From: Pirellulales bacterium
GTDB taxonomy: Bacteria; Planctomycetota; Planctomycetia; Pirellulales; JADZDJ01
NCBI GenBank assembly: GCA_020851115.1
Contig: JADZDJ010000064.1
Span: 1 to 43,020, forward strand
Direction of reading: 5' to 3'
Length of the DNA: 43,020 bases
The notes under the pieces were generated by a model. It did not search any database and was not told where the DNA came from. It worked only from the letters and a program-made list of their open reading frames with translations. Position 1 is the first letter of the stretch. The number at the start of each line of letters is the position of its first letter. Below are positions 1 to 43,020 of the stretch, one piece after another. The position numbers were made by a program, and so were the translations under genes.

Positions 1-471
1 CTGGCCTGTCCATGTTATCGCATGTATATGTATCTGTCAAGAGGTGCGAGATTGATTTATTGGGATGGGGGTTGCCGAGCGGGGATTGGATCACAGAAGC
101 ACGAAAACACGAACGAAAGCAGCGACCGCTTGCCCGGTGGCCCGTGATTTTCCAAGGTCGGCACGCGGGCGGATGATTTCAGAGGTTTGATGGCTGGCCT
201 ACGTGGCCCCTGGCCAATGCTACGCCTACACCGTTGCCGCCGCCGTCCGCAAGTCCCGAGCGATCGCAGCCTGCTCGACGTTCACGTTTCCATGACGGCC
301 TATTGACTCACTGAGCCGCCGAAGCGACCCTTTGCCGAGTGGGGCTTGCACCCACGGGAAACCAACACCTTTTCACGACGCACTAAGAAATGCAGGTTGA
401 GCCAATGGTCAAGAGGTACTTCGTGTAGCGCCGACCAACACAGCATTTTTTGAGTGCGATATTGCCGCGCC
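1..471. other. Left-edge intergenic stretch without a supported gene
   Basis: I see no reading frame here with convincing protein-like composition. Around 103-120 there is a stretch built from the repeated word 'cacgaa' (agcacgaaaacacgaacg), of the degenerate short-repeat type that recurs in this window. A minus-strand terminator for the serine acetyltransferase gene would be expected close to position 470, but no clear hairpin with a T-tract is visible. Confidence 0.5.
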
Positions 472-1431
472 TCAGATCACGAAATTTAAGTCTGGCTCCA
501 AGTCTCCAAGCCCTTCGTTGCGCATTCGTAGTTTTGGAGCCTCGATGACAACGGTCGTCTGCGGAGCGACGCTTTTCGTTAGCCAAACACTCGAACCGAC
601 GACTGAATGATGGCCGATGACCGTGCGGCCGCCGAGAATGGTTGCGCTGGCATAAATTATCACATGGTCTTCCAGAGTTGGATGGCGCTTTTGGCCGCGC
701 ACCAAATTTCCTTCGCCGTCGGTCGGAAAGCTGAGCGCTCCGAGTGTTACGCCTTGATAAAGTTTGACATAATTGCCGATTTCGCAGGTTTCGCCGACGA
801 CCACGCCGGTTCCGTGGTCGATGAAAAAATGGTGTCCGATCTTGGCGCCGGGATGGATGTCGATTCCGGTGCGCGAATGGGCCCATTCGGTCATCATGCG
901 TGGAATAAATGGCACTCCTAGTTTGTGCAACGCGTGCGCCAAACGATAAACCGTAATTGCTTCCAAGCCGGGATAGCAGAACACGATTTCGTCGGTCGTC
1001 CGCACCGCAGGGTCGCCATCGTAAGCGGCTTGCACGTCGAGCGCCAACATGCTCCGCAGTTCGGGAATGCATTCGAGAAATTGAATGGTTTTGGCCTGGC
1101 CGAGCGCTTCAAAATCGTTTTCGTCGGTACACATTTGACTGGCCCCCGAGTCGTGCCGCAATGCGCGGCCGATTTGCACGGTCAGCTTATCGTGCAACGA
1201 GTCAATCAAATCGCCCACATGGTACAACACATTGCCCATGTGCAGACCTTCGCGCCGCCGGAAGCCCGGATATAGAATCTCCTTCAGATCTTCGCAGCAA
1301 TTGATGATCACCTCGTAATTTGGCAACGCGCAATGTCCCAGGTGATTGATCGCGCTCTCGTGGCGGTAGGTTTGCACGATGCGCTTGGTCAACTCCGGCA
1401 GTTGCTCTTTAAGTCGAATGTCGGTAGCCAT
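472..1431 (-). CDS. cysE: Serine O-acetyltransferase (EpsC type)
   Basis: Transfers an acetyl group from acetyl-CoA to L-serine, giving O-acetylserine for cysteine synthesis in the cytoplasm. The protein is 319 residues from the ATG at 1431, with a helical N-terminal half and, from about residue 188, a left-handed beta-helix of hexapeptide repeats. DIHPGAKIG (191-199) opens that domain. The two histidines expected at the active site are visible in DHGTG (His206) and in KRHPTLED (His250). An upstream in-frame TTG at 1467 would add 12 residues; I prefer the ATG because the family-like sequence starts there, although neither start has a Shine-Dalgarno site. The C-terminal tail ([17 protein letters not shown]) differs from the usual PARxVG ending. 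The gene stands alone, with 489 bases between it and asnS. The family call is firm; the exact start is less so. Confidence 0.93.
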
Positions 1432-1920
1432 GCGGAGGTGGGTGTCTAGGGTCAAGAAATCAAGCAAATTGCTTTCGCGGTATGTATTCTGCTAGTCGGC
1501 ACTTCGTTGCAAGTGTAATTTTCATCCGCGCTGCAACCATCGAAGATCCGCCTTCCAGGCAGGCGAGAATTGCATAGCGCAGCGGAAACGTGCGCCGGCA
1601 GTTAGACCGAACAACAACACCCGCGACAGACCAACATTCGGGCGAAATCGTTGTTCATGGCAGTGAAAATTGGCGGGGAAGGGCGAATTTTGGCAAGCTT
1701 TAACGCCCGCGATCTGGAATTGCCAACTTGGTTATCGTAAGCGTCACGGTCGGCAAAATCAATCGGACTAGGGATTCTAGTCGGCCGCAGGCAGCCGAGT
1801 AATTGAAGTAATTTCTGCGTCTGTAGCAACATTGCGGGAGATTATTCGGCTTTTCCCTGACGGGGAGTGGAAAAGGTGTTAGGAGCGAATGGCACCTTAG
1901 CTTCCATTGACCGCGGCGTC
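1432..1920. other. Intergenic stretch between asnS and cysE
   Basis: No supported gene. An imperfect hairpin with 7-base arms lies at 1850-1856 and 1869-1875, about 45 bases downstream of the asnS stop. It could mark the end of that minus-strand transcript, but the T-tract of an intrinsic terminator is missing. The remainder presumably holds the cysE promoter; no clear -35/-10 pair was found. Confidence 0.4.
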
Positions 1921-3312
1921 CTAGAAATCGGCGCTTCCTGGCGTGCGGGGGAAGGGGATGACATCGCGAATGTTTGCCATGCCGGTGATGAATTGCAAAA
2001 TTCGCTCCAATCCCAGGCCAAACCCGGAATGGGGAACCGTTCCATACCGTCGCAAATCGAGATACCACCAATATGGTTCGGGGTTTAGTCCCTGCTCTTG
2101 CATGCGGTTTTGCAAAATATCGAGGCGTTCTTCGCGCTGGCTGCCGCCGATGATTTCGCCGACGCCGGGGACCAGGATGTCCATCGCCCTCACGGTGCGG
2201 CCATCGTCGTTGACGCGCATGTAGAACGGTTTGATGCTGCGCGGGTAATCGAACAGAATAACCGGGCTTTTGAATTCCTGCTCGGTAAGCCAGCGTTCGT
2301 GCTCGGCTTGCAAATCGCGGCCCCAGGCGACGGGAAATTCAAACTTCTGGCCCGATTTTTCCAGCCGCTCCACGGCTTCGGTATAGGGCAGCCGAATGAA
2401 ATGGCTGGAGGCAATGTGCTCGAGCGTGGCGCGGACGGTTTTATCGACGCGCTGGTGGAAAAACTCCATTTCCTCGGCACAGTCTTGCAGCGCGTCGCGC
2501 AGGATGTGCTTGATAAACTCCTCGGCCAACTGCATGTTGTCGGCCAGCTCGTAGAACGCCATTTCTGGTTCGACCATCCAGAATTCGGCCAGATGGCGCG
2601 AGGTGTTCGAGTTTTCGGCCCGAAACGTCGGCCCAAAGGTGTATATATTGCCCAGCCCGCAGGCATACGCTTCGCCGCTGAGTTGCCCGCTGACCGTCAG
2701 ATAGGCCGCTTTGGCGAAAAAATCTTGGGCATAATCGACCGCCGCTTCACGCTTCGGCACGTTGGCCAGATTGAGCGTCGTGACCTTGAACATCTCCCCG
2801 GCCCCTTCGCAATCGCTGGCCGTAATGATCGGGGCATGCAAGTAGAGAAAGTTCCGCGCTTGGAAGAATTGGTGAATCGAATAGCTGACGCGATTTCGCA
2901 AGCGGGCGATGGCACCGAACGTGTTCGTTCGCGGCCGCAGATGCGCGATCGTTCGCAAAAACTCGAACGAATGCCCTTTCTTTTGCAGTGGATAGGCGTC
3001 TGTGTCGGCCGTGCCGTGAACAACGACGCTAGACGCCGCTACCTCGGTGGCCTGCCCTTTTCCCTGCGAGGCCTTGACTTCTCCCTCGACGGTCACGCTG
3101 GATCCGGGCGAGAGATGCTTAATTTCAGTCTCGTAATTCGACAACTTTGCGTCGGCAATGATTTGAATGTTACCGAAGCAGGAGCCGTCGTTGAGTTCCA
3201 GGAACGAGAAGCCCCCCTTAGAATCGCGGCGGGTGCGAATCCAGCCTTGCAGCTTTGCCTGCTTGCCGATCGTATCCGCCTTGCGCGCGTCCGCCACACT
3301 TCGCTTTTCCAT
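1921..3312 (-). CDS. asnS: Asparaginyl-tRNA synthetase
   Basis: Class IIb aminoacyl-tRNA synthetase that charges tRNA-Asn. The protein is 463 residues, a normal length. The N-terminal OB-fold anticodon-binding domain (about 1-110) contains [15 protein letters not shown] and [10 protein letters not shown]. The catalytic core shows motif 2 ([16 protein letters not shown]) and motif 3 ([10 protein letters not shown]), and the protein ends with the family-typical [10 protein letters not shown]. The asparagine-type reading of motif 2 (AENSNTSRH) favours AsnRS over AspRS. The ATG at 3312 is preceded by GGAG seven bases upstream; an open frame continues upstream to 3483, but that extension overlaps trxB and does not look like protein. 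The gene lies 40 bases downstream of trxB on the same strand and is probably co-transcribed with it. Confidence 0.96.
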
Positions 3313-3352
3313 CGCTGCTCCAGGGATGAATTCCTTGATTTGCCTATTACTT

Positions 3353-4405
3353 CTAATGGATTCCCTTTGCCGCCAGCCAGCGCTCGGCGTCGAGCGCAGC
3401 CATGCAGCCTGTTCCGGCGGAAGTGATGGCCTGGCGGTAGTAATCGTCCGCCACATCGCCCGCGGCAAACACCCCATCGACACTCGTATTTGTGCGCAGC
3501 GGCTGCTTGAATTTGATATAGCCCTGTTCGTTGAGTTCCACCTGTCCGCGCAAAAACGCGGTATTCGGCGTGTGGCCGATGGCGAGAAAGACGCCGCTGG
3601 CTTCGAGCGACTTTAGCCCCCCGCCGGTCGTGCTGCGCAGACGTACGCTGGTCACGCCGGCTTGCTCGTCGCCGAGAACTTCATCGAGTGTATGATTCCA
3701 GACCATATCGATCTTCATATTCGACAATGCGCGCTCTTGCATGATTTTGCTCGCCCGCATTTTGTCGCGCCGCTGAACCATGTGAACCACCGATGCATAT
3801 TTCGTGAGATAGGTCGCTTCTTCAACCGCGGAATCGCCACCACCGACGACGACCAGCGGCCGATTGCGGAATCGCGGCAGTGCGCCGTCGCACACGGCGC
3901 AAGCACTCACGCCGCGATTTTTGTACTTTTCTTCCGAGGACAGCCCCAGGTAATTCGCCTTCGCACCAGTGGCGACAAGGATCGTGTGCGTCTCGACGGT
4001 TGGTCCCTCGCGAGGTTTCACCGTAAACGGCCGCCGATTCAAATCGACCTCGACGACATCGTCGGTGACGATCCGCGTGCCGAAGTTTGTCGCTTGCTGT
4101 CGCATCAGCTCCATCAGTTCAGGCCCGGTGACGGCGTGTTTGCCTTCGTGGATGTTCATGTATTGAAGGCGGTCTTTCGAGAGGGCCGACTCCAGAAACG
4201 ATTTCAAATCGCCGGCGGGAAAGCCAGCGTAGTTCTCGACCTCGGTCGTCAGCGCAAGCTGGCCGAGCGGAAGCGTCCCCGCCAAGCGGTTTTCCTCGGT
4301 GATCGCTCCCTCGAAAACGAGCGGCTGAAGTTCCGCTCGCGCTGCGTAAATGGCCGCCGACCAGCCGGCCGGGCCGCTGCCGATGATGACTACTTTTTCT
4401 GCCAC
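3353..4405 (-). CDS. trxB: Thioredoxin-disulfide reductase
   Basis: NADPH-dependent flavoenzyme that keeps thioredoxin reduced. The protein is 350 residues from the GTG at 4405. It shows the FAD-binding GSGPAG (residues 9-14), the redox pair in CAVC (169-172, within [11 protein letters not shown]), the NADPH-binding GGGDSA (188-193) and the C-terminal FAD motif GVFAAGDV. The start is decided by an excellent Shine-Dalgarno site: GAGGAG sits seven bases before the GTG. A TTG at 4420 lies upstream of that ribosome site and is less likely. It is the first gene of a probable trxB-asnS transcript and is divergent from cstA. Confidence 0.96.
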
Positions 4406-4535
4406 AGCATTTCTCCTCAAATCGCGACGCGGGGTAGGCTATTCAGTCCGCTAGAACCGGATGCATGGCAGGCAAAAAAGCCGGCCCCATGATCCAAATC
4501 ACGTTTTAGTTTCAGATCGAATCGCCAAAGCCGCA

Positions 4536-4563
4536 ATTATAGGGATACTGCTAGAGTCGTCTA
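4536..4563 (-). promoter_or_regulatory. Candidate sigma-70-like promoter for trxB
   Basis: Read on the minus strand, TAGACG (4563-4558) is followed after 16 bases by a perfect TATAAT (4541-4536). It points at trxB, giving a leader of roughly 120 bases. It lies in the gap between trxB and the divergent cstA. The -35 matches at 4 of 6 positions. Seen by eye only; no start-site data. Confidence 0.45.
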
Positions 4564-4639
4564 TTGGTTCGTATTGCCGCGGCATCTGCACGACGGTATC
4601 GTGAGTTGTAGAAAATGCGCGGATTGGGGGACGTATTTT

Positions 4640-6481
4640 ATGAACCTGCTTGCCATCGTCGCCATCGCAGCGGTCGTTTTGACCGTGGCCTATTTCACCT
4701 ATGGCCGGCTGTTGACGCGGCTGCTGCAATTGGACGCAGCGCGAGCGACTCCGGCCGTCGAATTGCGCGACGATTTGGATTACGATCCGATCGATTCGAA
4801 ATTCCTGCTCAGCCAACACTTTTCCGCGATTGCCGCCGCGGGGCCGATCGTCGGCCCGATCTTGGCCGGCCTGATGTTCGGCTGGGTTCCAGCACTGCTT
4901 TGGATTCTAATCGGCTCGATCTTGATCGGCGGCGTCCACGATATGACGGCGCTGACGGCTTCGATTCGGCACAAGGCCAGGTCGATTGCGGAGGTCGTGC
5001 GGCAGCACATGAGCCAACGCTCGTTTTTGCTGTTTCTCGCGTTCATCTGGATCGCTTTGGTGTACATCATCGTGGCGTTTACCGATGTCACGGCGTCGGC
5101 CTTTGTCGGTGGCGATGAATTGGTTCGGCGCGGCACGGCGACCGCGATGGCTGCCGATCCAAGCGCGGTGACCGCCGAAACCATCGGCGAGAGCGGCGGC
5201 GTGACCGGTGGAGCCATTGCAACGTCGTCGATTTTGTATCTCGTACTGCCGATTGTCATGGGGTTGTTGCTGCGCTACACGAGGCTTTCGCTCGGCTGGG
5301 CCACGTTGATCTTTGTTCCACTGGTGGGTGTGGTCATCTGGGTTGGCCAGTATTTTCCGTTCGACCTCGGCTTGATCCTTCAGCGACTCCATCCCACGAT
5401 GGATTTAAGCGCTGCCGATCAAGCGGCGCAAAAGTGGTGGGACGTGGCGCTATTGGCTTATTGCTTGATCGCCGGGGTCGTGCCGGTGTGGCTGCTGCTG
5501 CAACCGCGCGGGCACTTGGGAGGATATTTTCTGTATGCGGCGCTGATGGCAGGTTTTATCGGCGTCGTCTTGGGCGGATTCGAGATTCAATACGACGCCT
5601 TCAAGGGTTGGGGAGCGACGGGCGGCAAGGGAGAGACGCTATTGCCGTTCCTGTTTATTACGATCGCCTGCGGGGCATGTTCCGGATTTCATTCGCTGAT
5701 CGCATCTGGCACAACGTCAAAACAATTGAAGTTTGAAACGGACGCCAGGCCCGTTGGCTACGGCGCGATGCTTTTGGAAGCCATGGTGGCAACCTTTGCG
5801 CTTGCGAGCGTGATGATCTTGTCGAACGACAGCGCGTTAACCAAGCAAAGCCCCAACCAAATCTATGCTAGCGGGCTGGGCGAATTTTTGGGTACGCTGG
5901 GCATTGCCAAAGGCTTCGCCATTGCATTCGGACTGATGGCCTTTACGACATTCGTTTACGATACGCTCGATGTTTGCACGCGGCTGGGGCGGTACATCAT
6001 TCAAGAACTGACGGGTTTGCAGAACTGGATCGGGCGGTGGTTGGGGACTGCACTGACGGCGGGTGTGCCGCTCTATTTCCTGTTGAATCCGCCAATCGAC
6101 GCAAGTGGAAAGGCGGTTCCCGCTTGGAAGACCTTTTGGTTTTTATTCGGGGCGAGCAATCAATTGCTGGCCGCGTTGTCGCTGCTGGGAGTGACCGTGT
6201 GGTTATGGCGAACGCGAAGGGCAGGTTGGGTGTGGTTTGTGACCGGAATTCCGACGGTCGTCATGTACACGATGAGCACGTGGGCGCTGGTCGCGATGAC
6301 CTGGCCGAAGTTTCTGAATGGCGATGGTGAATTTTCGGCTCCCTCCGACCCAGTGCCGTGGGCGGGGCTGATTTTGATACTTCTTGCGCTGTTGATGCTT
6401 ATCGAGGCCGTGTTGGCAATCGCCCAATCCAAAGCGCCGCCGGCGGCGGGAACTCAACCGAAGCTTGTGCCAGCGACCTAG
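4640..6481 (+). CDS. cstA: Carbon starvation protein CstA-type transporter
   Basis: Polytopic inner-membrane protein of the CstA family, which takes up peptides or pyruvate under carbon limitation. The protein is 613 residues from the ATG at 4640, with many hydrophobic helices. Family motifs visible include HFSAIAAAGPIVGPILAGL, GSILIGGVHDMTALTASIRH, GACSGFHSLIASGTTSKQL and the C-terminal FGASNQLLAALSLLGV. An in-frame ATG at 4574 would add 22 polar residues that do not look like a membrane-protein start, so I reject it. The gene converges on fliM with only 22 bases between the stops, and no terminator hairpin is evident there. Substrate (peptides or pyruvate) cannot be told from sequence. Confidence 0.94.
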   Translation: MNLLAIVAIAAVVLTVAYFTYGRLLTRLLQLDAARATPAVELRDDLDYDPIDSKFLLSQHFSAIAAAGPIVGPILAGLMFGWVPALLWILIGSILIGGVHDMTALTASIRHKARSIAEVVRQHMSQRSFLLFLAFIWIALVYIIVAFTDVTASAFVGGDELVRRGTATAMAADPSAVTAETIGESGGVTGGAIATSSILYLVLPIVMGLLLRYTRLSLGWATLIFVPLVGVVIWVGQYFPFDLGLILQRLHPTMDLSAADQAAQKWWDVALLAYCLIAGVVPVWLLLQPRGHLGGYFLYAALMAGFIGVVLGGFEIQYDAFKGWGATGGKGETLLPFLFITIACGACSGFHSLIASGTTSKQLKFETDARPVGYGAMLLEAMVATFALASVMILSNDSALTKQSPNQIYASGLGEFLGTLGIAKGFAIAFGLMAFTTFVYDTLDVCTRLGRYIIQELTGLQNWIGRWLGTALTAGVPLYFLLNPPIDASGKAVPAWKTFWFLFGASNQLLAALSLLGVTVWLWRTRRAGWVWFVTGIPTVVMYTMSTWALVAMTWPKFLNGDGEFSAPSDPVPWAGLILILLALLMLIEAVLAIAQSKAPPAAGTQPKLVPAT

Positions 6482-6503
6482 CGACAAAGGTGCAGGTGAA
6501 GCA

Positions 6504-7520
6504 TTATTCGATGGCGTTTTCAATTCGAACCGCTTTTCGACCGCCGGCTGCCCCCAGATGGCCGAAAAATTCTGGATGACCGTCAAGCTTGACGATCGCG
6601 GGCGAATCGATGCGATGCTCGACGGCGATCAGGTCGCCGATCGTAAGGTTTGCCACCTCCTCGGCCGTTGTTGGCGATGAGAGCAGGTCGACCGTCAGTT
6701 GCACTCGATCGACTGGCGCAGGATTGTGGTCGAAGGTTGTCGGTTGAGGCCCACCGATCGACGTGCCCGAATTGGGCAAGAGATGCCGCTGTAGCACATC
6801 CATCGCCTGCGGCGGAATGCCGAACCGCAGCGTGCCGCGAGCCTTTCCAAGCCGCGCATCGTACGAAGCGACGAAAACCTCGCTCTCCGGCGGGCCAAGC
6901 GAAAGCCAACGCGGGTCGCATTCGATCCGCTCGAGCGACAGGGCCAGGCCGATCGTGCTTGCCCAGGCGCGGTTCATTTCGCCGGCAACGCAAGCGCCGA
7001 GTCGCATGGATAGACGCTGCTCGATCTCGCTCAGTGGGCGAGGCTCGGCTGTTGCGATCGCGCCGATGTTGTTGCCGAGCAGACGGTCGAGCATCGGAAT
7101 GAGAATCGCGGTGGGGATTTCGAGGATCCACGGCCCCGCCGCCGCGGGAGAACGGAATGAGTAGATGCAAGTTGGCGCTGCGATGCTCTCGGTGAACGAT
7201 TGGCAATCGATCGCGTCGATATCCGTCAATCGCACCTCGACGGCGGTTCGCAGCAACGCGGAAAGGGCAACGCCGACATTGTGGGCGGCCTGTTCGTGAA
7301 TTGCCCACAGGCGATTGCGGCGCTTGCGATCGGCGGGGGTTTCACGGTGACGGTGACGGGGTCGGGAGTCAGTGTCGTCGGGAGTCTTACCATTTGGCGA
7401 GGCTTCGCTCGACACTGACTCCCGACCCCTTTCGCGCGGCATCGAGGCAGCGTCAGCACTTGTTGCAGCCTGGCCCAAGAGGGCTTCGATTTCCGCAGGG
7501 GTGAGAAAGTTTTCGCTCAT
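6504..7520 (-). CDS. fliM: Flagellar motor switch protein FliM
   Basis: FliM forms the flagellar C-ring, binds phospho-CheY at its N-terminus and FliG/FliN through its middle and C-terminal domains. The protein is 338 residues. The N-terminal LTPAEIEALL (6-15) matches the conserved LSQxEIDALL-type peptide. The middle region contains YSFRSPAAAGPWILEIPT and MLDRLLGNN, typical of the CheC-like domain. The last ~80 residues form a SpoA/surface-presentation domain (VQLTVDLLSSPTTAEEV, LTIGDLIAVEH). The ATG has GGAGG seven bases upstream. Oddities: no other flagellar gene is nearby, and the linker between the N-terminal peptide and the middle domain (residues 31-54) is encoded by a 72-base inverted-repeat element. 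It lies 94 bases downstream of proA on the same strand. Confidence 0.9.
   Translation of the reverse strand: MSENFLTPAEIEALLGQAATSADAASMPRERGRESVSSEASPNGKTPDDTDSRPRHRHRETPADRKRRNRLWAIHEQAAHNVGVALSALLRTAVEVRLTDIDAIDCQSFTESIAAPTCIYSFRSPAAAGPWILEIPTAILIPMLDRLLGNNIGAIATAEPRPLSEIEQRLSMRLGACVAGEMNRAWASTIGLALSLERIECDPRWLSLGPPESEVFVASYDARLGKARGTLRFGIPPQAMDVLQRHLLPNSGTSIGGPQPTTFDHNPAPVDRVQLTVDLLSSPTTAEEVANLTIGDLIAVEHRIDSPAIVKLDGHPEFFGHLGAAGGRKAVRIENAIE
7358..7429. repeat. REP-like inverted repeat inside fliM
   Basis: Two perfect 20-base arms (ggggtcgggagtcagtgtcg at 7358-7377 and its reverse complement at 7410-7429) enclose a 32-base spacer. The whole element is 72 bases, a multiple of three, so the fliM frame is kept and it is translated as the Arg/Ser/Asp-rich linker around residues 31-54. 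The arm resembles the AAAGGGGTC-type ends of bacterial REP sequences mobilised by RAYT transposases; that resemblance is recalled, not searched. Confidence 0.75.
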
Positions 7521-7614
7521 TGCGATGCCTCCATGCTAGGAGAGGGGCGAGGATGGAATGGAAAGGGAAATTGAGTAGTACCCTGCTTCCCGTCGTCTCG
7601 CGCTCCTCGCCCGG

Positions 7615-8880
7615 CTACTCTCGGACGTGTCCTTCGCCGATGACCACGTACTTATAGCTAGTCAATTCCTTTAATCCGCACGGTCCGCGAGCGTGGAATT
7701 TGTCAGTGCTGATGCCGATTTCCGCGCCCAGCCCAAATTCGCCGCCGTCGTTGAACCGCGTGCTGGCGTTGACCATCACGGCCGCACTATCGACCTGCTC
7801 GGCAAACTGCTTTGCGGCCTCGGGATCGCCGGTGACGATCGCATCCGTGTGATGAGATCCGTATCGATTGACATGCTCGATCGCTTCATCCAGCGATTCA
7901 ACCACGCGACAGGAGATGATCGGACCTAAATACTCCGCTTTGAAATCGGCCTCGGTCGCCGGTTTGGCGCTGGCAATCCACGTTCGCGTGCTCTCGTCTC
8001 CACGAATTTCGACTCCCTGTTTATCGAGCGCCGCGCCAATCCGCGGCAAGAACTCCGCCACCACTCCGGAATGAACCAGCAAAGATTCGGCCGCATTGCA
8101 AACTCCCATTCGCTGGCATTTCGCATTGACCGCAATTCGCTCTGCGATCGCCAAATCGGCAGCCCGATCGATGTAGACATGACAATTGCCCGTAAAATGC
8201 TTGATGACCGGCATGGTCGCTTCCTCCGCCACGCGTCGAATCAAGCCTTCACCTCCCCGAGGGATCGCCAAGTCGATGAGGTCGTGCATCTGCAATAAAC
8301 AGCCGACCGCCGCTCGATCGGCAGTTTTGACTAGCTGCACGGCATCCACGGGAAGCTGACACTCGTTGAGCGCTTGGCGCAGGAGATCGACAATCGCCTG
8401 GCTGCTGTGGGCGGCTTCCTTGCCGCCGCGCAAAATCACGGCATTGCCGCTTTTGACACAAATTGCCGCCGCGTCGGAAGTCACATTCGGCCGCGATTCA
8501 TAAATGAACAGCACGACTCCTAGCGGCACGCGAACCTTCGAGATTTTCAAGCCATTGGGACGAACGGTGGATTCGATGACTTCGCCGACAGGGTCGGTCA
8601 AAGCCGCGATGTCCTCCAGGGCCTTGGCAATCGTTTGAAGTCGCTCTGGCGTCAACGTCAACCGATCTATCTCGGCATTGGACAGGCCAAAACCGGGAGC
8701 CGCCGCGACATCGTGCCGATTGGCAGCCAAAATCGAATCGGATTGTTCCCGCAATAGGTCGGCGGCGCGCCAGAGCCATTCGACCTTTCGAGCGCTCTTG
8801 GCGCGTACAAGCTCGACTGCCGCCGCCCGCGCGCGCCGAGCGACATCGAGGCAGTAGTCGCGCATCTCGATGGATTCCAT
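7615..8880 (-). CDS. proA: Glutamate-5-semialdehyde dehydrogenase
   Basis: NADPH-dependent reduction of glutamyl-5-phosphate, second step of proline synthesis. The protein is 421 residues from the ATG at 8880, the usual family length; an ATG at 8940 would add 20 residues not seen in the family, and neither start has a good ribosome site. Aldehyde-dehydrogenase-fold motifs are clear: [42 protein letters not shown] and the catalytic cysteine in MGVCNAAES (Cys261). The C-terminal substrate region reads [20 protein letters not shown]. No proB is in the window. It precedes fliM on the same strand with a 94-base gap. Confidence 0.95.
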
Positions 8881-8944
8881 TTCGGCCACGTGATTCGAAC
8901 TGGAAAACTTGTCAACGGCGAATCCTATCGCCGCAGCCATGGGT

Positions 8945-9133
8945 TCACATGAGCGCCGGGTTTCGGCTCCTGCAGCGAAGTATCCGCGAAGCGCTTGCGT
9001 GGGTCAACGGCGAAGCAAACTCATCACACTCGGCAGCGATGCCGCAGCGGTGTTCGGCGACTATTTTTTCAAGGTTCAGCGGCATCAGGAACCGTCGATC
9101 AACATAGCCGATCCCTGCGGTCTCCATCCTCAC
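8945..9133 (-). CDS. Possible small protein between folP and proA
   Basis: A 62-codon frame starting at GTG (ATG two codons later, 9127) sits 18 bases after the folP stop and ends just before the longer proA start candidate. The spacing is operon-like, and the middle reads as plausible protein ([19 protein letters not shown]). I do not recognise a family, and there is no well-placed Shine-Dalgarno site. It could equally be chance open frame in a 210-base gap. Confidence 0.2.
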
Positions 9134-9151
9134 GACACCGGCGTGAGCAGT

Positions 9152-10042
9152 TCATGGGCCGTCCACCGCCTCGAAAAGTTGCAGCGCTTGCTTCACCGGC
9201 CCAACGTCATGCACTCGCAATAATTGGACACCCTGAGCCGCCAACGCGCAGGCGACGCCAATCGTACCGGCACAGCGGTTGGCGCACTTGTCGCCCAGCA
9301 CCTGGGCAATAAAGCCCTTCCGCGAATGGCCCACCAGCACCGGACAACCGAGTTCATGGAAACGCCAGCAATGGGCCAGCAGCGTCAGATTGTGCTCGTG
9401 AGTCTTTCCAAAACCGATGCCAGGATCGAGACAAATCTTCTCTCGAGCGATACCGGCCGCTTCGAGCATGTCGCGCGTGTCGAGCAGGAAATGTAAAATG
9501 TCGGCCACCACGTCGCGATAGTTGGGATTGTCTTGCATCGACTGCGGCGTCCCCTGCATGTGCATCGCGCAAACGCCGGCTCCGCTGGCCTGGACGACCG
9601 CCAGCATTTCGCGATCGCCGGTCAGCGCCGTCACATCGTTAATGATCTCGACGCCGGCATCGACCGCGGCACGCGCCACGTCAGCCTTCGAGGTATCGAT
9701 CGAAACCGGCACGCTCACTTGCTTGCACACCGCCTGAACTACCGGCAGAACGCGATCAAGTTCTTCTTGGACCGGAACGGATTCGGAATATGGCCGCGTA
9801 CTTTCTCCACCGATGTCGATGAAATCAGCTCCTTCGCCGACTAGTTTCAATGCCTGGTCGACCGCGGCTTTTGGATCGTAATACCGCCCGCCATCGGAAA
9901 AGCTGTCCGGTGTCACATTCACAATACCCATGAGCAAGGGTCGTGAAGGCAGCGGTACCTGGCGGGTCCGAGTTTGCCAACTGCTAGCCCGCTGCGGTCT
10001 TGCTTTCGACCTTTCGACGGATGGCTTTTCGACGGCTTCCAT
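9152..10042 (-). CDS. folP: Dihydropteroate synthase
   Basis: Condenses p-aminobenzoate with hydroxymethyl-dihydropterin diphosphate in folate synthesis; target of sulfonamides. The protein is 296 residues from the ATG at 10042. The complete set of TIM-barrel motifs is visible in order: GIVNVTPDSFSDGG, FIDIGGESTRP, VSIDTSKADVA, INDVTAL, DPGIGFGKT and GHSRKGF. About 37 residues precede the first motif, rich in Arg and Ser; a GTG at 10087 would lengthen this further. No clear ribosome site decides the start. Same strand as the downstream proA. Confidence 0.95.
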   Translation of the reverse strand: MEAVEKPSVERSKARPQRASSWQTRTRQVPLPSRPLLMGIVNVTPDSFSDGGRYYDPKAAVDQALKLVGEGADFIDIGGESTRPYSESVPVQEELDRVLPVVQAVCKQVSVPVSIDTSKADVARAAVDAGVEIINDVTALTGDREMLAVVQASGAGVCAMHMQGTPQSMQDNPNYRDVVADILHFLLDTRDMLEAAGIAREKICLDPGIGFGKTHEHNLTLLAHCWRFHELGCPVLVGHSRKGFIAQVLGDKCANRCAGTIGVACALAAQGVQLLRVHDVGPVKQALQLFEAVDGP

Positions 10043-10154
10043 GACGTTGATGGTAGCAAATTGACGCGTGTGAAACCAACCCGACACCCTGGCGACCGCG
10101 GAGCCGATGGGCGGACGGTCGCGGCATTGTCTTGCGGTCGCGTCGCGTTGGCGT

Positions 10155-10691
10155 TTACCACGGCACTTCCATCATCCCGACAATTTGCTCCGCCATGCGT
10201 TGGACCAACTGTTGCTCGGCCGTGGTATAGGATTGGCCGTACTCTGGAATGTAGACAGCGCTTTGCCCCAACACCACAAACTGCGGCGGCAGCGGTAGCG
10301 GACCGTTGCGAATCATGTCGCCGCGGCGGTTCGTCCAATTCACCTGAACCTGATAGTTAACGTCCGTCGAACGCTGTTCATCGAATTTGTTTTCAACGAT
10401 GACGCGCTTCGTATCGGCAATGATTTTCGCCGTTAGAACGCTGTCGGCGTTTGGGCTGCTGACCACTTTGAACGGCGTTGTATCCTCAATTTCCTTGCAA
10501 ATTGCCTCCGTGAGAACCTCACCCAACCCAGGGCGAAAGCTCGCGGATTGCACCATCGGCACGTAAACGGTTTGAATGTCGGATGGAAACAGAGACCGAT
10601 TGCCAAAATGATAGGTTGCACAGCCCGACAGTAGATAGAAGCCGGAGAGCAGGAGGCAACATCGGAACGCTCGACGACGAGAGCGCAGCAT
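10155..10691 (-). CDS. LptE-like outer-membrane lipoprotein
   Basis: Probable LptE-family component of the lipopolysaccharide-export outer-membrane complex. From the ATG at 10691 the protein has a lipoprotein signal: basic start (LRSRRRAFR), hydrophobic core and lipobox LLSGC at residue 24, so it should be lipidated and anchored in the outer membrane. The mature part contains TVYVPMVQSASFRPGLGEVL and LTEAICKEIEDTTPFKVV, the usual pattern of LptE proteins in planctomycetes and others. An ATG at 10748 would push the lipobox to residue 43, too deep for a signal peptide. The gene follows the BamD-like gene, consistent with an outer-membrane assembly unit. The family call rests on overall pattern, not on catalytic residues. 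Confidence 0.75.
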   Translation of the reverse strand: MLRSRRRAFRCCLLLSGFYLLSGCATYHFGNRSLFPSDIQTVYVPMVQSASFRPGLGEVLTEAICKEIEDTTPFKVVSSPNADSVLTAKIIADTKRVIVENKFDEQRSTDVNYQVQVNWTNRRGDMIRNGPLPLPPQFVVLGQSAVYIPEYGQSYTTAEQQLVQRMAEQIVGMMEVPW

Positions 10692-10778
10692 CACGGCCCG
10701 TGTGCCAACGGCGGACGAAATACGATCAGTCCATGAGGTGTATCGCATACTTCATCGTTCATTGTTCATCGCTTCCAG

Positions 10779-11996
10779 CTACTGCCGCTTGGCGCTGTCA
10801 TCTTTCTCGGCAGTCACCGTCGTTGCCCCCGGCGTGACTTCGGGATACTCTTCTTTTTCAAACAGATCCGTAATCAGCGCGAGCCGGTTCGGCGGGTGAT
10901 CCGGCTCTTTCTGGATTGCCGCTAGCCGCGTTTTGGCGTCGTCGGAATGAGGCGTTTGGGGGAAGTTTTTGATCACCTCGGCGTAGTAGATCTTGGCGGC
11001 GCCGTGATGTCCGCCGTCGTCAAAGTACTTCGCGAGTTTCATATCTCGATCGGCCCTGGCATAGCGCACGCGAGCCTTTTCTTGCATCACCAACTCGCGC
11101 TGGTCTCCCAGTTCGTGAGGGAATTGCACGAGCATCTGGTCGATCAGCACCTCGGCTTCCTCCAGTGGTTTGCCGTTGTAACCCGGACCTTGGTAACACA
11201 TCAGCTTGCTCTTTAGCCCCAACAGATGGGCGTCAAGCTGAAATTCGCTTTTCGGATGATCGGTGCGTAACAAGCCATAGTAGTAATCCGCGTCTTCGTA
11301 TCGCCCGGCCACGAAATATGTATTCGCGGCATGCATGATCGCGTCGTCCGCCAACTGGCCGCGCGGGTCGTTGACGCGCACGTTGTCCATCGCATTGATC
11401 CCGTGCCCGCGCGTGTCAAAGATCGGTTGCGTACGATCGACAAAATTAGGAACCAACACCCAGCGGTGGCTGGTCTTGTCTTTTTCGAGCCAATAGTGGC
11501 CGATCGAAAAAATCCGGGCCACCGAGGTGTCGAGATACCGCGTGTTGGGATACTTTTTTAGCAGTTCGCCGTAGCGGTCGTCGGCTTTGGAGTAGCGGTC
11601 GGCGAAAAAGTGACTTTCGGCCCACAGGAACATGGCTTGTTCTTCGAGCGCCGAATCGGGCCAATAACCGGCGGCCTTCTTGAATTCCTTGGCGGCAGCA
11701 TCGTACTGTTTGGCGGCAAAATGCTTCTCACCTGCGGCAAAATGCGTCTCGGCAGTTGTCTGATTTGGCCCCAACCCCACGGCAGCTTTCATCGTCTTGC
11801 CGAGGTTGTCCGGCGATAGCCTTTCGGTCCACGTTTGCGAGGGTTTCTTGTAGTCCGACGGAATGAAATTCGGCTCTGGCTCCAGCGGCCGGCCTTTGGC
11901 CACGTCAATCGCCGTTTGACGACAGCCGACCATGGCCAGTGCGCAGAGCATTGGCGCCACGACAGAGAATTTCAAATTAATGGCGAAATGCGACAT
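10779..11996 (-). CDS. TPR lipoprotein, BamD-like
   Basis: Probable outer-membrane lipoprotein of the BamD/YfiO type, which helps fold beta-barrel proteins. The protein is 405 residues. A signal with lipobox-like LAMVGC (Cys25) is followed by a proline-rich stretch and then tetratricopeptide repeats, clearest at FAAGEKHFAAKQYDAAAKEF, AMFLWAESHFFADRYSKADD, ANTYFVAGRYEDADYYYG and FDDGGHHGAAKIYYAEVI. It is longer than proteobacterial BamD (about 245), with an insert between the early and late repeats. The start is either ATG 11996 or a GTG nine bases upstream. Same strand and 30-90 bases upstream of the LptE-like gene, depending on its start. Function is inferred from lipoprotein plus TPR layout. 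Confidence 0.75.
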   Translation of the reverse strand: MSHFAINLKFSVVAPMLCALAMVGCRQTAIDVAKGRPLEPEPNFIPSDYKKPSQTWTERLSPDNLGKTMKAAVGLGPNQTTAETHFAAGEKHFAAKQYDAAAKEFKKAAGYWPDSALEEQAMFLWAESHFFADRYSKADDRYGELLKKYPNTRYLDTSVARIFSIGHYWLEKDKTSHRWVLVPNFVDRTQPIFDTRGHGINAMDNVRVNDPRGQLADDAIMHAANTYFVAGRYEDADYYYGLLRTDHPKSEFQLDAHLLGLKSKLMCYQGPGYNGKPLEEAEVLIDQMLVQFPHELGDQRELVMQEKARVRYARADRDMKLAKYFDDGGHHGAAKIYYAEVIKNFPQTPHSDDAKTRLAAIQKEPDHPPNRLALITDLFEKEEYPEVTPGATTVTAEKDDSAKRQ

Positions 11997-12141
11997 CCGT
12001 GTCACAAATTTCTAGTAACAATTGTATTGAAGCCGCGGCGAATGAATGGGTGAAAGGATGAAGCACCGATGGGAACACTGGCCGATTTTGTTCGGTCGCT
12101 CGATCGCCCGCTCACCAATTCGCGTTCTTTGCGATTCGATT

Positions 12142-12888
12142 CTATTTGGATAAGTATTCGTGCATCTTGGGCCGATGCCCGAGCAAATGCGAAATGTAGT
12201 TGCCCACCAAGCCGCGAAGTTCTCCGCGGACTCGCGGTTCGATCGACAATCGCTTCCAGGCTTCGCCTCGCAAATCGGCCAATCGCGACATTGCTTGTAG
12301 CGCCCCGGCGCTCAGCGACGCCACGTTCCGCTTTCCCACCCGGCATTTCGGGCACAGCACGCCTCCGGAAATCAAGCCGAACGCTACGCGGGCAGTGGAC
12401 TGCACCGGATTGCCGCATTCAACGCACATTTCCAACGAGGGTAAATGTCCCAGCCGGGCCAGCGCCGCCAATTCGAAGCGCAAAATCAACGACGACGGCG
12501 ATCCGTTGGACGATACCCCGACCAGCGTTTGATCCGCTAGATCGAAAAGTTCGGGATGAGGATCGTAGTCGTCGGTAAGTTCGCTCAGCAATTCGGCGAC
12601 GTAGTACCCGGCATAAAGACAAGATAAGTCGCGGCCGGGCGGACGGAAGCGACGCTGAAGCTTCGCCTCCGTCAGCAAGTCGAGCGCGCCGGTCGATTTT
12701 CGGAGGAAGACTACATGGCATAGGCCCAGCAGGTCAAGTGCAGACTCAAATGGACCCTTGGGCCTACGGGCGCCTTTCGCCAAACCGTGTATCTTGCCAA
12801 ACTCCCTGGTAAACAGGGTTACGATGCTACTCGTTTCGCTGAATTCCACCACTTTAAGGACGATGGCGGAGGCTTTCTCGGATGACAC
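12142..12888 (-). CDS. recO: DNA repair protein RecO
   Basis: Single-strand annealing and RecA-loading mediator of the RecFOR recombination pathway. The protein is 248 residues, the normal size. It has the N-terminal OB fold (AIVLKVVEFSETSSIVTLFT, FGKIHGLAKGARRPK), a helical middle and the four-cysteine zinc site (CVECG at about 158-162 and CPKC about 22 residues on). The start is a GTG without Shine-Dalgarno; the following sequence matches the family start, so I keep it. It lies downstream of the CNNM gene with a 171-base gap. Confidence 0.93.
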   Translation of the reverse strand: MSSEKASAIVLKVVEFSETSSIVTLFTREFGKIHGLAKGARRPKGPFESALDLLGLCHVVFLRKSTGALDLLTEAKLQRRFRPPGRDLSCLYAGYYVAELLSELTDDYDPHPELFDLADQTLVGVSSNGSPSSLILRFELAALARLGHLPSLEMCVECGNPVQSTARVAFGLISGGVLCPKCRVGKRNVASLSAGALQAMSRLADLRGEAWKRLSIEPRVRGELRGLVGNYISHLLGHRPKMHEYLSK

Positions 12889-13059
12889 GGGAAGCTGATG
12901 AGAAAGGAGGTTTGATTTCGATCGTTACTGGCTTTGGCTTCGCGACGAATTTCACGGTATTTTGGACGCCTTCGGCCGACCGCTTACCGCCTATGAACTT
13001 CGGAACGGACGATTGGATGAATGGTATCGGCTGGGAAGAGAGCTACTTTGTCGAGGCCG

Positions 13060-14379
13060 TCATTCGACCTCCGCCTTTGCCTGCTGCACAGGCTGTTCCA
13101 GCGGCTGCACTTCGATCAGCACGCGATTAATTCGACGACGGGTCGCTTCGAGTACCTCGATGCGAACTCCATGTGCAACCAGTGCTTCGCCAGCATGAGG
13201 AATCCTCCCCAATTCGTGAAACACCAGCCCGCCGATGGTTCCGTAATCCGCGTCTTCTGGCAGGCCGGTACCGAGCCGCTGGTTGATTTCGTAAATCTTC
13301 ATGCGGGCAAAGGCTTCGAATTTGTTTTCGCCGCGCGATTTGAAACCGTCGCCGGCCGCCTCGTCGTGCTCGTCGGAAATCTCGCCGACGATTTCTTCGA
13401 GCACGTCTTCGATGGTCACCACGCCCGAGACGCCGCCGAATTCATCGAGGACGACGGCGATATGGCTGCGGCTGTGTTGGAATTCTTGCAGCAATTCATC
13501 CACGGCTTTCGTCTCGGGCACGAAAAACGGCGGACGCAGCAGGCCGACAATCGGCTTTCGCGCTGCGGGCTGTTCGCGCATCAATTCGGGGAGTAAGTCT
13601 TTGATATGCAGAATGCCGACGACATGATCGCGGCTTTTTCCGTAGACCGGAATCCGCGTGTGGCCGGATGAAATGATCGTGTGGAGGGCTTCGCTCCAGG
13701 ACAGGTCGGCCGACATCGAAATCACTTCCGTCCGCGGAGTCATGATCTCGGAAACGACCACTTCGCCGAGCGCGATGACGCTTTCGATCATTTCACGGGC
13801 GTCTTCTTCGAGCAGCCCTTCGCGCTGGCCTTCGGAGACGACTTCGCGGATTTCCGCTTCAAGCTCTTCTTCGGTGAGCGTCGGCTTCTTCTTGCCGGTG
13901 AGGCGATGCAGCGCCTGTTGGACGAGCCGTGCGCCGATCACCGAGGGGCCTAAAATCTTTCCCGACGCCTTCCACAACGGCCATGTGCGGGCAAGAAACG
14001 GCTCGGCCCAAACGCCGGCCACGGCGGTTGGAAACCAAACGATCGCCAGCCAGAGAATGGTTGCGCCGGCCAACATTTGAGCGATGATTACCGCTAACGT
14101 TTGCGGCAGCGAGGCCGCTCCCGCATGCGATTCCCACATCGATGCCGCCGCCGCCAACACGGCGGCCGCGCTGGCGATGACGCGCAGACTCTCGGCCCCA
14201 AGCTCCGCGCGTTTGCTGTTTTCGAGAATTTGGTCGTAACGCGGCTCTTGACCGCGGCTGCGCAAGCGGTCGCGCAGCTTCGATCGCGAGAAATCGCGCA
14301 GCGATTGCACCGCCGTCGCCGAAAAGCAGGCCACGGCCAAGGTTGCCAGCGAAAGCCAAACTAGAATCGCACCGGTCAC
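13060..14379 (-). CDS. CNNM/CorC-type membrane protein with CBS domains
   Basis: Hemolysin C/CorC-like transporter of the CNNM family, associated with Mg2+/Co2+ efflux or homeostasis. The protein is 439 residues: an N-terminal DUF21-type membrane part (hydrophobic segments near 1-22, 68-85 and 90-120), then a linker (EEELEAEIREVVSEGQREGL, acidic), a pair of CBS domains (VSEIMTPRTEVISMS, HTRIPVYGKSRDHVVGILH, HIAVVLDEFGGVSGVVTIED) and a C-terminal CorC_HlyC domain (GTIGGLVFHELGRIP). The GTG start overlaps the ybeY stop by four bases, implying translational coupling. This order with phoH, a 7TM-HD protein and ybeY is common in bacteria. Ion specificity cannot be told. Confidence 0.9.
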   Translation of the reverse strand: MTGAILVWLSLATLAVACFSATAVQSLRDFSRSKLRDRLRSRGQEPRYDQILENSKRAELGAESLRVIASAAAVLAAAASMWESHAGAASLPQTLAVIIAQMLAGATILWLAIVWFPTAVAGVWAEPFLARTWPLWKASGKILGPSVIGARLVQQALHRLTGKKKPTLTEEELEAEIREVVSEGQREGLLEEDAREMIESVIALGEVVVSEIMTPRTEVISMSADLSWSEALHTIISSGHTRIPVYGKSRDHVVGILHIKDLLPELMREQPAARKPIVGLLRPPFFVPETKAVDELLQEFQHSRSHIAVVLDEFGGVSGVVTIEDVLEEIVGEISDEHDEAAGDGFKSRGENKFEAFARMKIYEINQRLGTGLPEDADYGTIGGLVFHELGRIPHAGEALVAHGVRIEVLEATRRRINRVLIEVQPLEQPVQQAKAEVE

Positions 14380-14906
14380 GGCCTAGGTTCTCCGCCGAGT
14401 GTCGATTTCGCCGGCGGAGACTCGATGCCGAGCTGCGTCAGATAACGCTTCTCGCGGCTCCGCATTTGCCGTCGCGCTGCCGGTTTCAAATCGTCATAAC
14501 CTGTCAAATGCAATGCGCCGTGGATCACGTACAGCAGCATTTCCTCCTGCGCGGTCCAGCCGATTTTGGCGGCAGTCGCCGCCGCGGTATCCGCGCTAAT
14601 CACAATTTCGCCGTCGATCGAGTCGCCGTCTTGGTCGAGTGCGAAGCTTATCACATCGGTCGGTTCGTCGTGATTCAAGAATTGACGGTTCATGTCGTGA
14701 ATCGCGGCATCGCTGACGACAGCGATGGAAACATCGGCAGACGCAATGTTCTCGCCCCTGAAAACAATGGCGACCGCGGACTTCAGCGCGGAGGAATCGA
14801 TCCGCCAGCGACGTTGCCGATTGGCCACGGCGATCGAATAGCCTTCGAATGCGGCAGGCGGCAGGCGGCAGGCGGATCGGCGGCGAGGTGAGTTTTTTTG
14901 CGTCAT
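14376..14906 (-). CDS. ybeY: Endoribonuclease YbeY (16S rRNA 3' processing)
   Basis: Zinc-dependent RNase acting in 16S rRNA maturation and ribosome quality control. The protein is 176 residues. The core begins near YSIAVANRQRRWRID and carries the signature HGALHLTGYDD; the family normally has a third histidine where the final Asp stands here, so the third zinc ligand appears to be Asp. The first ~20 residues (RSACRLPPAAF) are encoded by a heptamer tandem repeat and are not family sequence; no better start codon lies between them and the core except a GTG inside it at 14828. It ends in a four-base overlap with the CNNM gene and starts 53 bases after the HD gene. Confidence 0.9.
   Translation of the reverse strand: MTQKNSPRRRSACRLPPAAFEGYSIAVANRQRRWRIDSSALKSAVAIVFRGENIASADVSIAVVSDAAIHDMNRQFLNHDEPTDVISFALDQDGDSIDGEIVISADTAAATAAKIGWTAQEEMLLYVIHGALHLTGYDDLKPAARRQMRSREKRYLTQLGIESPPAKSTLGGEPRP
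14851..14875. repeat. Heptamer tandem repeat in the ybeY 5' coding region
   Basis: Three and a half copies of the 7-base unit gcggcag on the plus strand, lying within the first codons of ybeY. Because the unit is not a multiple of three, each copy is read in a different frame; gain or loss of a single copy would shift the frame. Confidence 0.8.
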
Positions 14907-14959
14907 GGTCGCTTGCGCTTGCGGCTCGCCAACGAGACTTCTGATCGTGACGGGCGCGC

Positions 14960-17230
14960 TTACGCGGTCTTCTGCTCGGGATACTTCACGCGGCCATGAT
15001 AGACCGCCGTCAGCGACTTTACCAAGCTCTGCTCGACGTCGTGCAGTTCTTCGAGCGAAAGGCCGCTGTCGTCAAATTGGCCGTCGAGCAAGCGGTTCAT
15101 GGCCATTTCGTGAACCAAACTTTCCAGCCGAGATGGCGTGGGCTCGACCAGCGTTCGGCTGGCGCTTTCTACCGCGTCGGCGAGCATCAGTACTCCCGCT
15201 TCTTTCGTTTTTGGCTTTGGCCCTGGGTAACGATACGAGTGTTCTTCGACGACGCCTCGCGACGGATCGGCTTCGCTTTGCTGCGCCGCCCGCCGATAGA
15301 AATATTCCACCAGGGTAGTCCCGTGGTGCTGCTCGATAAAGTCAATGATTGGCTGCGGCAAATTGTGCTGCCGGGCCAAGTCGGCGCCGTCTTTCACATG
15401 GGCAACGATGATTAACCGACTCATCGCCGGCAGCAGCGTTTCGTGCAAACTTCCGCCCTGCCCTTGGTTTTCGGCAAAATACTGCGGCTTGAGCATCTTG
15501 CCAATATCGTGAAAATACGCGCCGACTCGCACGAGCAATCCTCGCGCGCCGATGGTCTCTGCCGCCGCTGCGCCGATGGAGGCCACGTTGATCGAATGGT
15601 TGTAGGTGCCTGGCGCGCGGCGGACGAGTTCTTGCAGCAGCGGATGCGACACATCGCCGATTTCCAGCAAACTGATGTCGGTGAGCACGCCGAATGCCTT
15701 TTCGACAAAGGGCAACAATCCAGTCATCAAGAATCCTGCCACCACCGCCCACAGGCCCACACGCCATGCGTTTTGCGGCAACTGCGATTCCAAGGTGCTC
15801 ACGCCCACATCGGTCAGCATCGCCACCAGCGAGGCGACGAGGCCGACATAGATCAGTTTACTTCGGCTGCGGATGCGACCAAGAAATAGTATCGCCGTGG
15901 CCGCTGCGCTCATGAGCGTGATATATTGCGGCAAGTTCTGGCCGAGCGACACGACGACCACCAGCGCCAGCGCCGCCGTCAACAGTAGTGCCAACTCTTG
16001 GTGGTAAACGATCGCCACCGTCATGCCGAACAGCATGACCGGAATCAATTCCGCCCGCCACGAATCATCGCTAGCCATCATTGCCAGCGCCACTCCTGCG
16101 ACGAACATCACCAGCATGGTGCTGAAATTGTAAAGCGTCTGATAGATCTGCGGCGCGCGATGCCGAATGTAGAAACCGCTAAGCGTGTACCACGCCACGA
16201 ACATTCCGAACATCGCGGCCGTGCGGGCCAACTTTTGCGCCGGGGTGATTGCATTCAGGTAGGCCTGATATTCCAATCGCAGCAACTCGACCTTGTTCGC
16301 ATCGAGGGGTTCGCCCGCTTTCACCAGCGGCTCGCGCGCCAGCAGATGCCCAGGCTCGAAGACAACATACTGCGTCGGTACCATCTTGGCCGCTTCCGTC
16401 TGGGCCTTTTGGGTTGCCGGTTCGTCGAGCGTCAAGGTCGGCTTCTTTAGCTTTGGCTTGATCCAATAGAAAATCCGCTGTGCTAGCTCTGGAGAATTGA
16501 GCTCCTCCTTCAGGCGTTCGAAGAGCTTTGCGGTTGCCTCGCCGAGGAGAACTTCGGGAACCTGCACCACTTGCGAAAAATCGGGCTTGCCGACCGGATG
16601 CACGTAGATTTCCGTTTGATTTCCTTCGTCGTGTTTTTGCTGCAGCTTCTCGAGCCAGCCTGTTTGTTCGAGGGGAGTAAACGCGCGGTCGATCGCCTTT
16701 TCGACCTTGCCCAGTTTTTCTTTGTCCGCGATCGCGTCGTGAAACTCGCGGAATTGCGCTTCTTGCTGCTCTTTCGTCGGCGGCTCAACGTTCGGCATCG
16801 GCGGCGCCGAAAACTCCTGCCAAATTCCGGGCCTTAGCGCGTCGAGCGAAGCCGCATTGCCAATTTCGACAAGTTGGTTTTTCAGCGCCGAGCGCAATTG
16901 CTCCAGCGACGAGCGGTCCTGCTGATAGACGAATCGAACCTGATTTTTCGCGCGATTGATGGCGTCGCGCGTGGCGTCAGGATCTTCCTTTTGGAATCGA
17001 ACCCTGGCGACGATATCGCGTTGCGGCACGTAGCCGGTGCGATACGAAAAGGGCGGATCCCAACCACCGACGATCAACCACATTGCGACCGCGGCAAGGG
17101 CGCACATCGAAATCCGAACCAGGACGTCGAACCGCTGCAAACTCTCCAGCACCCGCTCAAGGAGATTCGGGGGCAATTCGATTGCCGCCACGCGCTCGCT
17201 GCGAGTTCGTTTTTGATTGCCGTTGGCCAT
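14960..17230 (-). CDS. 7TM-HD membrane phosphodiesterase (PgpH-like)
   Basis: Membrane HD-domain phosphodiesterase; the founding member PgpH hydrolyses cyclic di-AMP. The protein is 756 residues from the ATG at 17230. It has one N-terminal transmembrane segment (about 40-58), a large extracytoplasmic 7TMR-HDED region, several transmembrane helices between about 320 and 500, and a cytoplasmic HD domain with the metal motif pieces YNHSINVA, YFHDIGK and the later VKDGADLARQHNLP. The phoH stop is four bases upstream of the ATG, so the two are tightly coupled; an upstream extension of the frame overlaps phoH and is rejected. Cyclic-di-AMP specificity is inferred from the family only; no diadenylate cyclase gene is in the window. 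Confidence 0.88.
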   Translation of the reverse strand: MANGNQKRTRSERVAAIELPPNLLERVLESLQRFDVLVRISMCALAAVAMWLIVGGWDPPFSYRTGYVPQRDIVARVRFQKEDPDATRDAINRAKNQVRFVYQQDRSSLEQLRSALKNQLVEIGNAASLDALRPGIWQEFSAPPMPNVEPPTKEQQEAQFREFHDAIADKEKLGKVEKAIDRAFTPLEQTGWLEKLQQKHDEGNQTEIYVHPVGKPDFSQVVQVPEVLLGEATAKLFERLKEELNSPELAQRIFYWIKPKLKKPTLTLDEPATQKAQTEAAKMVPTQYVVFEPGHLLAREPLVKAGEPLDANKVELLRLEYQAYLNAITPAQKLARTAAMFGMFVAWYTLSGFYIRHRAPQIYQTLYNFSTMLVMFVAGVALAMMASDDSWRAELIPVMLFGMTVAIVYHQELALLLTAALALVVVVSLGQNLPQYITLMSAAATAILFLGRIRSRSKLIYVGLVASLVAMLTDVGVSTLESQLPQNAWRVGLWAVVAGFLMTGLLPFVEKAFGVLTDISLLEIGDVSHPLLQELVRRAPGTYNHSINVASIGAAAAETIGARGLLVRVGAYFHDIGKMLKPQYFAENQGQGGSLHETLLPAMSRLIIVAHVKDGADLARQHNLPQPIIDFIEQHHGTTLVEYFYRRAAQQSEADPSRGVVEEHSYRYPGPKPKTKEAGVLMLADAVESASRTLVEPTPSRLESLVHEMAMNRLLDGQFDDSGLSLEELHDVEQSLVKSLTAVYHGRVKYPEQKTA

Positions 17231-17234
17231 CGAT

Positions 17235-18182
17235 CTATTTACGCCGCTTCGGCTCCTCTTCGTAGGCTTGCACAATTTCTCGCACCAACCGATGGCGCAC
17301 GATATCGCGTCCTGCGAGTCGAACTTCCGCCACTCCGTCGATCCCCTTGAGTCGGCCCAGTGCATCGACCAAACCGCTGCGCACGTGCGGCGGCAGATCG
17401 ACTTGGGTAGTATCCCCGGAAACAACGATTTTCGAGTTCATTCCCATCCGTGTCAAAAACATCTTCATTTGAGAGACGGTGGTGTTTTGGGCCTCATCCA
17501 AAATAATAAAGGCGTCGTTGAGCGTGCGGCCGCGCATATACGCCAGCGGGACCATTTCGATTACGTCCAATTCCGTGTAGCGGCGGATTTGGTCGTAGTC
17601 CATCATCTCGCGTAGCGCATCGAGCAACGGACGCAAATAGGGGTTGATCTTCGCTTGCAAGTCGCCGGGCAAGAAACCGAGACTTTCGCCAGCCTCGACG
17701 GCCGGACGCACCAGCACGATCTTCCGAATGGCTTCTTTGCGCAGAGCCGAAACCGCCATCGCGACGGCCAGGTACGTTTTGCCGGTTCCCGCAGGCCCGA
17801 TACACAGCACCAGATCGCTTTCGGTCATGGCCTTGACGTATTCCGCTTGTCCGGGAGTCCGTGGGCGAACACTGCGCCCCGCCTGGAGCACGGGAATGGG
17901 CGGATGGTCCGCCATACCTGGCGGCCCCGTCACCAGCGAGAGGGCAACGTCCACGTCATGCTCGGCCACTTCGCCCTTTTGGTCGGCCAGAGTGCGAAGC
18001 TGCTCAAACACTTCGGTCGCCTTGAGAACCGCCGGTTCCGCCCCTTCGATTCGCAGCCGTCCGTCACGGGCTGAGACATCCACGCCGAGTGTGGAACGGA
18101 TTTTCCGCAGGAATTGATCGCGCGGCCCGAAGATCGACAACAACGTCCTCGAATCGACTACCGAAATAGTGCTTTGCGTCAT
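17235..18182 (-). CDS. PhoH-family ATPase
   Basis: Cytoplasmic P-loop ATPase of the PhoH family, linked to RNA metabolism. The protein is 315 residues from the ATG at 18182. A short KH-like N-terminal region (RIEGAEPAVLKATEVFEQL) precedes the ATPase domain: Walker A in CIGPAGTGKTYLAVAMA, the family-typical VLVRPAVEAGESLGFLPGD, MRGRTLNDAFIILDEAQN (Walker B) and VVSGDTTQVDLP. The 32-residue upstream extension to 18278 is not family sequence. First gene of the run phoH, HD phosphodiesterase, ybeY, CNNM. A TATAGT-like box lies upstream near 18245 without a convincing -35. Confidence 0.93.
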   Translation of the reverse strand: MTQSTISVVDSRTLLSIFGPRDQFLRKIRSTLGVDVSARDGRLRIEGAEPAVLKATEVFEQLRTLADQKGEVAEHDVDVALSLVTGPPGMADHPPIPVLQAGRSVRPRTPGQAEYVKAMTESDLVLCIGPAGTGKTYLAVAMAVSALRKEAIRKIVLVRPAVEAGESLGFLPGDLQAKINPYLRPLLDALREMMDYDQIRRYTELDVIEMVPLAYMRGRTLNDAFIILDEAQNTTVSQMKMFLTRMGMNSKIVVSGDTTQVDLPPHVRSGLVDALGRLKGIDGVAEVRLAGRDIVRHRLVREIVQAYEEEPKRRK

Positions 18183-18338
18183 TGACGAGTGCGGCTTCCA
18201 AGCAGAACTAAGCGCGGCATGGATCGTACTGCGAGATATCTTAACTATACTCGATTGGCCGAGCAGGCGACCAGCCAATACCCGCGCAATCGCCGTAAAT
18301 CTTTATAAATACAAATGTTACGGCGATCACAACGCTCG

Positions 18339-19247
18339 CTAAACGAGCCCAGAGGCCCAACAAAGGTACGCCACTGGAGCGGCAAAGAGCACCGAGTCAA
18401 GCAAATCGAGGACGCCACCGAAGCCGGGCATCCACGGGCTGGAATCTTTTCTCCCCATGTCGCGTTTGATCAGCGATTCCGCCAGATCGCCGAGTAGGCC
18501 GGCGATGCCGACAACCAAACCATAAACGACGATCCGCCACAGCGCCAGCGGCGGCCACTCCGACGAGATTCCTGTTCGGCTCATTGCCGGAGCGGCCCAA
18601 TTGAGAACGAGCCACGAGCCGAGGATGGCAAAAATCATCGCCCCAAAAAATCCTTCCCAGGTTTTCCCAGGGCTAAGCACGGGCGCCATCTTGTGCCGGC
18701 CGATCAATCGGCCGACGGCATACGCCCCGCTATCTCCCAGCTTTACGATTGCAATGAATGAAGCCAGGGCCGTCATGCCTCGAAAATTTCCGCCTAAAAT
18801 GCGCAATTGCACGGCAAACGTCAGCAATATGCCAACATAGGCAAAAGATAATACCGTCAGACCGAGCTGAATCATGACCTGCCCTGGTTGTTGGTACCGA
18901 CGCATTTCGCCGATAAACGCCACGAGCAGCGCAATACCTGCCGCACCAAACGACCAACCAAAATGGCAAAGGGGTGATTCAACGGCCAGTTCAGGCCAAA
19001 ATATCGGCACAGCATTGGCTGCGACAATCAGTCCATTGCCGAAGTAGACGACCCACGGCAATGGGCGTAAATCTCTTGTCGCAAAGAGCCACAGCATTTC
19101 ACCGCTGGCTAGCACGGCAAGCACAATCGCCAGTGGAAAAAGCCACCCGCCTGGCGGAAGATCCAGGATGCGATAGCTATCGGCCCAGCACAGCGCCGCC
19201 AATGCCACGACAAAGATCGCGCCCAGCAATAGACGGTATCGTAGCAC
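18339..19247 (-). CDS. cdsA: Phosphatidate cytidylyltransferase
   Basis: Makes CDP-diacylglycerol from phosphatidic acid and CTP, feeding all phospholipid headgroup pathways. The protein is about 302 residues with eight or so hydrophobic helices. The family signature near the C-terminus reads SLIKRDMGRKDSSPWMPG followed by FGGVLDLLDS; the SxxKRxxxxKD half is intact, but the usual PGHGGxxDRxD has Phe in place of His and Leu in place of Arg. GTG at 19247 gives the family-like start LRYRLLLG; a TTG at 19262 is an alternative. Neither has a Shine-Dalgarno site. It follows uppS at a gap of about 100 bases, the usual uppS-cdsA pairing. Confidence 0.92.
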   Translation of the reverse strand: MLRYRLLLGAIFVVALAALCWADSYRILDLPPGGWLFPLAIVLAVLASGEMLWLFATRDLRPLPWVVYFGNGLIVAANAVPIFWPELAVESPLCHFGWSFGAAGIALLVAFIGEMRRYQQPGQVMIQLGLTVLSFAYVGILLTFAVQLRILGGNFRGMTALASFIAIVKLGDSGAYAVGRLIGRHKMAPVLSPGKTWEGFFGAMIFAILGSWLVLNWAAPAMSRTGISSEWPPLALWRIVVYGLVVGIAGLLGDLAESLIKRDMGRKDSSPWMPGFGGVLDLLDSVLFAAPVAYLCWASGLV

Positions 19248-19345
19248 GGAGGTAACACACAAAACGAGAAAGGAGGAACTAAACTACCGAAAAACAAGGG
19301 GAGGTTACTTTCAAGGTTGCCTGCAATCAAGGTTAAAACGGCTGA

Positions 19346-20104
19346 TTAATCGCCTGAAGAAAGGCCGCCAAATCGCCGGTCTCGGCGGGCAAATTCGCGA
19401 ATCGCCTCATGCAGATCCGCAGCCTCGAATTCGGGCCAGCACTTATCGGTGACCCAGATTTCGGCGTAGCTAATCTGCCAGAGCAGGTAATTGCTGACGC
19501 GCATTTCGCCGGCGGTGCGAACCAGCAAATCGGGATCGAGCATGCCGGCGGTGTACAGATGGTTGGCCATGGTCTCTTCGGTGATCTCACCGGGATTGAG
19601 CTTGCCGCTGCGCACCTTGGCCGCGATTTGCTTGACGGCGTCGAGCATCTCGGTTCGCGCGCCATAGTTGATCGCCAGGCAAAGTCTCATGCCGCGGTTT
19701 GCCGCGGTCATCGCGATCGTTTTGTCCATTTCTTCGAGCGTTGCCGCCGGGATTCCCTCGCGACGCCCGATCACCGTCACTCGAATGTCGTTTTCCATGA
19801 TCGTCGTGCGCTCTTCGATCATGTACTGTTCGAGCAAGTGCATCAGAAAGCTCAATTCCCCCTGCGGGCGCTTCCAGTTTTCGCTGGATAGGCAATAGAG
19901 CGTAAGCTGCTCGATTCCCAGCCGCGCGGCTTCTTCAGTCACTCGTCGCACGCTCGCCACGCCGCGGCGATGCCCTTCGATGCGAGGCAAATTCTGCCGC
20001 TGCGCCCAACGGCCGTTGCCATCCATGATCGCGGCAATATGTCGCGGCATCTTCGCCTTTGGCACAGGCAATGCTTCAATCGGTGATGGCGCGACGGATG
20101 ACAC
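19346..20104 (-). CDS. uppS: Isoprenyl transferase (undecaprenyl diphosphate synthase)
   Basis: Cis-prenyltransferase that extends farnesyl diphosphate to the long lipid carrier used in cell-envelope glycan synthesis. The protein is 252 residues. It has the full set of signatures: HIAAIMDGNGRWAQ (catalytic Asp), GHRRGVASVRRV, LTLYCLSSENWKRP, AINYGARTE and the C-terminal LLVRTAGEMRVSNYLLWQ plus AEIWVTDKCWPEF. The GTG start at 20104 gives 18 residues before the core; the next ATG (20050) would begin directly at the core. It is upstream of cdsA on the same strand. Confidence 0.95.
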   Translation of the reverse strand: MSSVAPSPIEALPVPKAKMPRHIAAIMDGNGRWAQRQNLPRIEGHRRGVASVRRVTEEAARLGIEQLTLYCLSSENWKRPQGELSFLMHLLEQYMIEERTTIMENDIRVTVIGRREGIPAATLEEMDKTIAMTAANRGMRLCLAINYGARTEMLDAVKQIAAKVRSGKLNPGEITEETMANHLYTAGMLDPDLLVRTAGEMRVSNYLLWQISYAEIWVTDKCWPEFEAADLHEAIREFARRDRRFGGLSSGD

Positions 20105-20200
20105 GATGACGCAAGTGGAGATTCAATGACGGCCGACCCTTTGCCGGCGCTATCTAGATTTTAGCATTCCAATTTGCTCGCCCCCGATCGCTAGGCTTTT

Positions 20201-21523
20201 CTAGACGGCTGCCGCGGCCATCGTCTGGCCTTGGAAAATCGTCTGTTCTCGCTCTGGACCCACCGAAACAACGTCCACGGGACGCCCGATTAATTCGCAG
20301 ATCCGATCCAAATAGCGCCGCGCATTTGCCGGTAGATCGGCCATTTGCCGGCACTCGGTAATTTCCTCATCCCAGCCTGGAACGGCCTCGAAAATCGGCT
20401 TCGCACTTCGTAAATCATCGACGTGACTGGGAAACTGGGTCACTCGTTTTCCGCCGATTTCGTATGCGGTGCAGATCTTGATTTCCGGCAATTTACTTAG
20501 CACATCAAGCAGCATGACGGCGATCGCATCCACGCCGCTTAGCCGGGCGGTGTATCGAACCGCCACGGCATCGAACCAGCCGCAGCGCCGCGGTCGGCGA
20601 GTGACGGTTCCATATTCGTTGCCGCGTTCGCGCAGGTGAGAGCCGATGTCATTCCCTTGTTCGGTTGGAAATGGCCCGCCGCCAACGCGCGTCGAGTACG
20701 CCTTCACGACACCAAGCGCGCGGTTGATCCAGCGCCCCGGCACACCCGAACCGCTCGGCACTCCAACGCCCGAACTATTGCTGCTGGTCACGAAGGGAAA
20801 CGTGCCGTGGTCGATATCGAGCAAGGCGCCTTGGGCGCCCTCGAATAAGATCCGCTTGCCAGATTCGGCCGCATCGAGCAAATACGCGGTTGTATCCGCC
20901 ACGTAGGGCTTCAATTGCTGAGCGTAATTCTTGTATTCGCTGAAAATGGCCGCCGGATCGAACGGCCCCATCGCTTCATCGCCGGCGATACCCACCAGCT
21001 CTTTGTTCTTGGCCTCGACAATATGAACGATCCGTTGCTCTAAAGAATCTCGGTAGAGGTCTCCCAGCCGCACGGCATACGAACGGCGGACTTTGTCGCT
21101 ATAGCACGGACCGATGCCGCGCATCGTCGTGCCGATGTTTTCGCCGCTGGAGCAACTCTTATCGAGGAACTTGTCTTCGGCGATATGCCAAGGAAAGATC
21201 ATGTGCGCGCGGTCGCTCAACATCAAATTACTGCCAACTTTTACGCCGCGACCGACGAGGCCGCCGATTTCTTCGAGGATGCTTTTGGGATTGATGACGA
21301 CGCCCCCGGTGACAACACATTGCACGCCGCTGGCGAGAATGCCGCTGGGGATGAGCGACAGCTTGTACTTCTGATCGCCAACGACCACCGTGTGCCCAGC
21401 GTTGCTGCCGCCTTGATAGCGGACGACGATGTCGTGCTGCCGCGTCAGCAAATCGACAAGCTTGCCTTTGGCTTCATCCCCCCATTGCAGTCCGATTACG
21501 CAAGTGGCTGGCACGGAATACAT
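20201..21523 (-). CDS. purA: Adenylosuccinate synthetase
   Basis: GTP-dependent joining of IMP and aspartate, first step from IMP to AMP. The protein is 440 residues. It shows GLQWGDEAKGKLVD (the P-loop-like GDExKGK with Ala where Gly is usual), YQGGSNAGHTVVV, IPSGILASGVQCVVTGGVV, GTTMRGIGPCYSDK, FEGAQGALLDIDHGTFPFVT, KAYSTRVGGGPFPTE and RRPRRCGWFDAVAVRY. The ATG at 21523 begins with the family start; GAAAGG directly precedes it, closer than ideal. It is upstream of uppS by about 97 bases on the same strand. Confidence 0.96.
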   Translation of the reverse strand: MYSVPATCVIGLQWGDEAKGKLVDLLTRQHDIVVRYQGGSNAGHTVVVGDQKYKLSLIPSGILASGVQCVVTGGVVINPKSILEEIGGLVGRGVKVGSNLMLSDRAHMIFPWHIAEDKFLDKSCSSGENIGTTMRGIGPCYSDKVRRSYAVRLGDLYRDSLEQRIVHIVEAKNKELVGIAGDEAMGPFDPAAIFSEYKNYAQQLKPYVADTTAYLLDAAESGKRILFEGAQGALLDIDHGTFPFVTSSNSSGVGVPSGSGVPGRWINRALGVVKAYSTRVGGGPFPTEQGNDIGSHLRERGNEYGTVTRRPRRCGWFDAVAVRYTARLSGVDAIAVMLLDVLSKLPEIKICTAYEIGGKRVTQFPSHVDDLRSAKPIFEAVPGWDEEITECRQMADLPANARRYLDRICELIGRPVDVVSVGPEREQTIFQGQTMAAAAV

Positions 21524-22405
21524 CCTTTCTCAATCGCAAATCGCCCAAACGCATCATTTTAAGGCTTGGCAGGGCGAACCAAAAGAGGCGGTCGGCAGAG
21601 GCTTTCTCGTACGACCCTTGCGTTCGCTACTTCAGCCAGATTTGGCCCGGCGCTTTCAAGGTACCCGCTTTCCGTCCCCGGCGAGTAGATTTTCGTCATC
21701 TGTGTTACGACGAAGAAAGATAACCTCGATTTGATCGAATGGGTGCCGATCGCGTCGCGCATGTCGGCAGTTCTCTTCGGGAATCACTCAGCACATCCTT
21801 TGCGACTTGTTCCGCCATGCTGAAGCAAGCTGACAAATTTGCTTCCGTTGAACGATGCTTTCAGCGGAGTCGTTGGCGTGCGCGGCCTGGTAATTCGGTA
21901 GTCGTCTTTGCTCATCAATGTCGCCAAGATATCGGTGACGACCTCAGAACCCGTGTGGCCGTCGAACAGGCTCGCGAAATCGAAGCAGGTCACTTCGTTG
22001 GTCCGCAGCGCCGGCCTATGCCCGATGCATTCGCCAATCGGCATACCGGTGATCAACGCGAAGCAGGTTTGAATCTCGATACCGCGCTGGCGATGTTGGA
22101 AAGACGTAAGGAGTTCCAATGTTCATTCGTAGAATGCTGCTTATTCTCGGATTCACCAAAACAGCAGGAGCGATTGTCGTGCGGGTGACGAGAGGCTATC
22201 ATGCCCTTGAGGTGGGGAGGATGCCCGCCCAGCGCTGGGCCGAGAGACCCGCGCACAACAAGTCCTGCGCGTTGTGAGGATCGAGCAACCTGCGCACAAG
22301 TAAGGATCGGAAGTTATTTCGAGCCAAGGCCCGAGGTGATGCGGCTGGACGGCGGTTTAGACGCGGAAGGTGGATCGTTCACATTTCGGGGCTACGATCA
22401 CGGAT
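21524..22405. other. Long intergenic stretch, possible gene remnant
   Basis: No gene I can support. A minus-strand frame at 21784-22119 (111 codons, containing FDFASLFDGHTGSEVVTDIL) reads more like protein than its opposite strand but has no recognised family, ribosome site or neighbour logic; it may be a decayed gene. A perfect 14-base palindrome (gcccagcgctgggc) lies at 22227-22240, and two imperfect direct copies built on 'cctgcgc' and 'aggatcg' follow at about 22274-22314. Confidence 0.4.
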
Positions 22406-23620
22406 ATGCGACACAACTTATACTTTCGAACCATCGGCATCGCCACGCTCACTTTCGCGATGGGGGCGGCGGGCCAGGAGCAGCCGCAATCCGCAGCGGT
22501 CAACGATTTTTCCGAAGCGGCTCGATGGCTCCAAGACACGTCGCGGCAGTTGATTCGCGATAGTCGGCGTCGGATGGACGACGGCGTCGCGGCGTTTCCT
22601 CCCCAAGCGGGCGCTGGATACGAAGCGTTCTGGCTACGCGATTACGCCTATATGCTCGAAGGTTGCCCCGAGGCGTTTAGCGAACAGGAATTGCGCGATG
22701 CCTGCCGGTTGTTTGTCAACTCCTTGCGATCGGATGGAGCGGCGGTGGATTGCGTGCGATTTAGCGGTGCTGCGTGCTACCAGCCCGGCTACGGGACGAT
22801 GGGAGCCAATCCCGTCGCCGATGGCGGCATGTTCATGATTGACATGGCTTGGCACACGCACCAGCGATTGAAAGACCGAGCATTCTTGGGCCAAATCATC
22901 GATCGCCTCCTGGCCGCAATCCAGTCGGCGCCGCGCAATCCAAAAACCGGCTTGGTTTCCATCGACCCGAAAGGATACGACCGATGCCCGTATGGATTTA
23001 CAGATTCGGTGCGGAAGCAAGGAGATGAGTTGTTCTGTTCCTTGCTTCTCATTCAGGCCGACCGCCAGTTAGCCGGCTTACTGACGGATCTTGATCGCAA
23101 TGCGGAAGCGAAACGCTGCTTAGAAGACGAGCGGCGATTGGTCGAAGCCGTGCGCCAAGTTTTCTGGGACGATCAGACCGGGCTGTTTCTCGCCGCCACG
23201 CTGAAATGTAAACAACCGGACATTTGGGGTTCGGCGTTCGCGGTCTACCTGAGTGTCGCCTCGAAAGAACAAGCTTCGCATATCGCGCACTATTTTGACC
23301 AGCACTACGCGGAACTCGTTCAAGCGGGCCAACTGCGTCACCTTCTGGATGGCCAGTACTGGGAGGAAGCCTGCCCGAAAGACTATTATCAAAACGGCGG
23401 ATATTGGGCGACGCCCATCGGATGGTTCGTGGTGGCGCTTCACGAGGCGAATCCAAAGCTTGCTCAGCAAACGGTGATCGACCTGGTACGCGATTTTCAG
23501 GCGTACGGCAGCGCCGAGTGGGTGTTGGGGAAACACCGAGCCGTGCCGAACTATCTATCGAGCGTCACCATGCCGCTAGTCGGGATTCGGCGGCTTCAGG
23601 CCGCGAGCAGCGCCCCGTAG
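22406..23620 (+). CDS. Secreted six-hairpin glycosidase-like protein
   Basis: Probable exported carbohydrate-active enzyme of the (alpha/alpha)6-barrel, six-hairpin glycosidase superfamily. The protein is 404 residues from the ATG at 22406. The first ~24 residues form a signal peptide (basic start, TIGIATLTFAMGAAG, then QEQP). Superfamily-like patterns follow: GYEAFWLRDYAYMLEG, MFMIDMAWHTHQRLKDR, GFTDSVRKQGDELFCSLLLI, DIWGSAFAVYLSV and NGGYWATPIGWFVVALHEANP. The pattern WLRDY plus a later acidic/aromatic block resembles GH63/GH37-like enzymes and alpha,alpha-trehalase relatives, but I cannot place it in a family. An ATG at 22370 would add 12 residues ahead of the signal. It stands alone, without sugar-transport or sulfatase neighbours. 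Confidence 0.7.
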   Translation: MRHNLYFRTIGIATLTFAMGAAGQEQPQSAAVNDFSEAARWLQDTSRQLIRDSRRRMDDGVAAFPPQAGAGYEAFWLRDYAYMLEGCPEAFSEQELRDACRLFVNSLRSDGAAVDCVRFSGAACYQPGYGTMGANPVADGGMFMIDMAWHTHQRLKDRAFLGQIIDRLLAAIQSAPRNPKTGLVSIDPKGYDRCPYGFTDSVRKQGDELFCSLLLIQADRQLAGLLTDLDRNAEAKRCLEDERRLVEAVRQVFWDDQTGLFLAATLKCKQPDIWGSAFAVYLSVASKEQASHIAHYFDQHYAELVQAGQLRHLLDGQYWEEACPKDYYQNGGYWATPIGWFVVALHEANPKLAQQTVIDLVRDFQAYGSAEWVLGKHRAVPNYLSSVTMPLVGIRRLQAASSAP

Positions 23621-23837
23621 CAGTAATCGCGCATTCCGCCAGGGCACATTCGTCGCGTTGTATTTTCCGTGGCAATTGCAATTGACAGGCTACATCGCCG
23701 GGCTTCAATGTGCGTGGTGCGATAAGCATTCGATTCTGATGGGTGTGCGATTCCGATAGCATACGCTGTATTGCGTTGCTTCTCGATTTGCTCAGGTTGA
23801 GGACAAATTGGGCTACCAGCCCTGCCGCAGATTCGCG

Positions 23838-24947
23838 TCATGGATGTCCTGTTTCCATCAGCCGCTTCCAAAGTTCGCGGAACTCCTGCGGCGGCGGCGA
23901 CTGAAATCGCAAATTTTTGCCTGTGGTTGGATGCACGAATCCAAGTTCCGCCGCGTGCAAGGCTAAGCGTGTGGCGCCGCTGTGATCGGGTCGGGGTGGC
24001 TTGAAGGGCGGGTTGCGGTAGAGTTTGTCGCCGCAAACGGGGTGGCCCGATTCGGAGAGGTGGATGCGAATTTGGTGGGTGCGGCCGGTTTCCAGACGGC
24101 ATTGGATGAGGGTGTAAGCGGCAGAGTCGCCTGGCGTCTGGTGATGCTCGATGCTGGATGCTGGATGCTCGATGTCTGACCTCGCCGGATGTCTTCTGTA
24201 TCCTGAACCCTGAACCCTGAACCCTGAACCCTTTGCGTACTCGATCGGTTTCACATGCGTGACGGCTGTCTTGCCTACGCCCAGTTCTTTCGTGCTGCCG
24301 CGGCGGCCATCACCGCGATCGCGGACGAGTTGGCTGGTGATGGTCTGAGCTTCGACCTGGCCGACGACGACGGCGACGTAGCGGCGGTGCGTGGTGTGTT
24401 TGCGGAATTGCTGGGCAAGCAGGCGTTCGGCTTCGTGAGTGCGTGCGAAGACGATCAGGCCGCTGGTTTCTCGGTCGAGGCGATGAACGGCTCGCACCGG
24501 CGGCAAGACGCCGCGATTGCCGCGGCGGCCTTCGATTTGGGCGATGATCCGCGGCAGCACTTCGTCGAGTGTCGGCTGAATCTGTTTGCGACGCTTCGGC
24601 CACCGGCGTTCTTCGCGGTGGCGATTGGTTGTCATGCCAGCAGGTTTTTCGACGACAACGATGTGCTGGTCGAGGTATTGAACCTGCACATCATGCTCTT
24701 TGGGTAAGGCCACCGCAGGATTTTCGAGCACCTTGACGACTTCATCGGCCTGCAATCGCCGGCCGGCGTCGAGGCATACGTTGCCATTGACCAGCACAAA
24801 TCGCGACTCAATCTGCTGTTTGATTCGTGACCAAGAGTGCTTTGGCAGCCACTGGCGCAATGCCGCGGCCAAGGTTAAACCGACCGTTTCCGTCGAAACA
24901 TGGAAATTGAGCGATTTCGAGTTGCCGTTTTTTGGCGTTTTTGGCAT
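23838..24947 (-). CDS. RluA-family 23S rRNA/tRNA pseudouridine synthase
   Basis: Isomerises uridine to pseudouridine in structured RNA. The protein is 369 residues from the ATG at 24947. An S4-like N-terminal domain (LPKHSWSRIKQQIESRFVLVNG) precedes the catalytic domain with the conserved VHRLDRETSGLIVFAR, which carries the catalytic Asp, and the later RLETGRTHQIRIHLSESGHP. Between the two, about 35-40 residues (from AKGSGFRVQGSGYRR to IEHPASSIEHHQ) are encoded by short tandem repeats and look like an in-frame insertion in a surface loop. The frame extends upstream to 25112, but that part is not protein-like. Which RNA site it modifies cannot be told. Confidence 0.9.
   Translation of the reverse strand: MPKTPKNGNSKSLNFHVSTETVGLTLAAALRQWLPKHSWSRIKQQIESRFVLVNGNVCLDAGRRLQADEVVKVLENPAVALPKEHDVQVQYLDQHIVVVEKPAGMTTNRHREERRWPKRRKQIQPTLDEVLPRIIAQIEGRRGNRGVLPPVRAVHRLDRETSGLIVFARTHEAERLLAQQFRKHTTHRRYVAVVVGQVEAQTITSQLVRDRGDGRRGSTKELGVGKTAVTHVKPIEYAKGSGFRVQGSGYRRHPARSDIEHPASSIEHHQTPGDSAAYTLIQCRLETGRTHQIRIHLSESGHPVCGDKLYRNPPFKPPRPDHSGATRLALHAAELGFVHPTTGKNLRFQSPPPQEFRELWKRLMETGHP
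24142..24174. repeat. Degenerate 'gatgctg/cgat' tandem repeat inside the RluA-family gene
   Basis: About four imperfect copies of a 7-9 base word (gatgctcgat, gctggat, gctggat, gctcgat). On the coding (minus) strand it is translated as the IEHPASSIEHH part of the insertion. The same word family occurs as 'aacatcgagcactg' near 25606 in the rpsB leader. Confidence 0.7.
24202..24232. repeat. Heptamer (cctgaac) tandem repeat inside the RluA-family gene
   Basis: Four uninterrupted copies of a 7-base unit cctgaac on the plus strand, read on the minus strand as the Gly/Ser/Phe/Arg/Val/Gln block SGFRVQGSG. Because 7 is not a multiple of 3, a change of one copy would shift the frame of the essential C-terminal motif downstream. 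Confidence 0.85.
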
Positions 24948-25120
24948 GTTGAGTATTTTACGGGGATCAGCGGAGATGCACGATGTCCAGCAAACATTCA
25001 CTGGAATAAAAAATTGCGCAGGAAAGAAGACGACGCGAGAAGCGGGGTCGTCCTGATCCCGTGAATCCGGGTCCGGCGTGCGCAGCCACGACAAATCGGT
25101 AAGTTGAAGCATATCTGGAC

Positions 25121-25465
25121 ATGCTGCAAAATATCGAGTTTGGCTTTACGAATGCGCATCGGAGAAACCCGCGACTCAACGATCGAAACATCAACACCGC
25201 CATTCGGTGTGCGCTGCTTGGCAGCCACCCGGAGGACGATCTGGTAGCGAAGGCGTACGTTTTCCTCGTGCAAATTCGCGAATTGCGATCGGAGGTCGCG
25301 GCCGACGTTTGGAACGACGGCTTACGGGTCGTGCTAGGGTCGATCCAAAACCATTCAGGTCTTCGTCTGGGGGAAACCGAGTATCTCGACTTTGTCGCCC
25401 AATTCGTCGTTGAAATAGCCGTCGTCTTACACCTAAAGTTGTTGCTGGCAAGGGATTTCGGATGA
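25121..25465 (+). CDS. Small hypothetical protein upstream of rpsB
   Basis: A 114-residue frame that looks like a real soluble protein: even amino-acid use, alternating helix-like pattern (DLVAKAYVFLVQIRELRSEV) and a motif-like middle VWNDGLRVVLGSIQNHSGLR followed by GETEYLDFVAQFV. It resembles short planctomycete hypothetical proteins I recall with a similar VWxDALRVVxxSVxTHS pattern, but I cannot name a family. The ATG at 25121 has no Shine-Dalgarno site. It is divergent from the RluA-family gene and precedes the rpsB promoter region. Function unknown. Confidence 0.5.
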   Translation: MLQNIEFGFTNAHRRNPRLNDRNINTAIRCALLGSHPEDDLVAKAYVFLVQIRELRSEVAADVWNDGLRVVLGSIQNHSGLRLGETEYLDFVAQFVVEIAVVLHLKLLLARDFG

Positions 25466-25475
25466 ATTTCGGGCG

Positions 25476-25504
25476 TTGACGCTCGGCGTCCGAATTGATA
25501 GCAT
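25476..25504 (+). promoter_or_regulatory. Candidate promoter for the rpsB-tsf-pyrH-frr operon
   Basis: TTGACG (25476-25481), a 17-base spacer, then TAGCAT (25499-25504), matching the sigma-70 consensus at 5 of 6 and 4 of 6 positions. It would give a leader of about 205 bases before rpsB, enough for an autoregulatory S2-binding structure. Visual call only. Confidence 0.45.
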
Positions 25505-25718
25505 ACAAGGCTTGCCTCGCGGAACGGTCCCGACGAGGCAAACAACCATACACCGACCGCACTTTTTTGCCCAACGCCGGACGCGGACGGCGAGTGTTGA
25601 GCTTTGAACATCGAGCACTGACCGGCGAGTGTCGCCGAACTCATTTTGTCGCTCATCGTTTGCCGCTCATCTCTCAAAACTCCGACCTTGCCGGTGTGCC
25701 ACCCTTGGAGGAAATTGT

Positions 25719-26471
25719 TTGGCTACTGTCACTGCGAAAGAACTTATCGAAGCGGGCGTTCATTTTGGCCATCGCGCCAGCCGCTGGAATCCCAAAATGC
25801 GGCCGTACATTCATGGCCGTCGCAACGCGATTCATATCATTGATGTCCGCGAAACGCTACGCGGATTGCTGCGCGCGAAAAAGTATCTCAAACAGGTCGC
25901 CGCGAATGGCAGCCTCATTCTCTTCGTCGGCACCAAACGACAAGCCACGGAGCCGGTTGGCCGCGAGGGTGCTCGATCTGGAATGCCGTTCGTCGCCGAT
26001 CGCTGGCTCGGCGGCACGCTCACCAACTTCCGCACGATTCGCAATCGCCTGACGCGCCTGGAAGAATTGGAAAAACTGATGGGGTCGGCAGAGTTCGATG
26101 CATATAGCAAGAAAATGCAATCGGCGCTCAAGCGCGAACATCGCAAGATGTTTCGCAATTTGAACGGTATTCGCACCCTGAATCGCAAGCCGGAATGTCT
26201 TGTCATCATCGATCCGAAAAAGGAGCACAATGCGGTTCGGGAAGCCAACAAGCTTGGCATTACGACCGTGGCCTTGATCGACACCGATTGCGATCCGGAC
26301 AAAGTCGACCTGCCGATTCCCGGCAACGACGATAGCATTCGGTCGATCGAACTCGTCATGCAACAGCTTGCCGATGCCGTGCTGGAAGGCAAGAACAATG
26401 CCGCCACCTTGCGGCAGGAAAAGACCGAAGGCATGATGGCCGCCGTCAGCGTCGGCGGCGGAGAAGAATAG
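25719..26471 (+). CDS. rpsB: Small ribosomal subunit protein S2
   Basis: Ribosomal protein S2 of the 30S subunit; 250 residues. Family motifs are clear: [57 protein letters not shown] and [17 protein letters not shown] plus [19 protein letters not shown]. The start is a TTG at 25719, decided by GGAGG seven bases upstream (25707-25711) and by the family-typical [12 protein letters not shown] that follows; a start upstream at 25629 would add unrelated sequence. First gene of the operon with tsf, pyrH and frr. Confidence 0.96.
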
Positions 26472-26611
26472 CGAATGGCGGTTGACGGCGTGTGGAAAGC
26501 GGTACGCGGCAGATAACGATTGGTCGAGTCGCCGCGTATTTTCAGCCATTAGCTTCGCGATTGCCGCCCACGGTCTACTGCCTGTTGCCTACTAAACCGG
26601 AGTTTCAAAAT

Positions 26612-27439
26612 ATGCCTGAAATTACAGCCGCCGCGGTGAAATCGCTGCGCGAGAAGACGGATCTGCCGATGATGGACTGCAAGCAAGCGCTCGCCGCCTG
26701 TAATGGAGATGAGCAGGCCGCGATCGAGTATCTGCGAAAGCAGGGAAAAAAGTTCATGGGTGGACGCAGCGAGCGCGAGACTTCGGCTGGTCGAATCGCT
26801 CTGTACGCCGATATGTCGAAAGGCGTTGGCGCCATGATCGAACTGCGCTGCGAGAGCGCCCCGGTTGCCAATAACGAGGAGTTCGTCGCATTATCGAGCA
26901 ACCTGGCGCGGCAACTTGCGATCGGTCCCGGTGCAAAAACGCCCGACGAGCTTTGGAAACAAAAATCTCCAAGCGGATCGGGAAGCACGCTGGAAGAGGA
27001 AAAAGACGATCTGTCGAACAAGATTCGTGAAGTGTTCAACTTGGCGCGAATTGTGCGATTCGACGGTCCAGCGGGTGGCTATGTCCATCACAACGCCGCG
27101 AGCGGCGTGCTGATCGAAGTCGATGGCGGGAATGCGGAAGTCGTCAAAGACATTGCCATGCACACGGCTGCCATGCGCCCCGCCGCCGTCACGAAGGAGG
27201 AATTGGATCCTGCGCTGGTGGCCAAAGAGCGAGAAATCTTGACGGAAGCTGCCCGCCAGGAAGGCAAGCCGGAGAACATTCTCGGCAAAATGGTCGAAGG
27301 CCGCATGCGGAACTTTTACAGCGAGCGGGTGCTGTTGGAACAGCCCTTCGTCAAGGACGATAAGAAAACGGTCGGTCAACTGGCCAAAGAAGCCAAGCTG
27401 ACCATCAAGAGACTCGTTCACTGGGAACTCGGAAAGTAG
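26612..27439 (+). CDS. tsf: Elongation factor Ts
   Basis: Nucleotide-exchange factor for EF-Tu; 275 residues from the ATG at 26612. The N-terminal UBA-like domain reads [20 protein letters not shown], with DLPMMDC where many bacteria have TGAGMMDC. The core has [20 protein letters not shown]-like sequence (here [11 protein letters not shown]) and [19 protein letters not shown], and the end is [14 protein letters not shown] lies nine bases upstream. The 140-base gap after rpsB contains a word-repeat (ctactgcctgttgcctacta) near 26575. One base separates its stop from the pyrH start. Confidence 0.95.
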
Positions 27440-27440
27440 C

Positions 27441-28199
27441 ATGCCTACCGCCGCTGCATTAGAGAAGCCGCGCCGCATCGTACTGAAGCTTTCGGGAGAA
27501 AGTTTTTGCCGCGCGGGTGAGCGCGGTATCAGCATGGGCGAAGTGCTGCACGTCGCCAAGCAGACGATTCAGGCTAGCAAGCGCGGCGTGCAAATTGCGA
27601 TCGTCATCGGCGGCGGGAATATCTTGCGCGGCGCTCAATTCATCGCCGGCACCAGCGGCATTCAAGAGGCCACGGCCCACTATATGGGTATGTTGGCCAC
27701 GGTCATCAATGGCTTGGCGCTGCAAGATGGATTGGAATCGCTCGGCGCGGAAACCCGCTTGCTGACCGCCATTCGAATGGATGGAGTCGCCGAGCCTTAT
27801 ATCCGTCGTCGCGCTCGCCGGCATCTGGAAAAAGGGCGAATTGTCATTTTGGCCGCGGGCACGGGGAGCCCCTTTGTCACGACCGACACCGCTGCCGCGC
27901 AGCGAGCCTTGGAGCTTGAGGCCGACATCTTGATCAAGGCGACCCGCGTAGACGGCGTCTACAGCGACGATCCGGAAAAAAACCCGCACGCACTTTTGTA
28001 TAGCGAGCTTACCTATCATCAAGTGCGCGAGCAAAACCTGCGCGTGATGGACCCGACCGCGATCACTCAGTGCATGGAGCACGACATGCCGATTTTGGTG
28101 TTTAACTACAAGCATGAAGGCAACATCGAACGGGCAGTCTGCGGCGAGCGGGTGGGCACCATGATTTCGAGCCAGCGGAACGAAAAAGTGGCGAAGTAA
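27441..28199 (+). CDS. pyrH: Uridylate kinase
   Basis: Phosphorylates UMP to UDP in pyrimidine nucleotide synthesis. The protein is 252 residues. It shows the amino-acid-kinase-fold motifs [42 protein letters not shown]-like [38 protein letters not shown], and [16 protein letters not shown] plus [20 protein letters not shown]. The ATG follows the tsf stop by one base with GGAAAG upstream, so translation is likely coupled. Confidence 0.96.
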
Positions 28200-28219
28200 T
28201 GATGTTGTCAAAGGTTCGT

Positions 28220-28263
28220 GGTCAGTTGTCAATGATTAGGCAACTGGCAACTGGCGACTGACC
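28220..28263. repeat. Word-repeat hairpin between pyrH and frr
   Basis: The gap contains degenerate copies of 'caactgg' and 'cagttgtc'. GGTCAGT (28220-28226) can pair with ACTGACC (28257-28263), with internal CAGTTG/CAACTG pairs. It may be an mRNA hairpin affecting expression between the two genes, or simply a product of repeat expansion; no T-tract follows it. Confidence 0.5.
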
Positions 28264-28275
28264 GAGGAAAAATCT

Positions 28276-28833
28276 ATGTCCGCCGAAGAAATTCTGTTCG
28301 ATGTTGAAGAGCGGATGGAAAAAGCCGTCGAAGTGTTCAAACACGCCTTAGCCGGCATTCGCACGGGGCGGCCGAACCCTGGGCTGGTTGATTCGCTGCG
28401 GGTCGAGGCGTACGGGTCGCTGACGCCGATGAAATCGTTGGGCCAGGTCGGCGTGCAAGAAATGCAGATCGTCATCCGCCCCTTCGACCCCGGCACGATC
28501 AAGGACATCGAAAAAGCGATTCGCACCAGCGATCTCGGGTTTAACCCGTCGAACGACGGCCGCGTGATTCGCATCAATGTGCCACCACTGTCAACCGACG
28601 TTCGTCGCAAACTGGTCGCCCGCATCAAAGAACTGGCCGAAGAAGCCCGCGTTTCGCTCCGCAATGTGCGCCGCGATGGCAACAAAGCCGCCGACGATGC
28701 CGAAAAGGGCAAGTCTCTTACGGAAGATGCATGCAAAAAGGCGAAAGACGACATTCAAGAGTTCACCAAGCAATACGAGGCGAAAGTGAACGACCTAGCC
28801 AAGGCGAAGGAAACGGAAGTGATGGAGGAATAG
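28276..28833 (+). CDS. frr: Ribosome recycling factor
   Basis: Splits post-termination ribosomes with EF-G. The protein is 185 residues, the normal length. Conserved sequence includes KHALAGIRTGRPNPGLVDSL, EMQIVIRPFDPGTIKDIEKA, NDGRVIRINVPPLSTDVR and VRRDGNKAADDAEKGK. GAGG lies nine bases before the ATG. Last gene of the rpsB-tsf-pyrH-frr unit, an order shared by very many bacteria. Confidence 0.96.
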   Translation: MSAEEILFDVEERMEKAVEVFKHALAGIRTGRPNPGLVDSLRVEAYGSLTPMKSLGQVGVQEMQIVIRPFDPGTIKDIEKAIRTSDLGFNPSNDGRVIRINVPPLSTDVRRKLVARIKELAEEARVSLRNVRRDGNKAADDAEKGKSLTEDACKKAKDDIQEFTKQYEAKVNDLAKAKETEVMEE

Positions 28834-29318
28834 CCTGAATCGTCGAATTATTCGGTGGCTGTTTCTTACTGCAGGGGACTTTCTGATCGACGATGAAGGC
28901 TTTCCAGGGCGAGCGAGGCCGAACAGCTTGGTTGCCAACAGGATTTGAATTCGCGGAGCACGTGGTCACGATCCGCCGCGAAGGAAAAAGGAAGTAGGAT
29001 CGTGTTGGCGCCAGCCAAACCAATGGCATGGCCGAAAAGCTTCCTTGAGCCATTCCGCATCGACGATCCAAAGCTCCAAAGAGTGAATTCGGCTAGGTGC
29101 TCGTCGCGGCCAATATGAGCGACTACTGACGAGTTTCACGACAAGTCATTGAACGTTGGCGAGTGTGGCGCCAGACATGCCTATCCCCCTAGCCTTCCCA
29201 TCTTCTCTTGACTGCCACGATGGGTCGAGCCTATAGTTCCGCCCGGATTCGGCGGAGGCGGCAATAGCACGCCTTCCGATCAGGTCCAGATTCTTTTACG
29301 GTTGATGGAGAAACCGGC
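28834..29318. other. Intergenic stretch between frr and the PPIase gene
   Basis: No supported gene. Short minus-strand frames around 28866-29060 have no recognisable family and no convincing start. A well-formed promoter near the right end (29208-29237) serves the following gene. No intrinsic terminator with a T-tract is visible after frr. Confidence 0.45.
29208..29237 (+). promoter_or_regulatory. Strong sigma-70-like promoter for the tandem PPIase gene
   Basis: TTGACT (29208-29213), an 18-base spacer and TATAGT (29232-29237), each matching the consensus at 5 of 6. It is the best promoter match I find in the window and would give a leader of about 75 bases. Confidence 0.6.
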
Positions 29319-31403
29319 ATGGCAAGCAGGGATGGCTCGCCTGAAGTTGTGACTTCAGGACAGATCAAGCGTCGCCTCAAAGTGGCGGTCGGCGCACTGG
29401 CAGTTGTCGCAGTATGTCTAGTTTTTCGATCCATTGGCGGACGCGAACGAGTAGGTGCGCAGGTTCCTGGTGACCGAAATGAAGCCGTGGCGACGGACAA
29501 TGCGCCCGTGCCGCGACAGGGCGGCAATCAAGCGCCAGCGCAAAGCGGCGGCACATCGTCGCAGCAGAAAATCGTTGCGATCGTCAATGCGGAAGAAATC
29601 CACCGGGAGCAGCTTGCTCAAGAAGCACTCGCTCAATTCGGCAAGGACGTTCTCGAAGGCCTCAAGACAAAATACCTAATTTCGTCCTATGCGAAGCGCG
29701 TGGGAGTTACCGTAACGTCCCAAGAAGTGGATGAGGAAATCACGCGAATGTCGCGCAAGTTTGCCATTCCTCCCGATCAGTGGCTGAAAATGATTCAGGA
29801 CGAACGGGGAATCAAGCCAGAGCGATATGCAGAAGATATTATTCGCCCAACGCTGATTCTACGAAAATTGGCTGCCAATCGGATCCAGCCGACGGAAAAT
29901 GAGATTGAAGAAGCCTACCAAACCCAATTCGGCCCGGCGGTCAAAGCCCGCATTATCGTTCTCGAAAACCTCGACGAGGCCAAGCAGGTGCTTGCCGAGG
30001 CGAAACAGAATCCTGACGGCTTCGGCAAACTGGCCAAGGACAAGAGTCGCGACCCCAATAGCGCCAGTCTGCAAGGCCTGATTCCACCGATCCGTCACGG
30101 GTTAGGCGATCCGGCGCTCGAAAAAGTCGCCTTTCAATTGAAGGAAGGAGAAATTTCGCCGATTGTCGATGTCGCCAGCCAGTTCGTCATCTTGAAATGC
30201 GAAGGCCGCGCTCAAACCCGCGGCGCACCGCCGCGCGAACAGGTCCGCGGCCGACTGGAAGAGTTTGTTCGCGACAAGAAACTTCGCACTTCCGCGGGAG
30301 AGCTGTTCCAACGCTTGGAGAAAGAAACCGAAGTGCTGACGATCTACAAAGACCCGCAAATGGCGTCGAAAATGCCTGGCATTGCCGCTTCGATTGGCGG
30401 ACAGACCATCACCATGCGCGAATTGGCCGAAGCATGCATTAGCCGTCATGGCGAAGAAGTGCTCGACGTGATGATCAATCGCAGGCTGCTGGATCAAGAA
30501 CTGAAACAGCGGCGAATCAGCGTCCATCAGCAACAGCTCGACGCTGAAATCGCCCATTCTGCCCTGCGGGCCGGCAAGCTCACCAAGAACGGCAAGCCCG
30601 ACACCGATGGATGGCTTAAAATTGTCGTTGGTCAACAAGGCATCCCGCTCGAAAAATATATCCGCGACTCCGTATGGCCCAGCGCAGCATTGAAGCTGCT
30701 GGTGGCTGACAAAGTTAAAGTCACGGAAGAGGACATCGAACGGGGTTATAAGGCCAATTATGGAGCAAAAGCGCAAGTGCGGGCTATCGTGCTCGATAGT
30801 CAGCGCCGCGCGCAAGACGTGTGGCAACAGGCGCGCGACAACCCGACCGTCGAATTTTTTGGCCAATTGGCGGAACAGTTTTCGATGGAGCCGGCCAGCA
30901 AAGCCAACTCCGGCCGCGTGCCGCCCATTCAACAATGTGGCGGGCAGCCCGAACTCGAAAAGGAGGCGTTTGCCCTTCAACCGGGCGAAATCTCCGCCAT
31001 CGTGCAAGTGCAAGACAAATTCGTCATCTTGTACTTGGAGAAATTTTCCGACCCGGTGAAAATCAAGCGCGAAGAAGTCCAGAGTCTGATTGCCGAAGAT
31101 GTTTACGAAAAAAAACTGCGCTACGAGATGACGAAGGAATTTGACCGTATTAAAGACCAAGCCAACATCGATAATTTCCTGGCCGGAACAACGCACTCGC
31201 CCGAAAGAAAAATGCTCGGCAAGCGCGATGGCCCGAATCGCGGCGGATCGCCGCAGCAATTGCCCGCTTCGACGCCATCGGTCGCTGGCGGCCAAGGCCC
31301 GGCGGCGGGTGGAAACATTCGAGCCGGCTATGAGGCGGCGGCCCAGCCTCAACGCGGCCCCGCGGCGGCGGATCCTCGCGCGGGTACTGTCCGGCAGCGA
31401 TAA
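29319..31403 (+). CDS. Membrane-anchored protein with two tandem SurA/parvulin units
   Basis: Probable periplasmic peptidyl-prolyl isomerase or chaperone. The protein is 694 residues, with a single N-terminal membrane segment (about 20-37) acting as signal or anchor and a Gln/Gly/Ser-rich linker. It then has two repeats, each a SurA-type N-terminal domain (first about 84-190, second about 355-470) followed by a parvulin-like domain (FGKLAKDKSRDPNSASLQG, and FFGQLAEQFSMEPASKANSG). Both parvulin units keep the late pattern LEKxAFxLxxGEISxIVxVxxxFVILxxE. The usual double glycine after the Ser/Asp motif is altered in both, so isomerase activity is uncertain. The tail is Gly/Pro/Ala/Arg-rich. TGGAG sits eight bases before the ATG. 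Confidence 0.82.
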   Translation: MASRDGSPEVVTSGQIKRRLKVAVGALAVVAVCLVFRSIGGRERVGAQVPGDRNEAVATDNAPVPRQGGNQAPAQSGGTSSQQKIVAIVNAEEIHREQLAQEALAQFGKDVLEGLKTKYLISSYAKRVGVTVTSQEVDEEITRMSRKFAIPPDQWLKMIQDERGIKPERYAEDIIRPTLILRKLAANRIQPTENEIEEAYQTQFGPAVKARIIVLENLDEAKQVLAEAKQNPDGFGKLAKDKSRDPNSASLQGLIPPIRHGLGDPALEKVAFQLKEGEISPIVDVASQFVILKCEGRAQTRGAPPREQVRGRLEEFVRDKKLRTSAGELFQRLEKETEVLTIYKDPQMASKMPGIAASIGGQTITMRELAEACISRHGEEVLDVMINRRLLDQELKQRRISVHQQQLDAEIAHSALRAGKLTKNGKPDTDGWLKIVVGQQGIPLEKYIRDSVWPSAALKLLVADKVKVTEEDIERGYKANYGAKAQVRAIVLDSQRRAQDVWQQARDNPTVEFFGQLAEQFSMEPASKANSGRVPPIQQCGGQPELEKEAFALQPGEISAIVQVQDKFVILYLEKFSDPVKIKREEVQSLIAEDVYEKKLRYEMTKEFDRIKDQANIDNFLAGTTHSPERKMLGKRDGPNRGGSPQQLPASTPSVAGGQGPAAGGNIRAGYEAAAQPQRGPAAADPRAGTVRQR

Positions 31404-31535
31404 ATCGTTGGTGGCCGGTTTCCGCAATCGCTTCGCGCGGCTATTCTTAATGGTATGCGATTGTGCCAGCGCCAGGGTATGAACCTTGGACAATTCGCGG
31501 GGCGCAAAACTCGCATTCTTTCCAGCCGTCGCCGC

Positions 31536-32798
31536 ATGACTCAGTTCAACGAAAACGAAGATCCGATCGACGACGTTCGCCCGTTCCAGATTCAATTGGC
31601 GGAGCGAATGAAGCGGCTGCCGGCGTATCTATTCGCGCGGCTGAACCAGTCGATGTATCAAAAGCGCCGGACTGGCGAAGATGTGATCGACATGGGCATG
31701 GGCAACCCAACCGATCCCCCGGCCGATTTGATTATCGAAAAGCTCGCCGAGGCGGCCCGCGATCCGAAAAATCATGGTTATAGCCCTTCGCTGGGCATCA
31801 TGAATCTACGACGAGAAGTAGCCAGCCGTTATCTAAAAAAATGGGGTGTGCGGCTGGATCCCGAAGGCGAAGTGATTGCGACGCTCGGCTCGAAGGAAGG
31901 CTTCAGCCACTTATGCCTGGCGTTGATTGGGCCGGGCGATACCGCAATTGTCCCTGCGCCCACGTATCCAGCTCACCTTTACGCCGTGTCGCTGGCATCC
32001 GGCAATGCGATCACGCTGGAAGTCGCCGACAGCGAACGATTTCTGTCGAATGTCGCTTACGTTTGTCAGCACATTCAGCCCGTGCCGAAGATGATCATTT
32101 TGAACTATCCGCACAATCCTTCGACGGTGACGGTAGAACGCGAATTTTATGTCGACGCGGTCGCCCTTGCCCGAAAGTACGGCTTTATTCTCGTCAGCGA
32201 TTTGGCGTATGCCGACGTTTGTTTCGACGGATATCAAGCGCCGAGTTTGCTCTCGGTGAAGGGAGCCAAAGAAGTGTCGGTCGAGTATACGACCATGAGC
32301 AAAGGTTTCAGTATGGCCGGCTGGCGAGTGGGGTTTTGTGCGGGAAATGCTGAAATCATTCGTGCGCTGGGGACGGTAAAGGCATATTACGATTACGGCA
32401 TTTTCCGGCCAATCCAAATCGCCGCCATCATGGCGCTGCGGCATTGCGAAGCGGCGGTCGAAGCGCAGGCAAAAGCATACCAACACCGCCGCGACGTGTT
32501 GTGCGATGGGCTGCGTCGGATTGGCTGGGACGTGACACCGCCGCGGGCAAGTATGTTTGTTTGGGCGAAGATCCCAGACCCGTGGGCGAAACTCGGCTCG
32601 CTCGATTTTGCGATGAAACTACTCGAAGAAGGCAATGTTGTCGTCAGTCCTGGCGCAGGATTTGGCCCTGCCGGGGAAGGCTATTTGCGAATAGCGCTCA
32701 TTGAGAACGAAAACCGAATCCGACAGGCGGTACGAAATATCGCCAATTGCCTGGAAATACAGCCGAAACCCATTGTGCAACCGATATCGGTTCATTGA
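31536..32798 (+). CDS. Class I/II aminotransferase, AlaC-like
   Basis: Pyridoxal-phosphate aminotransferase, fold type I, most like alanine-forming AlaC or LL-diaminopimelate aminotransferase-type enzymes. The protein is 420 residues from the ATG at 31536. Visible motifs: [68 protein letters not shown], the PLP-lysine region [16 protein letters not shown], and [17 protein letters not shown]. The exact substrate cannot be fixed; alanine/glutamate or diaminopimelate are both possible. A frame extending to 31455 adds basic sequence overlapping no known domain. It is followed by the methyltransferase on the same strand. Confidence 0.85.
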
Positions 32799-32891
32799 CC
32801 ATCGGTCGTTTTGCCGTCGGTTTTGCAGGCGTTCGGGTTGTCACCTCAAATTTTTTACAAAATCGGCGATAGTGATAAGCTAAACTTGCGC

Positions 32892-33746
32892 ATGAATTCG
32901 GCTCAGTTTCAACTGCATGCGCAAATCGAGGAGCGGCACTGGTGGTTTGTCGCTCGGCGGCGGATTTTGCGCGATATAGTGCGACAGATTGCCCCTTCCT
33001 CGGGCCACCGCGAGCAAATTGTCGTCGATATCGGTTGTGGCACTGGTGCCAATCTTGCGGCCCTAGCTGCGGAATTTCGCTGTGTCGGGGTCGATACTTC
33101 AGCCGAAGCCATTGAACTGGCGAAATCGCGCTTCTGCGGAATCACATTTCTGTGCGGCGATGCGCCGTCGGAAGTGCGGCCGTGGCTTGCGCGCGCCGAC
33201 GTTGTTTTGTTAACGGATGTTCTTGAGCACGTTCTTGACGATCGGGGATTGCTGGAGTCGATCGTCGATATTTGCGCGCCTGGAGCGAAGCTCGTTATTA
33301 CGGTTCCCGCCGAGATGAAGCTGTGGAGCCCGCACGATACAGCTTTCGGCCATTTTCGGCGTTATGATGCCAAGACACTGGCCCGCGTTTGGGCCGGTTT
33401 GCCGGTGAAACAGCGGATGTTGACGCACTTTAACCACCGCCTGTATCCTGCGGTGAAATTTGCTCGCTCACTAAGTCGTCTCCGCGGCCGCAGCTTTGGG
33501 TCGGTCGATACCGATTTCCGCTTGCCGGCGCAACCTGTCAACCGGTTGCTGGAGAGAATCTTCGCGGGAGAATCTCGGCATTTGCTGAAGGCGTTGGATG
33601 CAGATCGCCCAGCCTACGACCGCGGAGTGAGTCTAATCGCAGTCCTCGATTGCCACAATGTCGTCGAACCGCAACTGTTCGACGAGCCGCAGCCGGCCAC
33701 GCCCGGAATTCCGGCACCTACTCAGCCGGAAATGGTGGAACTATAA
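32892..33746 (+). CDS. Class I SAM-dependent methyltransferase
   Basis: Rossmann-fold methyltransferase of the Methyltransf_11/23 kind. The protein is 284 residues from the ATG at 32892. It opens with QIEERHWWFVARRRIL, a pattern seen in methyltransferases found near glycosyltransferase and polysaccharide genes, followed by the SAM site VVDIGCGTGANLAALA, the acidic strand end CVGVDTSAEAI, and VVLLTDVLEHVLDD. The C-terminal part (GHFRRYDAKTLARVW, then FARSLSRLRG) fits that group. Substrate unknown. A frame extending up to 32811 is possible, but the first convincing family sequence begins after this ATG. It ends in a Pro/Glu-rich tail. Confidence 0.82.
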   Translation: MNSAQFQLHAQIEERHWWFVARRRILRDIVRQIAPSSGHREQIVVDIGCGTGANLAALAAEFRCVGVDTSAEAIELAKSRFCGITFLCGDAPSEVRPWLARADVVLLTDVLEHVLDDRGLLESIVDICAPGAKLVITVPAEMKLWSPHDTAFGHFRRYDAKTLARVWAGLPVKQRMLTHFNHRLYPAVKFARSLSRLRGRSFGSVDTDFRLPAQPVNRLLERIFAGESRHLLKALDADRPAYDRGVSLIAVLDCHNVVEPQLFDEPQPATPGIPAPTQPEMVEL

Positions 33747-33871
33747 TACGCTCGGTGCAATTGGCAGGCGACTCCGCTGGCCGACTCGAAGTGTCGATGG
33801 CGTCTACATTTGCGCATTTACTGACAAAGCAGGGCTCGCATTACCGATCACAATGGATTCGATTTGCGCGT

Positions 33872-33910
33872 AAAAAAAGAGGGTTCTTGCTCGCCGGGAC
33901 AAGAACCCTC
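33872..33910 (-). terminator. Intrinsic terminator, minus strand
   Basis: A perfect 11-base stem (gagggttcttg at 33879-33889 with caagaaccctc at 33900-33910) and a 10-base loop, followed on the minus strand by seven T (33878-33872). On the plus strand no T-run follows, so it terminates minus-strand transcription. No minus-strand protein gene ends here. Confidence 0.85.
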
Positions 33911-34085
33911 CAAATTGGCTGTCCGAACTAGGTTTCCCATGTCCGGAGACCCACAGCCGTAGTGAGCGTATCGAACCGTACGCGCCCCGAACTTTAGGGA
34001 GTGCCACCAAGCCCGGAAGCGCCGGTACAATCGCACCCGACACAAACGCATTCGATTTGAAACACGGCTCGACAAAGCCGTAGAA
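33872..34085 (-). ncRNA. Candidate structured small RNA (unidentified)
   Basis: Read on the minus strand, this segment holds in order: a perfect 6-base hairpin (34081-34064, arms acggct/agccgt); a long hairpin (34043-33968) with arms gtgtcg/cgatac, gattgtac/gtacggtt and gcgcttc/ggggcgc, several of whose pairs are G-U and work only on this strand; a stem ggctgt/acagcc (33958-33917); and an intrinsic terminator. No protein frame of merit fits. I compared it mentally with 6S, SRP, tmRNA and RNase P RNA and found no match. The 5' end is unknown. Confidence 0.4.
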
Positions 34086-34223
34086 AAGGCAATCCAAGCA
34101 GGTCATACCATGCGATCGAATCGAATTGCTATTCGTTCTGCTGGAAAGGCGCTTTTGTTTTCCAAGGTTCAATCGTCCTCGTCGTGTCTTTGAGTCGCTG
34201 TGGTTCAATAATTCCGACCAGAT

Positions 34224-35396
34224 ATGACCCAAATCGCTAAACTTGCCCTGGAAGACGGTACCGTTTATGCCGGCACTGTGTTTGGTGCGGTGGGCGAAGT
34301 CGACGGAGAGGTGTGTTTCAACACTTCGATGACGGGATACCAGGAGATACTGACCGACCCCAGTTATCGTGGCCAAATCGTCTGCATGACATTTCCGGAA
34401 ATCGGCAACTACGGCGTAAATAGCGAAGATTTGGAAAGTCCTAAGCCGCACTTAGCAGGCTTTATCGTCCGACAAATCAGCCGCACGGACAGCAATTTTC
34501 GCTCCCAAGGACCGTTGCACAACTATCTGACGGAGCACGGCATCCCTGGCATTGCCGGCATCGACACACGGGCGCTGGTCCGCCGGCTAAGAGTTCACGG
34601 CGCAATGAAGGGAGTTTTATCGAGCATCGATCTTTGCAGTTCAAACCTGGTGGCCAAGGCAAAATCAAGTCCCGGATTGGTCGGTCGCGATTTGGTTCGA
34701 GAAGTCATGCCAGATCAGCCTCGGAGTTGGAACGAAACCTTGCACGAACTGGCGAGAACGCACGATTCGATCGCGCTAGCAAATGCCGATTCGCAACCCA
34801 ATGTCGAACTGCACGTTGTGGCGATCGACTACGGCATGAAATGGAATATTGCCCGCCATTTGGCCGACATGGGCTGCAAAGTCACCGTCGTTCCAGGTAC
34901 CGCGAGTTCGGCAGAGATCCTGGCCCAGAAGCCGTCTGGGGTGTTTCTATCGAATGGCCCTGGCGACCCTGAGCCGCTGGATTATGCCATTGATGCCATC
35001 CGCAGCCTGCTGGGCCAAGTTCCCATCTTCGGCATTTGCTTGGGACATCAATTGCTGTCGTTGGCCTGCGGAGCCAAGACGTTCAAGCTGAAATTTGGCC
35101 ATCGCGGAGCAAATCAGCCGGTGCAGAACCTCGACACGGGCGGGGTGGAAATTACCTCGCAGAACCACGGATTCGCCGTCGCGGAAGATGCCCTTCCCGA
35201 CGACCTAGAAGTCACCCATCGAAATTTGAACGATCATACGATCGAAGGCATCCGCCACCGAAAGCTACCAGCCTTCAGCGTGCAATATCACCCAGAAGCG
35301 TCGGCCGGCCCGCACGACAGCGCGTATCTGTTCGGAAAGTTCAAGGAAATGATGCTGCTGCAGAGCCGTAGACGTTGTGAACCGAGCAGAACCTGA
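34224..35396 (+). CDS. carA: Carbamoyl-phosphate synthase small (glutaminase) subunit
   Basis: Supplies ammonia from glutamine for carbamoyl phosphate, precursor of pyrimidines and arginine. The protein is 390 residues. The N-terminal CPSase domain reads ALEDGTVYAGTVFGAVGEVD, EVCFNTSMTGYQEILTDPSY and GIPGIAGIDTRALVRRLR. The class I glutaminase domain has VAIDYGMKWNIARHLA, FLSNGPGDPEPLDYA, the nucleophile in GICLGHQLLSLACGA and the catalytic His/Glu in SVQYHPEASAGPHDS. carB is not adjacent within the window. It converges on the GTPase-associated operon with 46 bases between stops. Start ATG has no strong ribosome site. Confidence 0.96.
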   Translation: MTQIAKLALEDGTVYAGTVFGAVGEVDGEVCFNTSMTGYQEILTDPSYRGQIVCMTFPEIGNYGVNSEDLESPKPHLAGFIVRQISRTDSNFRSQGPLHNYLTEHGIPGIAGIDTRALVRRLRVHGAMKGVLSSIDLCSSNLVAKAKSSPGLVGRDLVREVMPDQPRSWNETLHELARTHDSIALANADSQPNVELHVVAIDYGMKWNIARHLADMGCKVTVVPGTASSAEILAQKPSGVFLSNGPGDPEPLDYAIDAIRSLLGQVPIFGICLGHQLLSLACGAKTFKLKFGHRGANQPVQNLDTGGVEITSQNHGFAVAEDALPDDLEVTHRNLNDHTIEGIRHRKLPAFSVQYHPEASAGPHDSAYLFGKFKEMMLLQSRRRCEPSRT

Positions 35397-35442
35397 GTTG
35401 CCTGCCAATTTCTCATTTCAGGTTTCGCGCAGCCCGCCAGAC

Positions 35443-36792
35443 CTACTCCCCTGCAAACAATAGCGACAGTACATCTAGCGCGCCGGCAGCTTTTTCAGGT
35501 TCTCGCATACCGCTGTCCAAGCACGTTTCCCAAAGGTTCAGCGAGTACCGCAAATATTGCTCGCGGAGGCTTGCCACCGTAGCCTGCGGCAAGCAAGCAG
35601 AAAGCTGCGACCACAGCTTCTGAGCAAGTTCTCGCGCATCCGGCGCTCCATGGATGGCATCGGATACCGCATCGTCCAGCTGCTCGACCAGATCCATTGC
35701 GGCCGGATCGTCGGTGACATCCACATCGAGCAGCTTCGGCAGTCGAATTGTCATGCCGCAACTCGAAGCTGGCCGAGTGATGTTTGGACTCGGTTCCGTC
35801 GATGATTTAGATTCGACGCTGGGCAATGTGGGCTTTTTCGCACGACTGCGGCCGCGAACGCCATCGATCGGTCCATCGATGACGCCGATGTTGGTAACTC
35901 GCGGCGTGCAGCGAAACTCTCGCGACAGTTCTTCGCCGAGATCGTGTAAATGTTCGATCGTTAAGCCGGGACGCGATTTTTGCAGCTCGCTGGTAAGCGT
36001 TGTCAATCGGTCGGCTTCAGCCAGTTTTGCCACATAGGTCGCCCAGCCGTGCGGCGAAAACTCTAGATCTTCGCTCTTCGACAGATTTACGAATGCTACT
36101 CCATCGCGGCGAGCGGATTTGCGAGGTTGATCGTGGCCGCCTTCATGGGGAACCAGTTTGAACGGGCGACGAGGCGAAAATCGCAGTCCGGTTGTAAAAG
36201 AGATTTCGCTACGGCATTCGACCGGCAAGCAATTCAGCAATCCGCCGAATATCGTCTCGGCTTGCTCGACTCCGGTCAGCACTTTAATTCCTGGAGTGAC
36301 CGCCGCGGCGATCAATCGCGCAATCTTCGCCGAACCAAGCTGGTCGGCAAATTGCGCCAATAATCCTTCATCGACGCGCGCGGTTCGACCGGCCAATGTA
36401 AACGGTCGAAGTGAAGTCGGCGGCATCGCCGGCACGTCAAGCAATCCCTTGGCCCATGCTGCTCGCAGAATGGCAAACGGCTGATTGGCGAACTTGGCAA
36501 ACGTCGGTTTCGGAACGATTAGAAAATTCGTATAAACCCGCGCTCCGCCGCGCTCGCTGTATTCTTCGCCGGCGGCGATACTCTTGGAAACGCACAACTG
36601 GCCGCCGGAGAGATAATGAAAATTGACACTGGATGCATCTTCGCGTCGATCGCGCAGCGAGCCATGCGATGGCCCCCAAATCGCAAGTTCCGCGGCGACT
36701 TCCGATGTAATTCCGGCGCTCTTCGCAATCAAATGGTAACCTGATCCGAGCGTCGTCCGCGCCGAGGTAAAAATTGCCTGCTCAATGAACAC
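35443..36792 (-). CDS. GTPase-associated protein 1-like (GAP1-N2 type) protein
   Basis: Last gene of a four-gene operon. The protein is 449 residues. The N-terminal ~200 residues (IEQAIFTSARTTLGSGYHLI, then AELAIWGPSHGSL, FHYLSGGQLCVSKSIAAG, GARVYTNFLIV) resemble the N-terminal domain named for proteins encoded beside double-GTPases; this match is from memory of the family. A Ser/Pro/Lys-rich linker near residues 310-350 leads to a helical C-terminal part (LVEQLDDAVSDAIHG, LREQYLRYSLNLWETCL). The start is a GTG at 36792 with AGGAG six bases upstream; a TTG at 36816 has no such site. It lies 33 bases downstream of the GTPase gene. Likely a partner or regulator of that GTPase; its biochemical activity is unknown. 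Confidence 0.65.
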   Translation of the reverse strand: MFIEQAIFTSARTTLGSGYHLIAKSAGITSEVAAELAIWGPSHGSLRDRREDASSVNFHYLSGGQLCVSKSIAAGEEYSERGGARVYTNFLIVPKPTFAKFANQPFAILRAAWAKGLLDVPAMPPTSLRPFTLAGRTARVDEGLLAQFADQLGSAKIARLIAAAVTPGIKVLTGVEQAETIFGGLLNCLPVECRSEISFTTGLRFSPRRPFKLVPHEGGHDQPRKSARRDGVAFVNLSKSEDLEFSPHGWATYVAKLAEADRLTTLTSELQKSRPGLTIEHLHDLGEELSREFRCTPRVTNIGVIDGPIDGVRGRSRAKKPTLPSVESKSSTEPSPNITRPASSCGMTIRLPKLLDVDVTDDPAAMDLVEQLDDAVSDAIHGAPDARELAQKLWSQLSACLPQATVASLREQYLRYSLNLWETCLDSGMREPEKAAGALDVLSLLFAGE

Positions 36793-36825
36793 GGTGAACT
36801 CCTGCCCCTCAGACAATGCACGGCG

Positions 36826-37734
36826 CTAACCATGCATTTGGTCGACGATCCAAGCAAACGGCTCGATAATGCCGCGCGGCTCGATGCGCAGCGGCGCTCG
36901 CACTCGGCCCAGGCTTGGCACCACGCGATGCGCCGTGTCGCCAGCCACGCTGGCGGCAAAGTATTTGTGAATGTTGAACCGTTCGCGGCAATGTTGCCAC
37001 AATCCTGATGCATGTTTCTTGGCATACGCCGCTGGGTCTTGAAAGCAAACCTCGCATTGGTCGGCTTTGCTGAAGACTAGCGCCACGGGCCGATTGGCCC
37101 ACGCGGTCGCCGGATTTTCATCCAATTCGCACAAGTACGTGAGCAATTTCATCGTGAAATAATCCTGATCGCGACTACCCGCTTCCAAGCCGGTCGTATC
37201 GACCAGGATCATCACGCCGGCGCATTTCAATAGAAACGATCGGATCGCCAGATAGGAATGCGGATGCTCAACTTCTTGTAGAATTGCTTCGCCGGCAATA
37301 TCGGGCATGATCAACTCGACCGGCCGCCGCTCTTTAGGCCGCCGAATTTGGCAATGGACCCAATTCCATCGATCGGGCTCGCTCGGGGTTTTTTCTGGAA
37401 ATTCGCAGCGAGCCAATGCGGTGACGGCGGTTTGTTGCAGCGTGATCGAAAACGCACCGCGGGCTAGAATTTGCATCTGATCGGGCATCCGCGAAAGCAT
37501 ATCGAGCAACATGCCCAAATACACGGTTTTGCCGACGCCGCTTGAACCAATGGTCGCGACCATCTGCGGTTTGGTTTTCTGCGAAGCCGCCTGGTGCGCG
37601 ATCGCCATCGGTGCTTGGCAATGCCGGCACAACTCCGCGTCGAAGGTGTTGCCTTGCTCGCAAATATAGCAGGGCACCTGCACGGCATATTGCGCCAAGC
37701 GATACGATTCCATCGGCAATACAGCGCGAGTCAT
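36826..37734 (-). CDS. Zinc-ribbon TRAFAC-type GTPase (double-GTPase group)
   Basis: The protein is 302 residues. An N-terminal zinc ribbon has four cysteines (22, 25, 36, 39 in CYICEQG and CRHC). The GTPase domain follows: P-loop GSSGVGKT (63-70), the switch II DxxG in MPDIAGE (145-148), a strand VMILVDTTG (174-182) and SKAD (222-225) in place of the usual NKxD base-recognition motif. It resembles the GTPases annotated as double-GTPase or DO-GTPase in NTP-dependent conflict or signalling operons. GGAGG lies eight bases before the ATG, which overlaps the upstream stop by four bases (ATGA), so translation is coupled to the SUMF1-like gene. No membrane segment. Cellular role unknown. Confidence 0.75.
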   Translation of the reverse strand: MTRAVLPMESYRLAQYAVQVPCYICEQGNTFDAELCRHCQAPMAIAHQAASQKTKPQMVATIGSSGVGKTVYLGMLLDMLSRMPDQMQILARGAFSITLQQTAVTALARCEFPEKTPSEPDRWNWVHCQIRRPKERRPVELIMPDIAGEAILQEVEHPHSYLAIRSFLLKCAGVMILVDTTGLEAGSRDQDYFTMKLLTYLCELDENPATAWANRPVALVFSKADQCEVCFQDPAAYAKKHASGLWQHCRERFNIHKYFAASVAGDTAHRVVPSLGRVRAPLRIEPRGIIEPFAWIVDQMHG

Positions 37735-39032
37735 ACGAGAGCCTCCTCTTCTATTTCTTGGTGAATTTCGACGGCCACCGTGTGCTCATGCACCGGTGTC
37801 GGCACGCTGCCAGCGTTCACGCCTGCGGCCGGAGGGCCTGCGATGTCGCAAACGCTCAGCGCACAACGAAAGCCGATATTGTGTTTGCGAGAAATTGGAT
37901 TCTCGCCGCTGGCGAATTGGCAGTTCGCCTGATTTTCAAAGTAGGTATCAAACGCCCCGCCACGAATGCTCTTGAGCAGCGTCCGCTCGCTGCGACCGGT
38001 TTCTTCGACCGTCGGATCAAGGTCCAAATTGCAGGCCGTCCACTCCCAGACATTGCCGACAAGCTGATTCAACCCACCGACACTGACTCCCTCGGCGAAT
38101 TCATCGACGGCGACGACTCTCCCCGGTCCTGCGCCCCACACGTTCGCTTTGCTGCGATCCATCGTGTCTCCCCAGGGATATTTGCGCTGCAATCGCGTGT
38201 TGTGCGACAAGGTCACCGGCCAACTACCGGCCTTGACCCACTCGGCATCGGTCGGCAATCGCTTGCCAACCCAGCGAGAATAGGCAGCCGCTTCGTACCA
38301 ACTGACGCCCACCACGGGTAGATTGGCTTCCCCCGGTGGAAAGCGGCCGTTCTTCCAGAAACGCGGGCCGGGATGCCCCGTGCGATCGACGAAGTCGAGC
38401 ACTGCCGGCCAGATCTCTTGATCCCAGATCGCCATTTCCTGATAGCCGCCAGCCGACACAAACCTTTGAAATTGTTTGTTGGTCACCGAATGACGATCAA
38501 GAAAGACGCTTTGAACGGGGATAATGAGGGATCGCAAATCTTCGGCTTCGTCTTGCGCGAACAGCAAGTAGTCGATGTCAAATACGCTCGGCTCAAGCTG
38601 CACTTCACCGGCAGGAACGACACCCATTTCGCGATCGAGCACATCGCTGGCACGCGAGTACAGCTCTCCGGAGAGGCTTTGCGCGATCTGCGGCCGCAGC
38701 AGCAGTGCATATCGACCGCGAGAAAGCATTTGGTCGACGAGCGAGACAATATCTCCTGTCGCGCCCAGCGACGGAAGTTCCTCGTCCACTTCCACGTCTA
38801 CGCATTCCGACGTTCTGCTTCGAGACGGTTCGCACGACGGCGCTTCGTCGCGGCCACGGTGAGCGAACAGCCGCGCGCCTGCAAGCACAATGGCCACCGC
38901 GCCGACGCCGGCGGACAGCCAAAAGGTGCTTCCTTTGGCGCGCGAACTGGCAATCAGCATCACCAAGACGCCGAGTAATGCAATTAGCCAACACGTAAAC
39001 CGAGTACTTCCCGACAGCAATGAGTTTTGCAT
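37731..39032 (-). CDS. Membrane-anchored SUMF1/formylglycine-generating-enzyme-like protein
   Basis: The protein is 433 residues from the ATG at 39032 (AAGGA seven bases upstream). Two hydrophobic helices at about 12-29 and 37-56 anchor it; a Ser/Glu-rich linker and a short helical region follow; then a SUMF1 (FGE-sulfatase) fold from about 175: VFLDRHSVTNKQFQRFVSAG, VGVSWYEAAAYSRWVGKRLP, TDAEWVKAG, KYPWGDT, LVGNVWEWTACN, RGGAFDTYF and RKHNIGFRCAL. Aligned by eye to true formylglycine-generating enzymes, the positions of both catalytic cysteines after RGG are Thr and Gln here, so I infer a non-catalytic, perhaps ligand- or protein-binding domain. No sulfatase gene is nearby. Central gene of the GTPase operon. 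Confidence 0.82.
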   Translation of the reverse strand: MQNSLLSGSTRFTCWLIALLGVLVMLIASSRAKGSTFWLSAGVGAVAIVLAGARLFAHRGRDEAPSCEPSRSRTSECVDVEVDEELPSLGATGDIVSLVDQMLSRGRYALLLRPQIAQSLSGELYSRASDVLDREMGVVPAGEVQLEPSVFDIDYLLFAQDEAEDLRSLIIPVQSVFLDRHSVTNKQFQRFVSAGGYQEMAIWDQEIWPAVLDFVDRTGHPGPRFWKNGRFPPGEANLPVVGVSWYEAAAYSRWVGKRLPTDAEWVKAGSWPVTLSHNTRLQRKYPWGDTMDRSKANVWGAGPGRVVAVDEFAEGVSVGGLNQLVGNVWEWTACNLDLDPTVEETGRSERTLLKSIRGGAFDTYFENQANCQFASGENPISRKHNIGFRCALSVCDIAGPPAAGVNAGSVPTPVHEHTVAVEIHQEIEEEALV

Positions 39033-39042
39033 GACGAATTCC

Positions 39043-39726
39043 TTACGAGGCATTGACGTTCTTATGGCCGCCGACTTTCGGCGGAGCGCGGCGGCGTTCG
39101 AGGTCTTTTCGCAGCAATTCAAATTGGGTCAGCACCGAGCCGAGGACCGGATCGTGATTGGCGACGGCCTGCGCCGGCGCATAATTGCCATTGGGGCTGG
39201 CCAACGCGCCCGTTCCAGGCCCTGGCGGCAGGTATCCGCTGGGTGGAGTCGAGATTGCATTGGCTTGCTGAGCTTGCTGCGCGATCCAAGTGGATTGTTT
39301 ATCGAGCACCCGGCGCATCTGCCGTAGCTCCGAGGTCCATTCGGCTCGCTCGTCGGCCATCTGACGCTTTTGTTCGGAGATCGTTGTTGCCAGGTCGGCC
39401 GCTCGATTTCGGACTGCTTCCAACTCATCTTCAAGTGCTTGGCGTTCTTGTTCCAATTCACCGATCTTTGCTTGCAAGGCGGAGTCGGCGCACGGCTCGA
39501 TGGAATGCTGCTGTTCGAGCGCCCGCGACAACTGCTGCTTTTCGCTTTCGATCGTTTGACAGCGACGGTCGAAGATCGATTGTTGCTCGTCGAGCGATTT
39601 GCACATCGACTCCATGTCGTCGAACACGCCGTTCAGCAGTTGCTCGATGCTGTCACGTTCGTCTCCCAAGAACTCGGCGAATTCATTCACCGGTGCGCCA
39701 AGTTCTGGATCGGTGACGAGCGACAC
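39043..39726 (-). CDS. Coiled-coil protein, first gene of the GTPase operon
   Basis: No family recognised. From the GTG at 39726 the protein is 227 residues; AGGGA lies eight bases upstream, whereas the longer TTG-started version (39855) has no ribosome site and a less natural start. Residues about 15-160 are strongly helical with heptad-like character (FLGDERDSIEQLLNGVFDDM, IGELEQERQALEDELEAVRN, AADLATTISEQKRQMADERA). A Pro/Gly/Ser-rich stretch (STPPSGYLPPGPGTGA) and a basic tail (ELLRKDLERRRAPPKVGG) follow. No signal peptide or membrane segment. It is ten bases upstream of the SUMF1-like gene, so it is co-transcribed and probably an oligomerising scaffold for the operon's products; that role is inference. 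Confidence 0.65.
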   Translation of the reverse strand: MSLVTDPELGAPVNEFAEFLGDERDSIEQLLNGVFDDMESMCKSLDEQQSIFDRRCQTIESEKQQLSRALEQQHSIEPCADSALQAKIGELEQERQALEDELEAVRNRAADLATTISEQKRQMADERAEWTSELRQMRRVLDKQSTWIAQQAQQANAISTPPSGYLPPGPGTGALASPNGNYAPAQAVANHDPVLGSVLTQFELLRKDLERRRAPPKVGGHKNVNAS

Positions 39727-40086
39727 GGCAAAATCCCTGATGAAAAGTCCACGGACAACGGCGGAAAAGAAGTGCCAAGGGCGCAACGGCAAGTCGATCG
39801 AACGACCTGCCGAAAGCGGCGAGGCGAAGCCGGCACGGATGGACGATTCGATCAAGCAAACCTAGGTCAAGAAAGAACTACGGGCAAGCGTGGAGTCGAT
39901 TTCGCCTGCCGCTCCAGCATGCATGCGGCAAGTGTCCATTCGGCCTCCCTCAGCTTGCCGGCGCATCGGATTGGCAGGCCTTCCCCCCTTGCATTTGCCG
40001 CCAAATATGCCATGCTTTTTCCACGGAATCCTGTATTTTGCGGCGGTGCGCCGCAGCATTGACTGATGCAAAAAGGAACCATGCTG
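39727..40086. other. Divergent intergenic region
   Basis: Separates the minus-strand GTPase operon from the plus-strand cysteine-rich gene, so promoters for both should lie here. I see only weak candidates (for example TTGCCC, 17 bases, TAGGTT on the minus strand near 39862-39890). No gene is supported. Confidence 0.4.
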
Positions 40087-40509
40087 ATGAAACGCAACCA
40101 TTTCATTGCGGCGATTTCGTTCGCCTTGATGTTGACCGCCGCAGTGGCTTCAGCCGATCATGCCGCCACGAAGACCATGGCACTGGTGAAAAGCACAAGC
40201 TGCCCGCCTGCCGCGGCGCCTGCGTGCAATGTTTACCAGCCTTGCGTGACCTATCGACATTGCGGATGCTGCGATCTCTGTTCGCCGATGGTGAAACAAG
40301 TGTTGATGGTCGACGATCCTTGCGATTGTTGCTGTGTGGCACAAATTTCAGTTTGCCTGCCGGCTTGCTGCAAAGCTGCTTGCGTCAACTCGAAATGTGG
40401 CTTGTTCGGACGTCGCGGCGTGGTGACCTACTCGTATGACTGCGGAGTGTGCGTGACGATCAACTTTCTTCGCTGCGGCGAGGTGGTGGTGACCTATCGC
40501 GGCTGCTAA
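40087..40509 (+). CDS. Secreted cysteine-rich small protein
   Basis: A 140-residue protein with a clean signal peptide (MKRNHFIAAISFALMLTAAV, cleavage after ASA) and a mature part with 20 cysteines in about 117 residues, many paired or tripled (HCGCCDLC, DPCDCCC, PACCKAAC). It ends with a conserved-looking pattern of short beta strands (VVTYSYDCGVCVTI, CGEVVVTYRGC). The ATG at 40087 fits the AAGGA site nine bases upstream; ATGs at 40081 and 40066 are alternatives. No family recognised; disulfide-rich envelope, metal-binding or surface protein are all possible. It stands alone on the plus strand before a small membrane-protein gene. Confidence 0.7.
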   Translation: MKRNHFIAAISFALMLTAAVASADHAATKTMALVKSTSCPPAAAPACNVYQPCVTYRHCGCCDLCSPMVKQVLMVDDPCDCCCVAQISVCLPACCKAACVNSKCGLFGRRGVVTYSYDCGVCVTINFLRCGEVVVTYRGC

Positions 40510-40590
40510 TCGCCACAGCGTAGGATCGCTACAAAATCAACGGAAGCTCCGGGGTTGCGGCCCTGGGGCTTTTATTGTTTTCTGAAGGGT

Positions 40591-40947
40591 ATGTCCAAGA
40601 ACAAAAAGCATCTCAGCCGCCAACCGGCCGACGAAGTGCCGGCTGAGACTCAAGCCGCCGACGCGTTGACGATTGGCTGGATGCTGGCCGTAATGACAAC
40701 GCTGATTTGCCAAGTTGGGGCGTTGGCGGTTCGTTGGATCGCGGTGGCAAACCCTGGCCTGACAAGACTCGACAATTTTTCGGGAATGCTCTTTTTCGTC
40801 GCGATGATCGTCGGCGTGTTGGCCCTCGTGCTGATTCCGGTGCTGTATCGAATCCGCATCGTGTCGCCGCCGCGAGCGATTGTGGTATTTGCCGTGGTCG
40901 TCTCCATCGCGCCGTGGGTGACGCTCATCGTGCAATGGCTACGTTAA
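40591..40947 (+). CDS. Small three-helix membrane protein
   Basis: A 118-residue protein from the ATG at 40591 (GAAGGGT directly upstream). A polar basic start (SKNKKHLSRQPADE) precedes three hydrophobic helices: about 30-50 (LTIGWMLAVMTTLICQVGAL), 68-88 (MLFFVAMIVGVLALVLIPVL) and 98-115 (AIVVFAVVVSIAPWVTLIV). The pattern resembles short planctomycete membrane proteins of unknown function. It follows the cysteine-rich gene by 81 bases on the same strand and may be co-transcribed. Function unknown. Confidence 0.65.
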   Translation: MSKNKKHLSRQPADEVPAETQAADALTIGWMLAVMTTLICQVGALAVRWIAVANPGLTRLDNFSGMLFFVAMIVGVLALVLIPVLYRIRIVSPPRAIVVFAVVVSIAPWVTLIVQWLR

Positions 40948-41526
40948 CCGCCGCGTTTACCACCGAGGCGTGGAATCCGGTCGTTTCTCCGATAGAAAGA
41001 TATTGAATAGGCGTCAGCAGCGTACGGCACAGTCGGGCCGCCGGTGATTTCAAGTGCATCGCTTGCGAAGTTCGCGTCAGAGTTGGGTTCTTGGTTATTG
41101 TATGAGCTTGTAGCCGTGGCGACGTCGTTTCAAGATGCGCGGTTCGAGTCGGCCGGAACGGCTAGCGATTTCGCAAGCGGCAATCTGCCGGTGCATCAAC
41201 CTGATGTTATCATTCAGCCGCGATGCTACTACGAATCCGTTCGACAGCCGCATCCACGACGTCAAGACGCACTGGCAGGTGCTGGTGAAGCAAATCTGGC
41301 GAGGCTGCCCTTGGCTTGCTTTGTGGATTTGTGCGAACCACGGGCGATGGTAGAATAGTCCTGCATTCGGCACATTGCTTGGAAGGGGTTAGGCGTCGTC
41401 GCCCCTTGCCGGGTCACAGCCGGTCGAGGGCACCTTTGAAAACTGTGGGGGATTGCAATCCACGACTGTCGTCGAAGGCAATCCCACTTGACGCAGACTT
41501 CCAAGAGTGCCGCAATTTTCAGTCTT
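40948..41526. other. Intergenic stretch upstream of tRNA-Ser
   Basis: No supported gene; the open frames here are short and lack protein-like composition. A weak promoter candidate for the tRNA is TTGACG at 41488-41493, a 17-base spacer and CGCAAT at 41511-41516, placed correctly for a start a few bases before the tRNA. Confidence 0.45.
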
Positions 41527-41609
41527 GGATGGGTGGCCGAGCGGTTTAAGGCACCGGTCTTGAAAACCGGCGTACGAAAGTACCGGGGGTTCGAATCCCT
41601 CCCCATCCG
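41527..41609 (+). tRNA. tRNA-Ser (anticodon UGA)
   Basis: A cloverleaf can be drawn: acceptor GGATGGG pairs with CCCATCC; the anticodon stem CCGGT/ACCGG holds the loop CTTGAAA, giving anticodon TGA for serine; a longer variable arm (around cgtacgaaagtac) is typical of class II tRNAs; the T-arm is GGGGG-TTCGAAT-CCCTC; discriminator base G. The 3' CCA is not encoded. The integrase frame on the other strand runs into its 3' two-thirds, so this is the likely attachment site of the element to the right. Confidence 0.93.
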
Positions 41610-42913
41610 CTAAGTCCTTTCGTACCAACGAGTTGCGTCTCGCAGGAACCCGCAAAAGTGGCGCACCTGACAGGGGTTGCGCTCGATTCGTGCGAATCCT
41701 TGCCACTGGCCGCGTGCGCGTGCTGCGCCGCATTTTGTGCGCTTTGTGCGCCGCTTTTTGCGCCGCCTTCGGATGATGGGCCGCTTGCTGCTTGGGCGAA
41801 GTGATTGTCGGTCGTTTGGAAGTAGTGCTTACGGGCAATGTCTTCGCTGTTACCAAGCCAATCGCAAACGACGTGCGATGGGAATTGTTCGGCCAATTCG
41901 GTTTGCCGCGTACTGCGTAGGTTGTGGAACAGCCGGGGCCAGGGCGTTACGCCAGCCCGCTTGATGATCCGCTCGAATTGCGTCCGCAGGTTGCAATTCC
42001 GCCAACCCGCGTTGCCTTGCGCACTTGCTCGCATTCGTTCATCGACCACAAATTCCGCCCCTTCGGGGGCCAGTTCAAAAGCCTCGGCCAGGATCGGCCG
42101 TAATTCGGCGAAGAGCGGAATCGTCCGCGTTCCCTTGCCAGCGTGATGTTCCGTTTTGGGCGACGTGACGACGATCCGGTTGTCGCTCCAATTAACATCC
42201 CGCCAGCGAAGCGAAAGCACTTCCGATGGGCAGCGTAGGCCGCCATATCGGGCCAGTGCCACGATTGCCCGCCAATCGACATTGGGGCAGGCTTCCAACA
42301 GTTTTGTGGTTTCGTCGGCCGTGATGAACCGCTCGCGGTTTGGCATCGAAGCCTTGACGGAAACGTCGGTGAACGGGCTTTCAGCAATCAGCCGTCGGCG
42401 TACGGCCGCGCGGAAAATCATCGTGGCGAATTGCAGTCGCTTGCGAACCGTCATCGGGGCCAGTTTCTTGCCGATCAAATGCAGTTTGTAGCGGTCGGCA
42501 TCGCCCGGAGAGATGGATTTTAACTCCTTTGTTGCCCCAAAGAATTCCACTAGCCCCGTTTCGCCCTGCCGCCAAATTTCCTTCGTAGCTGGTTTTACGT
42601 CGGTACGGTCCTTGACGTATGTTTTGATGAACGGCGACAGCGTTGCCGTCGCTTTTTCTTCGGGGTCGGCAATCAGGCCCACGCGAGCCAGCTTCGCGGC
42701 CAACGTTTGGGGCAGGCCCGATAGCCAAACCGCCGTTGGTTGCGGGATGGGTTGATTCGCCGTCTTGGCAACTAATAGGGCTTCCACGTGGCGAGCGATA
42801 GATTCCGCGTCGCGCTGGCTGATTTTCCCCAGTCGGATCGTCGGCCGCTTGCCGTCGGGAGCGACGAACAGAATCCGTCGGCTGCCGTTTTTGTCGCGCG
42901 CGATGCTTGCCAT
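41546..42913 (-). CDS. Tyrosine-recombinase site-specific integrase
   Basis: Phage/island integrase; 455 residues. The N-terminal part (TIRLGKISQRDAESIARHVE) and a SAM-like core-binding domain (about 95-175) precede the catalytic domain: ARYGGLRCPSEVLSLRW (first Arg), LFHNLRSTRQTEL (HxxR), WLGNSEDIARKHYFQT (Asn where the second His is usual, and the nucleophilic Tyr). The C-terminal ~65 residues are low-complexity Ala/Gln/Ser and end with a stretch that is simply the antisense translation of the tRNA-Ser, with the stop codon inside the tRNA (41546-41548). ATG at 42913 lies three bases after the stop of the upstream frame. It converges on the tRNA, as expected for a tRNA-targeted element. Confidence 0.92.
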   Translation of the reverse strand: MASIARDKNGSRRILFVAPDGKRPTIRLGKISQRDAESIARHVEALLVAKTANQPIPQPTAVWLSGLPQTLAAKLARVGLIADPEEKATATLSPFIKTYVKDRTDVKPATKEIWRQGETGLVEFFGATKELKSISPGDADRYKLHLIGKKLAPMTVRKRLQFATMIFRAAVRRRLIAESPFTDVSVKASMPNRERFITADETTKLLEACPNVDWRAIVALARYGGLRCPSEVLSLRWRDVNWSDNRIVVTSPKTEHHAGKGTRTIPLFAELRPILAEAFELAPEGAEFVVDERMRASAQGNAGWRNCNLRTQFERIIKRAGVTPWPRLFHNLRSTRQTELAEQFPSHVVCDWLGNSEDIARKHYFQTTDNHFAQAASGPSSEGGAKSGAQSAQNAAQHAHAASGKDSHESSATPVRCATFAGSCETQLVGTKGLSGWGGIRTPGTFVRRFSRPVP

Positions 42914-42916
42914 AGC

Positions 42917-43020
42917 TCACTTGCCTTTCGTTTTTTGGTTGCTCTTTTGCTTTGGGCCGACTAATTGCAGACCCAGATATTCGCCGATTTTGTCGCTGGC
43001 CTCTTGTCCCAGGCCACAAA
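42917..43020 (-). CDS. C-terminus of a gene upstream of the integrase (partial)
   Basis: A minus-strand frame enters from the right edge and stops at 42917-42919, three bases before the integrase ATG. Its last residues (EASDKIGEYLGLQLVGPK, then a Lys/Gln-rich basic tail) look like real protein. In integrated elements this place often holds an excisionase-like or DNA-binding protein, but too little is visible to identify it. Confidence 0.5.
   Translation of the reverse strand, partial: CGLGQEASDKIGEYLGLQLVGPKQKSNQKTKGK

Follow-up and report, generated by a model that had tools for sequence, protein, structure and literature searches.

A probable integrative element of a Pirellulales bacterium whose attachment site appears to lie within its own tyrosine integrase gene

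The window analyzed here, that is, the whole 43,020-nucleotide stretch of DNA, corresponds to an entire contig (C64; JADZDJ010000064.1) of a Pirellulales bacterium genome (G000; assembly GCA_020851115.1) totaling 5.2 Mb in 304 contigs. The sole tRNA gene found in it by ARAGORN, a tRNA-Ser(UGA), is entered from the opposite strand by the reading frame of an integrase [Table 1], the TAA stop codon of which (41548-41546) coincides with positions 20-22 of the tRNA, which we take, from the general layout of tRNAs, to be part of the D-loop. Because the integrase ends within the tRNA gene, its last ~20 residues are antisense tRNA, as proposed in the initial annotation of this DNA and now supported by the ARAGORN call and the limits of the open reading frame. 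The protein matched PF00589 (E = 1.7e-12, residues 196-370), PF13102 (E = 8e-6) and the PHROG family phrog_1 (E = 9.9e-36). Its active-site residues are presumably R227, K253, H330, R333 and Y364, by assignment to the R-K-HxxR-Y motif; together with the PF00589 match, they identify the catalytic domain of a tyrosine recombinase, and Y364 as well as the whole of the PF00589 match are retained in the form of the integrase encoded at attL. In the integrases of alignment A3 (e.g., L134 and L123), the His residue of HxxR was frequently Gln, and GNS was found where GHS is the usual tyrosine integrase motif. The ATG of the integrase gene is located 3 bp past the stop codon of a probable HTH gene (PF13443, E = 0.0016, under the curated cut-off) and is also preceded by a GAAAGG stretch.

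Table 1 Features of the element in the window and on contig C225. Positions without prefix refer to the window.
Feature	Position	Strand	Basis or remark
tRNA-Ser(UGA), integration target, regenerated at attL	41527..41610	+	ARAGORN
attL core, T-arm to tRNA 3' end, identical to attR core	41585..41609	+	25 bp exact repeat
Tyrosine integrase, short (integrated) form, 455 aa, ATG to TAA	41546..42913	-	ORF and Pfam
Putative arm-type repeat, integrase side, three GCGGCGCA copies, in coding sequence	41724..41769	-	binding predicted
Probable Cro/C1-type HTH gene, 3' end (start at C225:4275)	42917..43020	-	3 bp upstream of int
attR core	C225:308-332	-	25 bp exact repeat of the tRNA 3' end
Predicted C-terminal extension of int	C225:333-533		between attR core and next ORFs; sequence reading
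Putative partner repeat, inside C-terminal extension	C225:367-406		pairs with 41724..41769; binding predicted

The other end of the element was sought by searching the whole of G000 with a 24-base probe corresponding to the tRNA 3' end, allowing up to three mismatches. The probe matched two places, both with zero mismatch: the attL site of the window and C225:308-331 on the minus strand. The initial annotation had placed the attachment core in the 3' part of the tRNA, had seen no second copy of the tRNA 3' end in the window and had concluded that the element reaches to the right of position 43020. These statements hold: the core is a 25-bp segment with an exact copy on C225, that copy is the only other match of the probe in the genome, and the direct repeat expected to the right is present as an attR, which leaves the reading of this DNA as an island standing. 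No tRNA was found on the attR part of C225, as an attR predicts; the element thus displays an intact tRNA gene at attL and a 3' fragment at attR, the arrangement of an element that targets a tRNA gene. From core to core it measures 5508 bp. The window ends in 70 bases that are found, reversed, at the very start of C225. Since this 70-bp overlap is also present at 100% identity inside a third contig (C212), the internal join between C64 and C225 is not unique whereas the att pair is, and the join relies on the uniqueness of the latter and on the shared break point of the two contigs. The ORFs of the element on C225 share one strand and consist of the extension described below, two ORFs of unknown function, a gene for an HTH_17 protein (excisionase-like in PHROGs, E = 3.3e-9), another unknown, a gene for an AAA_25 ATPase and the HTH gene, which is followed by int. 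With the 307-bp flank to the right of attR, neither a syntenic relative nor an empty site was found among the 30 genomes searched; the flank matched only repeats of the same genome and one 23-bp stretch elsewhere. Parts of this chromosomal segment just past attR (C225:1-307) recur at 97-100% identity on contigs C260, C92 and C152.

The attP site was then built by placing the core between its flanks from C225 and from the window. The integrase frame was open through attP and met its TGA stop 67 codons beyond the core, which yields a protein of 510 rather than 455 residues; in the integrated state, the core is followed by 12 antisense-tRNA residues instead of the 67-codon extension. Judging from the rejoined sequence, the attP of this element lies inside its own integrase gene, and integration is predicted to strip a conserved C-terminal helical hairpin from the enzyme while the catalytic domain is kept. 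That the end of the integrase would depend on the copy of the core carried at attP, as anticipated in the initial annotation, is thus borne out by an attP form that is 67 codons longer and ends in a conserved C-terminal domain. A second element of the same genome, located on C212, targets a tmRNA gene; both of its ends are found on one contig, and it spans 6216 bp and encodes a 498-aa integrase across attP.

A related integrase was detected at E <= 1e-60 in 66 of the 117 genomes searched (own genome included), the records of the named relatives being those of Planctomycetaceae, Pirellulales, Planctomycetota and Aeoliella. Among them, the culturable Aeoliella straminimaris encodes a related integrase that ends at a tRNA-Val. 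Eighty-three loci (the own locus, L061-L140, L014 and L017), hand-picked by position and contig extent, were examined. The integrase stop codon fell inside a tRNA gene in 61 of them (Val, 16; Ser, 11; Glu, 11; Met, 8; Arg, 4; Leu, 3; Asn, 3; Gln, 2; Lys, 2; and one called SeC) and outside a nearby tRNA in three further loci (L098, L112 and L114). The scripted tRNA-end test failed in 19 loci, six of which have a tRNA within 1.5 kb and three of which (L072, L081 and L115) end in a tmRNA gene. The attR sites of the relatives were sought as DNA repeats of the tRNA end, a procedure that is blind to reading frames, using a repeat criterion that was tightened after a first inspection of 42 loci. In this first pass, a repeat of the tRNA end was present in 28 loci, and the integrase frame was open past the core in 26 of these. 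The 26 open extensions ranged from 21 to 97 codons with a median of 59. In the two alternative phases, the medians were 25 and 16 (Mann-Whitney p = 8e-7, 26 pairs); when each extension was paired with the longer of its two alternatives, the test reached p = 0.035 only, and other-phase readings of at least 21 and at least 45 codons were found in 28 and 12 of 52 cases, respectively. In L098, the repeat is present yet the integrase stops before the tRNA. In L131, the best repeat (43 bp) comes without an extension, and a second repeat (24/25 bases) is followed by an in-frame extension yielding a protein of 508 aa; the latter is not a blind case, as this second repeat was inspected after an extension HMM match had been seen beside it. 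Two of the three tmRNA loci displayed a repeat (that on C212, 498 aa, and L115, 534 aa), and no attR-like repeat was found in the third, L072. In total, 29 of the 30 loci with an attR-like repeat were open in frame through attP (27 with tRNA and two with tmRNA targets). As read from these loci, the location of attP inside int is a trait of the family. For 34 tRNA-ending integrases, neither attR nor extension was found in the fetched stretch, which ranged from 89 bases to more than 17 kb.

Seventeen of the extensions align as GAxSGA...DxxLAxVxxAWPxLPxxxRxxILAxV. Leave-one-out HMMs matched the integrase frame in 23 of the 26 extensions at E <= 2e-4, with one weaker match in another frame in L082; the short extensions of L092, L093 and L095, which were also outside the HMM training sets, yielded no HMM match. 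In the 20 of 26 extensions harboring the helix motif, differences per site amounted to 0.50, 0.39 and 0.62 at codon positions 1, 2 and 3, respectively, and residue entropy was lowest in the integrase frame (1.75 versus 2.30 and 2.48). A codon test on the copies found in G000, several of which are decayed, had a mixed outcome, and the own extension matched no Pfam or PHROG family at E <= 0.01. Across genomes, the HMM of 17 extensions matched 66 of 117 genomes at E <= 1e-6, and the extension HMM matched 43 of 294 genomes of the phylum at E <= 1e-7 (own genome included), many of them over the helices alone. Many of the phylum matches, and likewise L166, covered only the hairpin part within ORFs of ~80-130 codons; such hairpin-only ORFs may represent small proteins in their own right or what is left at the attR of integrases from other families.

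Natural genes in which the extension is continuous with the integrase were found in IMG/VR. Scanning this collection with alignment A3 yielded 46 loci, and scanning it with the window protein alone yielded no match. In nine of the 46 loci, representing six distinct ones (L242, for instance, is a truncated copy of L213), the extension forms part of the integrase ORF, and no tRNA gene was found in the locus. Matching to the tRNAs of other genomes revealed a tRNA 3' end inside the frame in four of the six distinct long genes, with core scores of 21 for tRNA-Glu in L203 (21/21 bases), 21 for tRNA-Val in L223, 19 for tRNA-Val in L213 and 16 for tRNA-Ser in L209, shuffled regions reaching at most 12. 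The long integrases of L201/L202 and L216 carry the extension with no recognizable tRNA core found, and may use another target. Five other IMG/VR loci (L197, L200, L214, L218 and L235) run into tRNA genes in the manner of proviruses; the other 32 displayed no extension at E <= 1e-5 and no tRNA overlap, some of them being cut by contig ends. The long and short states of the integrase both occur in nature, though in different genomes. On chromosomes, integrase remnants joined in frame to an extension through a core-like stretch were found in L070, L177, L179, L189 and L015, among which L070 and L179 look like tandem arrays. The continuation of L211, compared to the L209 record in search of a circular permutation, gave no match. 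Ten ORFs beside IMG/VR integrases were tried for phage hallmarks: one proved to be an integrase itself, and the others gave only a ParB-like match (L216) and a match to a single family without known function. With so few phage hallmarks beside the integrases, the 'viral' label of these loci rests on IMG/VR.

The natural long integrase L211 (492 aa) was modeled from an alignment of 45 rows, with a mean pLDDT of 84.7 and a pTM of 0.68. The model displays, in this order, an N-terminal strand-strand-strand-helix domain (residues 3-52), core-binding helices and a catalytic domain extending to residue ~386, followed by a linker modeled as disordered (residues 384-457, pLDDT <50) and by the hairpin (residues 463-491), the block means of which reached pLDDT values of 90-97. 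The same hairpin was obtained in the model of the natural fused piece from L070. In a Foldseek search with L211, full-length lambda Int (1z1b) came first, with 378 aligned columns and a TM score of 0.46 by query length. The flanking repeats of L211 encode residues 373-380 and 446-453 and its core encodes residues ~427-433, which places most of attP within the low-confidence linker.

The repeats in question are the same direct repeat on both sides of the core, 67-175 bases away from it on the integrase side and 31-62 bases away on the extension side. Their best scores had a median of 17.75 for the two sides of the same element, compared to 8.0 across elements and 8.0 for inverted repeats. Scores of at least 12 were obtained for 22 of the 26 elements, and in 17 of these 22 the repeat is tandem with a period of 12. 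The extension of some other element matched as well in 14 of the 26 cases, and none did so in 12. Repeats were weak in L063, L091, L095 and L111, the score of L111 being below that of its best shuffle. Four of the IMG/VR long genes displayed the same repeat pattern with scores of 19.5-22. The motif GGCGCA[AC]AAA was counted four times in the own element, always within the repeats, and is absent from the first 41.5 kb of the window. The flanking repeats are probably arm-type integrase sites, and we infer that they are bound by the N-terminal domain of the integrase.

We are highly confident that this locus harbors a small integrative element with attP within its own tyrosine integrase gene, the C-terminus of which would be exchanged by integration. 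In the excised circle, int would encode the long, 510-aa protein, in which N-terminal, core-binding and catalytic domains are followed by a flexible linker and a two-helix hairpin; the core (the tRNA 3' end) and the probable arm-type repeats on either side of it would lie in the coding sequence of the linker. Recombination with the tRNA gene would split int behind the catalytic domain; after integration, attL would hold the 455-aa integrase ending in antisense tRNA and attR the orphaned codons of the hairpin, and excision would restore the long form. Less certain is the proposal that, owing to the hairpin, the long form is not equivalent to the short one in its activity or stability. The protein would then report the state of the element and bias the direction of recombination, the long form favoring integration and the short form, together with the excisionase-like HTH_17 protein, favoring excision. 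A difference in action between the two forms, by which the enzyme would carry a record of the element's state, is in our judgment the most likely reading, at about even odds. We give the same even weight to the broader view of a bacterial, non-suicidal self-disrupting integrase in which a full attP with arm sites is encoded within a disordered linker, the tRNA or tmRNA gene that is hit writes the tail, and the editing of the C-terminus turns an integrating enzyme into one that excises or rests.

It is possible, if somewhat doubtful, that attP merely overlaps the 3' part of int and that the extension is translated in the circle without any role, only the DNA sites being of importance. The beginning of the extension is indeed largely taken up by arm-like repeats, the catalytic domain is complete in the short form such that the extension would be dispensable for chemistry, and three of the 26 extensions are short and unlike the others; arguing against such passive packing are the conservation of the hairpin beyond the repeats, the codon-position signature and the high confidence of the model. 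A switch in stability, whereby one of the two tails would serve as a degradation signal and integration would stabilize or destabilize the integrase, is unlikely: the repressor of mycobacteriophage BPs has the same layout in the accessible parts of PMC4557955 and PMC9262239, with attP in the gene and loss of the C-terminus, but an ssrA-like LAA ending is present in none of the 26 extensions and the tails provided by tRNAs vary with the target. Expression of the extension as a separate gene at attR in the integrated state is very improbable. Its TTG, GTG and ATG codons, the first at C225:411, could serve such a gene, but the own extension has no ATG, GTG or TTG in frame before the repeat region ends, and the extension is fused to int in the six distinct IMG/VR contigs. 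With no in-frame start codon ahead of the point where the repeats end, the orphaned extension of the own element most plausibly owes its conservation to selection acting on the excised state. Finally, reading frames antisense to tRNA genes are often open and are a common artefact of annotation, and the long other-phase readings and the modest paired test fit a frame that is open beyond attR by accident, an explanation with next to no probability that was rejected on the natural unbroken genes, the in-phase opening of 29 of 30 loci, the conserved protein and the frame-length and HMM tests.

An integrase gene containing its own attP shares features with several known systems. With the heterobivalent integrases of the lambda type, it has in common the catalytic and core-binding domains, the predicted N-terminal strand-strand-strand-helix unit and a core with repeats on both sides; unlike in that type, attP and the repeats are here inside int, and an additional C-terminal hairpin is lost upon integration. 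The suicidal integrases of archaeal SSV-type elements likewise have attP inside int, a gene split by integration and a tRNA target. Integration there separates the N-terminal from the catalytic part, whereas here the last 67 residues would be cut off and the catalytic domain left intact; Phage_integr_3 (PF16795), a mark of the SSV type, was not among the Pfam matches of the window integrase at E <= 0.01. Self-disrupting recombinases are described as exclusive to archaea in the accessible part of PMC8371274, a statement that a planctomycete family of such integrases would contradict.

The integration-dependent immunity of BPs also involves attP within a gene, a tRNA target and loss of the C-terminus. 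There, as far as the accessible parts of PMC4557955 and PMC9262239 go, the gene encodes the repressor, which bears an ssrA-like tag, and arm-type sites are absent, whereas here the gene is int. An attP of lambda size within a gene would, according to the accessible part of PMC9262239, severely constrain the protein; sites encoded in a linker modeled as disordered would offer a way round this constraint. Haloarchaeal pleolipoviruses similarly have a coding sequence that is complete only in the circle, although in the portion of PMC7911831 at hand the coding sequence across attP is a separate gene downstream of int rather than int itself. The target, the regenerated gene at attL and the attR fragment are shared with the tRNA and tmRNA islands of Islander, the definition of which, as it appears in the accessible part of PMC4383910, does not include an attP inside int, unlike the present case. 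In a literature search, covering few subscription papers, no description of a bacterial integrase gene with attP inside it was encountered. Cases in which attP and the int 3' end share a few bases are known.

The proposed coupling of enzyme form to the state of the element is a testable model. It would explain the odd antisense-tRNA ends of these integrases as natural products of integration. Only excised elements (or adjoining tandem copies) would encode the full-length protein, and cloning such an integrase from an integrated copy would yield the shortened form.

Beyond chromosomes and IMG/VR, five matches were found in plasmids, with less than 31% identity to the window integrase, and the C-terminal piece of L134 matched nothing in plasmids or in the phage collection. 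G000 itself harbors at least six related integrases at or beside different genes (tmRNA and the tRNAs for Met, Arg, Glu and Val, besides Ser), found on C212, C130, C78, C99 and C96 in addition to the window, with remnants on C65 and C248. Two of these integrases, L006 on C78 and L007 on C99, share 92% DNA identity up to the tRNA end while targeting tRNA-Arg(CCT) and tRNA-Glu(CTC), respectively, a similarity that hints at a recent change of target or at looseness in target choice.
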